From Ruegeria spongiae (GTDB lineage: Bacteria > Pseudomonadota > Alphaproteobacteria > Rhodobacterales > Rhodobacteraceae), in assembly GCF_023502395.1 (NCBI RefSeq), contig NZ_JAMFMB010000012.1:1-64000 (forward strand): a stretch of 64,000 bases of DNA, read 5' to 3'. The notes beneath the pieces are model-generated. The model had not been told where the DNA came from and did no database searches. It was given only the letters and a program-made list of their open reading frames with translations. Of this stretch, positions 1 through 64,000 are shown piece by piece (position 1 is the stretch's first letter; the number at the start of each line of letters is the position of its first letter). A program made the position numbers and the translations under genes.

Positions 1-461
1 AGTTGCCTTTCACGCAGACCCTTGTAGATACGGTTGTATGTCGCATTGATCATTGTGATTGAGCCGCAAATACTCGCAACAATAGCTCCGAGATTGAGTG
101 CCACATCTTGAATCGCACTGAGCTCAATGAACCCCGGTGAGGAATATTTGATCTTCTTAATCTCAGGCTGCCGCTTCCTGCCGACAATACGCTTTACGCC
201 ATAGTAAAAGTGGACGGTAGAGAACCCCCCTTTCCAAGGGTAGCGAGCCATTTGCGAAAGCAACCGACCTTGCGTGTCAAAGCCGAGGCTACTGTCTGCA
301 CGAAGGGCGACTAAAGCAAATGCCGCGTAATATGACTGTTCAAAGTTTTTTGAGAATTCACTCAGCTCGTCTAGCTTCCATCTCTTGTCCAATTTGACAA
401 AATATGAGGCAGGATCAGAAAATTGTGTTTGCGGGTCAAACTTATAGTCACCTTCTGCCAA
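1..461 (-). CDS. Unknown protein, 5' part only (runs off left edge)
   Basis: An open frame of about 153 codons continues past the window edge. I chose the TTG at 461-459 as start because an in-frame TGA lies a few codons upstream and an AAGGG lies 8 nt before it. The N-terminus begins MAEGDYKFDPQTQFSD and is hydrophilic. A KYSSPGFIEL segment and a hydrophobic stretch (NLGAIVASICGSITMI) follow near residues 115-140, so a membrane or membrane-associated helix is possible. The frame is visibly AT-richer than the rest of the window, which suggests accessory DNA. I do not recognise the family and assign no function. There is no neighbour on its left to give context. Confidence 0.6.
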   Translation of the reverse strand, partial: MAEGDYKFDPQTQFSDPASYFVKLDKRWKLDELSEFSKNFEQSYYAAFALVALRADSSLGFDTQGRLLSQMARYPWKGGFSTVHFYYGVKRIVGRKRQPEIKKIKYSSPGFIELSAIQDVALNLGAIVASICGSITMINATYNRIYKGLRERQ

Positions 462-890
462 TCCAATTTCCCTTCAATATCAGTAAATCTGGAACAATAT
501 TTAGATTAGCTTGTCAGGTTGCCAAAGGGTTTACAACCCGGGCGAACTTTCAACAGTTGGCAGGATTTGGTGCATAAGTCATAAAATGTGGGCCAATGGC
601 CAGACCCGAGCAAAATCACGGCGCGGAAGTGGTGCTCAAATCCGGTGCGAATTTGCCCTGTCGTGGTCGATACTTTCAAACTTTGCAAAGTCCGTGCCCT
701 GCGCAAAGCGGGAGCCCGGTATATTGCGAAGGCTATGACGAAACAATGCAAGCCTGACAGTCACCCAACCCGCTGTGCCCCCTGTATCAGAGTCGCGCCG
801 GTGACCCAAAAACAAAAAGGGCGTCACGAGTGACGCCCTTCGGAATGTCTAAATCAACCTTTTTGCCCGGCAAGGCAGGCTTGGGTGGTC
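462..890. other. Intergenic gap left of gatB
   Basis: This 429-bp stretch separates the AT-rich unknown gene from gatB. Only short overlapping open frames occur and none has a convincing ribosome site or a recognisable product. Its right end holds the gatB terminator hairpin. The left part would hold the promoter of the unknown gene. I see no direct repeats or integrase remnants. Confidence 0.5.
811..840 (-). terminator. Rho-independent terminator of gatB
   Basis: A perfect 10-bp stem (AAGGGCGTCA / TGACGCCCTT) closes a CGAG loop at 817-840. The A-rich run at 811-818 becomes a U-tract on the minus strand. It lies about 50 bp past the gatB stop, so it most likely ends that transcript. Confidence 0.85.
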
Positions 891-2402
891 TCACCCGCCC
901 AGTTTCTGCGCCACCAACTGGTTCACCGCCTTGGGGTTGGCCTTGCCGCCGGTGGCTTTCATCACCTGACCCACGAACCAGCCCGCCAGTTTCGGGTTCA
1001 CCTTGGCCTTTTCCACCTGCGCCGGGTTGGCGGCGATGATTTCGTCCAGGGCGGCCTCGATGGCGCCGGTATCCGTCACCTGCTTCATGCCGCGCGCGTC
1101 TACGATTTCAGCGGGGTCGCCGCCTGTCGTATAGACGATCTCGAAGAGATCCTTGGCGATCTTGCCCGAGATCGCATCCGAGGCGATCAGGTCGATGATC
1201 CCGCCCAGCTGCGTGGGCGAAACCGGCGAGTCGGTGATCTCGTGGTCTTCTTTCTTGAGCCGCCCGAACAGCTCGTTGATGACCCAGTTCGCGGCCAGCT
1301 TGCCGTTGCGCCCCTGTGCCACCTCTTCGAAATAGGCCGCCGATTCCACCTCGGCCGTCAGCACCGAGGCGTCGTAATCGGTCAGGCCGAAATCCGCGAT
1401 AAAGCGCGCTTTCTTCTCGTCCGGCAGTTCCGGCAGCCCGGCGGCGATGTCATCGACCCAGGCCTGTTCGATCTCCAGCGGCAAAAGATCGGGGTCGGGG
1501 AAGTAGCGGTAATCATGCGCCTCTTCCTTGGAGCGCATCGAGCGCGTCTCACCCTTGTCGGGATCGTACAGGCGCGTTTCCTGATCCACCGTGCCGCCAC
1601 CTTCAACGATGGCGATCTGGCGGCGGGCCTCGACCTCGATGGCTTGCTGGATGAAGCGCATGGAGTTCATGTTCTTGATCTCGCACCGCGTGCCGAGATA
1701 GTCGAAATCCTGGGTTTCCTGATATTTCTCATAAGCGCCCGGCAGGCAAATCGAGACGTTAACGTCCGCCCGCAGGTTGCCGTTCTGCATGTTGCCATCA
1801 CACGTTCCCAGATAGCGCATGATCTGGCGGATCTTGGCGATATAGGCGGCGGCCTCTTCGGGGCCGCGAATGTCGGGGCGGGAGACGATCTCCATCAGGC
1901 AGACACCGGTGCGGTTGAGATCGACAAAGGACATGTTCGGGTCCATGTCGTGGATCGACTTACCCGCGTCCTGCTCCATGTGGATGCGTTCGATCCGCAC
2001 CAGTCGGGCCGTGCCGTCGCCCATCTCGACCAGCACTTCGCCTTCGCCCACGATCGGGTGGTAGAGCTGGCTGATCTGATAGCCCTGCGGCAGGTCGGGG
2101 TAGAAGTAGTTCTTGCGGTCAAAGGCGGACTTCAGGTTGATATCGGCCTTCAGCCCCAACCCGGTGCGCACCGCCTGTTCGATACAATATTCGTTGATCA
2201 CCGGCAGCATGCCCGGCATCGCCGCATCCACGAAGGCCACGTTCGAGTTCGGTTCCGCGCCGAACTGCGTCGAGGCGCCCGAGAACAGCTTGGCATTGGA
2301 TGAGACCTGCGCATGCACCTCTATCCCGATCACCAGTTCCCAATCGTGCTTGGCTCCGGCAATGGTTTTGACTTTGGGCGTGTCGTAGGTCAGGTCCAGC
2401 AT
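891..2402 (-). CDS. gatB: Aspartyl/glutamyl-tRNA(Asn/Gln) amidotransferase subunit B
   Basis: GatB is the tRNA-binding and activating subunit of GatCAB, which converts misacylated Glu-tRNA(Gln) or Asp-tRNA(Asn) to the amide form with ammonia from GatA. The 503 residues match the usual length. GIEVHAQV near residue 26 and the [16 protein letters not shown] block near residue 98 are GatB hallmarks, and the C-terminal YqeY-like tail ends in [13 protein letters not shown] near residues 475-490. The start ATG is followed by [11 protein letters not shown]. gatA and gatC are not in the window, which is common in alphaproteobacteria. A strong terminator follows the gene. Confidence 0.97.
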
Positions 2403-2490
2403 GGGGGCGCCTCATGTCCGTATCAGGTTCGACCCGCCTTCTAGGCCCGGCTCGGGTCGTGGGCAAGAGGCAATGCAGTGCGCGGCGGCT

Positions 2491-3762
2491 TCAGAGCGCC
2501 TCCAGCCGCAGCCCGTCAGGGGTGAAGGTGACCCGCTGGCCCTGACGGATTTCATCGGCAAACAGCGCTGAAAGGCAGCGCAGCGCATCCGCCCGCCCGC
2601 GCGAGGCGAACTGACGGGACGAGCGCACATGCAGATTGTTGACGAACCGATCCGAGGCATGGGCCCAGATCAGCGGGTGGATCTCGGTCAGGTGGTCGCG
2701 GATCAGCCAGTCGGCGGCGGCCGCGATCCGGGCGCGATTATCGCGACCCGGATCGTTCCCACCGGCCCCACCGGGCAGAGCAACACAGCAAAAGGCGGTC
2801 AGCAGATTGACCATCTCCTGATCGGGGCGGGCGCGCAGGATATCGCGCAGCCCGTCGAGAAAAAAGGGCACATCCACTCGCGCACAGGCCCCGGCATCCA
2901 GCACGATGGCGTCGAAATAGACCCAGGCATAGCCGCCGGCCCCCCACATGAACTGGGTGCGGACGGCGGTCCGGCGGGCCTCAAGTTCCAGCGCGCCGTA
3001 GCTGCCGAACCAGCGCGGCAGCATGTGATTGCCCAGCGCCCGCATATGGCGCGGGTTTTCCGGTGCCAGATCGATCAGCGTCTCATACTCGTCAGCGACG
3101 GCCAGGGCGCCATCGCTGCCGCCCGCGCGCGCGGCACAACCGGCTGCCAGCAGGGCCGGGCTTTGCAGGGTTGCGCCGCACTGGCGTGACAGCAGCGTTC
3201 GGGCGCGGTCGAAATGGGCGTTGGCGCGCCTTTCATGCCGGGGCGGGGTTGCCTCGGGCCAGCCCTGGCCGCGCCAGGCCCAGCCCAGATCGATATGGGT
3301 GAGCGCCACCACCAGCGCGATCATCGGGTCGCCCTGATGGTCCTGCAAGGCGGCCTCAAACCCCATCACGCCGTCCAGCAGCAGGTTTTCATCATCCGCG
3401 CTCTCCGAGGTCAACGCTTGCTCGACGCTCTCGACCACATCGGCGCGGGCCCCGAACGCCAGCAGGTCGACCGAGGGCAACCCGCCTTGCGTGCTGTCGC
3501 GCTGCGCCTCGGCCTGTCGCATCGCATGTGCCAGATCACCCCAGCGCTCTTGACGCACCAGAAACCGGCCGCGTTCCCGGATCAGGTCAGCCTCGCATTC
3601 TTCCAGCGCGCGCTCGTTCACGGGGATGTTCAGCCGGTCCTCGGCGACGAGCGCAGCGGGCACGCTCAGCCGTCTGACACGCGGGGATTTGGGCGCTTGT
3701 GCCTGCCGTCGCGGCGCCAGCGATCTCAGCCGATTTGCGATCGGTGCAATTCGTTTCAACAT
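2491..3762 (-). CDS. Hypothetical protein, helical/TPR-like, unknown function
   Basis: A 423-residue protein starting MLKRIAPIANRLRSL. The ATG at 3762 was preferred over an upstream in-frame start because AGGA lies about 7 nt before it. The first 40 residues are basic and proline-rich. The rest is alanine/leucine-rich and helical, with repeated Trp-containing segments that look TPR-like but do not give a clean repeat. I see no signal peptide, membrane segment or catalytic motif. Codon usage matches its neighbours. It sits alone, 88 bp upstream of gatB in the same direction. I do not recognise the function. Confidence 0.75.
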   Translation of the reverse strand: MLKRIAPIANRLRSLAPRRQAQAPKSPRVRRLSVPAALVAEDRLNIPVNERALEECEADLIRERGRFLVRQERWGDLAHAMRQAEAQRDSTQGGLPSVDLLAFGARADVVESVEQALTSESADDENLLLDGVMGFEAALQDHQGDPMIALVVALTHIDLGWAWRGQGWPEATPPRHERRANAHFDRARTLLSRQCGATLQSPALLAAGCAARAGGSDGALAVADEYETLIDLAPENPRHMRALGNHMLPRWFGSYGALELEARRTAVRTQFMWGAGGYAWVYFDAIVLDAGACARVDVPFFLDGLRDILRARPDQEMVNLLTAFCCVALPGGAGGNDPGRDNRARIAAAADWLIRDHLTEIHPLIWAHASDRFVNNLHVRSSRQFASRGRADALRCLSALFADEIRQGQRVTFTPDGLRLEAL

Positions 3763-3901
3763 TCTCTGTCCTGCTCGCGTCTTTTTGTTCCTGACGCTGA
3801 ATCTGCGCAGGGTTTGAGGCACAAACGTGGCCCGGAAGCGACCGAGAGGGACAGGTTTTGGGGTAATCTAAGGGTGCCGTTCCGGCATCCGCATCAATCC
3901 G

Positions 3902-4333
3902 TCAAAAGATCGCGAAATGATGCCGTTCCACGTGCAATCCGGCATGCTTCAGGCGGGCTTCGAAATCGCGATGCGGCGGCAGGCACTCATGGGGCAGGCG
4001 CAGTTTGCGGTCACTTTGCAGGATCAGCGTGACCCGCACCGACAGGTCCCAGCGGGTATCAAATCGCACGGTCTTGATGTCACCAAGGGCCATGTCGCGG
4101 CTGAGCGTGCCGGTGAACCAGCGCAACTCCTGCGCGGTCAGGCTCAGCCCCGCGCGCCGGTCGGTCAGGAATTCGTAAACCGCAGGCAAGGTGCAGAGCA
4201 CGGCAAGAGCCGCGATCCACCAGACCAGGTCGATGGTAATCAGCCCCACCAGCAGCAGGGCGTAGACCGCGCCCAGAATGATCAGCGCGCGCCAACTGCG
4301 GCTGCGGTGATGATATTGGAACGCCTCCATCAC
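3902..4333 (-). CDS. Small two-helix membrane protein, unknown function
   Basis: A 143-residue protein with a short basic N-terminus and two adjacent membrane helices at about residues 15-35 and 38-56 (ALIILGAVYALLLVGLI and WWIAALAVLCTLPAVY). A soluble C-terminal domain of about 85 residues follows. Its strand-rich pattern (LSLTAQELRWFTG, IKTVRFDTRWDLSVRVTLIL) resembles PH-like bacterial membrane domains, though I cannot confirm this. Its start overlaps the stop of the upstream SDR gene by 4 bp, so the two are probably translationally coupled. No function is assigned. Confidence 0.75.
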   Translation of the reverse strand: MMEAFQYHHRSRSWRALIILGAVYALLLVGLITIDLVWWIAALAVLCTLPAVYEFLTDRRAGLSLTAQELRWFTGTLSRDMALGDIKTVRFDTRWDLSVRVTLILQSDRKLRLPHECLPPHRDFEARLKHAGLHVERHHFAIF

Positions 4334-5070
4334 CGCCCGCCCGTGACATCCAGCGTGGTGCCGGTGATGTAAGAGGCCTTGTCCGAGAGCAGAAACAGGA
4401 TCGCCTCGGCCACATCCGTGACCGTGCCCGCGCGTTTGAGCGGCAGTGAGCCGCCGATCCGGTGCGCGCGGTCGGGGTCGCCACCCTTGGCGTGGATCTC
4501 GGTGTCGATAAAGCCGGGTCGCACCGCGTTGATGCGGATGCGCTCGCCAGCCATCTCGTCGGCAAAGCCCTTGGTAAAGGTGTCGATGGCGGCCTTGGAG
4601 GCGGCGTAATCGACATATTCATTGGCCGAGCCCAGCCGCGCCGCGCCCGAGGACAGGTTGACCACTGCGCCGCCCCGGCCACCGGCCTGCATGCGTTTGA
4701 CCGCTTCGCTGGCCACCAGGATCGCGCCGATCACGTTCACATCGAAGATGCGCCGCAGCCTTGCGTGGGTCACCTCGGTCATGCGGATATGCAGATCGAC
4801 GATGCCCGCGTTGTTCACCAGCGCGTCGAGCTGCGGAAAGGCCGCATCGAGCGTGGCGAATATCTGTTCGATCTGCACCGGGTCACTGACATCGCCGGGG
4901 CAGAGCACCACCGTTGCACCCGCAGCGCGCGCCGCTTTGGCAACCGCCTCGGCGCTTTCATGATCCTGCCGGTAGTTCAGGGCCAGATCATAGCCCCGCA
5001 TGGCGGCCAGCCGCGCGGTTTCGGCCCCGATCCCGGCGCTGGCCCCGGTGATGAGCAGCGTGCGGCGCAT
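4330..5070 (-). CDS. Short-chain dehydrogenase/reductase (SDR)
   Basis: A classical SDR of 246 residues, the normal length. The Rossmann cofactor motif TGASAGIG is at residues 8-15, NNAG at 86-89, a catalytic serine at about 140 and the YxxxK pair at Tyr155/Lys159. The PG motif (VRPGFIDTE) and the C-terminal TGTTLDVTGG, typical of 3-oxoacyl-ACP-reductase-like SDRs, are present. The cofactor is likely NADP(H). The substrate cannot be read from the sequence. The stop lies 3 bp past pepN's reading direction and the downstream membrane protein overlaps by 4 bp, so pepN, this gene and the membrane gene may be co-transcribed. Confidence 0.9.
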   Translation of the reverse strand: MRRTLLITGASAGIGAETARLAAMRGYDLALNYRQDHESAEAVAKAARAAGATVVLCPGDVSDPVQIEQIFATLDAAFPQLDALVNNAGIVDLHIRMTEVTHARLRRIFDVNVIGAILVASEAVKRMQAGGRGGAVVNLSSGAARLGSANEYVDYAASKAAIDTFTKGFADEMAGERIRINAVRPGFIDTEIHAKGGDPDRAHRIGGSLPLKRAGTVTDVAEAILFLLSDKASYITGTTLDVTGGR

Positions 5071-5073
5071 CGC

Positions 5074-7626
5074 TCAGGCGTCCAGAATGCGGCTGACCAT
5101 CTCGGTCGTGTCGCGGGACAACTCGGGCGTGGCCGCGATGCGTTCAAGCTGTGCCCGGATCAGCGCCTGCCGGTCGGCATCATAGCGTTTCCAGGTCTGG
5201 AAGGCCGAACACATCCGCGCCGTGGTCTGCGGGTTCACCGGATCAAGCCGGATCAGCCAATCCGCCAGCAGCGCATAAGATGTGCCATCGCCATGGTGAA
5301 AGCCTGCATGGTTCATCGCCAGCGGCCCCAGGACCGAACGGAACCGGTTCGGCGTCTTCCAATGGAAGTCGGGATGCCCGGTCAGCTTTTGCGCCACCGC
5401 GCAGGTTTGGTCGGGTTCGGCCAGCGAGACCTGCAGGCCGAACCATTTGTCGATCACCAGCCGGTCGGCCTGCCATTGGTCATAAAACGCCGCGAGTTCC
5501 TCTTGCCCCTTGCCCGCCCGCAGCAACGCACCCAGCGAAGAAAGCTGCAGGGTCATATTGTCGGATTTGGCGTATTCGCTGGCGGCAAGCTCTCCGCCAT
5601 CAAGTCGGGTGGTCATCGAGAGCACCACGCTGCCCAGCGACCGTTTGCCCGACTGTTCGGCATCGGGGCGGTAGCTGGCATCGACGCGCATCTGGCTGTG
5701 CAGCCGCGGCAGCAGGTCCTGCGCGTGCTGCGCCATTGCCTGTTTCAGCGTCTCGCTTGCCCGCCAGATCGCCATCGGGTCGGGGATGAGGCCGCGATCG
5801 GCCAAGACACCTGCCAATTCCGATTGCGTCGGCAGCCCCGCCATCAGCGCGCGATAGGCCGGGTCAAGATCATCGTTTCGCAATACGCTGAGGACGCCGT
5901 CCAGATAATCACCCCCCGGTGTTTTACCATCGGTGATCATGCCGATCAGTGTCTCTGTGGCCAGCACCCGAGCCGCGCTCCAGCGGTTGAAAGGATCGGT
6001 GTCATGGGCCAGCAGAAAGGCCTGCGCATCGCGGCTGACACCATGCTCCAGAATGACCGGGGCGGAAAACTCGCGCAGGATCGAGGCGGTGGGTTTCGCG
6101 GCGAGACCGTCAAAACGGAATGTCTGGCGGGCCTCGGTCAGTTCCAGCGTCTGCGTCTCGCGCACCTCATCGCCATCGGGGCCGAGCAGGCCGACCGCGA
6201 CGGGGATATGCATCGGCTGCTTGTCCACCTGACCGGGCGAGTCGGGAAGGCTCTGCGAGAGTGTGAGGGAATAGGTGCCATCCCCCCAATCCTCTTCGAC
6301 CTTCACGCGCGGGGTGCCCGCCTGCGAATACCAGAGCTTGAACTGGCTCAACTCGCGACCGGTCACATCCTCGAACACTTTCAGCCAGTCTTCGATGGTG
6401 CAGGCCTGCCCGTCATGGCGCGCGAAATAGAGATCCAGCGCCTCGGCATAAGCCTGATCGCCCACCAGCCGTTTGAGCATGCCGATCACTTCGGCGCCTT
6501 TTTCATAAACGGTGGCGGTGTAGAAATTGTTGATCTCCTGAAAGCTCTCGGGGCGGACCGGGTGGGCGAGGGGGCCGTTATCCTCGGGGAACTGCCGCGC
6601 GCGCAGGTCGATCACATCGCCGATCCGTTTCACCGGCGCGCTGCGCACATCCGATGTGAACTGCGCGTCGCGGAAGACCGTCAGCCCCTCTTTCAGGCAG
6701 AGCTGGAACCAGTCGCGGCAGGTGATGCGGTTGCCGGTCCAGTTGTGGAAATACTCATGCGCGATGATCGCCTCGATCCGTTCGAAATTGGCATCCGTCG
6801 CGGTCTCCGGGCTGGCCAGAACGGCGGAGGAGTTGAAGACGTTCAGCCCCTTGTTTTCCATCGCGCCCATGTTGAAATCGTCCACGGCGACGATGTTGAA
6901 CACATCGAGGTCATACTCGCGGCCATAGACATCCTCATCCCATTTCATCGAGCGTTTCAGCGCGTCCATGCCAAAGGCGCATTTGCCCTCATCGCCGGGG
7001 CGGACATAAAGGTTCAGGTCCACCTCGCGCCCCGAGACGGTGGTGAAGTGATCGGAATGAGCCACCAGATCGCCCGCCACCAGCGCAAAGAGATAGGCAG
7101 GCTTGGGCCAGGGGTCGTGCCATTCAGCAAAGCCCTCGCCGCTGTCGGTCGGGTTGCCATTGGACAAGAGGACCGGAAGATCGCCGTTCACCCGTACGGT
7201 GAAGGTGGACATCACATCGGGGCGGTCGGGGTAATAGGTGATCTTGCGGAACCCTTCGGCCTCGCATTGGGTGCAATACATGCCGTTGGACATGTATAGC
7301 CCTTCGAGGGCTGTGTTGTTTGCCGGGTCGATCTCGACCTCGGCCTCGAAGGTGAACGCACCATCAGGAACATCGCAGGTGAGGCCGGTTTCGGTCAGGG
7401 TCGGCGTGATTTCCTGGCCGTCGATAGCGGCGCGGATCAGCTTCAGTTGCTCGCCATGCAGGAAGAAGTCGGGGTGTTCAGCATCCGGTTTCGCGGCGAA
7501 ACGGATTCGGCTGGTCACCCGGGTGGCGTTCGGAGCAAGATCAAAGATCAGGTTAACCTCGCGCACGTCAAAGCCGAATGGCGCATAGTCCTTGAGGTAG
7601 ATTGTCTGAGGTGCTGCGTCTCGCAT
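5074..7626 (-). CDS. pepN: Aminopeptidase N (M1 family)
   Basis: Zinc metallopeptidase of the M1 family, 850 residues, close to the roughly 870 of E. coli PepN. The exopeptidase motif GAMEN is at 254-258. The zinc site HEYFH is at 290-294 with the third ligand Glu313 in the LKEGLTVF segment. The fold ends in the DUF3458-type C-terminal domain typical of bacterial PepN. I chose the ATG at 7626 over one 57 bp upstream because AAGGGCG precedes it at good spacing. It acts in the cytoplasm, trimming peptides from the N-terminus. The gene is divergent from a lipoprotein gene and followed closely by the SDR gene. Confidence 0.96.
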   Translation of the reverse strand: MRDAAPQTIYLKDYAPFGFDVREVNLIFDLAPNATRVTSRIRFAAKPDAEHPDFFLHGEQLKLIRAAIDGQEITPTLTETGLTCDVPDGAFTFEAEVEIDPANNTALEGLYMSNGMYCTQCEAEGFRKITYYPDRPDVMSTFTVRVNGDLPVLLSNGNPTDSGEGFAEWHDPWPKPAYLFALVAGDLVAHSDHFTTVSGREVDLNLYVRPGDEGKCAFGMDALKRSMKWDEDVYGREYDLDVFNIVAVDDFNMGAMENKGLNVFNSSAVLASPETATDANFERIEAIIAHEYFHNWTGNRITCRDWFQLCLKEGLTVFRDAQFTSDVRSAPVKRIGDVIDLRARQFPEDNGPLAHPVRPESFQEINNFYTATVYEKGAEVIGMLKRLVGDQAYAEALDLYFARHDGQACTIEDWLKVFEDVTGRELSQFKLWYSQAGTPRVKVEEDWGDGTYSLTLSQSLPDSPGQVDKQPMHIPVAVGLLGPDGDEVRETQTLELTEARQTFRFDGLAAKPTASILREFSAPVILEHGVSRDAQAFLLAHDTDPFNRWSAARVLATETLIGMITDGKTPGGDYLDGVLSVLRNDDLDPAYRALMAGLPTQSELAGVLADRGLIPDPMAIWRASETLKQAMAQHAQDLLPRLHSQMRVDASYRPDAEQSGKRSLGSVVLSMTTRLDGGELAASEYAKSDNMTLQLSSLGALLRAGKGQEELAAFYDQWQADRLVIDKWFGLQVSLAEPDQTCAVAQKLTGHPDFHWKTPNRFRSVLGPLAMNHAGFHHGDGTSYALLADWLIRLDPVNPQTTARMCSAFQTWKRYDADRQALIRAQLERIAATPELSRDTTEMVSRILDA

Positions 7627-7877
7627 GGCGCGTTCGCCCTTCTTTCTGGTTTTCGTTGGCGCCATTGTGGCGGGCGGTCTCAAAGTGACCGCACGTCATG
7701 CGCGACTATAGTGCAAAACAATCCATTCAGAATTGATCTCTTCAGCAGAAGTTTGTCAGAACTCACCCCGACACGCTTTTGTGTCGAACAAATAGCGCTC
7801 TGGGATTGCGATGATCAAGGGCGCGCAAATGAAAACCGGCGACAGGAATAGAATGACGCCGGAACGAAGGGTTACAA
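7627..7877. promoter_or_regulatory. Divergent promoter region, pepN / lipoprotein
   Basis: A 251-bp spacer between divergently oriented genes, AT-richer than its flanks around 7705-7800. It must hold both promoters. I do not see a clear operator. A short imperfect dyad is formed by CGACACGC and GTGTCG near 7767-7786. Confidence 0.4.
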
Positions 7878-8198
7878 ATGGTACTGAACAAATTGAAACA
7901 TCTGGCGCTGGTCGGTGCGTTGGTGCTGTCCGGGTGTGTGTCGCCGGATGTGGTGCAGCGCAACAACATCGGCGACACCAAGTTGAGCTGCGATGAAATT
8001 CACAATCAGATCGCGCAACTGGACGCGATCCGGGCGGAGGCGCGCAAGGGCCAAACGGTCTCGGGCCAGAATGTCGCGGCCGCCTTGCTGTTCTGGCCTG
8101 CGGTTATCGGCAATTATTCCAACGCGAGCGAAGCTCTGAAAGCGGCTGATGCGCGGCACGAAGTTCTGGTGTCGCTGAGCCGCAAACGGGGCTGTTAA
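7878..8198 (+). CDS. Small lipoprotein, unknown function
   Basis: A 106-residue precursor with a lipoprotein signal: basic start (MVLNKLKH), hydrophobic core and the lipobox LSGC with the lipidated Cys at residue 20. The mature part is about 86 residues with a cysteine near residue 37 and a C-terminal cysteine, which could form a disulphide. A hydrophobic stretch, AAALLFWPAVIGNY, lies near residues 68-81. The layout resembles small lipoproteins common in Rhodobacteraceae whose role is not known. The gene is alone, followed by a hairpin at 8218-8249. Confidence 0.85.
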   Translation: MVLNKLKHLALVGALVLSGCVSPDVVQRNNIGDTKLSCDEIHNQIAQLDAIRAEARKGQTVSGQNVAAALLFWPAVIGNYSNASEALKAADARHEVLVSLSRKRGC

Positions 8199-8217
8199 GC
8201 GCCGCGTGCACAAACGC

Positions 8218-8249
8218 CACCGATCCGCCTTGGGGAGGTTGGATCGGTG
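8218..8249 (+). terminator. Hairpin after the lipoprotein gene
   Basis: A perfect 9-bp stem, CACCGATCC / GGATCGGTG, with a 14-nt loop. There is no U-tract, so it may be a weak or Rho-assisted terminator or an mRNA 3' stabiliser. Confidence 0.5.
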
Positions 8250-8359
8250 CCGGACCTTCTGAATGCCAGAATAAGACGACTTTCTTTACACGTGTTGCCT
8301 ATCGGAAACTTATTCCTTAGATCAAAGCGGCCAGAAAACATGACCAATCGGAGGGCAGA

Positions 8360-10507
8360 ATGGGCGCGCGGATTGAAAAGCAGGGGCTACAGGTTGCGGC
8401 TGAATATGCGGATTTCATCGAGCGGCAGGCCCTGCCCGGGACCGGTGTGTCGCCGGATGATTTCTGGGCGGGGCTCAGCCGGCTGGCACATGACTTCGGT
8501 CCGGAAAACCGTGCCTTGCTGCAAAAGCGTGAGGATATCCAGCAGCAGATCGATGCCTGGCATGTCGCCCATCGCGACGCCCCCCACGATGCCGAGGCTT
8601 ATAAGGCCTTTCTGACAGAGATTGGCTATCTGGTGCCCGAAGGCGCGGATTTCGAGATTGATACGGTCAATGTCGATCCCGAGATCGCGCTTGTGCCGGG
8701 ACCGCAACTGGTGGTGCCGATCACCAACGCCCGCTATGCGCTGAATGCGGCGAATGCGCGGTGGGGATCGCTTTATGACGGGTATTACGGCACCGATGCG
8801 ATGGGCTCTGCCCCGCCTTCGGGTGGCTATGACCGGGGCCGGGGCGCGCGGGTTGTGGCGCGGGCGCGGGTGTTTCTGGACGAGGCGTTTCCGATTTCCG
8901 GCACCAGCCACGCAGATGTGCGGCGCTACCATGTGAAGGGTGGCGCGCTGCTGATCGACGATCAGCCGCTTCTGCAGCCCGAGAAATTCGCCGGTTTTCG
9001 CGGTAACCCCAAAGCCCCGGATGCGGTGCTGCTGCGTAACAATGGTCTGCATGTGGAACTGGTTTTCGACCGCGCCCATGCCATCGGCAGCCGCGATCAG
9101 GCCGGGCTGGCGGATGTGCGGCTGGAAAGCGCGATGTCGGCGATCATGGATTGTGAAGACTCCGTCGCCTGCGTCGACGCCGAGGACAAGGTGCTGGCCT
9201 ATTCCAACTGGCTGGGGCTGATGAAGGGCGATCTGGAGGCCACTTTCCAGAAAGGCGGCAAGACCGTCAGCCGGGCGCTGAATGCGGATCGCGACTTCAT
9301 AGGCCCCGATGGCGCTCCTGTGGTGCTGAAGGGCCGCGCACTGCTCTGGGTGCGCAATGTCGGGCATCTGATGACCAACCCGGCGGTGCTGGATCGCGAC
9401 TGCAATGAGATCTTCGAAGGGCTGATGGATGGGCTGACCACCACTCTGATCGCCATGCACGACCTGCAGCGCGAGAGCGGCAATTCAGTGCATGGCTCGG
9501 TCTATATCGTGAAGCCCAAGATGCACGGGCCGGACGAGGTCGCGTTCACTGACCGCATCTTCGACGCGGTCGAGGACATCCTCAGCCTGCCGCGCCACAC
9601 CGTGAAGATCGGTGTGATGGATGAGGAACGCCGCACCAGTGCCAACCTCAAGGAATGTATCCGCGCGGCGAAATCGCGGGTCGCCTTTATCAACACCGGC
9701 TTTCTGGATCGGACCGGCGACGAGATTCACACCTCGATGGAGGCGGGGCCGTTCAGCCGCAAGGATTTCATCAAACGCAAGGGCTGGATCGGGGCCTATG
9801 AGACCCAGAATGTGGATATCGGGCTGGAATGCGGGCTGATGGGCCGGGCGCAGATCGGCAAAGGCATGTGGGCCATGCCCGACCTGATGGCGGCAATGCT
9901 GGAACAGAAGATCGAGCATCCCAAATCGGGCGCGACCTGCGCTTGGGTGCCCAGCCCGACAGCCGCGACCCTGCATGCGTTGCATTATCACAAGGTCGAT
10001 GTGATGGCGGTGCAGACGCGCCTGCGCGCAGGCGGACGGCGGGCCCATCTGGACGGGCTGCTGGAGATTCCGCTGGCCGCGTTCCGCAAATGGACGCCGG
10101 AGCAGATCACGCGCGAGGTCGAGAACAATGCGCAGGGTATCCTCGGCTACGTGGTGCGCTGGGTCGATCAGGGTGTGGGTTGCTCCAAAGTGCCCGATCT
10201 GAACGATGTGGGTCTGATGGAGGACCGCGCGACCTGCCGCATCTCGGCCCAGCATATCGCCAACTGGCTGCATCACGGGGTGGTGGATGCGCAGCAGGTG
10301 ATGGGCCGCTTGCGCAAGATGGCCGAGGTTGTGGACCGCCAGAACGCGGGTGACCCGGAGTATCGCCCGATGGCGCCCGGCTATGACGGGATCGCGTTTC
10401 AGGCCGCCTGTGATCTGGTGTTCAAGGGGCGGACGCAGCCCTCGGGCTATACCGAGCCGGTATTGCATGCGCGGCGATTGGAATTGAAAGCCTCGACGGG
10501 GGCCTGA
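8360..10507 (+). CDS. glcB: Malate synthase G
   Basis: Condenses glyoxylate with acetyl-CoA to malate in the glyoxylate shunt and in glycolate use. The 715 residues match the monomeric G isoform (about 720) rather than the shorter A form. Family blocks include [20 protein letters not shown] near 210, an internal [14 protein letters not shown] near 265, MHGPDEVAF near 380 and [10 protein letters not shown] near 420. The start ATG has GGAGGG about 6 nt upstream. It is followed 91 bp later by a GlcG-like gene, an association also seen in the enterobacterial glc cluster. Glycolate oxidase genes are not in the window. Confidence 0.97.
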
Positions 10508-10519
10508 GCCGGTAAGCGG

Positions 10520-10560
10520 GAAGGGGCTGTCTGCCCCCTCTGCCCCCGCGGGGCATTCAG
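10520..10560 (+). terminator. GC-rich hairpins after glcB
   Basis: Two adjacent short dyads follow the glcB stop: GGGGC-TGTCT-GCCCC and TGCCCC-GC-GGGGCA. There is no U-tract directly after them. Similar C/G-rich stretches are common between genes in this family, so the termination role is only inferred. Confidence 0.35.
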
Positions 10561-10598
10561 TCCCGAGAAATTTTTAGCCAGAGGAAGAGGAACAGGTC

Positions 10599-11024
10599 AT
10601 GGCATTGTCACTGAGGCGCGCGCGTACAATCATTCGCAAGACTTTGGAGAAGGGCCGCGAGCTGGAACTAAAACCGCTCTCGGTCGTGGTTCTGGATGCG
10701 GGCGGGCATGTGCAGGCGTTCGAGCGCGAGGACGGGGCGGCGCCGGGGCGGTTCGCGATTGCGCATGGCAAGGCCTATGGGGCGGTGATGCTGGGCATGG
10801 CGGGCACCGCACAGATGCAGCGCGCCGAGGGTCAGGCCTATTTCATGGCCGCTGTGAACGGTGTCTATGGCGGGCAGGTGGTGCCGGTGCCTGGCGGCGT
10901 GTTGGTGCGCGACAAGAAAGGCGCGGTGATTGCTGCTATTGGCGTCACGGGTGACACATCGGACAATGACGCCGCAGCGGCCCTTGCGGCGATCGAGGCG
11001 GTGGGGCTGACCGGCGAGATTTGA
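10599..11024 (+). CDS. GlcG/HbpS-family haem-binding-like protein
   Basis: A 141-residue protein of the GlcG/HbpS (DUF336) family. Characteristic parts are the VVVLDAGGHVQAFERED strand-turn near residues 33-49, AIAHGKAYGAVMLGM near 56-71, GGQVVPVPGGVLVRD near 92-106 and the closing GVTGDTSDNDAAAALA near 113-129. Family members bind haem or cobalamin, or have unknown roles. Next to malate synthase the role may relate to glycolate metabolism, but that is by association only. AGAGGAA lies about 8 nt before the start ATG. There is no signal peptide, so it is cytoplasmic. Confidence 0.88.
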   Translation: MALSLRRARTIIRKTLEKGRELELKPLSVVVLDAGGHVQAFEREDGAAPGRFAIAHGKAYGAVMLGMAGTAQMQRAEGQAYFMAAVNGVYGGQVVPVPGGVLVRDKKGAVIAAIGVTGDTSDNDAAAALAAIEAVGLTGEI

Positions 11025-11081
11025 TCGTCTTGCGGCGATAACCGGTATAATCTTCGATCATACGGATTGGGGAGAATACCG

Positions 11082-11960
11082 ATGATCGAGGGCGCAATGC
11101 TGGTCTGGTTTCTGCTCACGGGTGCGAGCGCGGCATTTGTGATATGGGATTCGCTGTTCAATGGCGTGACAAGCTGGGTGCAGCGGGCGGCCTGGATACT
11201 GGTGACGCTCTACACCGGGCCGGTGGGGCTGTTCTTCTACCTGCTGACTTGCCGACGGCCGTTTCCCGGCGGGCACGATGCCTTCACCAGGACCACCTGG
11301 AAGCAGGGCGTTAACAGTGAGATGCATTGTGTGGCCGGGGATGCCACCGGCATCATCGTGGCGGCAAGCCTGGTGCATTTCCTGACCCTGCCCAATGGCT
11401 GGGATATCGTGGTCGAGTATTCCTTTGGGTTCATATCGGGCCTTTTCATCTTTCAGGCTCTGATGATGTTGCCGATGTTCGGCAGCTACACCCAGGCAGT
11501 GCGCAAGACGATCTTTGCCGAAACCGTGTCGATGAATTTCGTGATGACCGGCATGATCCCGACGATGGTGCTGCTCGCCGCAGCCTGGCCCGGTTCGGAG
11601 GACCCGCTGACGCTGGGTTTCTGGTTTCGCATGAGTCTGGCGACCGTTGTCGGTGCTGTAGTGGCCTTTCCGATCAACTACTGGCTGGTGGCGAACCACC
11701 TCAAACACGGCTGCATGACGCTGCCCGGTGCGGATGGTCCGGCGCCGGACATGGGGCACCGTTCGTCGGAAATGGCGGGGCATGAGGGTATGGAGATGGG
11801 CGGTCAAATGGATCACGACATGAAGCGCGACCACAAGATGGCCATGCGGTCCGTGCCGACCGGGCAGGCTCTGGCTTGGATCATCGGCACCTATGCGCTG
11901 CTGATTGCGGCGCTGTGGCTGACTTCGCGAATGACGCCGATCACGTTCCAGGGTTGGTAG
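11082..11960 (+). CDS. DUF4396 membrane protein with Met/His-rich linker
   Basis: A 292-residue integral membrane protein with about seven or eight hydrophobic segments, resembling the DUF4396 family. The ATG at 11082 is preferred over the upstream TTG because GGGGAG lies about 8 nt before it. The C-terminal third has a soluble Met/His/Asp-rich linker (pieces such as HEGMEMGGQMDHDMK, near residues 230-250) before the last helix. Such linkers in other families bind copper or related metals, so metal handling is plausible but unproven. No metal-related gene is adjacent. The gene stands alone. Confidence 0.75.
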   Translation: MIEGAMLVWFLLTGASAAFVIWDSLFNGVTSWVQRAAWILVTLYTGPVGLFFYLLTCRRPFPGGHDAFTRTTWKQGVNSEMHCVAGDATGIIVAASLVHFLTLPNGWDIVVEYSFGFISGLFIFQALMMLPMFGSYTQAVRKTIFAETVSMNFVMTGMIPTMVLLAAAWPGSEDPLTLGFWFRMSLATVVGAVVAFPINYWLVANHLKHGCMTLPGADGPAPDMGHRSSEMAGHEGMEMGGQMDHDMKRDHKMAMRSVPTGQALAWIIGTYALLIAALWLTSRMTPITFQGW

Positions 11961-12090
11961 CGCGGCTACACCTCACTATTGTGCAGGGTTCCACATGCGC
12001 CTGCGCCATGACGCAGAATGTGCATTGTTGCGAAGCGGATAGGGCGGCAATACAGTCAATCACAACATGAAACCCAGTGCAGGAGCATCC

Positions 12091-12870
12091 ATGGCGCGTC
12101 CGGTTGTCGGCATCATCGGCAATTCCTACCTGATGAACGATCAGTATCCGACCCATGCGGGCGGGACGATGAATTCGGATGCGGTGGCCAATGTCTCGGA
12201 ATGCCTGCCGCTGCTGATCCCGTCGGACCCGCGCTTTGTCTCGGTCGCGGAATTGCTCGAGGTCTGCGATGGCTTCGTGCTGACCGGCGGGCGGCCCAAT
12301 GTGCATCCGGCGGAATATGGCGAAGCCGAGACCGAAGCGCATGGCGAGTTCGACCGGGCGCGTGATGCGATCGTGTTGCCGCTGGTGCGCGCCTGCGTCG
12401 AGCGGGGACAGCCGTTCTTCGGTATCTGCCGGGGGTTTCAGGAGGTGAATGTCGCCATGGGTGGCACGCTCTACCCCGAAATTCGCGATTTGCCCGGGCG
12501 AACGAACCACCGGATGCCGCCCGACGGTACGCTGGAGGAAAAGTTCGCTCTGCGCCATGTGGTGACACTGCGCGAGGGCGGGGTGTTTCACAAGGTTCTG
12601 GGTGCGCGCGAGGTGATGACCAACACGCTGCACGGGCAAGGGATCAACACGCCCGGCGAACGGATCGTGATCGACGGAGAGGCTGCGGATGGGACGCCCG
12701 AGGCGATCTATGTCGAGGACGCGCCGGGCTTTACCCTGTCGGTGCAATGGCACCCGGAGTGGAATCCGGGCAGTGACCCGGTGTCGCGCCCGCTGTTTTG
12801 CGCATTTGGCGATGCGGTGCGGGAATGGTCCGTGTCGCGGCGCGGAATCGGATATCAGAAATCCGCCTGA
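12091..12870 (+). CDS. Class I glutamine amidotransferase, gamma-glutamyl-GABA hydrolase-like (peptidase C26)
   Basis: A 259-residue member of the PuuD-like C26 family that hydrolyses gamma-glutamyl compounds. The nucleophile elbow GICRGFQEVN places the catalytic Cys at residue 113. The His and Glu of the triad are in QWHPEW (about 221 and 223). AGGAG 5 nt before the ATG at 12091 decides the start over an ATG 24 bp upstream. In PuuD the reaction releases GABA from gamma-glutamyl-GABA in putrescine breakdown. No other puu gene is nearby, so the natural substrate is open. It is convergent with the phosphonate gene pair. Confidence 0.9.
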   Translation: MARPVVGIIGNSYLMNDQYPTHAGGTMNSDAVANVSECLPLLIPSDPRFVSVAELLEVCDGFVLTGGRPNVHPAEYGEAETEAHGEFDRARDAIVLPLVRACVERGQPFFGICRGFQEVNVAMGGTLYPEIRDLPGRTNHRMPPDGTLEEKFALRHVVTLREGGVFHKVLGAREVMTNTLHGQGINTPGERIVIDGEAADGTPEAIYVEDAPGFTLSVQWHPEWNPGSDPVSRPLFCAFGDAVREWSVSRRGIGYQKSA

Positions 12871-12941
12871 ACCGGGTGACAAGGCCGTTTGATACGCCTT
12901 ATCCCGCGGTCACACTGCTGGCATCTTTGTTTTTCGCGCGT

Positions 12942-13565
12942 TCAGGCGGCGCGTTCTGCGGCTCTGACAGGGTCGCTCAGAGGGGCCCGTTGTCCCGGGC
13001 GGATCACCTCCGGGTCATAGGGTTTGCGGTCAAACACCTCGCGGACCATGGGCACGAAGAACTCCAGCGGTAGCGTGTCATAATCCGGGTCGAACGAGGC
13101 CTGATCCCAGCGTTCGCAAAACACCGCGTTGTCGTCGAAACAGGGGTGGCCGCGATGGCGGTCGCGCTTGTTCTGGTCGAACCCCTCCAGGTGATGCCCG
13201 TAATAGAGCATCTGGAAATCGCCATGGGTCTGGACCACCCAGGCGCATTGTTCGCGCACAAAGGGTCTGAGGATCGTGGCGGCGTATTCGTCATGATTAT
13301 AGGGCGCGTAGATGTCGCCGATATCGTGCAACAGGGCCGAGACGACCCAATCGGTATCGGCCCCGTCGCGCCAGGCGCGGGTGGCCGATTGCAGCGAATG
13401 GCCCAGCCGGGTGACCTGATAGCCCGACAGGCTTTCGTCCAACTCGACCAGCGCCTTGAGCAGCCGATCGGCGGTATGTCGTGTGTGGTCGATCTCATGG
13501 GCGGTGAGAAATTCATACTCTTCCCGCGTGCCGTCCTTCATCTGGGTGAACTTGACCTGTTTCAT
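12942..13565 (-). CDS. tmpB: HD-domain mixed-valent diiron phosphonate oxygenase, TmpB/PhnZ-like
   Basis: A 207-residue HD protein of the PhnZ/TmpB/MIOX-like oxygenases, which cleave a C-P bond of an alpha-hydroxyphosphonate with O2. Visible diiron ligands are His56 (in LGHSLQSA), His80-Asp81 (LLHDIGD), His91 (YNHDEY), His114 (VQTHGDF) and an Asp near residue 158-163 (WDQASFDP). The HSLQ(S/C)A block is a hallmark of this group. In TmpB the products are phosphate and glycine betaine, in PhnZ phosphate and glycine. The start overlaps the tmpA stop as ATGA, so the two are coupled. TmpB was characterised from the roseobacter Leisingera caerulea. I prefer TmpB over PhnZ from overall resemblance, from memory. 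Confidence 0.7.
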   Translation of the reverse strand: MKQVKFTQMKDGTREEYEFLTAHEIDHTRHTADRLLKALVELDESLSGYQVTRLGHSLQSATRAWRDGADTDWVVSALLHDIGDIYAPYNHDEYAATILRPFVREQCAWVVQTHGDFQMLYYGHHLEGFDQNKRDRHRGHPCFDDNAVFCERWDQASFDPDYDTLPLEFFVPMVREVFDRKPYDPEVIRPGQRAPLSDPVRAAERAA

Positions 13566-14431
13566 CCTGCATAGACCCCTTTCTGTTCCTTGGCCCCGGC
13601 CATCTTGGCGGCAAGCTCGGCCTTCATGACCTCTTCATAAAGCGCCAGCGAACGCGGCGCGAACAGGGTTTCGGGCGGCGCCATCAATGTGAAATTGCCA
13701 TGCCGGTCCGCCCCGCGCGCGAGCATGGCATAGTCGCGGTCGGCCACCTGCTGGGCAATATCAGGCCGGCAATAGCGGATCACCAGCCCGATCCGCCGGT
13801 CATCGGAACTGTTGGCGCCCGAGCCGTGGATCGTCAGCCCGTGATGCAGCGACATCTGGCCCGGCTGCAACTCGATCGCGACCTTGTCTTCATCGGCCAC
13901 ATCGACCTTGATCTCTTGCCCGCGGCTCAAAAGGTTGGTGTCGCTGAACGTGTCTTCATGCGGCAGGATCGGGTTCTTGTGGCTGCCCGCCACAAAATCC
14001 ATGCAGCCCGAAGCGGGTGTGGCGGGCGACAGCGCCAGCCAGGCAGTGACCAGCCCGTCGATCTCGCCCAGCCCCCAATAGGTCAGGTCCTGATGCATGG
14101 TGACAATATGCCGGGTCTGCGGTTCCTTGACGAAGAACTCGACCGCATAGATCAGGATATCTGGGCCGAGGATGGGTTCGACCGCGTCCAGTATCCTGGG
14201 GTCCATCGCAACCTGATAGGCCATCGGCATCACGCAATGGGCGTTGATCTTCTTGTAGGTATTGAGCGGGCGGGGCAGGTCGCTATCGGTCCAGTCCCGC
14301 TCGATCCGCTGGAATTTGACGCGCCACTGCGCGGCCTCGTCCGTGCCCATCACGGTGAGCGGGAACAGGAAACCGTCGCGCCAATAGGCCTGCGTCTGGT
14401 CTGTCGTCAGGGTCGCATCTCCCTGCGTCAT
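13562..14431 (-). CDS. tmpA: Fe(II)/2-oxoglutarate dioxygenase of the phytanoyl-CoA type, TmpA/PhnY-like
   Basis: A 289-residue member of the PhyH superfamily. The iron triad is visible as His113-x-Asp115 (TMHQDLTYWG) and His202 (IHGSGANSS), with Arg213 placed to bind the 2-oxoglutarate carboxylate (DDRRIGLVIRY). In the TmpA/PhnY* group the enzyme hydroxylates the alpha carbon of (trimethylamino)ethylphosphonate or 2-aminoethylphosphonate, making the substrate for the HD oxygenase encoded directly downstream. GGAGG lies 8 nt before the ATG. True phytanoyl-CoA activity is unlikely given the pairing. No phosphonate transporter is adjacent. Substrate choice (TmpA versus PhnY) is inferred. Confidence 0.7.
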   Translation of the reverse strand: MTQGDATLTTDQTQAYWRDGFLFPLTVMGTDEAAQWRVKFQRIERDWTDSDLPRPLNTYKKINAHCVMPMAYQVAMDPRILDAVEPILGPDILIYAVEFFVKEPQTRHIVTMHQDLTYWGLGEIDGLVTAWLALSPATPASGCMDFVAGSHKNPILPHEDTFSDTNLLSRGQEIKVDVADEDKVAIELQPGQMSLHHGLTIHGSGANSSDDRRIGLVIRYCRPDIAQQVADRDYAMLARGADRHGNFTLMAPPETLFAPRSLALYEEVMKAELAAKMAGAKEQKGVYAG

Positions 14432-14767
14432 GGCTGGGTCCTCCGCCCGGTTGCGATTCTGCTGCGATCAGTGTCGTGGGGGGGCTGCGGCGGTGTCCAC
14501 GCCATCTCCGACATCGATATTGTCGCATCCGGTATGGTCTGGCCGCGTTGCGCCAGCATATCGCCGTAATTGTGCCCGATCCGCCCGTTAGGCTGTGCTG
14601 CATGGTTACAACGGCTCACGGCAACGTTTCTTGTGTGTATCTTGTCACAGACGCACCGGGTGCCCATGATTTAAGGTACATCTATATTGATCCCGCCGAG
14701 GCGAGGGGGCGCCGAAGCGGATATCGCAGGAGATTGTGGCCCCTGAGTGTATGAGAACGGGTGCGGT
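14432..14767. other. Divergent intergenic region, tmpA / DUF2235 gene
   Basis: A 336-bp spacer between divergent genes. It should hold both promoters. The right half (14630-14700) is AT-richer, with TTGTCA at 14653 and TATATT at 14691 too far apart to be one promoter. Only short shadow frames are present. I find no clear operator or RNA gene. Confidence 0.4.
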
Positions 14768-15844
14768 ATGGGTTTCTCACGGCTGAGTAGAAAATTGCTG
14801 GGATGGCTTGGAAAGCCGTTGCGTTCCGAGCATTCCGCCGAGACGGCGCATCGCCTGCCGAAGGTGCATGTGATCATCCTCGATGGCACCATGTCCACAC
14901 TTGAGCCCGGTCGCGAGACCCATGCGGGCCTGACCTATCGGCTGCTGAGCGAGATGGGCGGGCAGGTGTCGGTGTTCTACGAATCCGGTGTGCAATGGCA
15001 AAGCTGGCGTGGCACCACGGATGTGCTGCTGGGCCGTGGGATCAACCGACAGATCCGCCGGGCCTATGGCTATCTCGCCTCGCGCTACAAGCCCGGCGAC
15101 AAGATTTTCCTGATGGGGTATTCACGCGGGGCTTACGGCGTGCGCAGCCTTGCGGGCGTGCTGGACATGGTCGGGCTGCTCAAGGCCGAACATGCGACCG
15201 AGCGCAATATCCGGCAGGCGTACCGTCATTATGAATGCAACCCGCGCGGGCCCCACGCAGCGGATTTTGTGCGCGCCTATTGCCATGAGGATGTGCCGAT
15301 CGAGATGATCGGGGTCTGGGATACGGTCAAGGCACTTGGCTTGCGTCTGCCGCTGCTGTGGCGCTGGGCCGAGGCGCGTCATGCGTTTCACAACCATCAA
15401 CTGGGTCCAAGCGTACGCCACGGCTATCACGCGCTGGCGCTGGATGAGTCGCGCGAAGTGTTCGAGCCGGTGCTGTGGAAATGCGACCCCAGTTTCAAGG
15501 GACATGTGGAACAGGTCTGGTTCCGGGGGTCACATGGCGATGTCGGCGGCCAGCTTGGCGGGTTTGACGCAGCACGTCCGCTGTCCAATATCTCGCTGCT
15601 CTGGATGCTGGATCACGCCAAGGCGCATGGTCTGCCGCTGCCGCAGGGCTGGCGCATGCGGTTTGCCACCGATGCCGGCGCGCCTTCGGCCGGAACATGG
15701 CGCGGATGGGGCAAGATTTTCCTGTTGCGCGGCAGGCGCCGGATTGGTCAAGACCCGTCAGAGCGGTTGCACGAGTCAATTCCGCGCGAAGCGCTGGAAA
15801 AGACCGAGGACGCATTGTCCTTGCAATCCCATGCGGTCAACTGA
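14768..15844 (+). CDS. DUF2235-domain alpha/beta hydrolase (Tle1-like fold)
   Basis: A 358-residue protein from the ATG at 14768; an in-frame GTG at 14747 would add seven residues. DUF2235 landmarks appear in order: VIILDGTMSTLE (about residue 36), the nucleophile elbow GYSRGAYGVRSLAG (about 116), VWDTVKALG with the likely Asp (about 183) and WFRGSHGDVGG with the likely His (about 257). The fold is shared with type VI secretion phospholipase effectors (Tle1), but no T6SS or immunity gene is nearby and there is no signal peptide, so a cytoplasmic hydrolase of unknown substrate is as likely. Confidence 0.82.
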   Translation: MGFSRLSRKLLGWLGKPLRSEHSAETAHRLPKVHVIILDGTMSTLEPGRETHAGLTYRLLSEMGGQVSVFYESGVQWQSWRGTTDVLLGRGINRQIRRAYGYLASRYKPGDKIFLMGYSRGAYGVRSLAGVLDMVGLLKAEHATERNIRQAYRHYECNPRGPHAADFVRAYCHEDVPIEMIGVWDTVKALGLRLPLLWRWAEARHAFHNHQLGPSVRHGYHALALDESREVFEPVLWKCDPSFKGHVEQVWFRGSHGDVGGQLGGFDAARPLSNISLLWMLDHAKAHGLPLPQGWRMRFATDAGAPSAGTWRGWGKIFLLRGRRRIGQDPSERLHESIPREALEKTEDALSLQSHAVN

Positions 15845-15853
15845 CCAGACGCC

Positions 15854-16339
15854 TCAGCCTCTCGGCAGCGACAGCACGATGCAGGTGGTTGAGCCGGTCG
15901 CATAAAGCCGCCCGTCTTCGACGCCGCGAATTTCTCCTCGCGCCACGCCGGTGGAGCGTCCGACATGTTCGGCCAGCCCCTCGCATTCCACTTCGGCATC
16001 CAGCGGAATCGCGCGGAGAATGTTGATCTTGTATTCCAGCGTCGTGAGGGCCACCCCGGAGGGCAGGCGGGTCTGCACCGCGCAGGTCATGGCGCTGTCC
16101 AGCAGCGTACCGTACCAACCACCATGCACGGTACCCTGCGGGTTGCAGGTATCGAATGTGGGGGCGCCGCGAAAACAGACGCGGCCCTCTTCGACCGTGT
16201 GCATCTGGTAGCCCAGCGTCTTGCCAATGGGCGGGGCGGGCAGGCGACCTTCAAGGATGCCACGGATGAAGTCCAGCCCCGACATCGCGGCCAGATCATT
16301 GGGGTTGAACAACTCGTTTGGTCCGTCCGCATAAAGCAT
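15854..16339 (-). CDS. PaaI-family hotdog thioesterase
   Basis: A 161-residue hotdog-fold protein of the PaaI/YdiI type that hydrolyses acyl-CoA thioesters. The central helix motif is NPQGTVHGGWYGTLLDSAMTCAVQ (residues about 66-89; HGG plus the acidic Asp of LLDSA). The second half, LTTLEYKINILRAI, is the typical beta-strand block. AGGAGG lies 5 nt before the start ATG. The substrate is not predictable. It is convergent with the DUF2235 gene (9 bp between stops) and reads away from metF with no clear operon. Confidence 0.88.
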   Translation of the reverse strand: MLYADGPNELFNPNDLAAMSGLDFIRGILEGRLPAPPIGKTLGYQMHTVEEGRVCFRGAPTFDTCNPQGTVHGGWYGTLLDSAMTCAVQTRLPSGVALTTLEYKINILRAIPLDAEVECEGLAEHVGRSTGVARGEIRGVEDGRLYATGSTTCIVLSLPRG

Positions 16340-16398
16340 GTCGCCTCCTGCCGTGGTGATCTGTTCACGTTAGGCAGAAAAGGCTGACAGGCAAGGTC

Positions 16399-17265
16399 TT
16401 ATGCGACGTTCTGCAAGTCCACCTGCGGCACGATCCCCAGCGCGAAACAAACATCGCGGGTCAGTTCGGGACGGTTGAGCGTGTAGAAATGCAGCTTGTT
16501 GACGCCGCCGTCGATCAAGTTCGAGCAAAGCTCGGTGCAGACTGCGGTGGCCAGCAGATCCTCGCGCCCGTCGCGGGTGGCTTTTTCGAAGGCATTGATC
16601 AGCCATTCGGGGATATGCGCGCCGCAGCGCTTGGCGAAGTTCTGCACGCCGGACCAGTTTTCGATCGGCAGGATGCCCGGCGTAATCGGCGCGTCGATCC
16701 CCGCCTTTTCGCAGGCGTCGCGGAAACGGAAGAAGCTTTCCGCGTCAAAGAAGAACTGGGTCAGCGCCTCATTTGCGCCTGCGTCGATCTTGGCCTTGAG
16801 CCAGTCGATGTCGTTCTGCGCATCGGCAGCCTCCGGATGCAGGTCCGGATAAGCACCGACACGGATGTTGAACTTGCCGGTCTCGGCCAGCGCCTCGATC
16901 AATTCGACCGAGCTGGCAAAACCGTCGGCATGTGCGCGAAACCCGCCCGCGCCTTTGGGCGGATCGCCACGCAGGGCAACGATATCGGTTACGCCGGCTT
17001 CGGCGTAATCATGGGCGATCTTGAGGGTTTCCTCGCGGGTGGCGTTCACGCAGGTCAGATGCGCCGCCACGTTCAGGCCCGAATTCTTGTTCAGCGTGGT
17101 TACCGCGTCGCGGGTCAGATCGCGGGTGGTGCCGCCCGCGCCATAGGTCACCGAGACAAAACGCGGATCGAGCGGCGCCAGTGTCTGAACCGTATCCCAC
17201 AGCCGAAACGAGGCCTCCAGCGATTGCGGCGGGAAGAATTCGAAGGAAATGTCTGGTGTGCTCAT
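16399..17265 (-). CDS. metF: Methylenetetrahydrofolate reductase
   Basis: A 288-residue flavoprotein that reduces 5,10-methylene-THF to 5-methyl-THF for methionine synthesis. The N-terminal SFEFFPPQ block (about residue 7), VTYGAGGTTR (about 50), the LRGDPPKG flavin/folate segment (about 110) and the catalytic-loop region FFDAESFFRFRDACEKAG (about 180) are all present. The ATG at 17265, with GAGGA 7 nt upstream, is preferred over a start 45 bp further upstream. It is divergent from a small membrane gene and metR. A perfect MetR box lies 48 bp upstream of the start, so activation by MetR is likely. Confidence 0.96.
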   Translation of the reverse strand: MSTPDISFEFFPPQSLEASFRLWDTVQTLAPLDPRFVSVTYGAGGTTRDLTRDAVTTLNKNSGLNVAAHLTCVNATREETLKIAHDYAEAGVTDIVALRGDPPKGAGGFRAHADGFASSVELIEALAETGKFNIRVGAYPDLHPEAADAQNDIDWLKAKIDAGANEALTQFFFDAESFFRFRDACEKAGIDAPITPGILPIENWSGVQNFAKRCGAHIPEWLINAFEKATRDGREDLLATAVCTELCSNLIDGGVNKLHFYTLNRPELTRDVCFALGIVPQVDLQNVA

Positions 17266-17312
17266 GGTCGTGTCCTCAATGTATTTCCCCTCTTGTCGCA
17301 CATGCAGCATTG

Positions 17313-17325
17313 TGAAACAATTTCA
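17313..17325. promoter_or_regulatory. MetR operator (TGAA-N5-TTCA)
   Basis: The sequence TGAAACAATTTCA matches the MetR consensus TGAA-N5-TTCA exactly. It lies between divergent metF and the small gene that precedes metR, in an otherwise AT-rich 90-bp spacer. It is well placed to control both directions, including metR itself. Confidence 0.85.
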
Positions 17326-17353
17326 TAACACTCAAGTATAACATGAGGTGAGT

Positions 17354-17548
17354 ATGAGGTTGGTTCTGGCGATCCTGTTGCCGTTTTTCGTGTTCTTCAC
17401 GATCCGGCGCCCGTGGCAGGGGATATTTTGCCTGCTCTTGCAACTGACGCTGATCGGCTGGATTCCGGCGGCGATCTGGGCGGTTTATTCGCTCAGCCAA
17501 TACAAGACCGAGCGCAAGATCGAAGACAGTCTCGGACGCAGGAACTGA
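17354..17548 (+). CDS. YqaE/Pmp3-family small membrane protein
   Basis: A 64-residue protein with two hydrophobic helices (LVLAILLPFFVFFTI and LLLQLTLIGWIPAAIWAVY) joined by a short charged loop, and a basic C-terminal tail. This layout and the GWIPAAIWA segment are typical of the YqaE/Pmp3 family, which is linked to membrane potential and stress in other organisms. The ATG at 17354 with AGGTG before it is chosen over a GTG 6 bp upstream. metR follows after 6 bp, so the two are probably co-transcribed from the promoter carrying the MetR box. Confidence 0.8.
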   Translation: MRLVLAILLPFFVFFTIRRPWQGIFCLLLQLTLIGWIPAAIWAVYSLSQYKTERKIEDSLGRRN

Positions 17549-17554
17549 CCTGAT

Positions 17555-18460
17555 ATGCATATCGAATTTCGCCATTTGCGCACCATCAAGGCCATTCATG
17601 ACTATGGCGGGCTGGCGCGGGCGGCAGATCAGCTCAACATCACGCAATCGGCGTTGAGCCACCAGATCAAGGGGCTGGAAGATCAGGCCGGGGTCGAGCT
17701 GTTCGTGCGCCGCTCAAAGCCGATGCGGCTGTCCCCGGCGGGGCAGCGGCTGCTGCGGCTGGCCGAACAGGTTTTGCCGCAGGTCGAGGCGACGCTGTCC
17801 GAATTTTCCTCGCTGCGCGACGGGCGCTCGGGGCGGATGCATATCGCGATCGAGTGCCATGCCTGTTTCGAATGGCTGTTCCCGGTGCTGGAGGCGTTCC
17901 GCAAAAGCTGGCCGGATGTGGATGTTGATATTCGCCCCGGTCTTGCCTTCGACGCGCTGCCCGCGCTGCAGAAGGAAGAGGTTGATCTGGTCGTGTCCTC
18001 GGACCCCGAAGAGCTGCCCGGCGTCGAATTTGTGGAACTCTTTGACTATAATGCCGTTTTCGTGGCTGCGGCGACCCATCCTCTGGCCTCGAAGCCTTAT
18101 GTCGACGCCGAGGATTTTCGCGGCGAGACGCTGATCACCTATCCAGTCGAACGCACGCGGCTGGATGTGTTCAGCCAGTTGCTGATCCCGGCCAAAGTTG
18201 AACCTACTGCCATCCGGCAGGTCGAGCTGACGGCGGTGATCCTGCTGTTGGTGGCGTCGAACCGGGGTATCTCGGTGCTGCCCGACTGGGTGGTGCGTGA
18301 GGTGAAATACAGCTCGGACTATGTGACGCGACCCCTGACCGAAAGCGGCATCACCCGGCGTCTCTATGCGGCGATCCGGTCGGATGATATGGACAAGCCC
18401 TTCGTGCGCAAGCTGGTCGATCTGGCGCGGGTCGAGGCGCGCAAGCTGCAGACTCAATGA
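17555..18460 (+). CDS. metR: LysR-family transcriptional activator of methionine genes
   Basis: A 301-residue LysR-type regulator. The N-terminal winged HTH (residues 1-60, with ITQSALSHQIKGLE as recognition region) and effector domain closely resemble MetR: IECHACFEWLFPVLEAF near residue 100 and LITYPVERTRLDVF near 192 are MetR signatures. MetR activates methionine genes with homocysteine as co-effector. It lies next to metF, separated only by the small YqaE-like gene and a perfect MetR box, which strengthens the assignment. No metE or metH is in the window. Confidence 0.93.
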   Translation: MHIEFRHLRTIKAIHDYGGLARAADQLNITQSALSHQIKGLEDQAGVELFVRRSKPMRLSPAGQRLLRLAEQVLPQVEATLSEFSSLRDGRSGRMHIAIECHACFEWLFPVLEAFRKSWPDVDVDIRPGLAFDALPALQKEEVDLVVSSDPEELPGVEFVELFDYNAVFVAAATHPLASKPYVDAEDFRGETLITYPVERTRLDVFSQLLIPAKVEPTAIRQVELTAVILLLVASNRGISVLPDWVVREVKYSSDYVTRPLTESGITRRLYAAIRSDDMDKPFVRKLVDLARVEARKLQTQ

Positions 18461-18552
18461 CCCGCGCAGGGCCGCTATGCAAAAGCGTCCCTTGGCAAGC
18501 CATTGGGGCCGCTATATACGCGCGCGGTAACCCGGACAGGAGCCTTTGACCA

Positions 18553-19344
18553 ATGAATGGCAGCGCGAACCTCAACATCATGATCAAGGCTGCCCGCAAG
18601 GCTGGCCGGTCGCTCGTCAAGGATTTCCGCGAGGTGGAGAATCTGCAGGTCTCGGCCAAGGCGGCGGGCGACTTCGTGTCCAAGGCTGATCTGTCCGCTG
18701 AGGCGATCATCAAGGAAGAGCTGCGCGGCGCGCGCCCGACCTATGGCTGGATCGCCGAAGAGGGCGGTGCCGAGGATGGCGAAGACCCGACCCGCCGCTG
18801 GCTGGTCGACCCGCTGGACGGCACCACCAACTTTCTGCATGGGATGCCGCATTGGGCCGTTTCCATCGCGCTGGAACACAAGGGCCAGATCGTGGCCGCC
18901 GTGGTGTTCGACCCCGCCAAGGACGAGATGTTCGTGGCCGAAAAGGGCTCTGGCGCATGGCTGAACGAAAGCCGCATCCGGGTCTCCTCGCGCAATCGCA
19001 TGATCGAGTCGGTGTTCGCCACCGGTCTGCCCTTTGGCGCACGCTCGGGCGATCTGCCCGAGACGCTGCAGGATCTGGCACGCATTCTACCGGCAACGGC
19101 GGGCGTGCGCCGCTGGGGCTCTGCCGCGCTCGATCTGGCCTATGTCGCGGCGGGACGCTACGAGGGGTATTGGGAGCGCAGCCTGCAAGATTGGGACATG
19201 GCAGCGGGCATCCTGCTGGTGCGCGAGGCAGGTGGTCTGGTCGAGGCGGTGAACCCCGAGCAGAAGCTGCTGGAAAGCGGCGATGTGCTCTGCGCCAACG
19301 AGCCGATTTTCAACCAGTTCGCCAAGGTGATCCGCAACACCTGA
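18553..19344 (+). CDS. suhB: Inositol monophosphatase family protein (SuhB-type)
   Basis: A 263-residue Mg2+-dependent phosphatase. The metal site motif WLVDPLDGTTNFLHG (about 78-92) and the second motif WDMAAGILLVREAGG (about 215-229) are both intact, and the acidic EEGG is at 73-76. SuhB-type enzymes hydrolyse inositol-1-phosphate in vitro, and E. coli SuhB also acts in rRNA antitermination. Which role applies here is not visible. The length matches the family (about 265). The gene follows metR by 92 bp and is convergent with the broken GFA gene, only 5 bp between stops. Confidence 0.92.
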   Translation: MNGSANLNIMIKAARKAGRSLVKDFREVENLQVSAKAAGDFVSKADLSAEAIIKEELRGARPTYGWIAEEGGAEDGEDPTRRWLVDPLDGTTNFLHGMPHWAVSIALEHKGQIVAAVVFDPAKDEMFVAEKGSGAWLNESRIRVSSRNRMIESVFATGLPFGARSGDLPETLQDLARILPATAGVRRWGSAALDLAYVAAGRYEGYWERSLQDWDMAAGILLVREAGGLVEAVNPEQKLLESGDVLCANEPIFNQFAKVIRNT

Positions 19345-19349
19345 GCCGC

Positions 19350-19715
19350 TTAGCGGTCTGACGGATGGTTCACGCCATCCGTCCAGGGGATATCTCCGTA
19401 TGTGCGAGGATTGCCGCCGTCTATACAGCCCAGATTGACGCCGCATTCGCGCGGGTCCGCGCGGCGGCGATGATGGGTGTAGATGCCGCAGGTCTTGCAG
19501 AAGTAATGCTAGGCGGTCTGCGTGCCCCAGGAATAGAGCGTCAGATTGTCTTCGCCTTTCAGTACCTTGAGAGACGCGGCTAATGCTGTGACCGCCGCCG
19601 CGCCCCGGCGCAGGCAAAAGGAACAGTCACACCGCGCGGCAGAGGCAAGGCCTTGGGGGAAATCGGCCTCAATCTCAATGGCGCCACAATGGCAGCTGGC
19701 TTTCAGAACACTCAT
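19350..19715 (-). pseudogene. GFA-family (glutathione-dependent formaldehyde-activating-like) gene with internal amber stop
   Basis: Reading from the ATG at 19715 gives a GFA protein start (MSVLKASCHCGAIEIEAD, then CDCSFCLRR) up to LYSWGTQTA at codon 68. Codon 69 is TAG (19511-19509). The same frame then continues with the expected GFA C-terminal half (HYFCKTCGIYTHHRR ... DGVNHPSDR) to a TAA at 19352-19350. The zinc-site cysteines are therefore split by the stop. One base change (from CAG or GAG, for example) would explain it. The start overlaps the rhomboid stop by 4 bp. A recent pseudogene, a sequencing error or readthrough are all possible. An intact GFA gene exists at 36106-36495. Confidence 0.85.
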
Positions 19716-20455
19716 TTGCGGGGTACTTTCGGGATGCGGCTGGGGCTGAAGGTGTATTCGTGCTCGGGATGCGGTGGGTGACCGTGGGTTTTGCGCCAAA
19801 AGGCTGGCCCGCCCAGTTTCAGCCAGAGCGGGACGCTCAGCACCAGCCCGGCTGCAAACCCGCCGGTATGGGCCCAATAGGCGACACCACCTTCATCTGG
19901 GTCCGCGCCGAGCCCGCCAATGAATTGCATCCCCAGCCAGACGCCCAGCATGATGTAGGCAGGGATGGTGAAGACGCGGAAATAGATGATCAGGATCAAC
20001 AGGATATCGACGCGGGCTTTGGGAAACAGCAGCAGATAGCCGCCCATCACGCCCGCAATGGCACCGGAAGCGCCCACCATGGGCACGATTGATCCGGGTG
20101 CGCCCAGCACATGCAGAAACGCCGCGCCAATGCCGCTGGCCAGATAGAAGATCAGGAAGCCCAGATGCCCCATCTCGTCTTCCATATTGTCGCCGAAAAT
20201 CCACAGGAACAGCAGGTTGCCCGCCAGATGCAGCCAACCGCCATGCATGAACATCGAGGTCACATAGGTATAAAGCGCGACACCATCCGAGGCGCGGGCC
20301 GGGATCAGAGCATAGTCGAAGAAAATGCGGTTGATCCGGCGCGGGTCGTCCATGACGCCGACATAGCTGAGGAAGAACAGCAGATTGGCCGCCATCAGGG
20401 CGTAAACGACATAAGGCGTGCGCCCCGACGGGTTGTGGTCGCGAATGGGTAACAT
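19712..20455 (-). CDS. Rhomboid-family intramembrane serine protease
   Basis: A 247-residue membrane protein with about six hydrophobic helices. The rhomboid catalytic serine lies in GASGAIAGVMGGY (about residues 128-140), the catalytic His in AYWAHTGGFAAG (about 198) and the HGGWLHLAGNLLFLWIFG block of the family near 70-88. Rhomboids cleave transmembrane substrates within the membrane. The C-terminal tail is basic and histidine-rich. Ribosome binding for the ATG at 20455 is weak. The stop overlaps the start of the broken GFA gene by 4 bp, implying one transcript. The substrate is unknown. Confidence 0.92.
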   Translation of the reverse strand: MLPIRDHNPSGRTPYVVYALMAANLLFFLSYVGVMDDPRRINRIFFDYALIPARASDGVALYTYVTSMFMHGGWLHLAGNLLFLWIFGDNMEDEMGHLGFLIFYLASGIGAAFLHVLGAPGSIVPMVGASGAIAGVMGGYLLLFPKARVDILLILIIYFRVFTIPAYIMLGVWLGMQFIGGLGADPDEGGVAYWAHTGGFAAGLVLSVPLWLKLGGPAFWRKTHGHPPHPEHEYTFSPSRIPKVPRK

Positions 20456-20496
20456 GACGGGACGCTGAGCCGAATTCAGCCCAGCGTCAAGACAGG

Positions 20497-23400
20497 TTAT
20501 CCGGCGCCGCCCAACAGCGCTGCGTTGCCGCCTGCAGCCGTGGTGTCGACGCAGACATGACGCTCGCCCAGCACCCGCGCGCGGTCGGGCAGGCCGGGGA
20601 TCAGCGGCAGGATCGGACCCTGACGCCGGGCCAGATACCGCTCGATTGCGCGCGCGGTTTCCGCGTCACCCCACCAGAGCACGCCCGCGATGCCGCCCAG
20701 CGTTTCAAGCTGTTCGGGGGCGAGTGAGCCGGTGGCGCGGATCGCCATGCCGCCCAGATCCTTCACGGCTTTTGCCTGCGCCTCAACAGCGGATGCGCCG
20801 GGGCCGAGGCAGAGGAGCGGCGCGCGCGGGAATTCGCTGAGCCGGTTCGATTCACCGGTGGGGCCGGGCAGGGTTGTTGTGGTCACCCCGGCCAGTGGTC
20901 CGCTCGGCGTGGGCAATTCGGTCATGGGGTGGTCCCAGGTTTCCTCCGACGTCTGGCGGTCGGGGGCCAGAAAGCGAGCCATGTAGTTCGGCCCGCCCGC
21001 TTTTGGCCCGGTGCCGGACAGCCCCTCACCGCCGAAGGGTTGCGAGCCGACGATGGCACCGATCTGGTTGCGGTTCACATAGATGTTGCCCGCATGCACA
21101 GCCTCAGTGATGTGCTGCACGCGGTCGTCGATCCTTGTGTGCAGCCCAAAGGTCAGCCCGTAGCCGGTGGCATTGATCGCTGCGATCACCTGATCGAGTT
21201 CCGAAGATTTGAACCGCGCCACATGCAGGACCGGGCCGAAAATCTCGCGCTCCAGCGCGGCAATGCCGCTGACCTCGATCAGCGTGGGGGGGATGAAGAT
21301 GCCCTCAGGCGGCGCGGGCAGTTCCTTCAGCACCCGGCCTTCGGCGCGCGCCTTGGCGATATGATCGGCTATGACCTGACAGGCCTCGTCGTCGATCACC
21401 GGGCCGCAATCGGTTTCGATCCGCCACGGGTCGCCCAGGCACAACGCATCCATCGCGCCTTGCAGCATGGTCAGAACATCCTCGGCAATGTCTGCCTGCA
21501 GGTAGAGGCAGCGCAGCGCCGAGCAGCGCTGGCCTGCGGATTGGAAGGCGCTTTCGACGATCGCCTGTACGGCCTGTTCGGGCAGGGCGGTGGAATCGAC
21601 GATCATTGCGTTCAGACCGCCGGTTTCCGCGATCAGAGGGCTGCCCGGGGCCATATTCTCGGCCATCGCCGCGCGGATTTTCAGCGCCGTGTTTGTCGAG
21701 CCGGTGAACGCCACGCCATGCACACGCGCGTCCGAGGTGAGCGCCGCGCCCACTTCCGGTCCGCCGGGCAGCATTTGCAGCGTGGCGCGGGGAACGCCCG
21801 CTTCATGCATGAGTTGCACGGCGCGATGGGCGATCAGCGGGGTTTGGCCGGCGGGTTTGGCCAGCACTGCGTTGCCAGTGGCCAGAGCGGCTGAAATCTG
21901 ACCGGTGAATATCGCCAAGGGGAAGTTCCAAGGCGAAATGCAGGTGAAGGTGCCTGCCGGGTCTCCTGCGGGGATGTTGGCGGCGTAGTAGCGCAGAAAA
22001 TCCACCGCCTCGCGCAGTTCGGCCACCGCATCTTTCAGCGATTTGCCAGCTTCGCGGGCAACCAGTGCAAACAGTTCGCCGTAATTGGCCTCATAGAGGT
22101 CGGCGGCGCGATTCAGGATTTTCTTGCGCTCTTCGGGCACGGCATCCCATGGCTTGGCCGAGGTCAGCGCCAGTTCCACATCCGCAGCGCTGGCAGGCGC
22201 GACTGTTCCGGGAGCGTCCTGCGGCAGGGCTGGGTTGATCACCGGTTCAGCGGTCTTTGGCCGGGCATCTGCTGCCAGCAATGGCGCGGCGGACCATTGT
22301 TGGAGCTTGAAGGGGGTGCGGGCGGCCTCGATCGTCTCAAGCGTGGGCGTATGGGCCAGATCGAAGCCTTTGGAGTTGGGGCGTTCGGGGGCGAACAAGT
22401 CCGGCCCGGTCGGGATCACCTGCGCCTCCGCCTCGATCAGGTCGAACGGATTGGCGGCGACCTCTTCGGGGGGCACATCCTCATCCACGATCTGGTTCAC
22501 GAAGGAGGAGTTGGCGCCGTTCTCCAGCAGCCGACGAACCAGATAGGCCAGCAGATCGCGATGCGCGCCGACGGGCGCGTAGATTCGGCACTTGGTCTGG
22601 GCCTGTTCCATCACCAACCCGTGCAGGGTCTCGCCCATGCCGTGCAGGCGCTGGAACTCATAGGGTTGCCCCTTTGCCATATGCAGGATCGCGCTGACCG
22701 TATGGGCGTTATGGGTGGCGAATTGCGGATAGATGCGGTCGGTCATGCCCAGCAACTTGCGGGCATTGGCGATATACGAGATGTCGGTGGCGGCCTTGTT
22801 GGTGAAAACGGGGAAGCCATCGACGCCCTCGACCTGGGCGCGCTTGATCTCGGTATCCCAATAGGCGCCCTTGACCAGCCGCACCATGATCTTGCGGTCA
22901 TGGCGTTCGGCCATCTCATAGAGCGTGTCGAGCACCAGACCGGCGCGGGGGCCATAAGCCTGCACCACGATGCCGAAACCGTCCCATCCGGCCAGCGCCG
23001 GTTCACCCATCACCGCGTCGATCACCTGCAACGACAGCGACAGGCGGTCGGCTTCCTCGGCATCCACGTTCAGCCCCATGCCCGCCGCCTTGGCCAGCAG
23101 AGCCAGCGCGCGCAGGCGCGGCACAAGCTCATCCATCACGCGGGCCTCTTGCGCGACCTCATAGCGCGGATGCAGGGCCGAGAGCTTGACCGAGATGCCT
23201 GGATTGGCGCGGATATCGTCATGGGTGCAGGCCTCGGCGATGGCGGTGATCGCGCGGGAATAAGACAGGTGATAGCGGGCGGCGTCACCTTCGGTGCGCG
23301 CGGCCTCGCCCAGCATATCGTAGGAATAGGTGTAACCCTTGTCCTCCATGCCGCGGGCGCGGTCCATCGCCGAGTGAATGCTTTCGCCCAGCACGAACTG

Positions 23401-23895
23401 ACGGCCCATCTCTTTCATCGCGTGACCAACGGCAGTGCGGATCACCGGCTCACCCAGCCGTTTGATCACGCCGCGCAGCACGCCGACCGGCGATTTGGCC
23501 TCGTCCAGCACCTTGCCGGTCAGCATCAGCGCCCAGGTCGAGGCATTGACCAGCGAGGACGAGGATTGCCCCAGATGCTTGCCCCAGTCTGACGGCGCGA
23601 TCTTGTCCTCGATCAGCGCGTCGATGGTTTCGGCGTCGGGAACCCGCAGCAGCGCCTCGGCCAGACACATCAGCGCCACACCTTCATCGGTCGACAGACC
23701 GTATTCGGCCAGAAACACTTCCAACATGCCGGGCGCGGTGGTGGAACGAATGTCGCTGACCAGTGCGGCTGCGGCGGCACAAATGGCGCCGCGATCGGTG
23801 GCGCTCAGGTCGGCGGTCGCGGTCAGGTCGGCCAATACGGCGGCCTGATCGGCATAGGTGTACTGGTCGATTGTGCGGCGCAGGTCGTGTGTCAT
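20497..23895 (-). CDS. putA: Bifunctional proline dehydrogenase / L-glutamate gamma-semialdehyde dehydrogenase
   Basis: An 1132-residue PutA that oxidises proline to glutamate. The FAD-dependent proline dehydrogenase barrel spans about residues 70-460 (LVKGAYWDTEIKRAQ and the GHRDLLAYLVRRLLENGANSSFV region). The aldehyde dehydrogenase half spans about 520-1000, with ETGGLNAMIVDSTA and the catalytic Cys in FQSAGQRCSALRCLYLQ. The N-terminus lacks a ribbon-helix-helix DNA-binding domain, so regulation falls to the divergent putR. GGAGGG directly before the ATG at 23895 decides the start. It is membrane-associated through electron transfer to quinone. The C-terminal extension is conserved in long PutAs. 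Confidence 0.96.
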   Translation of the reverse strand: MTHDLRRTIDQYTYADQAAVLADLTATADLSATDRGAICAAAAALVSDIRSTTAPGMLEVFLAEYGLSTDEGVALMCLAEALLRVPDAETIDALIEDKIAPSDWGKHLGQSSSSLVNASTWALMLTGKVLDEAKSPVGVLRGVIKRLGEPVIRTAVGHAMKEMGRQFVLGESIHSAMDRARGMEDKGYTYSYDMLGEAARTEGDAARYHLSYSRAITAIAEACTHDDIRANPGISVKLSALHPRYEVAQEARVMDELVPRLRALALLAKAAGMGLNVDAEEADRLSLSLQVIDAVMGEPALAGWDGFGIVVQAYGPRAGLVLDTLYEMAERHDRKIMVRLVKGAYWDTEIKRAQVEGVDGFPVFTNKAATDISYIANARKLLGMTDRIYPQFATHNAHTVSAILHMAKGQPYEFQRLHGMGETLHGLVMEQAQTKCRIYAPVGAHRDLLAYLVRRLLENGANSSFVNQIVDEDVPPEEVAANPFDLIEAEAQVIPTGPDLFAPERPNSKGFDLAHTPTLETIEAARTPFKLQQWSAAPLLAADARPKTAEPVINPALPQDAPGTVAPASAADVELALTSAKPWDAVPEERKKILNRAADLYEANYGELFALVAREAGKSLKDAVAELREAVDFLRYYAANIPAGDPAGTFTCISPWNFPLAIFTGQISAALATGNAVLAKPAGQTPLIAHRAVQLMHEAGVPRATLQMLPGGPEVGAALTSDARVHGVAFTGSTNTALKIRAAMAENMAPGSPLIAETGGLNAMIVDSTALPEQAVQAIVESAFQSAGQRCSALRCLYLQADIAEDVLTMLQGAMDALCLGDPWRIETDCGPVIDDEACQVIADHIAKARAEGRVLKELPAPPEGIFIPPTLIEVSGIAALEREIFGPVLHVARFKSSELDQVIAAINATGYGLTFGLHTRIDDRVQHITEAVHAGNIYVNRNQIGAIVGSQPFGGEGLSGTGPKAGGPNYMARFLAPDRQTSEETWDHPMTELPTPSGPLAGVTTTTLPGPTGESNRLSEFPRAPLLCLGPGASAVEAQAKAVKDLGGMAIRATGSLAPEQLETLGGIAGVLWWGDAETARAIERYLARRQGPILPLIPGLPDRARVLGERHVCVDTTAAGGNAALLGGAG

Positions 23896-23998
23896 GGTCC
23901 CTCCGGTCTCTATGGGTAGTATACTCGCAGAAATGCGGGTCAATCGCCTGAAATTTTGGTAAGCGTGGCCTATCGGGCTGAATATGGAGGCAAATGAA
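23896..23998. promoter_or_regulatory. putA-putR divergent control region with dyads
   Basis: Two adjacent palindromes sit in the spacer: AGTATACT (23918-23925) and CGCA-GAAA-TGCG (23926-23937), followed by an A/T-rich AAATTTTGG stretch near 23951. AsnC/Lrp regulators such as PutR often bind such regions between divergent genes, so these are candidate PutR sites. Confidence 0.5.
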
Positions 23999-24475
23999 GT
24001 GCAGATGGACTTTCCCGACCTGGACCGCTTCGATCAGGCGATTCTGAAGATATTGTCCGGCGACGGGCGCATTTCGGTCGCTGATCTGGCGCGTCGCATC
24101 GGCTTGTCGAAATCCCCAACACAGGCGCGGCTGCGCAGGTTGGAAAAAGAAGGCTTCATCGCCGGTTACCGGGCGCTGATCGATCCGATCCGACTGGGGC
24201 TGGATCACGTGGCTTTTGTTGAGGTACGCCTGAAGGACACCCGCGAAAAGGCACTCGCCGAGTTCAACGCCGCCGTGCGCCAGCTGGGCGAGATCGAACA
24301 GGCGCATATGATCGCGTCGAATTTTGACTATCTGCTCAAGATCCGGACCCAGTCGATGAGCCAGTACCGCGCTGTTCTGGCCGAGAAAATCTCGACCCTG
24401 CCGCATGTGGCCAGCACCTCGACCTTTGTGGCGATGGAGGCGGTGAAAGAGACCGGGTTGCAGGGGCCGCTGTGA
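23999..24475 (+). CDS. putR: Lrp/AsnC-family proline catabolism activator
   Basis: A 158-residue Lrp/AsnC regulator. The N-terminal HTH (residues about 8-60, with ISVADLARRIGLSKSPTQARLRRLEKEG) is followed by a RAM/ligand-binding domain. In alphaproteobacteria PutR activates putA in response to proline, and the divergent position next to putA supports this. I chose GTG at 23999 because GGAGG ends 8 nt before it. The upstream ATG at 23984 overlaps that ribosome site and has none of its own, and ATG 24005 is a further option. Confidence 0.88.
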   Translation: MQMDFPDLDRFDQAILKILSGDGRISVADLARRIGLSKSPTQARLRRLEKEGFIAGYRALIDPIRLGLDHVAFVEVRLKDTREKALAEFNAAVRQLGEIEQAHMIASNFDYLLKIRTQSMSQYRAVLAEKISTLPHVASTSTFVAMEAVKETGLQGPL

Positions 24476-24517
24476 CGCGGGGCTTGACGCAGGGCCAATC
24501 CGCGCCAAGCTTGGAAC

Positions 24518-25084
24518 ATGCGACACCTTGCCGCCTGCCTGCTTTGCACCCTGACCGTGACCAGCATTGCCACGGCCGAGACCTGCCCGATGGCGCCCGA
24601 TCATTCCGCCCGTCTGGACGCGTTGATCCTTGAGGTTCAGCGCGCGCCCACCGAGGCGGAGGCGCGGCTGATCTCGAATCAGATGTGGGAATTCTGGTCT
24701 GATGCACCCAACGAACAGTCGCAGGCGATCCTGGATCGCGGCATGACAAGACGCTCTGCCTGGGACCTGCGCGGCGCGCTCGAGGATTTCAATCGGCTGG
24801 TTGTCTATTGCCCGGACTATGCCGAAGGCTACAACCAGCGCGCCTTCGTCAATTTCCTGCGCCACGATTTCGCCGAAGCGCTGGTTGATCTGGACCGGGC
24901 GCTGGCCCTGTCGCCGCGCCATGTGGCGGCGATGAGCGGCAAGGCCCTGTCGCTGATGGCGCTGGGCCGGACCGACGAGGCCAGTCTGGTGCTGGATCAG
25001 GCGCTGAAACTCAACCCGTGGCTGCCCGAGCGTAACCTGGCCGCCCCCGGTGGCCCGCTGGAGCGCAAGGGGCAGGACATCTGA
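24518..25084 (+). CDS. Exported TPR protein, unknown partner
   Basis: A 188-residue precursor with a Sec signal (MRHLAACLLCTLTVTSIATA, cleaved after ATA). Two or three tetratricopeptide repeats follow at about residues 83-165 (SAWDLRGALEDFNRLVVYCPDYAEGY, then HDFAEALVDLDRALALSPRHVAAM, then GRTDEASLVLDQALKLNPW). It is probably a periplasmic protein-protein interaction module. The gene is 42 bp after putR and ends just before tRNA-Leu. Nothing in the neighbours specifies a partner. Confidence 0.85.
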   Translation: MRHLAACLLCTLTVTSIATAETCPMAPDHSARLDALILEVQRAPTEAEARLISNQMWEFWSDAPNEQSQAILDRGMTRRSAWDLRGALEDFNRLVVYCPDYAEGYNQRAFVNFLRHDFAEALVDLDRALALSPRHVAAMSGKALSLMALGRTDEASLVLDQALKLNPWLPERNLAAPGGPLERKGQDI

Positions 25085-25143
25085 ACCGCACCCGCTTTAA
25101 CACGTTGAGATTGCCGCTATTCCGGTTTACAGCAGCAGAAGTT

Positions 25144-25229
25144 GCGGGCGTGGTGGAATGGTAGACACAGGAGACTTAAAATCTCCAGGCAGCGATGCCG
25201 TGCCGGTTCGAATCCGGCCGCCCGTACCA
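25144..25229 (+). tRNA. tRNA-Leu (anticodon UAA)
   Basis: An 86-nt tRNA with an encoded CCA (25227-25229). The acceptor stem GCGGGCG pairs with CGCCCGT (one G-U pair). The anticodon stem GGAGA/TCTCC holds the loop CTTAAAA, with TAA at 25177-25179. A class II variable arm (AGGCAGCGATGCCG) and the T-arm CCGGTTCGAATCCGG (25203-25217) follow. It reads TTA/TTG leucine codons, which are rare in this GC-rich genome. Confidence 0.97.
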
Positions 25230-25328
25230 GAATTCCGGGAGAGTACATAGAACAGACGGGCTTGCATGGCAGGCACAGCTGACCTATCTCGAAGGTCTGG
25301 AATGGAGATTTTATGTCCCGGTGAAGAG

Positions 25329-25347
25329 GGGAGGCGTCAGGCCTCCC
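25329..25347 (+). terminator. GC-rich hairpin downstream of tRNA-Leu
   Basis: A perfect 7-bp stem, GGGAGGC / GCCTCCC, with a 5-nt loop, about 100 bp past the tRNA. There is no U-tract. The rest of 25230-25475 contains no recognisable gene or integrase remnant. Confidence 0.35.
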
Positions 25348-25475
25348 GCTGCAAGACCAACAGCACAAGCGCCTGCTGAACCCGGTTCGGCTGGGCCGTT
25401 GGATTGTGATCTCAGACATCAATGAGCCTTTACACCCGAGCATGGCTTGGGACCCGGACATGAAAGTTGACCCAA

Positions 25476-26564
25476 ATGACACGGGACTATTCCGCATTTC
25501 TTCCGCCGCACAAGCATGGGCATTTGCCAGACCGGCCCGCCGCTTTCCTCGAAACCTATGGCTGGCAGGCGTTTTTTGCCCAGCAGATCAGCATCGAGGC
25601 CCTTGTTGACACGCCGCCCGTGCGCGTCGTCGAGGTGCACCGCAACGCGCTACATGTGCTGGGGGATGGCATTGATCGGACGATCCCGCCTATCCCTGAC
25701 GTGACCGTCGGCGACTGGCTGCTGATGGACAAGGCGCAGCCACAGGCAAGTCGGGCCTTGCGGCGCAAGACCGTGATGAAGCGCCGGGCGCCGGGCACAG
25801 ACCGGCAGGAACAGCTGATCGCGGCCAATATCGATACCTGTTTTGTGGTGACCTCCTGCAACCAGGATTTCAGTGTTGCCCGGCTGGAGCGCTATGTCGC
25901 GCTGGCCTTTGAGGCAGGGATCGCGCCGGTGATCGTGCTGACGAAATCCGATCAGGTGACGGATGCGCAGGCCTATGTCGATCCGGCTCGCGAGATCTCG
26001 GACCGGGTGCCGGTGATTGCATTGGACGCACGCGGGGACGAGCCGCGCCGGGCGCTGGTCGGCTGGTGCAAGCCGGGGCAGACCGTGGCGTTTCTGGGAT
26101 CGTCCGGTGTCGGCAAGTCGACGCTGACCAATGCGCTGGCGGGCACCGAGTGGGTGGCAACGCAGGCCATCCGCGAGGATGACGCAAAGGGCCGCCACAC
26201 CACCACGCGGCGACAATTGCATCTGGTGCCGGGCGGCTGTCTGGTGCTGGACACGCCGGGCATGCGCGAGTTGCAACTGGCTGGCGCGGCTTCGGGCATA
26301 GACGATCTGTTCGCGGATATTTCTGACCTGTCGCAGGCGTGCCGGTTCAACGACTGCGCGCATGTCACCGAGCCGGGTTGTGCGGTGCTGTCTGCAGTGG
26401 AGACCGGCGCACTGGATGCCGCGCGTCTGCGCCGCTGGCGCAAGCTGGTGGCAGAAGATGCGTTCAACGCGGCCAGCCTCGCCGAACGGCGGAACCGGGA
26501 CAAGAGTTTTGGCAAGATGGTCCGTCAGGTCATGAAAGAGAAATCCGGTCGCACCCGGCGCTAA
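25476..26564 (+). CDS. rsgA: Ribosome small subunit-dependent GTPase A
   Basis: A circularly permuted GTPase of 362 residues that aids 30S maturation. The G4-like motif VIVLTKSDQ (about 150) precedes the P-loop GSSGVGKST (about 209) and the G3 motif DTPGMRE (about 266), the order diagnostic of RsgA/YjeQ. An N-terminal OB-like domain and a C-terminal zinc cluster (CRFNDCAHVTEPGC, about 288-301) are present. The start is uncertain: an in-frame TTG 9 bp upstream is an alternative. The gene stands alone after tRNA-Leu. Its length is slightly above the usual 300-350. Confidence 0.94.
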   Translation: MTRDYSAFLPPHKHGHLPDRPAAFLETYGWQAFFAQQISIEALVDTPPVRVVEVHRNALHVLGDGIDRTIPPIPDVTVGDWLLMDKAQPQASRALRRKTVMKRRAPGTDRQEQLIAANIDTCFVVTSCNQDFSVARLERYVALAFEAGIAPVIVLTKSDQVTDAQAYVDPAREISDRVPVIALDARGDEPRRALVGWCKPGQTVAFLGSSGVGKSTLTNALAGTEWVATQAIREDDAKGRHTTTRRQLHLVPGGCLVLDTPGMRELQLAGAASGIDDLFADISDLSQACRFNDCAHVTEPGCAVLSAVETGALDAARLRRWRKLVAEDAFNAASLAERRNRDKSFGKMVRQVMKEKSGRTRR

Positions 26565-26710
26565 ACTCGATGCGGGCGCAGTTCGGTTTTGCCACCGGTC
26601 TGCGTCTGCTTTTTTTGGCCAGGGCCATGCTGTGATCTGATCCGGATCAAAGTGGCGCAATCTGCCGTGGGATAAAGTCTGCCGAAACCATCTATTCGGA
26701 GAGTTTAGCC

Positions 26711-26902
26711 ATGCTGCGACTGGCCTTTGCCCTGTTCACCCTCGTCTCAAGCGCCTTGGCAGGCACTGGGGTTATCATCGTGCTATCCATGGGTGCGGTC
26801 AGCCTGTCCGCCATCCTCGGCGCTGCAGCGGTTGGTTTCGTGCTGGCGATCCCTGCGACCTGGCTGATTGCCAAGCGGATTTACACCGCTACGAGCGGCT
26901 GA
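26711..26902 (+). CDS. Small two-helix membrane protein
   Basis: A 63-residue protein with two hydrophobic helices (MLRLAFALFTLVSSALAGTGVIIVLSM and LSAILGAAAVGFVLAIPATWLIAKRI) and a short tail. GGAGAG precedes the ATG at good spacing. I recall similar short roseobacter proteins being mislabelled CTP synthetase; nothing here supports such a function. The stop is fused back-to-back with that of the convergent hydrolase gene (TGATCA at 26900-26905). Confidence 0.75.
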   Translation: MLRLAFALFTLVSSALAGTGVIIVLSMGAVSLSAILGAAAVGFVLAIPATWLIAKRIYTATSG

Positions 26903-27661
26903 TCAGGCGTCAAGATAGGCGCGCAGATTGGCCTCGAATTCGCGCGGCTTGTCGGCGTGCAGCCAATGGCCCGCACCGGGGATCTTGGCGAATCGCGCTT
27001 GCGGAAACAGGGCGCGAATCTGTGCCCGGTGCTCGGGCAGCACATAATCCGATGCCGCGCCCGTCAGGAACAGCGTCGGGCCGTCCCACCGGGCGGTGGT
27101 CTCGGGAAAGCCCATGATTCTGGGCATCTCGGCCTCCAGCGCGTCAAGATTGTAGCGCCAGCGCTTGCCCGCAACGTCGAGGGACTGGGTAAAAAAGCTC
27201 TGCAGCGCCGGTTCCACGCCCAGCTCACCCAACTGCGCGGAGGCCTCGGATTTGCGGGTGACTATGCCCAGATCAACCGCGCGCATCTTCTCGACGAAGG
27301 GCAGTTGCGAATGGCTGTAGGCCACCGGTGCAATATCGGCGATGACCAGCCGACGGACCAGATCGGGATGGCTCAGCGCCAGCATCATCGCGGCCTTGCC
27401 GCCCATGGAATGGCCCAGAACGTCGAAGGGGGCGCCGAAATACGTGATCACCTCGGCCAGGTCATCGGCCAGATCCGGATACCCATGTGTGTCATGCCAT
27501 GGGCTGTCGCCGTGGTTTCGCATATCCACCGCGACCACCTGCCGCGTATCCGACAGCCGTTTGGCGATCACGCCCCAGTTTCGCGCCGACCCGTACAGGC
27601 CATGAGCAATCAACACAGGGGTCCGGTCGGTGGGGGTGCCATGCAGGATCATGTTCAACAT
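26903..27661 (-). CDS. Alpha/beta hydrolase (YbfF-like esterase)
   Basis: A 252-residue alpha/beta hydrolase. The oxyanion motif HGLYGSARNW is at about 20-29, the nucleophile Ser85 in GHSMGG, and the catalytic His in GAGHWLHAD near residue 229. This matches small esterases of the YbfF type. The ATG at 27661 (MLNMILHG) fits the family start; the open frame extends upstream without homology. Substrate unknown. The gene is divergent from a small membrane gene (92-bp spacer) and convergent with the 63-residue membrane gene, sharing a TGATCA stop junction. Confidence 0.9.
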   Translation of the reverse strand: MLNMILHGTPTDRTPVLIAHGLYGSARNWGVIAKRLSDTRQVVAVDMRNHGDSPWHDTHGYPDLADDLAEVITYFGAPFDVLGHSMGGKAAMMLALSHPDLVRRLVIADIAPVAYSHSQLPFVEKMRAVDLGIVTRKSEASAQLGELGVEPALQSFFTQSLDVAGKRWRYNLDALEAEMPRIMGFPETTARWDGPTLFLTGAASDYVLPEHRAQIRALFPQARFAKIPGAGHWLHADKPREFEANLRAYLDA

Positions 27662-27753
27662 GGCTCTTTGATAGCCATGGCGGATCGCCGCCGCCAGCCC
27701 CCATTGTCGCCACGCACGCCCCGGTGTAGTTTGCGCGTCGGAGCGAGGGTGAG

Positions 27754-28128
27754 ATGGCCGATCAGAACAGTGTTGAACAGCAGATTGCCCAGACGATCGC
27801 GTTGCTGCGTGCCAAGCTCGGTGTGCGCGGCAAAACCCTGGCGGCGGCCCTGGGCAAGGCACGGCACCGCTTGCCGCGGCGGATCTACAAACAGGCCTTG
27901 CTGCTGGCACTGGTCGAGGACCGCGCCACGCATCCGAAACTGCGCCTGACGCTTGATAGCCCGGCATTGGCCGGGGCGGCGGAAAAAGTGAGGACCCATC
28001 TAGATGCGATCAGCCTGACCGAGCGCCGCAAGGGCTGGCTGCTGGGCATGCTGGGTGGGCTGGTGTTCAACCTGCTGTTGTTTGCGGTGCTGCTGCTATT
28101 GCTGCTGCTGTGGCGCGGGTTTGTCTGA
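27754..28128 (+). CDS. Membrane-anchored small protein, unknown function
   Basis: A 124-residue protein with a soluble basic N-terminal domain (residues 1-95, many Arg/Lys) and one strong C-terminal membrane helix (LLGMLGGLVFNLLLFAVLLLLLLLW, residues about 96-120). It looks like a tail-anchored inner-membrane protein. No family motif is recognised. The ATG lacks a strong ribosome site, although GAGGGTGAG precedes it. A bidirectional terminator follows. Confidence 0.7.
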   Translation: MADQNSVEQQIAQTIALLRAKLGVRGKTLAAALGKARHRLPRRIYKQALLLALVEDRATHPKLRLTLDSPALAGAAEKVRTHLDAISLTERRKGWLLGMLGGLVFNLLLFAVLLLLLLLWRGFV

Positions 28129-28157
28129 GCGCGAAGATTCTGGCGGTCGGTCAGGAA

Positions 28158-28186
28158 AAAAGGCGACGCAGGGCGCGCCGCCTTTT
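28158..28186. terminator. Bidirectional terminator between the membrane gene and glyA
   Basis: AAAAGGCG (28158-28165) pairs with CGCCTTTT (28179-28186), giving an A-tract and a U-tract on either side, so it can stop transcripts from both the plus-strand gene and glyA on the minus strand. Confidence 0.7.
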
Positions 28187-28208
28187 GGTGTCTCAAGCCC
28201 GGTCCGGA

Positions 28209-29504
28209 TCAGAGGTTCGGGTAGAGCGGGAAGCGGGCGCAGAGCTGGGCGACCTCACCCTTGACCTTTTCCTCGACCGCGCTGTTGCCGTCTTCACCAT
28301 TGGCGGCCAGCCCGTCGACCACTTCGATGATCCAGTCGGCGATCTGGCGGAATTCAGGCTCGCCGAAACCGCGGGTGGTACCGGCGGGTGAACCCAGACG
28401 GATGCCGCTGGTGATGGTCGGTTTTTCCGGATCGAACGGCACACCGTTCTTGTTGCAGGTGATATGTGCCCGGCCCAGGGCCTTTTCGGTGGCATTGCCC
28501 TTGACGCCCTTGGGCCGCAGGTCAACCAGCACTACATGGGTGTCGGTGCCATGGGTCACCGTATCCAGCCCGCCCTTGATCAGTTGATCGCTGAGCGCCT
28601 GCGCATTGGTCACGACCTGCTTGATATAGTCCTTGAATTCGGGGCGCAGCGCCTCGCCGAAGGCCACCGCCTTGCCGGCGATCACATGCATCAGCGGGCC
28701 GCCCTGAATGCCCGGAAAGATTGCCGAATTCACTTTCTTGGCGATCGCCTCGTCATTGGTCAGGATCATGCCGCCACGTGGGCCGCGCAGGGTCTTGTGG
28801 GTTGTGGTCGTCGCCACATGCGCATGCGGGAACGGCGAGGGATGCTCACCGGCCGCAACCAGACCGGCGAAATGCGCCATGTCCACGTGCAGATAGGCGC
28901 CGACCATATCGGCGATCTGACGCATGCGGGCAAAGTCGATCTGGCGCGGGATGGCCGAACCACCGGCGATGATCAGCTTGGGGGAATGTTCCTTGGCCAG
29001 CGCCTCGACCTGATCGTAGTCCAGCATGTTGTCCTGCTGGCGCACGCCATATTGCACCGCGTTGAACCACTTGCCCGATTGGTTCGGGCGCGCACCATGG
29101 GTCAGGTGACCGCCCGCATCCAGGCTCATGCCCAAAATGGTGTCGCCGGGCTGGATCAGAGCCTGGAACACGCCCTGGTTGGCCTGGCTGCCCGAATTGG
29201 GCTGCACGTTGGCGAAGTCACAGCCGAACAGCTGTTTGGCGCGGTCGATGGCCAGGTTCTCGGCGATATCGACGAACTGGCAGCCACCATAATAGCGACG
29301 CCCCGGGTAACCCTCGGCGTATTTGTTGGTCATCACCGAGCCCTGCGCCTCCATCACGGCGGCGCTGACAATATTCTCGGAGGCGATCAGTTCGATCTCA
29401 TCGCGCTGGCGGCCCAGCTCGGATGTGATCGAGCCGAAAACCTCGGGATCGCGGTCGGACAAGGATTGGGTGAAAAAACCGGTGTCACGTAGGCTGGCGT
29501 TCAT
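28209..29504 (-). CDS. glyA: Serine hydroxymethyltransferase
   Basis: A 431-residue PLP enzyme that interconverts serine and glycine while loading THF with a one-carbon unit. Family blocks are [11 protein letters not shown] (about 38-48), [13 protein letters not shown] (62-74), [11 protein letters not shown] (99-109) and the PLP-lysine motif [14 protein letters not shown] with Lys237. The length is standard. GGAGCG lies 4 nt before the ATG. The gene is monocistronic, convergent with the membrane gene and divergent from nadK. I see no riboswitch-like fold in the roughly 110-bp leader. Confidence 0.97.
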
Positions 29505-29673
29505 GGTCGCTCCGACTGGTTGGGGTGTGATCTGGCGGATTTCCTATCGGAAACCGCCTGTGCGAGAAAGGCCGTAAAGCGACTAATCGACCCTTGGGGG
29601 CGTCAAGTCTGGCCTAATGCGGAAAGGTATGTTTGTTTCGGAACCATATGCGCAGCACCGGAAACCCAGTGAC

Positions 29674-30435
29674 ATGACCAAGAGAATCGCCTTTCTGGCG
29701 AGCGAGGCGCCCGTGGCGCAAACCGCGCGCGCCGCCTTGATTGGCCGCTATGGCGATGTGGCACCGCAGGAGGCCGAGTTTGTCGTGGCGCTGGGCGGTG
29801 ATGGGTTCATGTTGCGCACGCTGCACAGCACGCAGCATCTGAACACGCCGGTGTATGGCATGAACCGCGGCACCATCGGCTTTCTGATGAATGAATATGG
29901 CGAAAGCGATCTGCTGGAGCGGTTGGCCGAAGCCGAGGAAGAGATCATCAACCCGCTGTCGATGCGGGCGATGGATCAGTTCGGCAGCACCCATGAAGCG
30001 CTGGCGATCAACGAGGTGTCGCTGCTTCGGGCCGGGCCGCAGGCGGCACGGTTGAAGATCACCATCGATGGCCGGGTGCGGCTGGCGGAACTGGTTTGCG
30101 ACGGCGCGCTGGTGGCGACACCCGCCGGATCGACCGCCTATAATTACTCGGCGCATGGGCCGATCCTGCCCATTGGTGCGGATGTGCTGGCCCTGACGGC
30201 AATTGCCGCGTTCCGGCCACGGCGCTGGCGCGGGGCGCTGCTGCCCAAGACCGCGATGGTCCGGTTTGACGTGCAGGACCCGGAAAAGCGCCCGGTCATG
30301 GCGGATGCGGACTCGATTTCGATCACTGATATCGACTGGGTCGAGATCCGCTCCGACCCTTCGGTCTCGCACCGGATTCTGTTCGATCCCGGACACGGGC
30401 TGGAAGAGCGGCTGATCTCGGAACAGTTCACCTGA
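29674..30435 (+). CDS. nadK: NAD kinase
   Basis: A 253-residue kinase that makes NADP from NAD and ATP. The diagnostic GGDG is at 41-44, followed by the second motif NEVSLLR near 113 and the TPAGSTAYNYSAHGPI block near 150-165. This is the short alphaproteobacterial form lacking an N-terminal extension. The ATG at 29674 is chosen because family proteins start at MTKRIAF-like sequences. The longer open frame upstream lacks similarity. It is divergent from glyA. Confidence 0.95.
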   Translation: MTKRIAFLASEAPVAQTARAALIGRYGDVAPQEAEFVVALGGDGFMLRTLHSTQHLNTPVYGMNRGTIGFLMNEYGESDLLERLAEAEEEIINPLSMRAMDQFGSTHEALAINEVSLLRAGPQAARLKITIDGRVRLAELVCDGALVATPAGSTAYNYSAHGPILPIGADVLALTAIAAFRPRRWRGALLPKTAMVRFDVQDPEKRPVMADADSISITDIDWVEIRSDPSVSHRILFDPGHGLEERLISEQFT

Positions 30436-30788
30436 AACGGTCCCGGCTCTGAAAATTTTCAACTATTTGGAAGCTCTGTGAAGCAGGTCACAGCCGGGTC
30501 GGCAAGAATCAGCTAGTTTTGATCTTGCCGACGACATGGTCCCGACAAATTGAGTGAGTGGCAATTCGGGGACGCGTTCGCTAACGAGTATGCAGTGTTT
30601 TGCATGAGTGGGCGCAGGGAAAGCCGGGGGGTAGCACCTGTGTTCGACAGAAGTCGGCGGTTAGAAGTGAAGTGGTCCCGGATGAAGTTTGAGTGGTTTC
30701 ATCCGGGGCCCGCCACAAAGCCGTAAATACCATTGGCGAGTCCGGGGGGACGCCATACGGCACGTATTAGAGCTGGGGGGCTTTGATA
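30436..30788. ncRNA. Candidate structured RNA region between nadK and the amidase gene
   Basis: This 353-bp convergent gap has no plausible gene but at least four hairpins in a row. They are GTCGGCAAG/CTTGCCGAC with an inner ATCA/TGAT (30498-30532), CCCG..AATTG/CAATT..CGGG (30541-30570), ATGCA/TGCAT (30590-30605) and a 13-bp stem around CCCGGATGAA/TTCATCCGGG (30674-30710). No U-tract follows the last one. I cannot match it to tmRNA, SRP, 6S or RNase P by eye. Strand unknown. Confidence 0.35.
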
Positions 30789-32243
30789 TTAAAGTTGGGG
30801 GCTAAGACCGGGTCGGGCCATGCGTTGCCAGAGATGGCAGCACATGCGCCCGACCCGCTTTTCTATGGACAGCGCGGCATCTACCGCCAGATCCTCGCGC
30901 CAGCGCGGGGCAACGATCTGGACGTTGATCGGCTGATCTCCGGCAGGAAGACGCGCCAGACGCGCCGGCACGCTGGCCGCCGGAAGCCCCATGAAATTCA
31001 TCGAATAGGACCAGACCGCGCTGCCCAGAACCTCATGCACGCCCTCGGCGCCTTCGGTGTCGCGGTCGGGGCGAAAGAACGGCTGCGGCAGGAACGGGGT
31101 CAGGGCCAGCGGATAGCGTTGCTGGAACATCGTCCATTCGCGGGTGAAGAAGCTGCGCTTGGCCATCATCTCAAGCAGGCCCTGGCCGAGATAGGGCGGA
31201 AACTCCTGAAAATAGGTGGCGAAGATGTCGCGGATTTGTTGCGAGCCAATATGGTCCACATCCGCCTTCATCATCGAATAGACTTCGCCCATCAGCGCGC
31301 GATAGCCCGCGCGGCCCGAGGCGAAGACATCCGGGGTCTCGACCTCTTCGACCTGGTATCCGGCATCTGTCAGCGCGTCGCGCGCGCTCAGCAGCGCGGC
31401 GTCGACCTCGGGGTGCAGATCATAGCCATAGGTCTCGCGGGTGAAAGCCACGCGGAGCGGCTTCTCAAGCGGGTCGAGCCGCCAGGGCATCGGCACATGG
31501 AACGGGTCGCGCGGGTCGGCGGCGATCAGCGAGGGCATCGACAGATGCAGGTCCTGCGCCGTGCGGGCGAACACCCCCTGCACCGACATGGATTGCGCCA
31601 GCATGCCACGTTCAGCGCTTTGGCTGGGGTTCCAGGCGGGCACCCGGCCGATCCCCGGCTTGACCGTCACCGCGCCGTTGGCGGCGGCCGGAAAGCGCAG
31701 CGAGCCACCGATATCATTGCCATGGGCCAATGCGCCGATCCCCGCCATCACCGCAGCCCCCGCACCCCCCGAGGAGCCGCCTGCCGAGACATGGTCGCCC
31801 CAGGGGTTATGGGTGCGCCCGAACAACGGGTTGTCGGTATCGGCGCGGAACGAAAATTCGGGTGTATTGGTGCGCCCGATGATCACCGCGCCCGCCCGTT
31901 GCAGGTTGCGCACAACGGGCGCGTCATCCGGTGCGATCAGATCCTTGAGCGCGGGGATGCCGTTCGAGGTCGCATAGCCTTTCTGATCCACGTTGATCTT
32001 GACGGTCACCGGCACCCCATGCAGGGGTCCGCAGGGGTCGCCGGCGGCGCGTGCCTTGTCCAGCACGCGCGCATGTGCGCGCGCGTCGTCCGCACAACTG
32101 TTGACCACGGCGTTCAGCGCCGGGTTCACACTCTCCATCCGGTCCAGCGCGGCGTCGACCGTGGCCTCGGCGCTCAGATCACCCGAACGGGTCTTTTCGA
32201 CCGTTTCGCTTGCAGACAGTTGCCAGATTTCTGTGCTGTTCAT
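30789..32243 (-). CDS. Amidase (amidase-signature family)
   Basis: A 484-residue amidase-signature enzyme with a Ser-cisSer-Lys triad. Lys82 is in PVTVKINVDQ, the cis-Ser at 157/158 in SAGGSSGGAGAA, and the nucleophile Ser180 in NDIGGSLRFPAA. Such enzymes hydrolyse amides, nitrile-derived amides or aryl amides, and this one could act on many substrates. It is not GatA, being too divergent and not linked to gatB. GGGAGG precedes the ATG. It is divergent from the peroxidase gene and convergent with nadK across the hairpin-rich gap. Confidence 0.9.
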   Translation of the reverse strand: MNSTEIWQLSASETVEKTRSGDLSAEATVDAALDRMESVNPALNAVVNSCADDARAHARVLDKARAAGDPCGPLHGVPVTVKINVDQKGYATSNGIPALKDLIAPDDAPVVRNLQRAGAVIIGRTNTPEFSFRADTDNPLFGRTHNPWGDHVSAGGSSGGAGAAVMAGIGALAHGNDIGGSLRFPAAANGAVTVKPGIGRVPAWNPSQSAERGMLAQSMSVQGVFARTAQDLHLSMPSLIAADPRDPFHVPMPWRLDPLEKPLRVAFTRETYGYDLHPEVDAALLSARDALTDAGYQVEEVETPDVFASGRAGYRALMGEVYSMMKADVDHIGSQQIRDIFATYFQEFPPYLGQGLLEMMAKRSFFTREWTMFQQRYPLALTPFLPQPFFRPDRDTEGAEGVHEVLGSAVWSYSMNFMGLPAASVPARLARLPAGDQPINVQIVAPRWREDLAVDAALSIEKRVGRMCCHLWQRMARPGLSPQL

Positions 32244-32464
32244 GCCCGTCCTCCCGCGCCGCAGCCTAGCCGGGCAGGGCGCAAGTTCAAGCGATTCCGG
32301 TGTGGGTGCGCGCGCCGGTTTGTTGGGCGGAAACCCGCCGAATTACAAGCGACCTGAATCGGCATGTTGTGGTTGCAAGTGGTTATTTGCACACTCAATG
32401 GGCGAATTAATGCGCATAAAAGTACACATTTTAATAATTAGCTTACTTTAAAGAGGATTTGATC
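32244..32464. promoter_or_regulatory. AT-rich divergent promoter, amidase / haem peroxidase
   Basis: The 220-bp spacer becomes strikingly AT-rich from about 32350 to 32455 (ATTAATGCGCATAAAA, TTTTAATAATTAGC). It contains AT-rich -10-like elements for the peroxidase gene. The composition contrast with the flanking DNA is among the sharpest in the window apart from the left edge. Confidence 0.45.
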
Positions 32465-33946
32465 ATGGCCCATGGCTCAAGACATTTCGACATTCTTGCC
32501 CCCCGTTCAAAATTTTACCACGGCCCGTTTGGCCGCATCTGCCCCGATCTTCCGGCCTGGCCGGGCATGGATGACGCCGCGTTGAAACAGGTGGCGAACG
32601 ATCTGATGGTCGAGGTGCCGGGCAAGACGCCCGGAGAGCTGACCGATCCCGGGACCATCGACGATCTGGAGGATCAGTTCGGTTCGGACATTCCGGCGGG
32701 CTACACCTATTTTGGTCAGTTCGTCGATCATGACATCACCTTTGATCCCACGGCCCTGTCGATGCGCCGTACCGATCCCAACGGGCTGCTGAATTTCCGC
32801 ACGCCGCGGCTGGATCTGGACAATGTCTATGGGCGCGGTCCGGCGGATCAGCCCTATCTCTACGATCCGTCCGACAAGGCCAAGCTGGCCATCGGTGCGG
32901 TGTCCAACGATGCCTCGCTGCCGGATCTGCCGCGCCTGAACGGCACCGCCGTGATCGGGGACATGCGCAATGACGAGAACTCGATGGTCAGCCAGTTGCA
33001 ACTGGCCTTCCTGCTGGCCCATAACAGGCTGGTCGATCGCGCCCGCGCTGTCACCCCGGGGATCAGCACGTCGGACGCCTTCGAGGCGGCGCGCACCACG
33101 CTGCGCTGGCTCTACCAGCATATTGTTTGGCATGACTTCCTGCGGCGTATCCTGTTGCCCGGCACCCATTGTTGCGCCCTCAGCCTGGAAGAGGCCTGCG
33201 GGGGTCGCAAACACTGGGTCTGCGGGCTGGACGATATCTATAGCTGGAAACATCAGCCCTACATGCCGGTCGAGTTTTCGGTTGCGGCGTATCGTTTTGG
33301 CCATTCGATGGTGCGCAATGCCTATCAGACCAACTTCCCGGTGCGCGGCTTTGGCGCATTTGCCCCGATCTTCGACAATTCCGGCGTAGCTGATCCGGAC
33401 GATCTGAAAGGGTTCCGGCCGATGCTGGCGCGCAATTCGATCCAGTGGGACTGGTTCCTGCCGATGACGACCTCGCGGCCTCCATTCCCGCAGATGGCGC
33501 GCAAGATCGACGCCAAAATGAGCAATGCGCTGTCCTTCCTGCATGAGGGGCCGGTGGGTGACAACCTGAACATTCTTGCTTTCCGCAACCTCAAGCGCGG
33601 TATGCAGATGGGGCTGCCCTCGGGCAGTGATGTGGCGCGGAAATTCTGCGTCGACCCGATTGCGCTCTGCGAGGGCGAGCCGGATTCGCTGTGGTATTAC
33701 ATTCTGCGCGAAGGGCAGGATGTTGGTGGCAATTCGCTGGGTGCGGTAGGTTCGATCATCGTCGCGGCGGTCTTTGCCGGTCTGCTCAAGGGCGACCCGT
33801 GTTCCTGGATCAATGTCGCACCGTGCTGGAGCCCGGATGACGATCCGCTGCTGGAAGAGGGCGACAAGATCGACGATCCGTCCTGGAGCCTTGCGTCTGT
33901 CATCCGCCTTGCGGGGTTGAAGCCCGACGGGATCGGATTTGCCTGA
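32465..33946 (+). CDS. Animal-type haem peroxidase
   Basis: A 493-residue bacterial member of the peroxidase-cyclooxygenase (myeloperoxidase-like) superfamily. The distal site FGQFVDHDITFDPT has His89 with the adjacent calcium-site Asp. GDMRNDEN (about 166-173) and the proximal haem ligand His280 in YRFGHSMVRNAY are intact. Such enzymes oxidise halides or phenols with H2O2. No signal peptide or RTX repeats are visible, so location is unclear. AGAGGA 7 nt before the ATG at 32465 decides the start over a TTG two codons upstream. It may be expressed alone; a shared terminator with prpE follows. Confidence 0.92.
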   Translation: MAHGSRHFDILAPRSKFYHGPFGRICPDLPAWPGMDDAALKQVANDLMVEVPGKTPGELTDPGTIDDLEDQFGSDIPAGYTYFGQFVDHDITFDPTALSMRRTDPNGLLNFRTPRLDLDNVYGRGPADQPYLYDPSDKAKLAIGAVSNDASLPDLPRLNGTAVIGDMRNDENSMVSQLQLAFLLAHNRLVDRARAVTPGISTSDAFEAARTTLRWLYQHIVWHDFLRRILLPGTHCCALSLEEACGGRKHWVCGLDDIYSWKHQPYMPVEFSVAAYRFGHSMVRNAYQTNFPVRGFGAFAPIFDNSGVADPDDLKGFRPMLARNSIQWDWFLPMTTSRPPFPQMARKIDAKMSNALSFLHEGPVGDNLNILAFRNLKRGMQMGLPSGSDVARKFCVDPIALCEGEPDSLWYYILREGQDVGGNSLGAVGSIIVAAVFAGLLKGDPCSWINVAPCWSPDDDPLLEEGDKIDDPSWSLASVIRLAGLKPDGIGFA

Positions 33947-33975
33947 AGAAAAAGCGGGGCGCCCGATGGCGCCCC
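33947..33975. terminator. Bidirectional terminator, peroxidase / prpE
   Basis: A perfect 8-bp stem, GGGGCGCC / GGCGCCCC, with loop CGAT (33956-33975) and an A-rich run on its left (33947-33953) that gives a U-tract on the minus strand. It sits between the convergent stop codons, so it mainly ends prpE transcription. Confidence 0.75.
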
Positions 33976-33981
33976 GGTTGC

Positions 33982-35871
33982 TTATTGCGCGTAGCCGATG
34001 CTTCGCAATGCGGTTTCGATCTCGCCCAGAATGGCGGGGTCGTCGATCGTTGCGGGCATCTTGTAGTCCTTGCCATCCGCGATCGACACCATGGTGCCGC
34101 GCAGAATTTTGCCCGAACGGGTTTTGGGCAACCGGTCTACCACCACCGCCAGCTTGAAGGCCGCAACAGGGCCGATCTTGTCGCGCACCATCTTGACGAC
34201 CTCACCGGTGACCTCGGCAGAATCGCGCGCGGCGCCGGAGTTGAGGCACAGGAACCCCACCGGCATCTGGCCCTTGAGCTGGTCCGAAACGCCGATCACC
34301 GCGCATTCGGCCACATCCGGATGAGCGGCCAGAACCTCCTCCATCCCGCCGGTGGACAGGCGGTGGCCTGCGACGTTGATCACGTCATCGGTGCGCGCCA
34401 TGATATACAGATAGCCATCCTCATCCATCATGCCCGCATCGCCGGTCTCGTAATAGCCGGGGAACTGGGTCAGATAGGATGTGCGGAATCGGTCTTCGGC
34501 ATTCCATAGCCCCGGCAGGGTGCCCGGGGGCAGGGGCAGCTTGATCGCGATGGCGCCAAGCTCGCCGGGTTTCACCGGGTGACCGCCCTCGTCGAGGATA
34601 TGCACGTCATAGCCCGGCATCGGCTTGGCCGGTGACCCCAGTTTGATCGGCAGTTCCTCGATCCCCAGCGGGTTTCCGGCGATGGTCCAGCCGGTTTCGG
34701 TCTGCCACCAATGGTCGATCACCGGCACGTTGAGCGCCCGTTCCGCCCATTCGATCGTATCGGGGTCGGCACGTTCGCCCGCCAGAAAAAGCGCCTTGAG
34801 GCAGGACAGGTCATACCCGGCCATCAGATCGCCATTGGGGTCTTCGCGCTTGACGGCGCGGATGGCGGTGGGAGCGGTGAAGAAGCTTTTGACGTTATGT
34901 TCGGAAATCACCCGCCAGAAGGTGCCCGCATCGGGCGTTCCGACCGGCTTGCCCTCGAACACGATGGTGGTGTTGCCGTGGATCAGCGGCGCGTAACAGA
35001 TATAGGAATGGCCCACGACCCAGCCCACATCCGAGGCGGCCCAGAACACATCGCCGGGATCGACGTTGTAGATGTTCTTCATGGTCCAGTTCAGCGCCAC
35101 CAAGTGACCGGCGGTGGGGCGTACCACACCCTTGGGCGCGCCGGTGGTGCCGGAAGTATAGAGGATATAGGCCGGATCATTGCCGTTCACCGGCACGCAT
35201 TCGGCCGGTTCGACGCCGTATTGGAACCCGTGCCAGTTATGGTCGCGGCCCTCGATCAGTTGCGCGACTTCCTGTTCGCGCTGGAAGATGACGCAGAACT
35301 CGGGCTTGTGCTCGGCCAGATCAATCGCCCCGTCCAGCAGCGGCTTGTAGTGGACCGCGCGGCCCGGTTCCAACCCGCAGGAGGCGGCGATGATCGCCTT
35401 TGGTTTGGCGTCGTCGATCCGCACCGCCAGTTCGTTGCTGGCAAAACCGCCGAAGACCACCGAATGCACCGCGCCCAGTCGCGCGCAGGCCAGCATCGCT
35501 TCCAGCGCTTCGGGGATCATCGGCATGTAGATGATCACCCGGTCGCCTTTTTTGATGCCCTTCGCCCGCAGCGCCCCCGCAAGCGAGGCCACCCGGTTGC
35601 GCAGCTCAATATAAGAGATCTGCCGCTTGCTATGGGTGATCGGGCTGTCATGGATGATGGCGATCTGCTCACCGCGCCCGGCCTCGACATGCCGGTCCAC
35701 CGCGTTCCAGCAGGTGTTCACCTTGGCATCACAGAACCATTCATAGAGCGGCGCATTGTCGTCAAAAAGCGCTCGTGTCGGCGCCTCGACCCAGTCGATC
35801 CCCGTCGCCGCCTCCAGCCAGAACGTTTCGGGGTCATCTTTCCAGCTGTCATACACGTCCTGATAGGCCAA
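33982..35871 (-). CDS. prpE: Propionyl-CoA synthetase (acetyl-CoA synthetase family)
   Basis: A 629-residue AMP-forming acyl-CoA synthetase. The ATP-binding motif YILYTSGTTGAPKG is near 230-243, the YYETGDAGMMDEDGYLYI motif near 478 and the catalytic/acetylation lysine in LPKTRSGKILRGTM near 590. Length and the MAYQDVYDSW start fit PrpE rather than Acs (about 650). It activates propionate, possibly also acetate. Start is TTG at 35871 with GGAGGAG 8 nt upstream. The upstream spacer holds several TTTGCAAA-like sites, which fits control by a short-chain acyl-CoA regulator. Confidence 0.88.
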   Translation of the reverse strand: MAYQDVYDSWKDDPETFWLEAATGIDWVEAPTRALFDDNAPLYEWFCDAKVNTCWNAVDRHVEAGRGEQIAIIHDSPITHSKRQISYIELRNRVASLAGALRAKGIKKGDRVIIYMPMIPEALEAMLACARLGAVHSVVFGGFASNELAVRIDDAKPKAIIAASCGLEPGRAVHYKPLLDGAIDLAEHKPEFCVIFQREQEVAQLIEGRDHNWHGFQYGVEPAECVPVNGNDPAYILYTSGTTGAPKGVVRPTAGHLVALNWTMKNIYNVDPGDVFWAASDVGWVVGHSYICYAPLIHGNTTIVFEGKPVGTPDAGTFWRVISEHNVKSFFTAPTAIRAVKREDPNGDLMAGYDLSCLKALFLAGERADPDTIEWAERALNVPVIDHWWQTETGWTIAGNPLGIEELPIKLGSPAKPMPGYDVHILDEGGHPVKPGELGAIAIKLPLPPGTLPGLWNAEDRFRTSYLTQFPGYYETGDAGMMDEDGYLYIMARTDDVINVAGHRLSTGGMEEVLAAHPDVAECAVIGVSDQLKGQMPVGFLCLNSGAARDSAEVTGEVVKMVRDKIGPVAAFKLAVVVDRLPKTRSGKILRGTMVSIADGKDYKMPATIDDPAILGEIETALRSIGYAQ

Positions 35872-35964
35872 GTCCCTGTCTCCTCCATTCGTCTGGCACC
35901 GGTGTTAGAAAGGGCGTGCCGTGCGGGGCAAGACCAATAAGTTCCGTTGCGTCACATTATCGCG

Positions 35965-36085
35965 AAAATTTGCAATTCTACCCTGAAATGACTTGCTAAA
36001 CTCTGCAAACCCCAAGTGTTTTCGCAGGTTTTGTTTGCTTTCACGAGCGCTTTGCAAACCCGACACTTGCGCGTTGCAAAGTGCG
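35965..36085. promoter_or_regulatory. Cluster of TTTGCAAA-like sites upstream of prpE
   Basis: Five near matches to the palindrome TTTGCAAA lie in about 110 bp: TTTGCAAT (35969-35976), CTTGCTAA (35992-35999), TCTGCAAA (36002-36009), an exact TTTGCAAA (36051-36058) and GTTGCAAA (36073-36080). The short-chain fatty acyl-CoA regulator ScfR/PccR of Rhodobacter and RamB of corynebacteria bind pairs of TTTGCAAA. Spacing here is not the published 4 bp. Confidence 0.55.
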
Positions 36086-36105
36086 CCTTTCCTGATTCGC
36101 TCGCG

Positions 36106-36495
36106 TCAGCTTGGGATGCTTGCGTATTTCGGCAGGTGGTCTCCGATCTGCAGCCACGGGATGTGCTCGCTGTGGAACACGTGGATCTGGGGCGCGATAT
36201 CCTCGGGGTTTTCCAGCGTCGCGACATAGAGATGCACGGTCTCTTGGTCCGCGTCATTGCGATAGGCCATCGGCGTTCCGCAGGTGCCGCAGAACAGCCT
36301 CTCGACCCGCTCCGACGAGTGATAGGTTCGCGGCTCGCCACCGGACCAGCGCACGCTGTCATGTGGAACACCGAAGAAGGCTGTGACCGGGGCCGCGCAG
36401 TTGCGCCGACAATCCGCGCAATGGCAGTAACAACTCCAGGCGACGGCCCCATCACTTTCCCAGCGCACGTCGCCGCAATGGCAATGTCCCTTCAT
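36106..36495 (-). CDS. GFA-family (glutathione-dependent formaldehyde-activating-like) protein
   Basis: A 129-residue GFA-fold protein with all expected zinc-ligand cysteines: GHCHCGDVRW (Cys5, Cys7), CYCHCADCRR (about 23-28) and LFCGTCGTP (about 68-71). Members include Gfa, which adds glutathione to formaldehyde, and CENP-V-like proteins; most have unknown substrates. The ATG at 36495 follows GGGAGGTG at good spacing. It lies 32 bp downstream of maeB in the same direction, so co-transcription is likely. It is intact, in contrast to the GFA gene at 19350-19715. Confidence 0.85.
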   Translation of the reverse strand: MKGHCHCGDVRWESDGAVAWSCYCHCADCRRNCAAPVTAFFGVPHDSVRWSGGEPRTYHSSERVERLFCGTCGTPMAYRNDADQETVHLYVATLENPEDIAPQIHVFHSEHIPWLQIGDHLPKYASIPS

Positions 36496-36526
36496 CTGAA
36501 CGCACCTCCCACTGAACTCAGACGGG

Positions 36527-38800
36527 TTAACCGTAATGCGCAACCGGCGTTCCTGCAATTGCGGACATGTTCAGCAGCCCGCGCGCGGTGATCGAGGGCG
36601 AGACGATATGGGCGCGGTTGCCCATGCCCATCAGGATCGGCCCGACCTCAAGCCCGCCGGCACGTGCCTTGAGGATGTTGCGCACACCGCTGGCGGCATC
36701 GGCATGGGCGAAGATGAGGATATTGGCCGCGCCGTCCAACCGGCTATGGGGAAAGATCCGTTTCCGCAGCACAGGGTCCAGCGCCGTATCGACGTTCATT
36801 TCGCCCTCGTAGACAAAATCGCGGCGTTCGGAATCGAGGATGTCCAAAGCCTCGCGCAGACGCTTGCCCGACCCTTTGGGCTGGTTGCCGAATTGCGATT
36901 GCGAGCACAGCGCGATCTGCGGCTCGATCCCGAACCGTTTGACATGACGGGCGGCGCCGATGGCGATCTCGGCCAGTTGTTCGGGATTGGGCAGTTGATA
37001 GACATGGGTGTCGGCGATGAACAGCGGGCCTTCCTCGAGGATCATCAGCGACAGTGCGCCATGGGCATAGAGACCGCCGCGCCCCAGCACCTGGTTCACA
37101 TAGTTCAGATGCCAGCGATACTCGCCAAATGTGCCGCAGATCAGCGAATCCGCCTCGCCGCGCTGCACCATGATTGCGCCGATGGCGGTGGTGTTGGTGC
37201 GCATCACCGCCTTGGCGATGTCAGGCGACACGCCGCGCCGCATCATCAGTTCGTGATAGGAATTCCAGTAATCGTAGTAGCGCGGGTCGTTTTCCGGGTT
37301 CACGATCTGGAAATCCCGGCTCGGGCGGATGTCGAGGCCAAGCCGTTCGCAGCGGGCTTCGATCACGTCGGGGCGGCCGATCAGGATCGGGGTTTCAGTG
37401 GTTTCCTCAAGAATGGCCTGGGCGGCGCGCAGCACCCGCTCATCCTCGCCCTCGGCGAACACGATCCGGCGCGAGGCGATCCGGGCGGAATCGAAGATCG
37501 GGCGCATCAGCAGGGCGGATCTGAACACCGACTGGTTCAGTGTCTGCTTATAAGCCTCAAGATCCTCGATAGGCCGTTTCGCGACCCCGCTTTCCATCGC
37601 CGCCTGTGCAACCGAGGAGGAGACGACGCCGACCAGCCGAGGATCGAAGGGTTTCGGGATCAGGTAATCCGGCCCAAATGTCAGCTGCTCACCGCGATAG
37701 GCGGCGGCGGCTTCGGCGCTGGTGGTGGCGCGGGCCAGTTCGGCGATGCCGTCGATGCAGGCCAGTTGCATCTGATCGTTGATCTCGGTCGCACCCACAT
37801 CCAGCGCGCCCCGGAAGATGAACGGGAAACACAGCACGTTGTTGACCTGATTGGGAAAATCGCTGCGCCCGGTGGCGATGATGGCGTCGGGCGCGACTTC
37901 GCGCGCGGCCTGTGGCAGGATTTCCGGCGTCGGGTTGGCCAGCGCGAAGATAATCGGGCGATCGGCCATCCTGGCAACCATCTCGGGCTTCAACACGTTG
38001 GGACCGGAAAGGCCCAGAAACAGATCGGCGCCGTCGATCACCTCGTTCAGCGTGCGCAGATCGCTGTCCTGCGCATAGGCGGCCTTATGCGGGTTCATGT
38101 CTTCGGTCCGGCCCTCATAGACCAGCCCGTGAATGTCGCAGAGCCAGACATTTTCCCGCTTCACGCCCATTTTCAGCAGCATGTTCAGGCAGGCGATGCC
38201 CGCTGCGCCGCCGCCTGTTGAGACGATCTTGATGTCTTCAAAATTCTTGCCCGCCACATGCAGCGCGTTCTTGGCCGCCGCCCCCACCACGATGGCGGTG
38301 CCGTGCTGGTCGTCGTGAAAAACCGGAATGCCCATCCGCTCGCGGCAAAGCTGCTCGACAACGAAACAATCCGGCGCCTTGATGTCTTCGAGGTTGATCG
38401 CGCCGAAGGTGGGTTCCAGCGCGCAGACGATATCTGCCAGTTTCTCGGGGTCGGATTCGTTCACTTCGATGTCGAAACAGTCGATATTGGCGAATTTCTT
38501 GAACAGGACGGCCTTGCCCTCCATCACCGGTTTCGAGGCCAGCGCGCCGATGTTGCCCAGCCCCAGCACCGCCGTGCCATTCGACACCACCGCCACCAGA
38601 TTGCCGCGTGCCGTGTATTTCGCGGCATCCTCGGCGTTGCTCTTGATCTCGAGGCAGGCTTCGGCGACCCCCGGAGAATAGGCCAGCGACAGGTCGCGGC
38701 CATTGGCCATGGGTTTGGTCGGGCGGATCTCGAGTTTGCCGGGTTTTGGAAATTCATGATAATCCAGCGCGGTTTCGCGAAGTTTCTGTGTGTCCGACAT
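36527..38800 (-). CDS. maeB: NADP-dependent malic enzyme with C-terminal phosphotransacetylase-like domain
   Basis: A 757-residue MaeB. The malic enzyme part (residues 1 to about 420) carries the catalytic motif [15 protein letters not shown] near 163-177 and the Rossmann motif [13 protein letters not shown] near 192. The C-terminal part (about 430-757) resembles phosphotransacetylase, which in MaeB proteins is usually regulatory rather than active. It decarboxylates malate to pyruvate with NADP, linking the TCA/glyoxylate products to gluconeogenesis. GGGAG precedes the ATG. An 18-bp palindrome lies 22 bp upstream of the start codon. Confidence 0.96.
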
Positions 38801-38821
38801 TCCAAAGCTCCCGGCTGAATT

Positions 38822-38839
38822 TAGTTTAGCTTTAAACTA
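38822..38839. promoter_or_regulatory. 18-bp palindrome upstream of maeB
   Basis: TAGTTTA-GCTT-TAAACTA is a perfect inverted repeat (7-bp arms, 4-bp spacer) immediately upstream of maeB. Its size and AT-rich arms are typical of MarR- or TetR-type operators. The cognate regulator is not in the window. Confidence 0.6.
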
Positions 38840-38856
38840 TCCTTTACGTGAGGGAA

Positions 38857-39048
38857 ATGGCGGGCTTCGTCAACAGCTGGCGCGGGCGGCTTCTTGCAAA
38901 AGCTGTGGGGCGCGACCCGTACCGGCTGGAAAAGGGCGACGCTTTTGTCATCCCGCCGGAGATGCAGACACAGTTGAGCGAGCCGAGTGCGGATGTGGAA
39001 ATGCTGGAGGTGGCGCTACCGGGGGTGTTCAAGACCGAACTTGGCTAG
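38857..39048 (+). pseudogene. C-terminal fragment of a cupin protein
   Basis: A frame of about 63 codons ends with RLEKGDAFVIPPEM, SEPSADVEMLEVALPG and a short tail, which is the usual last third of a small cupin (beta-barrel) protein. The N-terminal barrel half is absent: in-frame stops lie just upstream of 38836 and the maeB promoter occupies that place. I therefore read it as a truncated remnant, though a very short functional protein cannot be excluded. It is oriented toward cdd. Confidence 0.5.
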
Positions 39049-39120
39049 AGGATGTCTCGCGGATTGGGTTTCTTTGCGGTATTCAATCCTGACCAGATGA
39101 TCAAAAGCCGGGGAATCGCC

Positions 39121-39513
39121 ATGAGTTTGAAAGACAGTGCCCTTGCGGTCCGCAAAAACGCCCATGCGCCTTATTCGAACTTCAAGGTGGGCGCGGCGAT
39201 CCGGTCGGCCTCGGGCGTGATCTATGCCGGGTGCAATGTGGAAAACATCGCCTATCCCGAAGGCACCTGCGCCGAAGCGGGCGCAATTGCGGCGATGGTG
39301 GCGGCGGGTGAGACGCAGTTGACCGAGGTTTATGTGGTCGCGGGCAGCCCCGCGCCGGTGCCGCCCTGTGGCGGGTGCCGCCAGAAACTGTCGGAATTTG
39401 GCGCGCGCGATGTGGTGGTGACCATGGCGACCACCGCTGGCCTCGAGCAGGTGATGACCATCGGTGACCTGTTGCCCGGCGCGTTCGGCGCGGAGCATAT
39501 GAAAGATGTCTGA
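39121..39513 (+). CDS. cdd: Cytidine deaminase
   Basis: A 130-residue homotetrameric-type cytidine deaminase. The zinc motif CAEAGAI (residues about 44-50, with the catalytic Glu) and PCGGCRQ (about 79-85) are intact, as is the PYSNFKVGAA block near the N-terminus. It converts cytidine and deoxycytidine to (deoxy)uridine. The ATG at 39121 fits the family and the frame upstream is not conserved. It overlaps deoA by 8 bp, opening a salvage operon cdd-deoA-add-upp. Confidence 0.95.
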   Translation: MSLKDSALAVRKNAHAPYSNFKVGAAIRSASGVIYAGCNVENIAYPEGTCAEAGAIAAMVAAGETQLTEVYVVAGSPAPVPPCGGCRQKLSEFGARDVVVTMATTAGLEQVMTIGDLLPGAFGAEHMKDV

Positions 39514-40825
39514 GCGCATGGATGCACGGGCGATCATCGCAAAGCTGCGCCGCCGCGAGGTGCCCGATGCGGCCGAGCTGGCCTGGTTCGCGCAAGGTCT
39601 GGCCGATGGCAGCGTCAGCGACGCGCAGGCCGGGGCCTTTGCCATGGCCGTCTGCATGGGCGGTCTCGGGCCGGAGGGGCGCGCGGCGTTGACCGTGGCC
39701 AAGCGTGACAGCGGCGATGTGCTGCGCTGGGACTTGCCCGGACCGGTGATCGACAAGCATTCAACCGGCGGTGTGGGTGATTGCGTCTCGCTGGTTCTGG
39801 CCCCGGCGCTGGCCGAATGCGGGGCTTATGTGCCGATGATCTCGGGACGCGGGCTGGGCCATACCGGCGGCACGCTGGACAAGATGGAGGCGATCCCCGG
39901 CGTCACCACCCAGGTAGGGCAGGAGCGGCTGGCGCAGATCGTGCGCGACACCGGTGCCGCGATTGTCGGTGCCACGGCGCAGATCGCGCCTGCTGACAAG
40001 CGGCTTTATGCGATCCGGGATGTGACGGCGACGGTGGAAAGCCTCGATCTGATCACCGCCTCGATCCTGTCGAAGAAACTGGCGGCCAGTCCGGACGCGC
40101 TGGTGCTGGACGTGAAACTGGGCTCTGGCGCTTTCATGAAAACGCATGAGGCGGCGCGATCGCTGGCTGTTGCGCTGACCGAGACGGCCAACGCCGCCGG
40201 GTGCCGTACATCGGCGGTGATCTCGGACATGAACCAGCCGCTGGCGCGCGCGCTGGGCAATGCGCTTGAGGTGGATGAGGTCATGCAGGCGATGACCAGC
40301 GGGGCCGAGACACCGCTGTCGCGCCTGTCGGCTGAACTGGGCGGCGTGGTGCTGTCCGATGCCGGAATTGCGGATAACGCGCAACAGGGCGCGGACCGGT
40401 TGTCGGCCATCATTGCGGATGGTCGCGCAGCGGAGCGTTTCGGGCGTATGCTGGCCGCCGTGGGCGGCCCGGTGCAATTTGTCGAGAACTGGGCACGGTT
40501 CCTGCCCGAGGCGCATGTGATCCAGGAGGTGACCGCGCCTGATGCGGGCTATGTCCGTGCGATTGATGGCGAGGCGCTGGGTCTTGCGGTGGTGGCGCTG
40601 GGCGGTGGGCGGCAGGTGGAAAGCGATGTTGTCGACCCCTCGGTCGGGCTGTCTTCGGTCGTCCGGCTGGGGGGACGGGTCGAGCGTGGCGCGCCATTGG
40701 CCGTGATCCATGCGGCGCGCGAAGATGCGGCGCGGCACGCCGAACAGGCGGTGCGGGCGGCGATCCGCCTGTCACCTGATCCGGTTGCGGTGCCAAAGCT
40801 GATTCACGAGGTTATCCGGGCCTGA
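39506..40825 (+). CDS. deoA: Thymidine phosphorylase
   Basis: A 439-residue pyrimidine nucleoside phosphorylase that splits thymidine or deoxyuridine to base plus deoxyribose-1-phosphate. Family motifs: KHSTGGVGDCVSLVLAPALAECG near 88, MISGRGLGHTGGTLDKMEAIPG near 113 and the phosphate-binding KKLAASPDALVLDVKLGSGAFMK near 190. Length fits. Start ATG at 39506 overlaps cdd by 8 bp, indicating coupling. The next gene is add; a deoB gene, often found between them in relatives, is not present. Confidence 0.95.
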   Translation: MSERMDARAIIAKLRRREVPDAAELAWFAQGLADGSVSDAQAGAFAMAVCMGGLGPEGRAALTVAKRDSGDVLRWDLPGPVIDKHSTGGVGDCVSLVLAPALAECGAYVPMISGRGLGHTGGTLDKMEAIPGVTTQVGQERLAQIVRDTGAAIVGATAQIAPADKRLYAIRDVTATVESLDLITASILSKKLAASPDALVLDVKLGSGAFMKTHEAARSLAVALTETANAAGCRTSAVISDMNQPLARALGNALEVDEVMQAMTSGAETPLSRLSAELGGVVLSDAGIADNAQQGADRLSAIIADGRAAERFGRMLAAVGGPVQFVENWARFLPEAHVIQEVTAPDAGYVRAIDGEALGLAVVALGGGRQVESDVVDPSVGLSSVVRLGGRVERGAPLAVIHAAREDAARHAEQAVRAAIRLSPDPVAVPKLIHEVIRA

Positions 40826-40919
40826 AGCGCTTGCATGGGCGCAATCAGATGATAGGTAGCGCCGATTACGCGGAGACCATGCGCGGTAGGGCGCGATGGT
40901 AAAGACAAGGAGTGTGCTC

Positions 40920-41906
40920 GTGAGCGTTGCCGCATTGCCAAAGGTTGAATTGCACCTGCATCACGAAGGCGCTGCGCCGCCTGCCTTCATCCGCCAGTTG
41001 GCGCATGAGAAAAAGATCGACCTGAGCCGTATCTTCCGTGCCGACAGCACCTATGAGTTCCGCGATTTCGCGCATTTCCTGTTGGTCTATGACGCCGCCT
41101 GCGAAGTCTTGCAGACGCCCGAGGATTTTCGCCGCCTCACGCTTGCCATTCTCGAAGAAAGCGCCGCGAACGGCGTGGTCTATACCGAAACCTTTGTCAG
41201 CCCGGATTTCTGTGGCGGCGGTGATCTGAAGGCCTGGCAAGAGTATGTGCATGCGATCCACGAGGCCGGCGACGAGGCCGAACGCAAGTTCGGCATCACC
41301 ATGCGCTCGGTGGTGACCTGCATCCGCCATCGCGGTCCGGATCTGGCCCGCTTGTCGGCCCATTGCGCCGCCGAAACTGCCGGGGACCGGATCGTCGGTT
41401 TTGGCATGGGCGGCAATGAAGGGATGGGCAAACAGGGCGATTTCGCCTGGAGCTTTGATTGCGCCCGCGAGGCCGGGCTGCGCCTGACCACCCATGCGGG
41501 TGAGTTCGGCGGGCCGGACAGCGTGCGCGACGCGGTGCGCGATCTGGGGGTGGAACGGCTGGGTCATGGCGTGCGCGCCATCGAAGATGCCGATCTGGTC
41601 CATGAACTGGCCGATCGCGGCATCGTGCTGGAGGTGTGTCCGGGCTCGAACGTGGTTCTGGGGCTCTACCCCGATATTGCGGCGCACCCGATCCAGCGCC
41701 TGCGCGAGGCGGGGGTGAAGGTCACGGTTTCCACCGATGATCCGCCGTTTTTCCATACCACCATGGCGCGCGAATATGAGATGCTGAATGCGGCCTTCGG
41801 CTGGGAAGAACCCGATTTCGCCGAGATCAACAAGACCGCATTACACGCCGCCTTCTGCGATGAGGACACGCGCGCGCGCGTTGCACAAAGACTGGAGACA
41901 TCATGA
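40920..41906 (+). CDS. add: Adenosine deaminase
   Basis: A 328-residue metal-dependent deaminase converting (deoxy)adenosine to (deoxy)inosine. Zinc and catalytic motifs are all visible: [10 protein letters not shown] near residue 9, the catalytic [11 protein letters not shown] near 191-201, RLGHGVRA near 214-221 and STDDPPFF near 272-279. I chose GTG at 40920 because AAGGAG lies 7 nt before it; an ATG at 40896 has a poor site. Its stop overlaps the upp start by 4 bp. Confidence 0.94.
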
Positions 41907-42535
41907 GCGAACATCTGACCGTCGTTGACCACCCGCTGGTCCAGCACAAGCTGACCCTGATGCGGGACAAGGGCACCTCGACCGCCACGTTCCGGCAGCT
42001 GTTGCGTGAGATCACCGAGTTGCTGGCCTATGAGGTCACCCGCGGATTGCCGATGACCACGCGCCATATCGAGACTCCGATGGAGGAGATGGACGCGCCG
42101 ATCCTGGCCGGCAAGAAACTGGCGCTGGTGTCGATCCTGCGGGCAGGCAACGGGATGCTGGACGGAGTGCTGGAGCTGATCCCGTCGGCGCGGGTGGGTT
42201 TTGTCGGGCTTTACCGGGACGAGGAGACACTGCAGCCGGTGCAGTATTACTTCAAGGTGCCCGAGGGGTTGAAGGACCGGATGGTGATTGCGGTCGATCC
42301 GATGCTGGCCACCGGTAACAGTTCGGCCGCGGCGGTTGACCTGCTGAAACAGGCAGGCGCCACCGATATCCGGTTCCTGTGCCTGCTGGCTGCCCCCGAA
42401 GGCGTTGCCCGGATGAAAGAAGCGCACTCGGATGTGCCCATCGTCACCGCCTCGCTGGACCGCGAGTTGAACTCCAAAGGCTACATCATGCCGGGGCTGG
42501 GCGATGCCGGTGACCGGATGTTCGGTACAAAGTAG
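41903..42535 (+). CDS. upp: Uracil phosphoribosyltransferase
   Basis: A 210-residue type I PRTase that makes UMP from uracil and PRPP. The PRPP-binding loop [22 protein letters not shown] (about 128-149), [17 protein letters not shown] near 74-90 and the uracil-binding C-terminal [16 protein letters not shown] are intact. It is the last gene of the cdd-deoA-add-upp salvage unit and overlaps add by ATGA. GGAG precedes the ATG. Confidence 0.97.
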
Positions 42536-42603
42536 TTTAACGGTTGCATCCTTTACTCGCTGCGTCCGATAGGCCATGATTTTCAAAATCTTGCGAGGTC
42601 GTC

Positions 42604-43368
42604 ATGAAGCTAACGGGAACACTCCTATCCGCACTTGCCGCAGCCCTGATCGGCGGCGGGAACGCCTTGGCGCAGACCTCGAACCAGCCTCAGAGCTCGG
42701 CGGCGCAAACGATCACGCTGAAGCCGGGGACACGGATCGTGCCCCGGCATGTCTATGACAACCGGCGCAACACGACCGGCCAATACGTGCCGCGTGGCTA
42801 TCGCCGGGTCTGGGATGACGATCGGCTGAACACCAATCGGGCGGAGATTACCATCGCCCGGGCGGTGGCGGTGACTCGCCAGACCTACAAGGTGCCACGC
42901 GGATACCGCTATGTTGCGCGTCAGGATGACCGTCTCAATCCGCGGCGCGGGCTGCGCACACCAGCGGGCGACGCACAGACCGACCGGATCTGGCAACGCA
43001 CCGTGCCGCGCAAGCTGGTGGAACTGCCGACCGATCGGCCTGTCTATGATCTGCCCGACACCGACAACCTGCTGGCCGCGACGCCGGATGAAAAGGGCGT
43101 GTTGCGCGTCTCGACCCGGTCGGACCCGGCTGCGGGGGCGCTAAAACCTGCGTTCTACCTGCGGATCTCCTCGCATGCAACCAAGGCAGGCGCGACCGCA
43201 ACCACAGGCCAGGTGCAGGCGACAGGTCTGCCGACGCGCTACGGTGTGACGCGCGGCGGCGACCGGACGCTGGTGCTGGCCGGTCCGTTTGACAGCGAGG
43301 CGGCGGCGAAATCTGCGCTCGCCAAGGCGCGCAAGGCCGGGTTCCGCAAGGCGCGTCTGATAAAATAA
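42604..43368 (+). CDS. Exported SPOR-domain protein
   Basis: A 254-residue precursor with a Sec signal peptide ending near LAQ (residue 23-24). The middle contains two near-repeats, VPRGYRRVWDDDRLN and VPRGYRYVARQDDRLN, rich in Arg/Asp/Tyr. The last 75 residues (LRISSHATKAGATATTGQVQAT ... AGPFDSEAAAKSALAKARKAGF) are a SPOR domain, which binds denuded septal peptidoglycan. It is probably periplasmic and cell-division or envelope related. GAGG precedes the ATG. It stands alone after upp. Confidence 0.85.
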   Translation: MKLTGTLLSALAAALIGGGNALAQTSNQPQSSAAQTITLKPGTRIVPRHVYDNRRNTTGQYVPRGYRRVWDDDRLNTNRAEITIARAVAVTRQTYKVPRGYRYVARQDDRLNPRRGLRTPAGDAQTDRIWQRTVPRKLVELPTDRPVYDLPDTDNLLAATPDEKGVLRVSTRSDPAAGALKPAFYLRISSHATKAGATATTGQVQATGLPTRYGVTRGGDRTLVLAGPFDSEAAAKSALAKARKAGFRKARLIK

Positions 43369-43372
43369 CGGA

Positions 43373-44386
43373 TCAGGTGCCGCAGATATTCTGCAATCGC
43401 ACCCAAGCGCTGTCCGGCAGCACCGGTTCAAGCGTGCGTCCGGCCATGGGGTCGGCCTCGATCAGGCCCAGAACGGTCTCGCCGGTAATGTCGCGGGCAT
43501 AGGCATAGGGCGTCGAGGGCACGGCGGCCTGACCAAAGACCGCCAGCATGACATCATCGGGCAAATCGGCACGCGGCGCGGACAGCACCTGTTCGGCATA
43601 GTGATCGAGGCTCTCGCGGGTCAGATCGCCGGTGGTCAGAAGGCGAAACGCGGCAACAGGACCTGCGGTCTCCAGCAGTTCCGCCAGAGGGTCCAATGCC
43701 TGCGCCCGCGCGCGCTCTACCAGAATGTAGCCGGCGGCAACGGCGGGGTCCTCGTGATCCTCGATCAGGGTCTTGTTCACGGCGACGATCCCGCCGGGCA
43801 AATGCAGCGTATCGGCAATGCCCCCCGGCAGGACAACCAGCCGGTCGACACCGGTGCGGCGCGCCAGCACGTCGAGCGCGGCTCTCGCCTCATTGGCCGC
43901 GCAGGCGCGCCCGGCGACGCGTTCGATTCGGGCCAGCACCGCGCGCCCGATCTCGGCGCGCTTGATCTCGGGCACCACGGAGGTCACATGCCGCTGCAGC
44001 GCGCCGGGCAGCCAGAATACCAGCAGCGCGGCAACCGCCGTGATGACACCGGTGACGCTGAGCCAGCGCAGTCGTCCGGGATGCGGGCGCGCCCGCGCGA
44101 TGGCGCTTTGCAGCCGTGCGATCGCCTCGATCATCGTGGTTTCGGAGTCGGCCAGTTCCAGCGTTTCCTCAGGGTCGCCGTCAGGGTGGAAAATGGCCGG
44201 GAAGGCACCGGGGTTCTGACGCTCCAGCGCGGCCAGCGACCAATGGGTGATCGCCTGATCGTTGAAGTCCGAGATGGTCAGCGTTGCGTCACCGATCGAG
44301 ACAACAACCTCGCGGCGCTGTTCATCGGGGTTCGGGCGCCAGAGCCCGGTGGCCTCGATCCGGTCATATTGCGTGAGGGCGGTCAT
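43373..44386 (-). CDS. Membrane protein resembling an M48 peptidase without the HExxH site
   Basis: A 337-residue protein. The soluble N-terminal part (1-108) has an IGDATLTISDF-like beta domain. One membrane helix sits at about 109-128 (LSVTGVITAVAALLVFWLPG). The C-terminal domain resembles M48-type peptidases: RLVVLPGGIADTLHLPGGIVAVNKTLIED (about 182-210), but where HExxH is expected the sequence reads AVAAGYILVERAR (about 215-227). It is therefore probably catalytically dead. Cys at 162 and 335 could form a disulphide. It is convergent with the SPOR gene, 4 bp between stops. Confidence 0.7.
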   Translation of the reverse strand: MTALTQYDRIEATGLWRPNPDEQRREVVVSIGDATLTISDFNDQAITHWSLAALERQNPGAFPAIFHPDGDPEETLELADSETTMIEAIARLQSAIARARPHPGRLRWLSVTGVITAVAALLVFWLPGALQRHVTSVVPEIKRAEIGRAVLARIERVAGRACAANEARAALDVLARRTGVDRLVVLPGGIADTLHLPGGIVAVNKTLIEDHEDPAVAAGYILVERARAQALDPLAELLETAGPVAAFRLLTTGDLTRESLDHYAEQVLSAPRADLPDDVMLAVFGQAAVPSTPYAYARDITGETVLGLIEADPMAGRTLEPVLPDSAWVRLQNICGT

Positions 44387-44545
44387 ATGCGCTGAAACTG
44401 CTCGTTAGTCTTTTGACGCAGCCTAACATGCGGGCTGCCTGCGCCGCAAACGCCTTGCGACCGCGAAGAGGCGTGAATTCGGGATTGCAATGGCCGGGGC
44501 TTGCGCCGCAGCATGGACCGGAACGGGTGGGGCGCGGGACGGAAC

Positions 44546-45454
44546 ATGCAACCAACATCGCAAGGATCGTTGCTGAGCGCGGCCATGTTGATGATCGCGG
44601 CGATGTCCATCATCGGAGTGATCGACAATTACATCGTCGTTCTGGCAGAGTTTATCGGGCTCTGGCAGTTCCATGTGACGCGTACGCTGGTGGCGCTGCC
44701 GCTGATTGCCGGCCTGTCATTGCTTGGGCTGGGCGGGTTGCGGCCGGTACGATACTGGGCGGTTCTGCTGCGGTCCCTTTTGCTTGCGACCGCAATGATG
44801 TGCTATTTTACCGCGCTGGCCTTTATGCCTATCGCGCAGGCATTGGCTGGCCTGTTCAGTTCTCCGATCTTCGTCCTGCTGATCACCGCCTTCGTCCTGC
44901 GCAATCCGGTGGGACCCTGGCGGATCGGTGCGGTGATGATCGGGTTTTCCGGTATTCTGCTGGTTTTGCAGCCCGATCCGAATGCCTTTGATTATCGCAT
45001 TCTCATCCCGCTCTGTGGTGGTTTCTTCTATGCGCTGAGCGCGATCGCCACCCGCAGCCTGTGTGCGGGGGAAAGTACGGTTGTCCTGCTCGGGGCATCG
45101 ATTGGCGCGCTTGGTCTGATCGGGGGTATTGCCCTTCTGGGTTTGTCCCTGTTCCCGCTTGAGGCAGCGCCCGGCCCGGACGGGTTTGCGGCGCGCGGTT
45201 GGGTCTGGCCGATGACCCCGGCGATCCCGTTTGTGCTGCTTCAAGCCGCGGGATCGGTGATTGCGGTCTATATGCTGACCAAGGCCTATCAACTGGCCGA
45301 GCCTTCTTATGTGTCGGTTTTTGAGTACTCGGTAATGATCTTCGGACCGCTCTTTGCCTGGGTTGCCTTCGGTCAATCGCTGGACGTGACGCAGATCTTC
45401 GGCATCGGGTTGATCGCGCTTGCGGGCATCACCATCGCCTTGCGCTCGGGTTAG
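44546..45454 (+). CDS. DMT-superfamily (EamA) transporter
   Basis: A membrane protein of 302 residues with about ten hydrophobic helices in two EamA halves (residues about 15-140 and 160-300). The MPIAQALAGLFSSPIFVLLITAFVL segment in the first half and VSVFEYSVMIFGPLFAWVAFGQ in the second are typical. Such proteins export amino acids, nucleosides or unknown metabolites; substrate is not predictable. The start is uncertain among ATGs at 44513 and 44546; I prefer 44546 with GGGACGG before it. It is 39 bp from the sulfotransferase gene. Confidence 0.85.
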   Translation: MQPTSQGSLLSAAMLMIAAMSIIGVIDNYIVVLAEFIGLWQFHVTRTLVALPLIAGLSLLGLGGLRPVRYWAVLLRSLLLATAMMCYFTALAFMPIAQALAGLFSSPIFVLLITAFVLRNPVGPWRIGAVMIGFSGILLVLQPDPNAFDYRILIPLCGGFFYALSAIATRSLCAGESTVVLLGASIGALGLIGGIALLGLSLFPLEAAPGPDGFAARGWVWPMTPAIPFVLLQAAGSVIAVYMLTKAYQLAEPSYVSVFEYSVMIFGPLFAWVAFGQSLDVTQIFGIGLIALAGITIALRSG

Positions 45455-45493
45455 AGGTTTTGCCGGGCGGCTCAAGCGGTTAGCGTGTCCCCC

Positions 45494-46141
45494 ATGATCA
45501 TCTCGCGCGGCCGGTCCTATATCTTTGTTCACATCCCCAAGACCGGGGGCACCTCTCTGGCGCTGGCGCTCGAGTCGCGGGCGAAGAAGGACGACATCCT
45601 GATCGGCGATACGCCAAAGGCCCGCCGCCGCCGCCACCGGCAGCAATCGCTGCCCGCGCGCGGGCGGTTGTGGAAACACGCCACGCTGCGCGACATCGAC
45701 GGTGTGGTCAGCGATGACGAGCTTGAAGATTTCTTTGTGTTCACGCTGGTGCGCAACCCCTGGGATCGCGCGGTCAGTTACTACCACTGGTTGCGAGAAC
45801 AGCGTTTTGACCATCCAACGGTGACCTTGGCGAAGCGGTTGCAGTTTGAGGCGTTCGTGCTGCATTCCGACACGCTGGCCGCTTTCCGTAGCCACCCCTA
45901 TACCAGCTACATGCGGGACGCGGCGGGGGTTGATCGCAGCAATCTCTATATCCGTATCGAGCATTTCGAAGCAGATGCCACAGCGCTTTGGCAGCATCTG
46001 GGCTTTGAAGTTGTGATGCCGCACGTCAACCGATCAGAGCGTTTGGCAGATTACCGGCGCTATTATTCCCCACCAATGATCGACGCGATCGCCAAAGTCT
46101 GCGCGGTTGATATTCACAAGTTTAACTACCGTTTTGAGTGA
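45494..46141 (+). CDS. Sulfotransferase family 2-like protein
   Basis: A 215-residue protein with the PAPS 5'-phosphosulphate loop FVHIPKTGGTS near residues 10-20 and the 3'-phosphate motif VRNPWDRAVSYYHW near 89-102. This matches the sulfotransferase family 2 used on carbohydrates in bacteria and animals. There is no signal peptide. A GTG at 45485 would add three residues. A very basic linker (ARRRRHRQQ) lies near 45-55. The acceptor is unknown. It follows the DMT gene closely and may share its transcript. Confidence 0.85.
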   Translation: MIISRGRSYIFVHIPKTGGTSLALALESRAKKDDILIGDTPKARRRRHRQQSLPARGRLWKHATLRDIDGVVSDDELEDFFVFTLVRNPWDRAVSYYHWLREQRFDHPTVTLAKRLQFEAFVLHSDTLAAFRSHPYTSYMRDAAGVDRSNLYIRIEHFEADATALWQHLGFEVVMPHVNRSERLADYRRYYSPPMIDAIAKVCAVDIHKFNYRFE

Positions 46142-46499
46142 TCCATCTCAGATGTTGTTTCCGATTGTGGCGCAATCATTCCTCGGCTGCATGATTGCGT
46201 GAAAATGACCGGCCAATGACACAAATTAGACGCTGTCAGGGCATAAAAAAGCTTCCGAATCGGCGCTCCTTTCCCCTACGTAAACTTTGGCCAGTCCGGC
46301 TTTGCTGCTGCCACCGGGACGGCACTTGATCACGGTCGGATCTGTGGAAGCCGCGAGGTCGCGGCGGTGCTGATGATCAAAGCCCCCACAAGGAACGATG
46401 GGTCGCATTTTCGGCACGCCAGCCATCACGGCAAAGCTGGCCCAACTTCCCGCCCTCGCGGGATGTTTGGAGACCACCCCCCTCTGTCTCCGAACGAAA
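46142..46499. other. Hairpin-rich convergent gap, possible RNA
   Basis: No convincing protein gene. Four hairpins lie at 46294-46320 (GTCCGG/CCGGGAC), 46350-46365 (GCCGCG/CGCGGC), 46448-46463 (TCCCGC/GCGGGA) and 46469-46491 (GGAGAC/GTCTCC). An A6 run at 46246-46251 would be a U6 tract on the minus strand. A minus-strand small RNA of about 240 nt is conceivable. A 95-codon minus frame spans it but has no family resemblance. Confidence 0.3.
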
Positions 46500-46537
46500 A
46501 AACCGGCGTTCAATTTCGGAGCGCCGGTTTCCTTTTT
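46500..46537. terminator. Strong terminator downstream of fadJ
   Basis: AAACCGGCG (46500-46508) pairs with CGCCGGTTT (46522-46530). T-runs occur on both sides: CCTTTTT on the plus strand and, from the A-run at 46496-46502, UUUUUU on the minus strand. It is placed just beyond the fadJ stop, so its main job is ending the beta-oxidation operon. Confidence 0.85.
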
Positions 46538-46548
46538 AATGAATTAGA

Positions 46549-48747
46549 TCAGGCTGCTTTGGCTTCCGGATCGAAGCGCCCGTAAAAGCTTTGCCCCTTG
46601 GCGGCCATGTCACGCAGCAGTTGCGGGCAGGCGAACCGGTCGCCATAGGCGGCAGTCAACTGATCGCAGCGCTCGGCGGCATAAGGCGTGCCGATGATAT
46701 CGAGCCAGCTGAGCGGACCGCCGGACCAGGGCGCAAAGCCCCAGGCCAGAACCGCGCCCACGTCGCCTTCGCGGATGTCCATCAGAACGTTTTCTTCCAG
46801 TGCGCGCACGGCTTCCAGAACCTGTGCGAACATCAGGCGTTCCTGCACTTCGGTCAGGTCGGGCTGATCTTCGGCCAGCGGGTATTTCTCACCCAGACCC
46901 TCCCAGTAACCCAGACGCTTGCCCTTCTCGTCATACTCGAAGAAGCCGGCATTGGCTTTGCGGCCCAGACGGCCCAGATCTTCGAGCCAGAAGATCAACT
47001 CGTCGGCGGGGTTCTCGGGGTAGTCATCGCCCAGAGCCTCTTTGGTGGCCCGCGCGATCTTGGCGCCCAGATCGATCGAGGTCTCGTCGTTCAGCTGGAT
47101 TGGACCCACCGGGAAGCCCAACTGCGTTGCGGCATTGTCGATCAGCGCGGGCGAGACGCCTTCGGTGATCATCCGCAGACCTTCGTTGATGTAGGGAATG
47201 ATGCAGCGGTTGGCGTAGAAGAAGCGCGCATCATTGACCACGATCGGCGTCTTGCGGATCTGGCGCACATAGTCCAGCGCCTTGGCCACCGCACGATCAC
47301 CGGTTTCGCGACCCTTGATGATCTCGACCAGCAGCATTTTCTCGACCGGCGAGAAGAAGTGGATGCCGATGAACTGCTCGGGGCGCGACGACGCCTTGGC
47401 AAGATCGGTGATCGGCAGGGTCGAGGTGTTGGAGGCAAAGATGCAATCCTCGGGGATCACGGCTTCGACCTTCTTGGTCATCTCGGCCTTGACGGCAGTG
47501 TCTTCGAAGACGGCTTCGACGATCAGGTCACAGCCTTCAAGTGCTGCCAGATCGGGCGTTGCGGTGATCAGAGACAGCATCGCCTCTTTCTTTTCGGGCG
47601 TTGCCTTGCCGCGCTTGATGCCCTTGTCAAGATGGGCTTCGGTATAGGCCTTTCCCTTGTCGGCGGCGGCCTGGTCGCGGTCGATCAGGACCACCTCGAT
47701 ACCGGCCTGTGCCGAGACCAGCGCGATGCCCGCGCCCATCATGCCTGCGCCCAGAACGCCGACCTTCTTGACCCTCTGGTCCGCGACACCGGCGGGGCGC
47801 ACGGCGCCTTTTTCCAGCGCCTGCTTGTTGATGAACAGGCTGCGGATCATCGCTGACGAGGACGGGTTCATCAGCACATTGGTGAACCAGCGTGCTTCGA
47901 TCTTGAGCGCGGTGTCGAAGTCGACCAGCGCGCCTTCATAGATCGCCGAGAGCAGCGCCTTGGCCGCCGGGAAGGCGCCTTGGGTCTTGCCGTTGACCAT
48001 GGCCGAGGCACCAACGAAGGTCCCGAAACCGGCAGGGTGGTAGGGGTCTCCGCCGGGCATCTTGTAGCCTTTGGCATCCCAGGGTTTGACGATGTCCTCG
48101 TCCTTGGCGTTCAGCACCCACTGGCGCGCCGCTTCGAGCGGATCGGCAGACAGCTCGTCGACCATCTTGGCGGCCTTGGCCTTGGCCGGGTCCATCATCT
48201 TGCCTTCCAGCAGAACCGGAGAGGCCGCCATGGCGCCAACCATGTAGGAATAACGAATGGTGCCACCGCCGCCGGGGAAGATGCCCAGCAGAATCTCGGG
48301 CAGGCCGATCTTGGATTTCGGGTTGTCGGTCATCACGCGGTGGTGACAGGCCAGAGCAATCTCGGTGCCGATACCGGCGCAGGTGCCGTTGATGGCGCAG
48401 GCCACCGGCTTGCCGCCCTTGTTGGTCTTGAGCTCCATGCCCGCGCGCTCAAGCTTGCGCAGGACGCGGTGGCCGGCCATGGTGAAGTCGAACAGCGCCT
48501 TGGCCGGTTCGTCGCCCGCTTCTTCGCGGATCGTGGCCAGCGTGTTCAGATCCATGCCCCCGGCAAAGTCCTTTTTTGCGCTGGTGATCACGATGCCTTT
48601 GACCGCGTCGTCAGCCAGGGCCTGTTCGACGAAGCCGTCGAATTCCCCATAGGCCTCGCGGGTCAGCACGTTCATGCTTTTGCCCACGGCGTCCCAGGTG
48701 ATGATAGCGACGCCGTCGGCGTCCACGTCGTATTTAAAATCGGTCAT
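46549..48747 (-). CDS. fadJ: Fatty acid oxidation multifunctional protein: enoyl-CoA hydratase / 3-hydroxyacyl-CoA dehydrogenase
   Basis: A 732-residue FadJ/FadB-type alpha subunit. The N-terminal crotonase part (residues 1 to about 190) has the oxyanion segments KKDFAGGMDLNTL (about 58-70) and INGTCAGIGTEIALACH (about 119). The dehydrogenase part starts with the NAD motif VGVLGAGMMGAGIALVSAQAG near 331-351, and SSRPEQFIGIHFFSPVEKMLLVEII is in the catalytic region near 445. It does hydration and oxidation in beta-oxidation. It is the last gene of the operon and overlaps the cupin gene by 4 bp. Confidence 0.96.
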   Translation of the reverse strand: MTDFKYDVDADGVAIITWDAVGKSMNVLTREAYGEFDGFVEQALADDAVKGIVITSAKKDFAGGMDLNTLATIREEAGDEPAKALFDFTMAGHRVLRKLERAGMELKTNKGGKPVACAINGTCAGIGTEIALACHHRVMTDNPKSKIGLPEILLGIFPGGGGTIRYSYMVGAMAASPVLLEGKMMDPAKAKAAKMVDELSADPLEAARQWVLNAKDEDIVKPWDAKGYKMPGGDPYHPAGFGTFVGASAMVNGKTQGAFPAAKALLSAIYEGALVDFDTALKIEARWFTNVLMNPSSSAMIRSLFINKQALEKGAVRPAGVADQRVKKVGVLGAGMMGAGIALVSAQAGIEVVLIDRDQAAADKGKAYTEAHLDKGIKRGKATPEKKEAMLSLITATPDLAALEGCDLIVEAVFEDTAVKAEMTKKVEAVIPEDCIFASNTSTLPITDLAKASSRPEQFIGIHFFSPVEKMLLVEIIKGRETGDRAVAKALDYVRQIRKTPIVVNDARFFYANRCIIPYINEGLRMITEGVSPALIDNAATQLGFPVGPIQLNDETSIDLGAKIARATKEALGDDYPENPADELIFWLEDLGRLGRKANAGFFEYDEKGKRLGYWEGLGEKYPLAEDQPDLTEVQERLMFAQVLEAVRALEENVLMDIREGDVGAVLAWGFAPWSGGPLSWLDIIGTPYAAERCDQLTAAYGDRFACPQLLRDMAAKGQSFYGRFDPEAKAA

Positions 48748-49229
48748 GTCTCGTCTCCGATCTGGTCAGCCGTCAGAGGGCTGCCATCTTTGCGGGTGAA
48801 GGCAAAACCGTTCATGTCCTGCTTCACCATCATGTCGATATCGCTGTAATAGCCGGTTTCAGTCGGGGTTCGGGTGCCCACCACCAGAAAGGCGGCAGGG
48901 GCATCCGATTTGTTTACAAGGTGATGCCCGTTGGCATCCCCGGCGGGGAAGGTGGCGCAATCGCCGGGCTGCATCGCATGGTCGCCGTCATCGTCGATCA
49001 GCGTGCAGATCCCTTCGGTCACCATCACGAACTCGTCCTGCTCCATATGGTAATGGCGCAAGGACGAGGCCGCGCCGGGCGCAAGCCGGACCAGATTCAC
49101 ACCATATTGAGTAAGCCCACCGGCATCGCCCAGCCGCTGGCTGCTGCGGCCTTCGCCATTGCGCGCCAGCTTGCCGGGATAACCCGATCCGGTCAGCCAC
49201 TCGATCTGGGTGAGGTCCAGCTTGGGCAT
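48744..49229 (-). CDS. Cupin-domain protein in the beta-oxidation operon
   Basis: A 161-residue single-domain cupin. The metal-binding motifs are visible as SLRHYHMEQDEFVMVTEG (about 56-73) and GDCATFPAGDANGHHLVN (about 91-108), so a metal site with His residues is likely intact. Related proteins are unassigned, often stabilising or sensing small molecules. It sits between fadA (1-nt overlap, TGATG) and fadJ (4-bp overlap), so it is surely translated with them, and a role in acyl-CoA metabolism is inferred from this alone. Confidence 0.85.
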   Translation of the reverse strand: MPKLDLTQIEWLTGSGYPGKLARNGEGRSSQRLGDAGGLTQYGVNLVRLAPGAASSLRHYHMEQDEFVMVTEGICTLIDDDGDHAMQPGDCATFPAGDANGHHLVNKSDAPAAFLVVGTRTPTETGYYSDIDMMVKQDMNGFAFTRKDGSPLTADQIGDET

Positions 49230-50440
49230 CAGACGCGCTCGATCACCGTGGCGGCACCCATGCCGGATGCGATGCAGAGCGTGGCCAGACCGGTTTCCTT
49301 GTCGGTGCGCTCAAGCTCATCCAGCAGCGTGCCAATGATGATCGCGCCGGTGGCACCCAGCGGGTGACCCATGGCGATCGAGCCACCATTGACGTTGACC
49401 AGTTCCGGATCGACATCAAAGGCCTGCTGGAAGCGCAGCACAACGCTGGCGAAGGCTTCGTTCACCTCAAAGAGGTCGATATCGCCGATGGTCATGCCGT
49501 TGTCGGCCAGGATCTTCTCGGTCACCGGAACCGGGCCGGTCAGCATCATGGTGGGCTCGGTGCCGATCTTGGCGGTGCCCTTGATGCGCGCGCGCGGCTT
49601 CAGGCCGTATTTCTCGCCAAATTCCTTGTTGCCGATCAGAACCGCCGCTGCCCCGTCCACGATGCCCGAGCTGTTGCCCGCGTGGTGGATGTGGTTGATC
49701 CGCTCCAGATGGGGGTATTTCATCAGCGCGACCTTGTCGAAGCCGGGCATCTGCTCGCCCATGGCCTGGAAGGCCGGCTTGAGGCCACCCAGCGACTGCA
49801 TGTCAGTGCCGGGGCGCATGTATTCGTCATGATCCAGGATCGGAATGCCGTTCTGGTCCTTGACGGTGATCACCGATTTCGAGAAGCGGTTTTCTTCCCA
49901 GGCTTTGGCAGCGCGGCGCTGGGATTCCATGGCCAGCGCATCGGCCTGGTCGCGGGTGAACCCGTACTCGGTGGCGATCAGATCGGCCGAGATACCCTGC
50001 GGCACGAAACAGGTACCCATCGCGATCGTGGGATCGACCGGAAAGGCGGCACCGTCGCTGCCCATGGCGACCCGGCCCATCATTTCGACACCACCGGCGA
50101 TATACGCATCGCCGCCGCCGCCCCTGACCTGGTTGGCGGCCAGGTTGACCGCCTCCATGCCGCTGGCGCAGAAACGGTTGATGGAAAGGCCGGGGATGGA
50201 TTGATCCAGCTCCGAGGCCAGCACGGCAGTCCGTGCCAGGCAGCCGCCCTGTTCCTTGACCTGGGCCACGTTGCCCCAGATCACGTCCTCGACCGCATGG
50301 CCTTCCAGGCCATTGCGCTCTTTCACCGCGTTCAGCGTCACTGCGCTGAGCCGCGCGGATGTCACCTCGTGCAGGCTGCCATCCTTGCGTCCCTTACCCC
50401 TGGGGGTACGCAGAGCATCGTAGATGTATGCTTCGGTCAT
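49229..50440 (-). CDS. fadA: Acetyl-CoA C-acyltransferase (thiolase)
   Basis: A 403-residue thiolase. The acyl-accepting Cys91 is in SINRFCASGMEAVN; the C-terminal motifs GHPLGATGAI with the catalytic His (about 360) and LCIASGMGAATVIE with the second Cys (about 390) are intact. It cleaves 3-ketoacyl-CoA to acetyl-CoA. The pairing with fadJ in one operon supports a beta-oxidation role rather than PHB synthesis. GAGGAG lies before the ATG. Overlaps the downstream cupin by one base. Confidence 0.95.
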   Translation of the reverse strand: MTEAYIYDALRTPRGKGRKDGSLHEVTSARLSAVTLNAVKERNGLEGHAVEDVIWGNVAQVKEQGGCLARTAVLASELDQSIPGLSINRFCASGMEAVNLAANQVRGGGGDAYIAGGVEMMGRVAMGSDGAAFPVDPTIAMGTCFVPQGISADLIATEYGFTRDQADALAMESQRRAAKAWEENRFSKSVITVKDQNGIPILDHDEYMRPGTDMQSLGGLKPAFQAMGEQMPGFDKVALMKYPHLERINHIHHAGNSSGIVDGAAAVLIGNKEFGEKYGLKPRARIKGTAKIGTEPTMMLTGPVPVTEKILADNGMTIGDIDLFEVNEAFASVVLRFQQAFDVDPELVNVNGGSIAMGHPLGATGAIIIGTLLDELERTDKETGLATLCIASGMGAATVIERV

Positions 50441-50450
50441 GTTGCTCTCC

Positions 50451-51089
50451 TCAAGCTCGGTCCGACGATTTGCCGGGCATCAGATCATAGGGGTGTTTCC
50501 AGCCACGCGTTTCACTGATCCGCGTGAGCCAGGCGTCGATATGGGGCCAGTCGGCCCGGTCAAACCCGAAAGGTTCCGGATAATAGAGATAGCTGCAGCA
50601 GCTGAGATCGGCATTGGTGAGCCCGTCGCCAACAATCCAGTCGCGCCCGTCCAGATGGGCGTTCAGCGTTGCGTAAGCGGCCTTGAGCCGGCCCTGGTTG
50701 AAGGCAATCACCTCGGCGGGGCGCTTGTCTTCGGGCAGGAAATTGATCAGGTAACGGGTCAGCCCCGCCATCGAGCTGAATTTGTGATTGTCCCACAGGA
50801 CCCAGCGCAGAATGTCATAGCGCTCAGCCTCGGTCCGGCCGCCGAACTTGCCGGATTTCTCGCTGACATAAGCCTGGATCGCGCCCGATTGGCTGGTGCG
50901 GAATTCGCCGTCGATCAGAACCGGCGCTTCGCCCATTTCGTTGACGTCGCGGCGAAACTCCGGGGTTCTGGTCTGGCCGTTGAAGAAATCGACGAACACA
51001 GGCTCCCAGTCGAGCCCCGACAATTCGAGGGCCAGCGCTGCCTTGTATGAATTCCCGCTTTCTGCGAAGCAGTGAAGTTTCATCGTCAT
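50451..51089 (-). CDS. Glutathione S-transferase family protein
   Basis: A 212-residue GST. The N-terminal thioredoxin-like domain starts MTMKLHCFAESGNSYKAALALE, with the catalytic Ser/Asn region at about 11-16, and contains GEAPVLIDGEFRTSQSGAI (the glutathione-binding cis-Pro and Ser region, about 54-72). The helical C-terminal domain follows with FLPEDKRPAEVIAF and the N-capping segment GLTNADLSCCSYLYY. The start is ATG 51089 with AGGAG 10 nt upstream. It lies between the RHH-like gene and fadA in the beta-oxidation operon. Substrate unknown. Confidence 0.88.
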   Translation of the reverse strand: MTMKLHCFAESGNSYKAALALELSGLDWEPVFVDFFNGQTRTPEFRRDVNEMGEAPVLIDGEFRTSQSGAIQAYVSEKSGKFGGRTEAERYDILRWVLWDNHKFSSMAGLTRYLINFLPEDKRPAEVIAFNQGRLKAAYATLNAHLDGRDWIVGDGLTNADLSCCSYLYYPEPFGFDRADWPHIDAWLTRISETRGWKHPYDLMPGKSSDRA

Positions 51090-51273
51090 GTGCTCAGCAC
51101 TCCTGTGAAGCGTCTGCTGCCCGCTGTTATTGAGTATTCCGAGAAAGATGAAGTGTGCCGGTACGTCAGTCGCGAATGTACGCAACGCGCAATGCGCCGG
51201 GGCTTCAACCTTGTCGGAAGGCTCAGTGAAATCCGGTGTGCCAGCTTGTCCCTTCAGCCGGTTGCCGGGGCGA

Positions 51274-51486
51274 TCATCGTTTTCGGTCCTCCAGTTCCGC
51301 ATTGAACAGACGCAGTCTGTGGGTCAGGTTTTCGTCATTGATGACGCTGTTGAAGTTCTCGAACAGGAACGACAATGCCTCGCCCTCGTCCAGCCCCGCC
51401 TCGGCGGCAAACCTCTTCAATCTGCGATAGCCGTCCTCGGTCATGGCGACGGGGAAGCGGCGGGTCAGGCGGAAACGTTTCGGCAT
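51274..51486 (-). CDS. Small ribbon-helix-helix-like protein
   Basis: A 70-residue basic protein. The strand RFRLTRRFPVAM followed by helix TEDGYRRLKRFAAEAGL and then DEGEALSFLFENF has the layout of a ribbon-helix-helix (CopG-like) fold, with exposed basic residues on the strand, so DNA binding is possible. Strictly it is a protein of unknown function. AGAGGA is placed about 6 nt before the ATG at 51486. It lies 55 bp after fadE and 184 bp before the GST gene in the same direction. Confidence 0.7.
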   Translation of the reverse strand: MPKRFRLTRRFPVAMTEDGYRRLKRFAAEAGLDEGEALSFLFENFNSVINDENLTHRLRLFNAELEDRKR

Positions 51487-51541
51487 CTTGATCCTCTGGG
51501 TTGAAAGGCTCCGGACCGGGTGGCCCGGAGCCAATCTGGGA

Positions 51542-53323
51542 TCAGAACTGATCGGCGTCCAGTGTCATCACCGGTGCCGCGCCCGACTGGATGCGGGCCA
51601 GGTGCATGCCAGTGGCGGGCAGGCGGCGCGCCATGTAGAAGCGGCCGGTGGTCAGCTTGGTCTCGTAGAAGTCCTTGTCCGAAGCCCCCCCGGCCAGCGC
51701 GTTGCGCGCGGCGAGCGCCATCTGCGCCCACATCAGACCCAGGCAGACATGACCGAACATGTGCATGAAGTCATTGCTGCCAGCCAGCGCCTCGTTCGGG
51801 TTCTTGGCGGCGTTCTGCATGAAGAACATGCCTGCCGACTGCAGGTCCTTCGAGGCCGCTTTCAGCGGTTCGATGAAGTCGCGGTCAAAGGCTTCGTCCT
51901 GACCGGCGTTTTCCTTGCAGAAGGTTTTGACCATCTCAAAGAACGCCATGACATGCTTGCCGCCATCGACGGCCAGTTTGCGGCCCACCAGATCCAGCGC
52001 CTGAACGCCGTTGGCGCCTTCGTAGATCTGAGCGATCCGGGCGTCGCGGGTGTATTGCGACATGCCCCATTCCTCGATGTAGCCATGGCCGCCATAGACC
52101 TGCTGGGCCTTCACGGTCATGTCGTAGCCTTCATCGGTCAGGAAGCCCTTGATGACCGGGGTCAGCAACGAGATCAGGCCGTCGGCATCTTTATCACCCG
52201 CACGGTGCGCCTTGTCGATCATGGTCGCGCCCCACAGGACAAACGCGCGCGCGCCTTCGCAGAAGCTTTTCTGATCCAGCAGGCTGCGGCGGATATCGGG
52301 GTGCACGATCAGCGGATCGGCGGGACCATCAGGGTTTTTCACGCCGGTCACGTCGCGGCCCTGCAGGCGGTCCTTGGCGTATTCAACGGCGTTCTGATAG
52401 GCAGCGTCGGCCTGGCCGAGGCCCTGCATGCCAACACCCAGACGGGCTTCGTTCATCATGGTGAACATGGCGCGCATGCCTTTATGTTCTTCACCCAGCA
52501 GGTAGCCGGTCGCGCCGTCATAGTTCATCACACAGGTCGAGTTGCCGTGGATGCCCATTTTTTCTTCGATATTGCCCACCGTGGCACCATTGCGCGCGCC
52601 CAGGCTGCCATCCTCATTCACCAGGTATTTGGGCACGATGAACAGCGATACGCCCTTGATACCCTCGGGGCCGCCGACGATCTTGGCCAGCACCAGGTGG
52701 ATGATGTTGTCGGCCATGTCATGTTCACCGGCCGAGATGAAGATCTTCTGACCCGATATCTTGTAGCTGCCGTCGCCCTGCGGTTCCGCCTTGGTGCGCA
52801 TCAGGCCCAGATCGGTGCCGCAATGCGGTTCGGTCAGGTTCATGGTGCCGGTCCACTCGCAGCTGACCATGTTGGGCAGATAGGTGTTCTTCTGCTCTTC
52901 GGTGCCATGCGCCAGGATCGCCGAGGCCGCACCATGGGTCAGGCCCTGATACATGGTGAACGCCTGGTTGGTGGCCAAGAACATCTCGCCCACAGCGGTT
53001 GCCAGAACATAGGGCATGTTCTGTCCGCCATATTCCTCGGGCATATCAAGGCCGGTCCAGCCGCCCTCTTTCATCTGCTCGAACGCGTCCTTGAAGCCCG
53101 TCGGCGTATAGACGACACCATTTTCCAGACGGCAGCCTTCCTTGTCGCCGACGACGTTCAGCGGGTGCAGCACGTTGCTGGCGATCTTGCCGGATTCTTC
53201 CAGGACGGCACCGGTGAAATCAGCTTCCAGCTCATTGTAACCCGGAATATCCGAGCCGGAGACGTTCAGCACATCGTGCAGTACAAACTGGGTGTCTTTG
53301 GTAGGGGCGTTGTAAATTGGCAT
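51542..53323 (-). CDS. fadE: Acyl-CoA dehydrogenase, long form
   Basis: A 593-residue flavoprotein of the acyl-CoA dehydrogenase superfamily with the extended C-terminal domain also seen in DmdC and AidB-like members. The substrate/FAD segments [20 protein letters not shown] (about 155-174), [15 protein letters not shown] and the C-terminal [23 protein letters not shown] (about 412-434) are present. It opens the first step of beta-oxidation, passing electrons to ETF. The chain-length range is not evident. AGGAAG precedes the ATG. It is 46 bp after the merR gene, and fadA, fadJ follow in the same direction. Confidence 0.92.
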
Positions 53324-53369
53324 GAAGGGCTTCCTTTTGGACTGGTCGACAATCTTCAGGGTATTGAGA

Positions 53370-53771
53370 TCATTCGGCGGCTTTTTTTGTATCTTCCATA
53401 GAGACGAGGATTTTCTCGCCCCATTTCAACTGCGCTTTCAGATCGTCGATCGCCTGTTTCAGTTCGTCGCGCTGTGCTTCCATGTCGGCAAGGCGCTCAC
53501 GGGCGATTTCGAACGTGCGTTGCAGTTGCGTGTGTTGCTGGTCACCAATGTGATAAAGGTCAAGCAATTGGCGGATTTGTTCAAGGCTAAAGCCGAACCG
53601 CTTGCCCCGAAGAATGAGTTTCAGCCGCGCCCGGTCACGCTTGGTGAACAGGCGTTTCTGGCCATCCCGGATCGGAAACAGCAACTCCTTGGCCTCATAG
53701 AAGCGCAAGGTACGAGGCGTGACCTGATAGGCGTCACACATCTCGCGAATTGTCATCGTGTCTTCGTGCAT
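53370..53771 (-). CDS. MerR-family regulator of the beta-oxidation operon
   Basis: A 133-residue MerR regulator: HTH with [26 protein letters not shown] at 6-31, wing [32 protein letters not shown], then a coiled-coil (about 80-115) with no effector domain. The resemblance to LiuR-type regulators of branched-chain/fatty acid breakdown is inferred. It heads the merR-fadE-orf-gst-fadA-cupin-fadJ transcription unit. A 5-4-5 dyad at 53847-53860 in its promoter suggests autoregulation. Confidence 0.87.
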
Positions 53772-54227
53772 ATTCTCAGACTCTCAAACTAAACAAGCAG
53801 TGCACCGGAAAGGTGCGCAGCCCGCCGGCGCAATACAACATCAGCTTTACGTTTGCGTAAGCGAAACGCTACGTCACTTAAAGTTCTGACGTTGGATCAT
53901 TTCAGAAGGCGTCGTGAAAGGCCTATGGTGAGAGATGTTTAATATACTTATTACAATGATTTAGGCGGTTTTATCATCGCTTCGGGTGCGCTTGAATTTG
54001 TTGACGGGTAAGTTGATCCGCATCAGCGCGCATATCTCTTTCCGATCGTAATGCACCGTGCGCAGCGGTTTCGAACCTGTTCGGCCCACGCTTTCAGGCG
54101 GTCCTCAGCCAGGCGACGCAGCGGGCAGAATAGCCTCGGATGAGTGCCACCCAACCATGTCAAAGAGGTTATGTTTGCTGAGTGCGAAGGGTTTGTCGGA
54201 TCGGCAAAGGAACCGGACCGAATGGGG
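53772..54227. other. Gap between two merR genes
   Basis: A 456-bp space holding the promoter of the left merR and an A/T-rich stretch (53935-53965). The right half includes a 42-codon minus frame at 53961-54089 that could be a remnant (segments RTVHYDRKEICALM and NLPVNKFKR), but it has no recognisable family. There is no sign of an insertion sequence. Confidence 0.4.
53844..53862. promoter_or_regulatory. Candidate MerR operator upstream of the beta-oxidation operon
   Basis: TTACG-TTTG-CGTAA is a perfect 5-4-5 dyad (53847-53860) inside a longer imperfect palindrome. It resembles LiuR-type MerR operators (TTTACG...CGTAAA). A second overlapping inverted repeat, CGTTT/AAACG, spans 53850-53868. 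Confidence 0.6.
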
Positions 54228-54596
54228 CTATTTCAGCAGTCCGACCGTCTGATCGCGCAGCCGTACCAACTCGTCCATCGCGTCGTCAAGTTGCTGGCGC
54301 TGCTTGCGCAACTCCTCCAACTGACGGTTGGCAACCTCGACAAAGGTTGCCATCTGAACCTTGTCGCCCTTGTCTTCGTAGATCAGCAGCCATTGTCGAA
54401 TTTCTTCCAGCGCAAACCCGCAGCGCCGCCCCCGCATGATCAATTCCATACGCGCCACTTCCCTGTGCCCATAGAACCGGGACCGGCCTTCGCGGTCGGG
54501 GTGCAGCAGTTCGATATATTCGTAATATCGCAATGTGCGTGGCGTCACTTCGAACTTTGCGCACATTTCCTTGAATGACAGACGGGTCTCGGTCAT
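54228..54596 (-). CDS. MerR-family regulator (paralog)
   Basis: A 122-residue MerR protein, paralogous to the one at 53370: same FEVTPRTLRYYE recognition region, RMELIMRGRRCGFALEEIRQWL, and a coiled-coil C-terminus (about 75-120) with no effector domain. The ATG at 54596 is the natural family start (MTETRLSFKEMC). Upstream lies a 5-4-5 dyad at 54614-54627. It is divergent from the thioesterase-MATE unit, so it may control those genes. Acyl-CoA or fatty-acid sensing is inferred. Confidence 0.85.
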   Translation of the reverse strand: MTETRLSFKEMCAKFEVTPRTLRYYEYIELLHPDREGRSRFYGHREVARMELIMRGRRCGFALEEIRQWLLIYEDKGDKVQMATFVEVANRQLEELRKQRQQLDDAMDELVRLRDQTVGLLK

Positions 54597-54613
54597 CGAT
54601 AATCTCCTTGTAT

Positions 54614-54627
54614 CGCAACCTATTGCG
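54614..54627. promoter_or_regulatory. Candidate operator for the second MerR
   Basis: CGCAA-CCTA-TTGCG is a perfect inverted repeat with 5-bp arms and a 4-bp spacer, the same layout as the site in front of the other merR gene. It lies 18 bp from the merR start, in the divergent spacer with the thioesterase gene. Confidence 0.5.
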
Positions 54628-54698
54628 TCGGCAGTTTTGGCGCAACAGTTGGGCTTGCTCTTTTGCGGCGCGCCACACCATAAAGAGGTGTTAACGGA

Positions 54699-55130
54699 TT
54701 GGAGACACAATTGGTCGACAGCGAGAAATTTGCCAAACAGTTCATCGAGGCGATCCCGCATGCGCGGGCGCTGGGGCTTGAACTTATCACTATAGGCAAA
54801 GGGCAGGCCGAGATTTCCATGCCCTACAAACCCGAGCTTGTGGGCGATCCGCGCAACGGTGTCGTGCATGGCGGCGCGGTCTCGGCGCAGATGGATACGT
54901 GCTGCGGGGCTGCGGTAATGTGTCACCCCGACGCCCCGGCAGGCACCGCCACGATCGACCTGCGGATCGACTACATGCGCGGCGCGAATCCCGGTCAGAC
55001 CATCACCGCCAAGGCGACCTGTTACCACGTCACGCGAAATGTGGCCTTTGTCCGGGCGGTCGCGACCGACGAGGATGTGGACAACCCCGTCGCCACCGCC
55101 ACCGGCGCCTTCACGGTTGAGGGACGCTGA
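54699..55130 (+). CDS. PaaI-family hotdog thioesterase (first of two)
   Basis: A 143-residue hotdog protein with the motif RNGVVHGGAVSAQMDTCCGAAV (about 53-74; HGG and the acidic Asp), then TATIDLRIDYMRGANPGQTI. It is probably an acyl-CoA or aryl-CoA thioesterase. Start is TTG: 54699 has AGAGGTG 8 nt upstream and 54711 has GGAG 6 nt upstream, so either could be used. The stop shares one base with the next gene's ATG (TGATGG), implying coupling. Divergent from the second merR. Confidence 0.83.
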   Translation: METQLVDSEKFAKQFIEAIPHARALGLELITIGKGQAEISMPYKPELVGDPRNGVVHGGAVSAQMDTCCGAAVMCHPDAPAGTATIDLRIDYMRGANPGQTITAKATCYHVTRNVAFVRAVATDEDVDNPVATATGAFTVEGR

Positions 55131-55654
55131 TGGCGCGCGCCCGCCCTGAACCGATGCATGTGGTCAGGCAGCGCCGCGATGCGGCGTTTGCGGCGCTGGT
55201 CGATGGCATTCCCTATGCGCAATTCCTGGGCATCACACTGGAACGACGGGGCGATGAACTGACCGGCGTGCTGAATTTCGACGACAAGCTCATCGGCAAC
55301 CCGTTTCTGCCCGCGCTGCATGGGGGGGTGATCTCGGCCTTTCTGGAAACCACCGCGATCCTGACGCTGGCCTGGCAACATTTCCTGCCACTGATCGAGG
55401 CCGGAGATATCGAGGTCGAATCGCTGACGCTTGAGACGATACCGAACTTTCCCAAGACCATCGATTTCACAGTTGACTACTTGCGCACCGGCCTGCCGCG
55501 CGACGCCTATGCGCGGGCCTGGGTGGGCCGCGCGGGCCGCCGCTATGCCACCGTCCGGGTCGAGGCATGGCAGGATTCGCGCTCGAAACCTTTCGCGCAG
55601 GGGACCGGGCATTTCCTGATGCCCCAGCCCAGGGATTCCGAGACCGGGTCGTGA
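55130..55654 (+). CDS. PaaI-family hotdog thioesterase (second of two)
   Basis: A 174-residue hotdog protein with NPFLPALHGGVISAFLETTAIL (about 56-77): HGG followed by the acidic residue Glu in FLETTA rather than Asp. It is more divergent from standard PaaI than its neighbour, and a longer C-terminal tail follows. A heteromer with the first thioesterase is possible. It starts within the previous stop codon and overlaps the MATE gene start by 4 bp (GTGA). Confidence 0.8.
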   Translation: MARARPEPMHVVRQRRDAAFAALVDGIPYAQFLGITLERRGDELTGVLNFDDKLIGNPFLPALHGGVISAFLETTAILTLAWQHFLPLIEAGDIEVESLTLETIPNFPKTIDFTVDYLRTGLPRDAYARAWVGRAGRRYATVRVEAWQDSRSKPFAQGTGHFLMPQPRDSETGS

Positions 55655-56970
55655 GCGCCACGCGCGCGCCGATCACCCATCGCCGGGTGCTGGTCATTGC
55701 CGCACCCATCGTCTTGTCCAACGCCACTGTGCCCATCCTGGGCGCGGTCGACACAGGGGTTGTTGGCCAGATGGGACAGGCCGCGCCGATCGGGGCGGTC
55801 GGCATGGGTGCGGTGATTCTGTCGACGATCTATTGGGTCTTCGGTTTCCTGCGCATGGGCACGACCGGTCTGGCAGCACAGGCGCGCGGGGCCGGGGACA
55901 GTGCCGAAACCGGCGCGCTTCTGATGCGCGGCGTGATGATCGGCGGGGCCGCCGGGCTGCTGTTCATCGTGACGCAGGCGGCGCTGTTCTGGGGCGCGTT
56001 CAAGCTGTCGCCCGCAAGCGCCGAGGTCGAGGCGCTGACCCGGCAATATATGGCGATCCGCATCTGGGGCGCGCCCGCGACCATCGCGCTATATGCGGTG
56101 ACCGGCTGGCTGATCGCGGTTGAACGAACGCGCGGAGTGTTCGTGCTGCAGCTCTGGATGAACGGGCTCAACATCGCGCTGGACCTGTGGTTCGTTCTGG
56201 GCCTCGGCTGGGGTGTCGAGGGCGTGGCCATCGCGACCCTGATCGCCGAATGGACCGGTATCGCGCTGGGGCTGTGGCTGTGCCGCGAGGCGTTTGCGGG
56301 CGATCAGTGGCGCGACTGGAAGCGGGTGTTCGACCCGGCGCGGTTGCGGCGGATGATGCAGGTGAACGGGGATATCATGGTGCGCTCGGTTCTGCTGACC
56401 GGGTCTTTCACCACCTTCCTGTTTGTCGGCGCTGATCTGGGCGATGTGACGCTGGCGGCCAATCAGGTGCTGCTGCAATTCCTCGAGATCACCGCTTTTG
56501 CGCTGGACGGGTTCGCCTTCTCGGCCGAGGCGCTGGTGGGCGGCGCAGTTGGTGCGAAATCGCGGCATGATCTGCGCCGCTCGGCCATCATTGCATCGCA
56601 ATGGGGCGTTGGCGGCTCGGTGCTGCTGGGGCTGTTCTTCTGGCTGTCCGGGCCGGCGCTGATCGACCTTATGGCCACCTCGCTCGAGGTGCGGGCAGCG
56701 GGGCGCGACTATCTCTGGTGGGCAGCGCTTGCGCCAGTGATCGGCATCGCAAGCTGGATGTTCGACGGCATCTATATTGGCGCCACCTGGACCCGCGAGA
56801 TGCGCAACGCGATGCTGGTCTCGGTCGCGATCTATGTCGTCGCGCTGTTGGCGCTGGTGCCGCTGATGGGCAATCACGGGCTCTGGGCGGCGCTGATGGT
56901 GCTCAATATCGCACGCGGTGTGACACTGGGGCTGCGCTATCCAAGGCTGGAGGCGCAGATTGCCGCCTAG
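55651..56970 (+). CDS. MATE-family efflux transporter
   Basis: A 439-residue membrane protein with about twelve helices in two halves, of the MATE/DinF type. Characteristic pieces are VLVIAAPIVLSNATVPILGAVDTGVVG (first helix, about 12-38) and FAFSAEALVGGAVGAKSRHDLR (about 288-309). It probably exports cations or drugs, or a metabolite, by Na+ or H+ antiport. I chose GTG at 55651 (overlapping the previous TGA), since the open frame upstream is shared with the thioesterase. Linked to two thioesterases and divergent from merR. Convergent with arsC by a 4-bp overlap. Confidence 0.88.
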   Translation: MSATRAPITHRRVLVIAAPIVLSNATVPILGAVDTGVVGQMGQAAPIGAVGMGAVILSTIYWVFGFLRMGTTGLAAQARGAGDSAETGALLMRGVMIGGAAGLLFIVTQAALFWGAFKLSPASAEVEALTRQYMAIRIWGAPATIALYAVTGWLIAVERTRGVFVLQLWMNGLNIALDLWFVLGLGWGVEGVAIATLIAEWTGIALGLWLCREAFAGDQWRDWKRVFDPARLRRMMQVNGDIMVRSVLLTGSFTTFLFVGADLGDVTLAANQVLLQFLEITAFALDGFAFSAEALVGGAVGAKSRHDLRRSAIIASQWGVGGSVLLGLFFWLSGPALIDLMATSLEVRAAGRDYLWWAALAPVIGIASWMFDGIYIGATWTREMRNAMLVSVAIYVVALLALVPLMGNHGLWAALMVLNIARGVTLGLRYPRLEAQIAA

Positions 56971-57317
56971 AGCAATTCCAGCATTGCCTCGGGCGGGCGG
57001 CCGATCGCGGCGCGATCACCGCTGATCGCCAGCGGTCGTTCGATCAGGATCGGATTGTCCGCCATGGCGGCCAGCAGCACCGCGTCAGGGTCCTGTTTCG
57101 ACAGGCCCAACTCCTTGAACCGCGCCTCGCCGGTTCGCATCATCGTGAGGACCGGCGGCTGCCCCAACGCCTGAAGCGCCTGCCGCAACTCTTCGATACT
57201 GGGCGCATCGTCCAGATATTTGCGGACGGTGACAACCGCGCCGCGCTCTTGCAACAGGGCAAGACCAGTGCGGGATTTCGAGCATCTGGGATTGTGCCAG
57301 TAGGTTATGTCAGCCAT
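56967..57317 (-). CDS. arsC: ArsC-family glutaredoxin-dependent arsenate reductase-like protein
   Basis: A 116-residue ArsC/Spx-fold protein. The catalytic Cys12 sits in the motif HNPRCSKSR, and the arsenate-binding Arg residues (ILIERPLAI near 90-98) are present. Typical ArsC enzymes reduce arsenate with glutathione and glutaredoxin, and this one could also be a general thiol oxidoreductase (YfgD-like). No arsenic transporter or arsR gene is close. It starts 13 bp before the pyrD stop in the same direction. GGGAGGG precedes the ATG. Confidence 0.82.
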
Positions 57318-58366
57318 TCGTCCCTCCCGGTTCCGACCGCATCGGCCACATTGGCAAATCCGTCCCGCGCCAGCAGCCCGTCCAGCCCCCGCGCGATCTC
57401 GGGCACCAGAGACAGCCCGTGATAGACCAGCGCGGTGTAAAGCTGCACCGCCGAGGCCCCGGCGCGGATCTTGGCATAGGCCTGCTGTGCCGAGGACACG
57501 CCGCCGACGCCGATCAGGGGCACGCTGCCGTCAGTCGCGGCGCTGAGCTGCGCCAGAACCCGTGTCGAACGCTCAAAAAGCGGCTGGCCCGACAGCCCGC
57601 CCGCCGTGTCGCGATAGCGCTCATCCACATCTTCGCGCGCAAGCGTCGTGTTGGTGGCGATGATCCCGTCGATGCCGGTCTCCTGCGCGACCTCGGCCAC
57701 GTCGCCGACCTCGCCCTGGGCCAGATCCGGCGCGATCTTGAGAAAGACCGGAAGGCGGCGCTCAAGATCATCGCGTGCGGCCAACACACCACCCAGCAGC
57801 GCCGTGAGCGCGGCCTTACCCTGCAGGTCGCGCAGCTTTTCGGTATTGGGAGAGGAGACATTCACCGTCGCGAAATCCAGATGCGGGCCGCAATGCGCCA
57901 AAACGGTCGCGAAATCACCGGGCCGGTCGCTGCTGTCCTTGTTGGCACCCAGGTTGAGGCCGATCACCGCATCGCGCGGGCGCTGCGCCAGCCGCTGGGC
58001 AATGGGGTCCATCCCCTCGTTATTGAAGCCGAACCGGTTGATGGCCGCCTGATGCTCGGTCAGGCGAAAGAGGCGCGGTTTGGGGTTGCCCTCCTGCGGT
58101 CTGGGCGTCGCCGCGCCCACCTCGACAAACCCGAACCCCGCGCGCGACAGTGGCCCCAGCACCTCGGCGTTCTTGTCGAAGCCTGCGGCCAGCCCGACCG
58201 GGTTTGGCAGATCAAGACCGGCAATCTGCGTGCGCAGTCGCGGCGTTGTCACCGGGCCGGATACCGGCCCGAGCCCCAGCCTCAGCGCCTTGACCGACAG
58301 GCCATGTGCGGTTTCGGGGTCCAGATGGTGCAGGACGGCAAGGCCAAGCCGCTCGCTCAGTGTCAT
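57305..58366 (-). CDS. pyrD: Dihydroorotate dehydrogenase (quinone)
   Basis: A 353-residue class 2 DHODH, the membrane-associated, quinone-reducing enzyme of pyrimidine synthesis. The N-terminal membrane-anchoring helix region (residues 1-35), [15 protein letters not shown] near 58, [21 protein letters not shown] near 82, and NVSSPNT near 170 fit the family. The ATG at 58366 overlaps the stop of the upstream DUF952 gene by 4 bp. The longer frame upstream is not part of it. It is followed by an arsC-like gene with a 13-bp overlap. Confidence 0.95.
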
Positions 58367-58701
58367 GTCATGTCCTCGGGGAAGCGGTGGCGGCCCTCGG
58401 TCAGGGGCAGGGGTATTGACCAGATAACATCTGTCATTCGCAGTGGCCGGTAGAGATGCGGAAACAGCGCATCGCCGCGCGACACCTCCCATTTCAGCTC
58501 CTCGCCCATGGCATCGCCGTCGCAGGCCAGCAGGACCAGGCCGCCTTCACCGGCGAAGTGTTTCGCCGCCGTTTCGCGCGCCTGCGCGGCGGTCGAGAAA
58601 TGCACATAGCCATCGGCCAGATCAATCGGCGCACCGGCGCTTTCGCCAGCTGCCTGCAGGGCGGACCACTCGTCCGCGCGGAATATCTTGTAGATCAGCA
58701 T
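58363..58701 (-). CDS. DUF952 protein
   Basis: A 112-residue protein with the DUF952 signatures [10 protein letters not shown] at the start, [25 protein letters not shown] (about 27-51) and [21 protein letters not shown] near the end. Family function is not known; the fold resembles ADP-ribosyltransferases. Start ATG 58701. It is the first gene of a DUF952-pyrD-arsC unit with overlapping starts. Confidence 0.88.
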
Positions 58702-58821
58702 GGCTGTCCTGATGCCGTGCAGTTGACGCGGAATCAAGCGGCATTTTCCCGATATCTCCCCTTTGACTCCGGTCGCGGTCCGGCGCACCATCCACAGCAA
58801 TCAACAACTGGGAGTATAACG

Positions 58822-60399
58822 ATGTTGACGCGATTTCTGACATCGGTTGCCGCATTGGGCCTGACCGCCGGTCTGGCTGCGGCGGACTATGAGCTGACGA
58901 TCCTGCATACCAATGATTTCCACTCGCGGTTCGAGCCGATCTCGAAATATGACAGCGGCTGCGACCCCGAAGACAATGCCGCAGGCGAATGCTTTGGCGG
59001 GTCGGCCCGTCTGGTCACCGCTATCAGCGAAGCGCGCGCGCGGGCGGCAAACAGCATTCTGGTCGATGGCGGGGATCAGTTTCAGGGTTCGCTGTTCTAC
59101 ACCTACTATAAAGGCAAAGTCGCGGCCGAGATGATGAACAAGCAGGGCTATGACGCGATGACCGTGGGCAACCACGAGTTTGACGATGGCCCCGAGGTGC
59201 TGCGCGGCTTTATCGACGCGGTTGATTTCCCGGTTCTGATGTCGAATGCCGATATCGCCGACGAAGAGCTGCTGACCGACAAGATCAAGAAATCCGTGGT
59301 GCTGGACGTTGGCGGCGAAAAGCTGGGCCTGATCGGCCTGACCCCGGAAGACACGCATGATCTGGCATCACCCGGCCCCAATATCACCTTCTCGGACCCG
59401 GTGGCGGCGGTGCAGGGCGAGGTGGATCGCCTGAGCGCCGAGGGCGTCAACAAGATCATCGTGCTCAGTCATTCCGGCTTTGCAGTCGATCAGCGTGTGG
59501 CCGAGAATACCACCGGTGTCGACGTGATCGTGGGCGGTCACTCCAACACCTATCTCAGCAATGTTTCGGACAAGGCGGCGGGGCCTTATCCCACCGTCGT
59601 CAACGGCGTTCAGATCGTGCAGGCCTATGCCTATGGCAAGTTCCTGGGTGAATTGAATGTCACCTTCGATGATGCGGGTAACGTCACCGCAGCCACCGGC
59701 GAGCCGCTGATCATGGACGGTCAGGTGGTCGAGGATGCCGACACCGTCAGCAGGATCAAGGAACTGGCGCAACCGCTTGAGGAGATTCGCAAAAAGGTTG
59801 TCGCCGCTGCCGCAGAACCGATCATGGGCGAGCGCGAGGTCTGCCGGGTGCAGGAATGCGCCATGGGCAATCTGGTGGCCGATGCGATGCTGGATCGGGT
59901 CGCCGATCAGGGTGTGACGATTGCCATTGCCAATTCCGGCGGGTTGCGCGCCTCGATCGATCCGGGCGAGGTGACCATGGGTGAGGTGCTGACCGTGCTG
60001 CCCTTCCAGAACACGCTCTCGACGTTCGAGATCAGCGGCCAGGGCCTGATCGACGCGCTGGAAAACGGCGTCAGCCAGGTGGAAGAGGTCAAAGGCCGCT
60101 TCCCGCAGGTGGCGGGGCTGACCTTCACCTGGGACCCGTCCGCTGCCCCGAACGAGGGACGGATCACTGACGTGATGGTGGCCGGAGCCGACGGCTTCGC
60201 GCCGATTGATCCGGCGCAGACCTATATGGTGGTGACTAACGACTATGTCCGCAATGGTGGCGACGGCTATGACGTGTTCTCGGGTGACGACAAGAACGCC
60301 TATGATTTTGGTCCCGATCTGGCGGATGTGACGGCTGAATACCTGGCCGCGAATTCGCCCTATCAGCCCTATACGGACGGCCGCATCAAGCAGAAGTGA
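58822..60399 (+). CDS. Periplasmic 5'-nucleotidase / UshA-like metallophosphatase
   Basis: A 525-residue precursor with a Sec signal (cleaved near AAA-DYELT, about residue 21). The metallophosphoesterase domain has ILHTNDFHSR (about 26-35), DGGDQFQGS (about 79-87), VGNHEFDDG (about 114-122) and VIVGGHSNT (about 233-241). The C-terminal 5'-nucleotidase domain contains NSGGLRASI (about 372-380) and TNDYVRNGGDGYDVF (about 472-486). It releases phosphate from extracellular nucleotides or UDP-sugars. GGGAG lies 8 nt before the ATG. Two cysteines at about 47 and 58 may form a disulphide. No phosphate regulator site was seen. Confidence 0.93.
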   Translation: MLTRFLTSVAALGLTAGLAAADYELTILHTNDFHSRFEPISKYDSGCDPEDNAAGECFGGSARLVTAISEARARAANSILVDGGDQFQGSLFYTYYKGKVAAEMMNKQGYDAMTVGNHEFDDGPEVLRGFIDAVDFPVLMSNADIADEELLTDKIKKSVVLDVGGEKLGLIGLTPEDTHDLASPGPNITFSDPVAAVQGEVDRLSAEGVNKIIVLSHSGFAVDQRVAENTTGVDVIVGGHSNTYLSNVSDKAAGPYPTVVNGVQIVQAYAYGKFLGELNVTFDDAGNVTAATGEPLIMDGQVVEDADTVSRIKELAQPLEEIRKKVVAAAAEPIMGEREVCRVQECAMGNLVADAMLDRVADQGVTIAIANSGGLRASIDPGEVTMGEVLTVLPFQNTLSTFEISGQGLIDALENGVSQVEEVKGRFPQVAGLTFTWDPSAAPNEGRITDVMVAGADGFAPIDPAQTYMVVTNDYVRNGGDGYDVFSGDDKNAYDFGPDLADVTAEYLAANSPYQPYTDGRIKQK

Positions 60400-60441
60400 C
60401 ACCTGACCGCGCTGCGCCCTACGCGCGGCGCGGTCTACCGC

Positions 60442-62097
60442 TCAGGCTTGTTCAAGAAGGTCGAATTCCGGCCAGAGTTCTGGATCGAGTTTGTTGATGA
60501 AGGGCCGCAGGACATCCTCGGCCTGATGCCAGCGGCCGACCGCCTTGCCCGAGATTGGTTTGCGCACCTGATGCGCACTTGCCGTATGCACGCGCGCGGT
60601 ATTTTGCTCCGGGCGCAAGATCGCTTCGTTCCAGTCCAGCCCGCAGTGATCCACCATGCGGCGGCTCTGCGGTTCGGGCATCGCGACAAGATCTTCGTAC
60701 CGAACGGTGAGGATCTGTTCGGGATAAAGCGCTTCCCACCGCGCCATGTGGCGCCGGTAAGTGTTGGCGGCCTCGGCCATGGCGTCGAGGTCGGACGTAT
60801 AAGTCAGCCCGGCAGCCGGAAAACGGGTCAGCCACATGGACAGCGCCACGTCGCGCGGGTCGCGCAGGCAATGGACAATGCGCGCATGGGGGAACGCGGT
60901 CAGGATGAAGCCGATCAGCTGATAATTATGCGGCATCTTGTCGACAAAGGCGCGGCTTTCGCGCGCGTTGGCAGGGAGGGCGTCAAGATAAGATTGCGCA
61001 AGCTGGTCAGCCTCCTGCGGTCCGAACGGAATGTCGGGGTCCAGATAGGGCCGGGCAAGATTGTCCATGTGGCGCAACTCACCGCACGAGAACACGTTTT
61101 CCAGCCGCGTCAGCATCATTTCGACCAGAGTGGTGCCGCTGCGCGGCTGACCCAGCACAAAGATCGGGCAGGGCGCAACAGGGGATGGTGCATTCACGCC
61201 CCCGCTGAATTCACGGTCGAATATCTTGGAATAGCCCGGGTCAGCCTGTGCCGCGAGACGCGCCATGTGGCGAAACTGCTGCGTATTGGCCTGCGCCGCC
61301 CAATGCAGCGCGCCATCCATGTCGCCAGCGCGGTTCAGCAGATCGGTCATGGCGAAGCAAAGCAATTCACGATCCTCGGCATTGGAGGATTGTTCCAGCG
61401 CCGCTTCGATCTCGTCAGCAAGCTGGCTGACGCTATCTGACGGGTGGATTCGCGCCAGTTCGAACAGGTTGCTCGCCCGGTTGGGGGTTCGCTGCAGAAC
61501 TTGCCGGTGGATCAATATGGCGGGTTCGGTATCGCCAGCCTGCGCGAGCGCGCGCGCGTGGTTGGTCGCGATCCGGTCATCTGCCGGTGCCAGAGAGAAC
61601 GCTGTTTCGAAATCCTGTGCAGATGACTCGAGCTGTTTCAGAAACTCTTTTGCGATCCCGCGTGCAAGATGGGCCTCTGCCAGGCCCGGTTGCATCGCCA
61701 GCGCACGCGTCGCGCTTTCGACCGCCTGATCCCAACATGCTGTTTCGATCTGTGCACGCGCCTGGGACAGGCGCAGCGCCGGGCTATCGACGCCGCTGTC
61801 AAACAGCTGTTGCAACCCGGCAAGAGCCTTGTCCGCTCCGCCGCAATCCACAAGCGCATTCAGAAGATTTTGCCGGAACGGCAAGTGGTCCGGGCGCAGC
61901 TTGGCCGCCTTCTGAAAATGAACCGCGGCCTCTTTCGGTCGCTTGAGGCTGACCAGGGCCAGGCCCGCCAAATTGCTGAAATCCGCCTGATCAGGGTGCT
62001 TCTTGAATCCCAGATTTGCCTTTTTCAAGGCTCGCTCAGGGTGGGTGCCGATCAGGGCCGACACTTTTTTCAGTTCACTTACGATGGTCTTGTTCAT
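60442..62097 (-). CDS. TPR-domain sulfotransferase
   Basis: A 551-residue protein. The N-terminal half (about 1-240) has several TPR-like repeats (such as KHPDQADFSNLAGLALVSLKRPKEA, and PALRLSQARAQIETACWDQAVESATRALAMQ). The C-terminal half is a sulfotransferase with the PAPS loop FVLGQPRSGTTLVEMML near 297 and HCLRDPRDVALSMW near 404. TPR-sulfotransferases are common in marine alphaproteobacteria, often linked to cell-surface sulfation. Acceptor unknown. The ATG at 62097 is the likely start; an upstream TTG has no better site. Divergent from the GST gene. Confidence 0.88.
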   Translation of the reverse strand: MNKTIVSELKKVSALIGTHPERALKKANLGFKKHPDQADFSNLAGLALVSLKRPKEAAVHFQKAAKLRPDHLPFRQNLLNALVDCGGADKALAGLQQLFDSGVDSPALRLSQARAQIETACWDQAVESATRALAMQPGLAEAHLARGIAKEFLKQLESSAQDFETAFSLAPADDRIATNHARALAQAGDTEPAILIHRQVLQRTPNRASNLFELARIHPSDSVSQLADEIEAALEQSSNAEDRELLCFAMTDLLNRAGDMDGALHWAAQANTQQFRHMARLAAQADPGYSKIFDREFSGGVNAPSPVAPCPIFVLGQPRSGTTLVEMMLTRLENVFSCGELRHMDNLARPYLDPDIPFGPQEADQLAQSYLDALPANARESRAFVDKMPHNYQLIGFILTAFPHARIVHCLRDPRDVALSMWLTRFPAAGLTYTSDLDAMAEAANTYRRHMARWEALYPEQILTVRYEDLVAMPEPQSRRMVDHCGLDWNEAILRPEQNTARVHTASAHQVRKPISGKAVGRWHQAEDVLRPFINKLDPELWPEFDLLEQA

Positions 62098-62366
62098 TGG
62101 GGTTTGCTGAAACTCGCAGGGCACGCGCTGGCATATGAATATTCCCAAGGATATAGGCCAGATCTCAGCCGGATGTTAGTTGAAATCGCCGTGACGGGCT
62201 GGCGTGGTCACGAAAGACCCAAACAGGGTTTCAGGGCTCTTCAGCCAACTAGTTCTGCCTGCCCGACAAATGGAACCGTTCCCGGATCTGCATCATGCGG
62301 AAACGGTGACTTAACATTATTTAACTTTAGTGTAAAATAAAGGTCTGACATTCGGGAGGTTTTCTG
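62098..62366. promoter_or_regulatory. Divergent spacer, TPR-sulfotransferase / GST
   Basis: A 269-bp spacer with an AT-rich segment (62308-62345, TTAACATTATTTAACTTTAGTG) that is a likely promoter for the GST gene. No clear operator. Confidence 0.35.
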
Positions 62367-62972
62367 ATGAAGTTGCATGTTTTCTCACCATCGCCAAATA
62401 GCCGGAAGGCGCTGTTCGTTACTGGTTATCTGGGACTTGGAGTTGAGACGGAACAAGTGGATCTTGCTTTGGGAGACCAAAAAGGCGCCGGCTTCCTCGC
62501 GCTCAACCCAAACGGAAGGGTGCCGGTTCTGGAACAGGACGATGGCAGCACGCTTTGGGAATCGAATGCGATCGTGAACCGGTTGTGCGCCGAGGTGGAT
62601 ACGGCACTCTGGCCGAAATCGAACCAGCGTTATGACATCATGCGGTGGCAGTTCTGGGAATCCTGCCATTGGACACCGGCCTGCAGCCCGTTCATCGCGC
62701 ACCACTTCTTTGGCAATCAGGACGTGGATCTGGGCGCGGCAGCCAGTCAGATGGAGCCGTTTGCAAAGGTGCTTGACGATCATCTGTCCGGGCGCGGCTG
62801 GTTGTCAGGGACCGGGATGACCACCGCCGATATCTCGGTCGCGGCCATTCTGTGTTACCGCGAGGCCTGTCAGTATCCGCTACAGGCCCATGACAACATC
62901 GCTCGCTGGATGGACCGGATCGAGGCGATTGATGTCTGGCAAAAGATCAACCCGGTGCCGGAAGCAGCCTGA
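62367..62972 (+). CDS. Glutathione S-transferase family protein
   Basis: A 201-residue GST. The thioredoxin-like domain begins MKLHVFSPSPNSRKALF with a Ser/Asn pair at 10-12, followed by NPNGRVPVLEQDDGSTLWESNAI (about 48-70; cis-Pro and the Glu-Ser glutathione-binding pair). The C-terminal domain has the GTGMTTADISVAAIL cap. Unlike the GST in the beta-oxidation operon this one is alone. GGGAGG lies 7 nt before the ATG. Substrate unknown. Confidence 0.88.
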   Translation: MKLHVFSPSPNSRKALFVTGYLGLGVETEQVDLALGDQKGAGFLALNPNGRVPVLEQDDGSTLWESNAIVNRLCAEVDTALWPKSNQRYDIMRWQFWESCHWTPACSPFIAHHFFGNQDVDLGAAASQMEPFAKVLDDHLSGRGWLSGTGMTTADISVAAILCYREACQYPLQAHDNIARWMDRIEAIDVWQKINPVPEAA

Positions 62973-63061
62973 AGACACCGACGGGCGGCGTATATGGGAC
63001 GCGGGCGAATCAGGCCGGGTCTGCTATAACTCTGCGGGACATGAGTAGGGGGGTATGACAC

Positions 63062-63727
63062 ATGTGCGGGCGGATCGCGGTCACATTGCCGAATGATGCG
63101 ATGGCGCAATTATTTGCGGCGCAACCGGCGAATACTCTGCCCGAGACACCGAATTACAATGTCTGCCCGACCAATCAGGTGCATGTGGTGCGCACGGGCG
63201 ATACCGGGCGTCAGCTGATGCCGATGCGCTGGGGTTTTCTGCCCCGGTGGTACACGTCTGAGACCGCCGGGCCGCTGCTGATAAACGCACGCTCCGAGAC
63301 CATCGCCGAAAAGCCTGCCTTCCGCGAGGCCTGCCGTGCGCGGCGCTGCATCCTGGTTGCAACCGGGTTCTATGAATGGACCAAAACGCCAGAGGGCGCG
63401 CGCCTGCCCTGGTATATCCACCGTCGGGACCGGGCCGTGATCGCCCTTGCCGGTATCTGGCAGGATTGGGGGCCGGAGGTCGACCGGCAGACAACCTGCG
63501 CCATCGTCACCACGGCGGCCAACCGGCATATGGCGGCGATCCACCACCGGATGCCGCTGATCCTGGAACTGGGTGACTGGCCGCTCTGGCTGGGCGAGGC
63601 AGGCCATGGCGCGGCGCCGCTGATGCGTCCGGGCGCAGACGAGGTGCTGAGCTTTCACCGGGTCGATCCGGCGGTGAATTCGAACCGGGCCAGCGGCCCT
63701 GAATTGATCGCGCCGCTTGCGGCCTGA
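63062..63727 (+). CDS. SOS response-associated peptidase / abasic-site crosslinker (YedK/HMCES)
   Basis: A 221-residue SRAP-domain protein. The catalytic Cys2 is directly after the start Met (MCGRIAV), so the start is certain. NARSETI (about 77-83), GFYEW (about 101-105) and the IHHRMPLILE motif (about 160-169) supply the Asn, Glu and His of the active site. Such proteins form a thiazolidine crosslink at abasic sites in single-stranded DNA, shielding replication. No LexA box was noticed upstream. GGGGGT precedes the ATG. It is directly followed by mnmH. Confidence 0.93.
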   Translation: MCGRIAVTLPNDAMAQLFAAQPANTLPETPNYNVCPTNQVHVVRTGDTGRQLMPMRWGFLPRWYTSETAGPLLINARSETIAEKPAFREACRARRCILVATGFYEWTKTPEGARLPWYIHRRDRAVIALAGIWQDWGPEVDRQTTCAIVTTAANRHMAAIHHRMPLILELGDWPLWLGEAGHGAAPLMRPGADEVLSFHRVDPAVNSNRASGPELIAPLAA

Positions 63728-63764
63728 GCTTTCACTCCGGCGGCAGCCGCGCTAAAGCCTTTAC

Positions 63765-64000
63765 ATGGCACTCGAATTCTCAACACTCGCCGATGTCCTC
63801 GCGCATGGTTTCGATACCGTGATCGACGTGCGCAGCCCGGCGGAATTTGCCGAAGATCACATGCCCGGCGCCATCAACCTGCCGGTTCTCGACAACGCGG
63901 AGCGCGCGCGGGTGGGCACGATCTATGTGCAGGATAGCCCCTTCCGCGCCCGCAAGCTGGGTGCGGCGCTGGTGTTTCGTAACGCCGCCGATCACATCGA
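63765..64000 (+). CDS. mnmH: tRNA 2-selenouridine synthase, 5' part only (rhodanese start)
   Basis: Only the first 78 codons lie in the window. The sequence MALEFSTLADVLAHGFDTVIDVRSPAEFAEDHMPGAINL and the following VLDNAERARVGTIYVQ are characteristic of the rhodanese domain of MnmH/SelU, which converts 2-thiouridine to 2-selenouridine at the tRNA wobble base via a geranylated intermediate. The catalytic Cys and the P-loop domain lie beyond the window edge and cannot be checked. It follows the YedK-like gene by 37 bp. Confidence 0.8.
   Translation, partial: MALEFSTLADVLAHGFDTVIDVRSPAEFAEDHMPGAINLPVLDNAERARVGTIYVQDSPFRARKLGAALVFRNAADHI

Follow-up and report, generated by a model that had tools for sequence, protein, structure and literature searches.

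An overlapping hydroxylase-HD gene pair

Two genes on the minus strand of the window (the whole 64,000-nucleotide stretch of Ruegeria spongiae DNA that was analysed) share four bases; all features located below are read on that strand. The upstream gene of the pair (13562-14431) encodes a PhyH-type Fe(II)/2-oxoglutarate-dependent hydroxylase of 289 residues, recognized from its open reading frame, from its score of 103.3 bits on PF05721 (cut-off 22), which makes it a PhyH protein, and from an AlphaFold2 model (pLDDT 89.7). The downstream gene (12942-13565) encodes a 207-residue HD-domain protein that resembles diiron oxygenases and is assigned to a separate family, related to PhnZ and TmpB. 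The TGA stop codon of the hydroxylase gene overlaps the ATG of the HD gene as ATGA (13562-13565). The first-pass annotation of this DNA had pointed out that overlap correctly; it was also right that no transporter or regulator adjoins the pair in the window (relatives of the pair often have a LysR gene). The nearest genes in the window encode, by Pfam, a Peptidase_C26 protein and a Tle1-like lipase, and the pair has no quaternary-amine gene next to it there.

The HxD...H iron triad and the 2-oxoglutarate arginine that had been read in the hydroxylase are present and conserved among 27 aligned homologues. The HxD motif (14087-14095) provides H113, found in 27/27, and D115, found in 26/27; the segment from the distal iron ligand H202 to the 2-oxoglutarate arginine R213 (13793-13828) keeps both of these residues in 27/27. 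The closest solved fold to the model is that of ThoJ (6zyl, E 5.5e-25), a likeness that carries no information on a phosphonate. The TmpA model NF049936 (cut-off 400 bits) gives no match to this hydroxylase at E 1, and the PhnY model of Gimesia, NF052437, gives 15.9 bits against a cut-off of 500.

The HD metal-ligand set claimed for the second protein (H...HD...H...H...D) is likewise complete. In the profile alignment it consists of H56 (13398-13400), H80-D81 (13323-13328), H91 (13293-13295), H114 (13224-13226) and D154 (13104-13106), the same in 42/42 aligned relatives, whose identity to the protein goes down to 29%, and each of the six lines up with its counterpart in TmpB-type proteins (hhalign 99.4%). 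Pfam places the protein in PF01966 (HD, 23.5 bits, cut-off 22); PF05153 (MIOX, the myo-inositol oxygenase family) scores 24.4 bits, or 23.9 in a repeat run, and its gathering cut-off is 25. An AlphaFold2 model made from 42 sequences has a mean pLDDT of 95.6; at E 0.001 or better Foldseek gives it ten matches, every one a PhnZ or TmpB chain. A structural second look with VIA-align gives Z scores of 17.0 for PhnZ, 16.2 for TmpB, 11.4 for MIOX and 7.8 or less for all others. Searched against solved structures, the family profile finds PhnZ (E 4.2e-12), TmpB (E 2.8e-11) and one Cas10 chain (E 0.06), and no MIOX structure at E 0.1. The predicted model has an HD oxygenase fold that is closest to PhnZ and TmpB. 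MIOX shares the HD diiron oxygenase fold and, in passages of PMC8177086, acts without a paired hydroxylase. Membership of the MIOX family was considered and rejected: the Pfam score falls just under its cut-off, the profile does not get there, and the Z score trails those of PhnZ and TmpB. We hold HD oxygenase chemistry to be very likely for this protein, which probably works like PhnZ and TmpB, yet is a member of neither.

Comparison with TmpA-TmpB and PhnY-PhnZ

The first-pass annotation had identified the pair as TmpA-TmpB, the (trimethylamino)ethylphosphonate pathway of Leisingera caerulea. The two systems are alike in layout, a 2-oxoglutarate hydroxylase gene overlapping the HD oxygenase gene that follows it, and they are alike in the six metal ligands and, on the model, the fold of the HD protein. 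The identity itself does not stand. On the TmpB model NF049941 the window's HD protein scores 33.7 bits, far under the curated equivalog cut-off of 300; on the general phosphonate HD model TIGR03276 (Phn-HD) it scores 36.8 against 214.6, and on the Gimesia PhnZ model NF052439, 26.2 against 300. PhnY-PhnZ, the 2-aminoethylphosphonate pathway, and the Gimesia pair resemble the window pair in joining a hydroxylase to what is, or in the window pair probably is, an HD mixed-valent diiron oxygenase, PhnZ being the nearest solved fold; they are set apart from it by the scores on TIGR03276, NF052439 and NF052437. TIGR03276 matches all 42 aligned relatives at E 0.01, with a best E of 2.6e-12; for the genuine TmpB of the same genome, E is 3.8e-59 and the score 199.2 bits, itself just below the cut-off.

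That genuine TmpA-TmpB pair, on contig 109, is an internal control. Its TmpA scores 594.8 bits (cut-off 400) and its TmpB 357.4 (cut-off 300); the TmpA gene lies just upstream of the TmpB gene and overlaps it, and a LysR gene is divergent. This TmpA is of the gamma-butyrobetaine-dioxygenase type (TIGR02409, 423.9 bits, cut-off 414.75) and is the sole TIGR02409 match in the genome at E 0.001. The window's PhyH gene is therefore not what TmpA looks like. A search of the genome found no PhnJ. The genome-wide check for phosphonate transporters that had been proposed, which covered PhnD-type binding proteins, yielded none over the cut-off and one sub-threshold match (46.4 vs 112.05).

A maximum-likelihood tree parts 42 rows of the new family from 20 PhnZ/TmpB-type rows by a single branch with 100/100 support, in a two-group tree drawn with no outgroup, from whose rows HF130 PhnZ and Leisingera TmpB are absent. 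The 20 rows match TIGR03276 at E 1e-15 and come from 20 of the 200 genomes sampled (the source genome included); seven of them lie above the TIGR03276 cut-off. Dropping three of the new family's long rows leaves the split, now 39 vs 20, at 100/100; for both trees the program warns of long branches meeting there. By this sequence placement the window's HD protein does not branch from within the phosphonate-type group as sampled. The first-pass annotation had itself named a position outside the PhnZ/TmpB clade as telling against TmpA-TmpB, and the protein falls outside the group sampled.

Residues other than the metal ligands also separate the two families. In the PhnZ structure paper a Lys and an Arg are said to bind the phosphonate group. 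Tyr28, Glu31, Lys111, Arg161 and Lys168 (numbered as in the genome's TmpB) are present in 18/18 phosphonate-type proteins, and in the profile alignment they face L46, Y49, Q118, E151 and F158 of the window's HD protein, which lacks the Lys/Arg/Lys set. Position 49, opposite Glu31, is Tyr or Phe in 42/42 relatives and Glu in 0/42; position 118 is Gln, and position 158 Phe, in 42/42. The remaining two positions vary: 151, opposite Arg161, is Arg in 1 of 42, and 46, opposite Tyr28, is Tyr in 4 of 42. The stretch L46-S-G-Y49 (13419-13430) stands in place of the Tyr-x-x-Glu loop, which passages of PMC8177086 describe as the YxxE loop of PhnZ and TmpB, formed with that Tyr and Glu.

On the model cut-offs, the trees, the residues and the genuine pair at another locus, TmpA-TmpB was rejected for the window pair. 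What is left of the compact oxidative phosphonate pathway originally proposed is a two-gene oxidative tandem whose HD protein has PhnZ and TmpB as its nearest solved relatives; a phosphonate pathway is not supported.

Occurrence and gene contexts of the family

The HD protein is matched at E 1e-3 in 69/198 sampled genomes of its family (at the level of Rhodobacteraceae), 68 of these matches being strong, and at E 1e-10 in 59/398 sampled genomes of the phylum; the source genome is counted in both samples. A PhyH gene lies directly upstream of HD in 52/108 loci (both genes anchored by tblastn), or in 49/101 when identical HD proteins are merged, which is more than chance; it does so in 43/80 genome loci among the best 80 of 339 relatives. 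Positions read by eye put PhyH within 1.6 kb of HD in 31/68 strong HD genomes; read in the same way, HD adjoins PhyH in 31 of the 37 genomes whose PhyH match reaches E 1e-70 or better. PhyH, then, is mostly accompanied by HD, and HD is often without PhyH: in 56/108 loci no PhyH gene is adjacent, and a relay with PhyH is therefore not obligatory. The coupling of the two genes, plain in their overlap here and in their frequent pairing, is looser across relatives than the first reading of the locus had assumed.

The neighbours of HD in other loci are informative, if varied; they come from a home-made gene caller that found no HD gene in 14/110 loci, and neighbour counts are accordingly rough. In Defluviimonas denitrificans (locus L086) HD lies between a BKACE gene (PF05853, 342.3 bits) and a carnitine 3-dehydrogenase gene (770.4 bits, cut-off 592). 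The same arrangement is found in genome G248 (L149), with proteins 59% and 83% identical, respectively, to those of L086, and in genome G008 HD is 0.5 kb from a carnitine dehydrogenase gene. Family members thus occur inside operons like those of the carnitine 3-dehydrogenase route to glycine betaine (cdhCAB type), which differs in that the P. aeruginosa caiX-cdhCAB-hocS operon, as set out in a passage of PMC5806209, names no HD protein.

In four loci (L152, L173, L150 and L210) the place of PhyH immediately upstream of HD is taken by a TmpA/butyrobetaine-type dioxygenase. On the TmpA model (cut-off 400) the dioxygenases of L152, L173 and L210 score 317.7, 422.5 and 347.5 bits; that of L150 belongs to the TauD family and shares 39% identity with TmpA. 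Three of the four keep the aromatic positions with which butyrobetaine dioxygenase binds the trimethylammonium group. L173, at 43% identity, is the exception: its aromatic cage positions differ, and its partner is just above the TmpA cut-off, so that phosphonate chemistry may occur in that branch. At L210, on a Pseudomonas plasmid, the operon runs dioxygenase, HD, choline substrate-binding protein (457.7 bits, cut-off 379.05), choline dehydrogenase (755.8 over 605 on a subfamily model; 673.9 vs 732.1 on betA) and aldehyde dehydrogenase. In a Ruegeria metagenome-assembled genome (L068) the gene after HD encodes a Rieske oxygenase (PF00355, PF00848), for which no NCBIfam match was found at E 1e-40; close by are genes resembling those for MttB (220.7 vs 525), GcvT and butyrobetaine hydroxylase (PF02668, PF06155).

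A different company is kept by the branch of about 44% identity, in which class II aldolase genes adjoin HD at several loci (L157, L160, L172 and L254, the last on a Sphingobium plasmid). At L188 the PhyH homologue shares its operon with genes for a class II aldolase, a protein of the four-carbon-acid-kinase type (PF07005, PF17042) and one of the hydroxyisobutyrate-dehydrogenase type. Further downstream neighbours were seen within 80 bp of HD: in nine loci a gene like the L209 neighbour of fatty-acid-hydroxylase type (PF04116), with cluster likeness judged by eye, and a dienelactone-hydrolase-type gene in six, of which the one member tested scored 38.1 bits on PF01738. Neither of these two kinds of neighbour pointed to a substrate. 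The operon partner is of the enoyl-CoA hydratase type in L062 and of the peptidase M24 type in L114.

Quaternary-amine marker genes (for carnitine dehydrogenase, TmpA/butyrobetaine-type dioxygenases or choline-type proteins) occur in 8/55 HD loci and 1/40 control loci (one-sided Fisher p 0.047), the HD loci having been trimmed to 8 kb on either side and the controls being 16-kb stretches from the same genome set; 47/55 HD loci have no marker. With HD proteins at least 50% identical the markers are in 5/20 loci (p 0.013, same controls), and in an untrimmed run, in which some test loci were longer than controls, the figures are 9/55 vs 1/40 (p 0.028). The markers were nine proteins from loci outside the test set, chosen after the contexts had been seen, and some of their matches are weak (a choline-dehydrogenase-like protein at ~40%, a DMGDH-like protein at 33%); the enrichment, itself weak, is for both reasons support and not proof for a quaternary-amine context. 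Carnitine dehydrogenase is found in 67/69 HD genomes vs 84/129 others (p 5e-8), a comparison on which we do not lean because relatedness was ignored.

Candidate chemistries and a regulator

The best explanation that we can offer for the window pair, and a tentative one, is a relay of two oxygenases in the manner of PhnY/PhnZ and TmpA/TmpB, built on a separate family of HD oxygenase with exchangeable hydroxylase partners, that would cleave a hydroxylated quaternary-ammonium compound and not a phosphonate. The 2-oxoglutarate hydroxylase would hydroxylate a small substrate at one of its carbons; the HD protein, as a putative mixed-valent diiron oxygenase, would then use O2 to break the bond next to the carbinol carbon. 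The most likely substrate would be a carnitine- or betaine-type quaternary-ammonium compound, of which a C-C bond would be cut to give a betaine-type acid. The parts of this proposal differ in strength. That the substrate is something other than a phosphonate seems to us quite likely, and that the HD protein works in relay with its paired hydroxylase, likely; a quaternary-ammonium substrate is a little short of an even bet, and any single named substrate would be improbable. HD oxygenases of this kind have had few substrates described, phosphonates and inositol in the relevant passages of PMC8177086 and PMC10574752, and a search of the open-licence literature did not find a paper on the PhyH-HD pair.

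A phosphonate route of the TmpA-TmpB or PhnY-PhnZ type, with the hydroxylase producing an alpha-hydroxyphosphonate from which the HD protein frees phosphate, would account for PhnZ and TmpB being the nearest solved relatives by both profile and fold, for a layout identical to that of the genome's own overlapping TmpA-TmpB genes, and for the L173 partner above the TmpA cut-off. PhnY-type hydroxylases are, moreover, PhyH proteins, and the window hydroxylase does touch the Gimesia PhnY model. That touch is far under the model's cut-off, however, as are the HD protein's scores on all three HD models, and the genome already has a genuine TmpA-TmpB at another locus; with the HD protein standing outside the PhnZ/TmpB-type group, the invariant non-metal residues of that group replaced, and neither PhnJ nor a PhnD-type binding protein over cut-off in the genome (the two families searched), we regard this route as quite improbable. 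Alternatively, the HD protein may be a phosphohydrolase or other HD hydrolase and PhyH merely a frequent neighbour. Most known HD proteins are phosphohydrolases according to passages of PMC8177086, one record gives a homologue that name, and HD lacks PhyH in more than half of its loci; but the ligand set follows the oxygenase pattern laid out in the same passages, and the extra HH pair that these ascribe to polynuclear phosphodiesterases is not invariant (His125 in 32/42). Hydrolases reach a Z score no better than 7.8, behind PhnZ and MIOX, and in one locus or another HD directly adjoins an oxygenase gene of each of three kinds (PhyH, TmpA/butyrobetaine-type, Rieske), which makes a hydrolase rather unlikely.

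C-C cleavage would also be expected of a MIOX-like oxygenase acting on a polyol or a sugar acid instead of a quaternary amine. The Pfam MIOX score just short of its cut-off, the PLSDB annotation of a Phaeobacter homologue as 'inositol oxygenase family protein', the L188 operon and the aldolases of the 44% branch all point that way; against it, the family profile misses MIOX, which is structurally further off than PhnZ, and the aldolases go with the 44% branch whereas carnitine- and choline-type genes lie beside several nearer relatives. We consider this alternative unlikely. A narrower form of the quaternary-ammonium proposal would make the pair a carbon counterpart of TmpA-TmpB, in which hydroxylation of a trimethylammonium carboxylate, for example beta-alanine betaine or carnitine, is followed by cleavage of the adjoining C-C bond by the HD enzyme to give glycine betaine, a CoA-free oxidative betaine route. 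The hydroxylase would be PhyH in roseobacters and of the TmpA/butyrobetaine type in some others, and the Tyr or Phe found at position 49 in place of the amine-facing Glu would hold the cation. In so specific a form the idea is doubtful, and we give it only a small chance.

A family as widespread as this one in its bacterial family and phylum would add a new branch to HD oxygenase chemistry. The locus also cautions against including PhyH-HD pairs in counts of phosphonate pathways. For the surface ocean, a passage of PMC10574752 cites phnZ in anything from under 1% to ~20% of genomes, and homologues with other substrates are noted there as complicating such estimates.

The LysR gene often found with relatives of the pair offers a weak clue, such regulators being many. 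One LysR cluster, named as such by eye, has a member within three genes of HD in 41/136 loci (HD and PhyH again anchored by tblastn); at 39 of these 41 the LysR gene lies upstream of HD, on the opposite strand. The LysR proteins divergent from PhyH-HD in relatives resemble the one beside the genuine TmpA-TmpB at ~29-37% identity over most of their length. When the latter was run by tblastn on the loci, the best scores after the TmpA-TmpB locus itself went to LysR genes divergent from PhyH-HD.

A TmpA-TmpB locus in the same genome

The genome that carries the window also carries, on contig 109, a genuine TmpA-TmpB locus with a LysR-like gene (L102: 9559-11300 and 11381-12238), recognized with curated models. 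TmpA and TmpB each score above their own curated cut-off there, their genes overlap, and the LysR-like gene is divergent from them. This locus can be used as an internal control against the PhyH-HD pair of the window.

Companions of the HD and PhyH genes elsewhere

On a Pseudomonas plasmid, an operon (L210: 6872-12829) comprises genes for a TmpA-like dioxygenase, the HD protein, a choline-binding protein, choline dehydrogenase and aldehyde dehydrogenase. In a Phaeobacter inhibens plasmid record (L209: 8001-9647), which names the HD family "inositol oxygenase family protein", a sterol-desaturase-family gene (PF04116) comes after the HD-family gene, and a neighbour of that kind, its likeness judged by eye, again lies directly 3' in nine related loci. 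A branch with ~44% identity has members whose HD gene directly adjoins a class II aldolase gene (L157, L160, L172 and the Sphingobium plasmid locus L254), which suggests a second function within the HD family. A class II aldolase gene also accompanies a PhyH homologue that has no HD partner, in a putative operon with four-carbon-acid-kinase-type and hydroxyisobutyrate-dehydrogenase-type genes (L188: 7161-10856); divergent from it lie genes that resemble transporter genes, together with one for a GcvT-fused FAD oxidoreductase.

Genes close to the pair in the window

A malate synthase G gene (PF01274, 203.4 bits) and, after it, an HbpS-like gene lie close to the pair (8360-11024, + strand). The cleavage proposed for the HD protein might yield glyoxylate as a by-product, which, speculatively, might tie the malate synthase G gene to the pair. 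Divergent from the PhyH gene is a gene for a Tle1-like phospholipase catalytic domain of the T6SS effector type (14747-15844, + strand; PF09994, 201.5 bits), whose cluster is found at most three genes from HD in 21 of the 136 loci.
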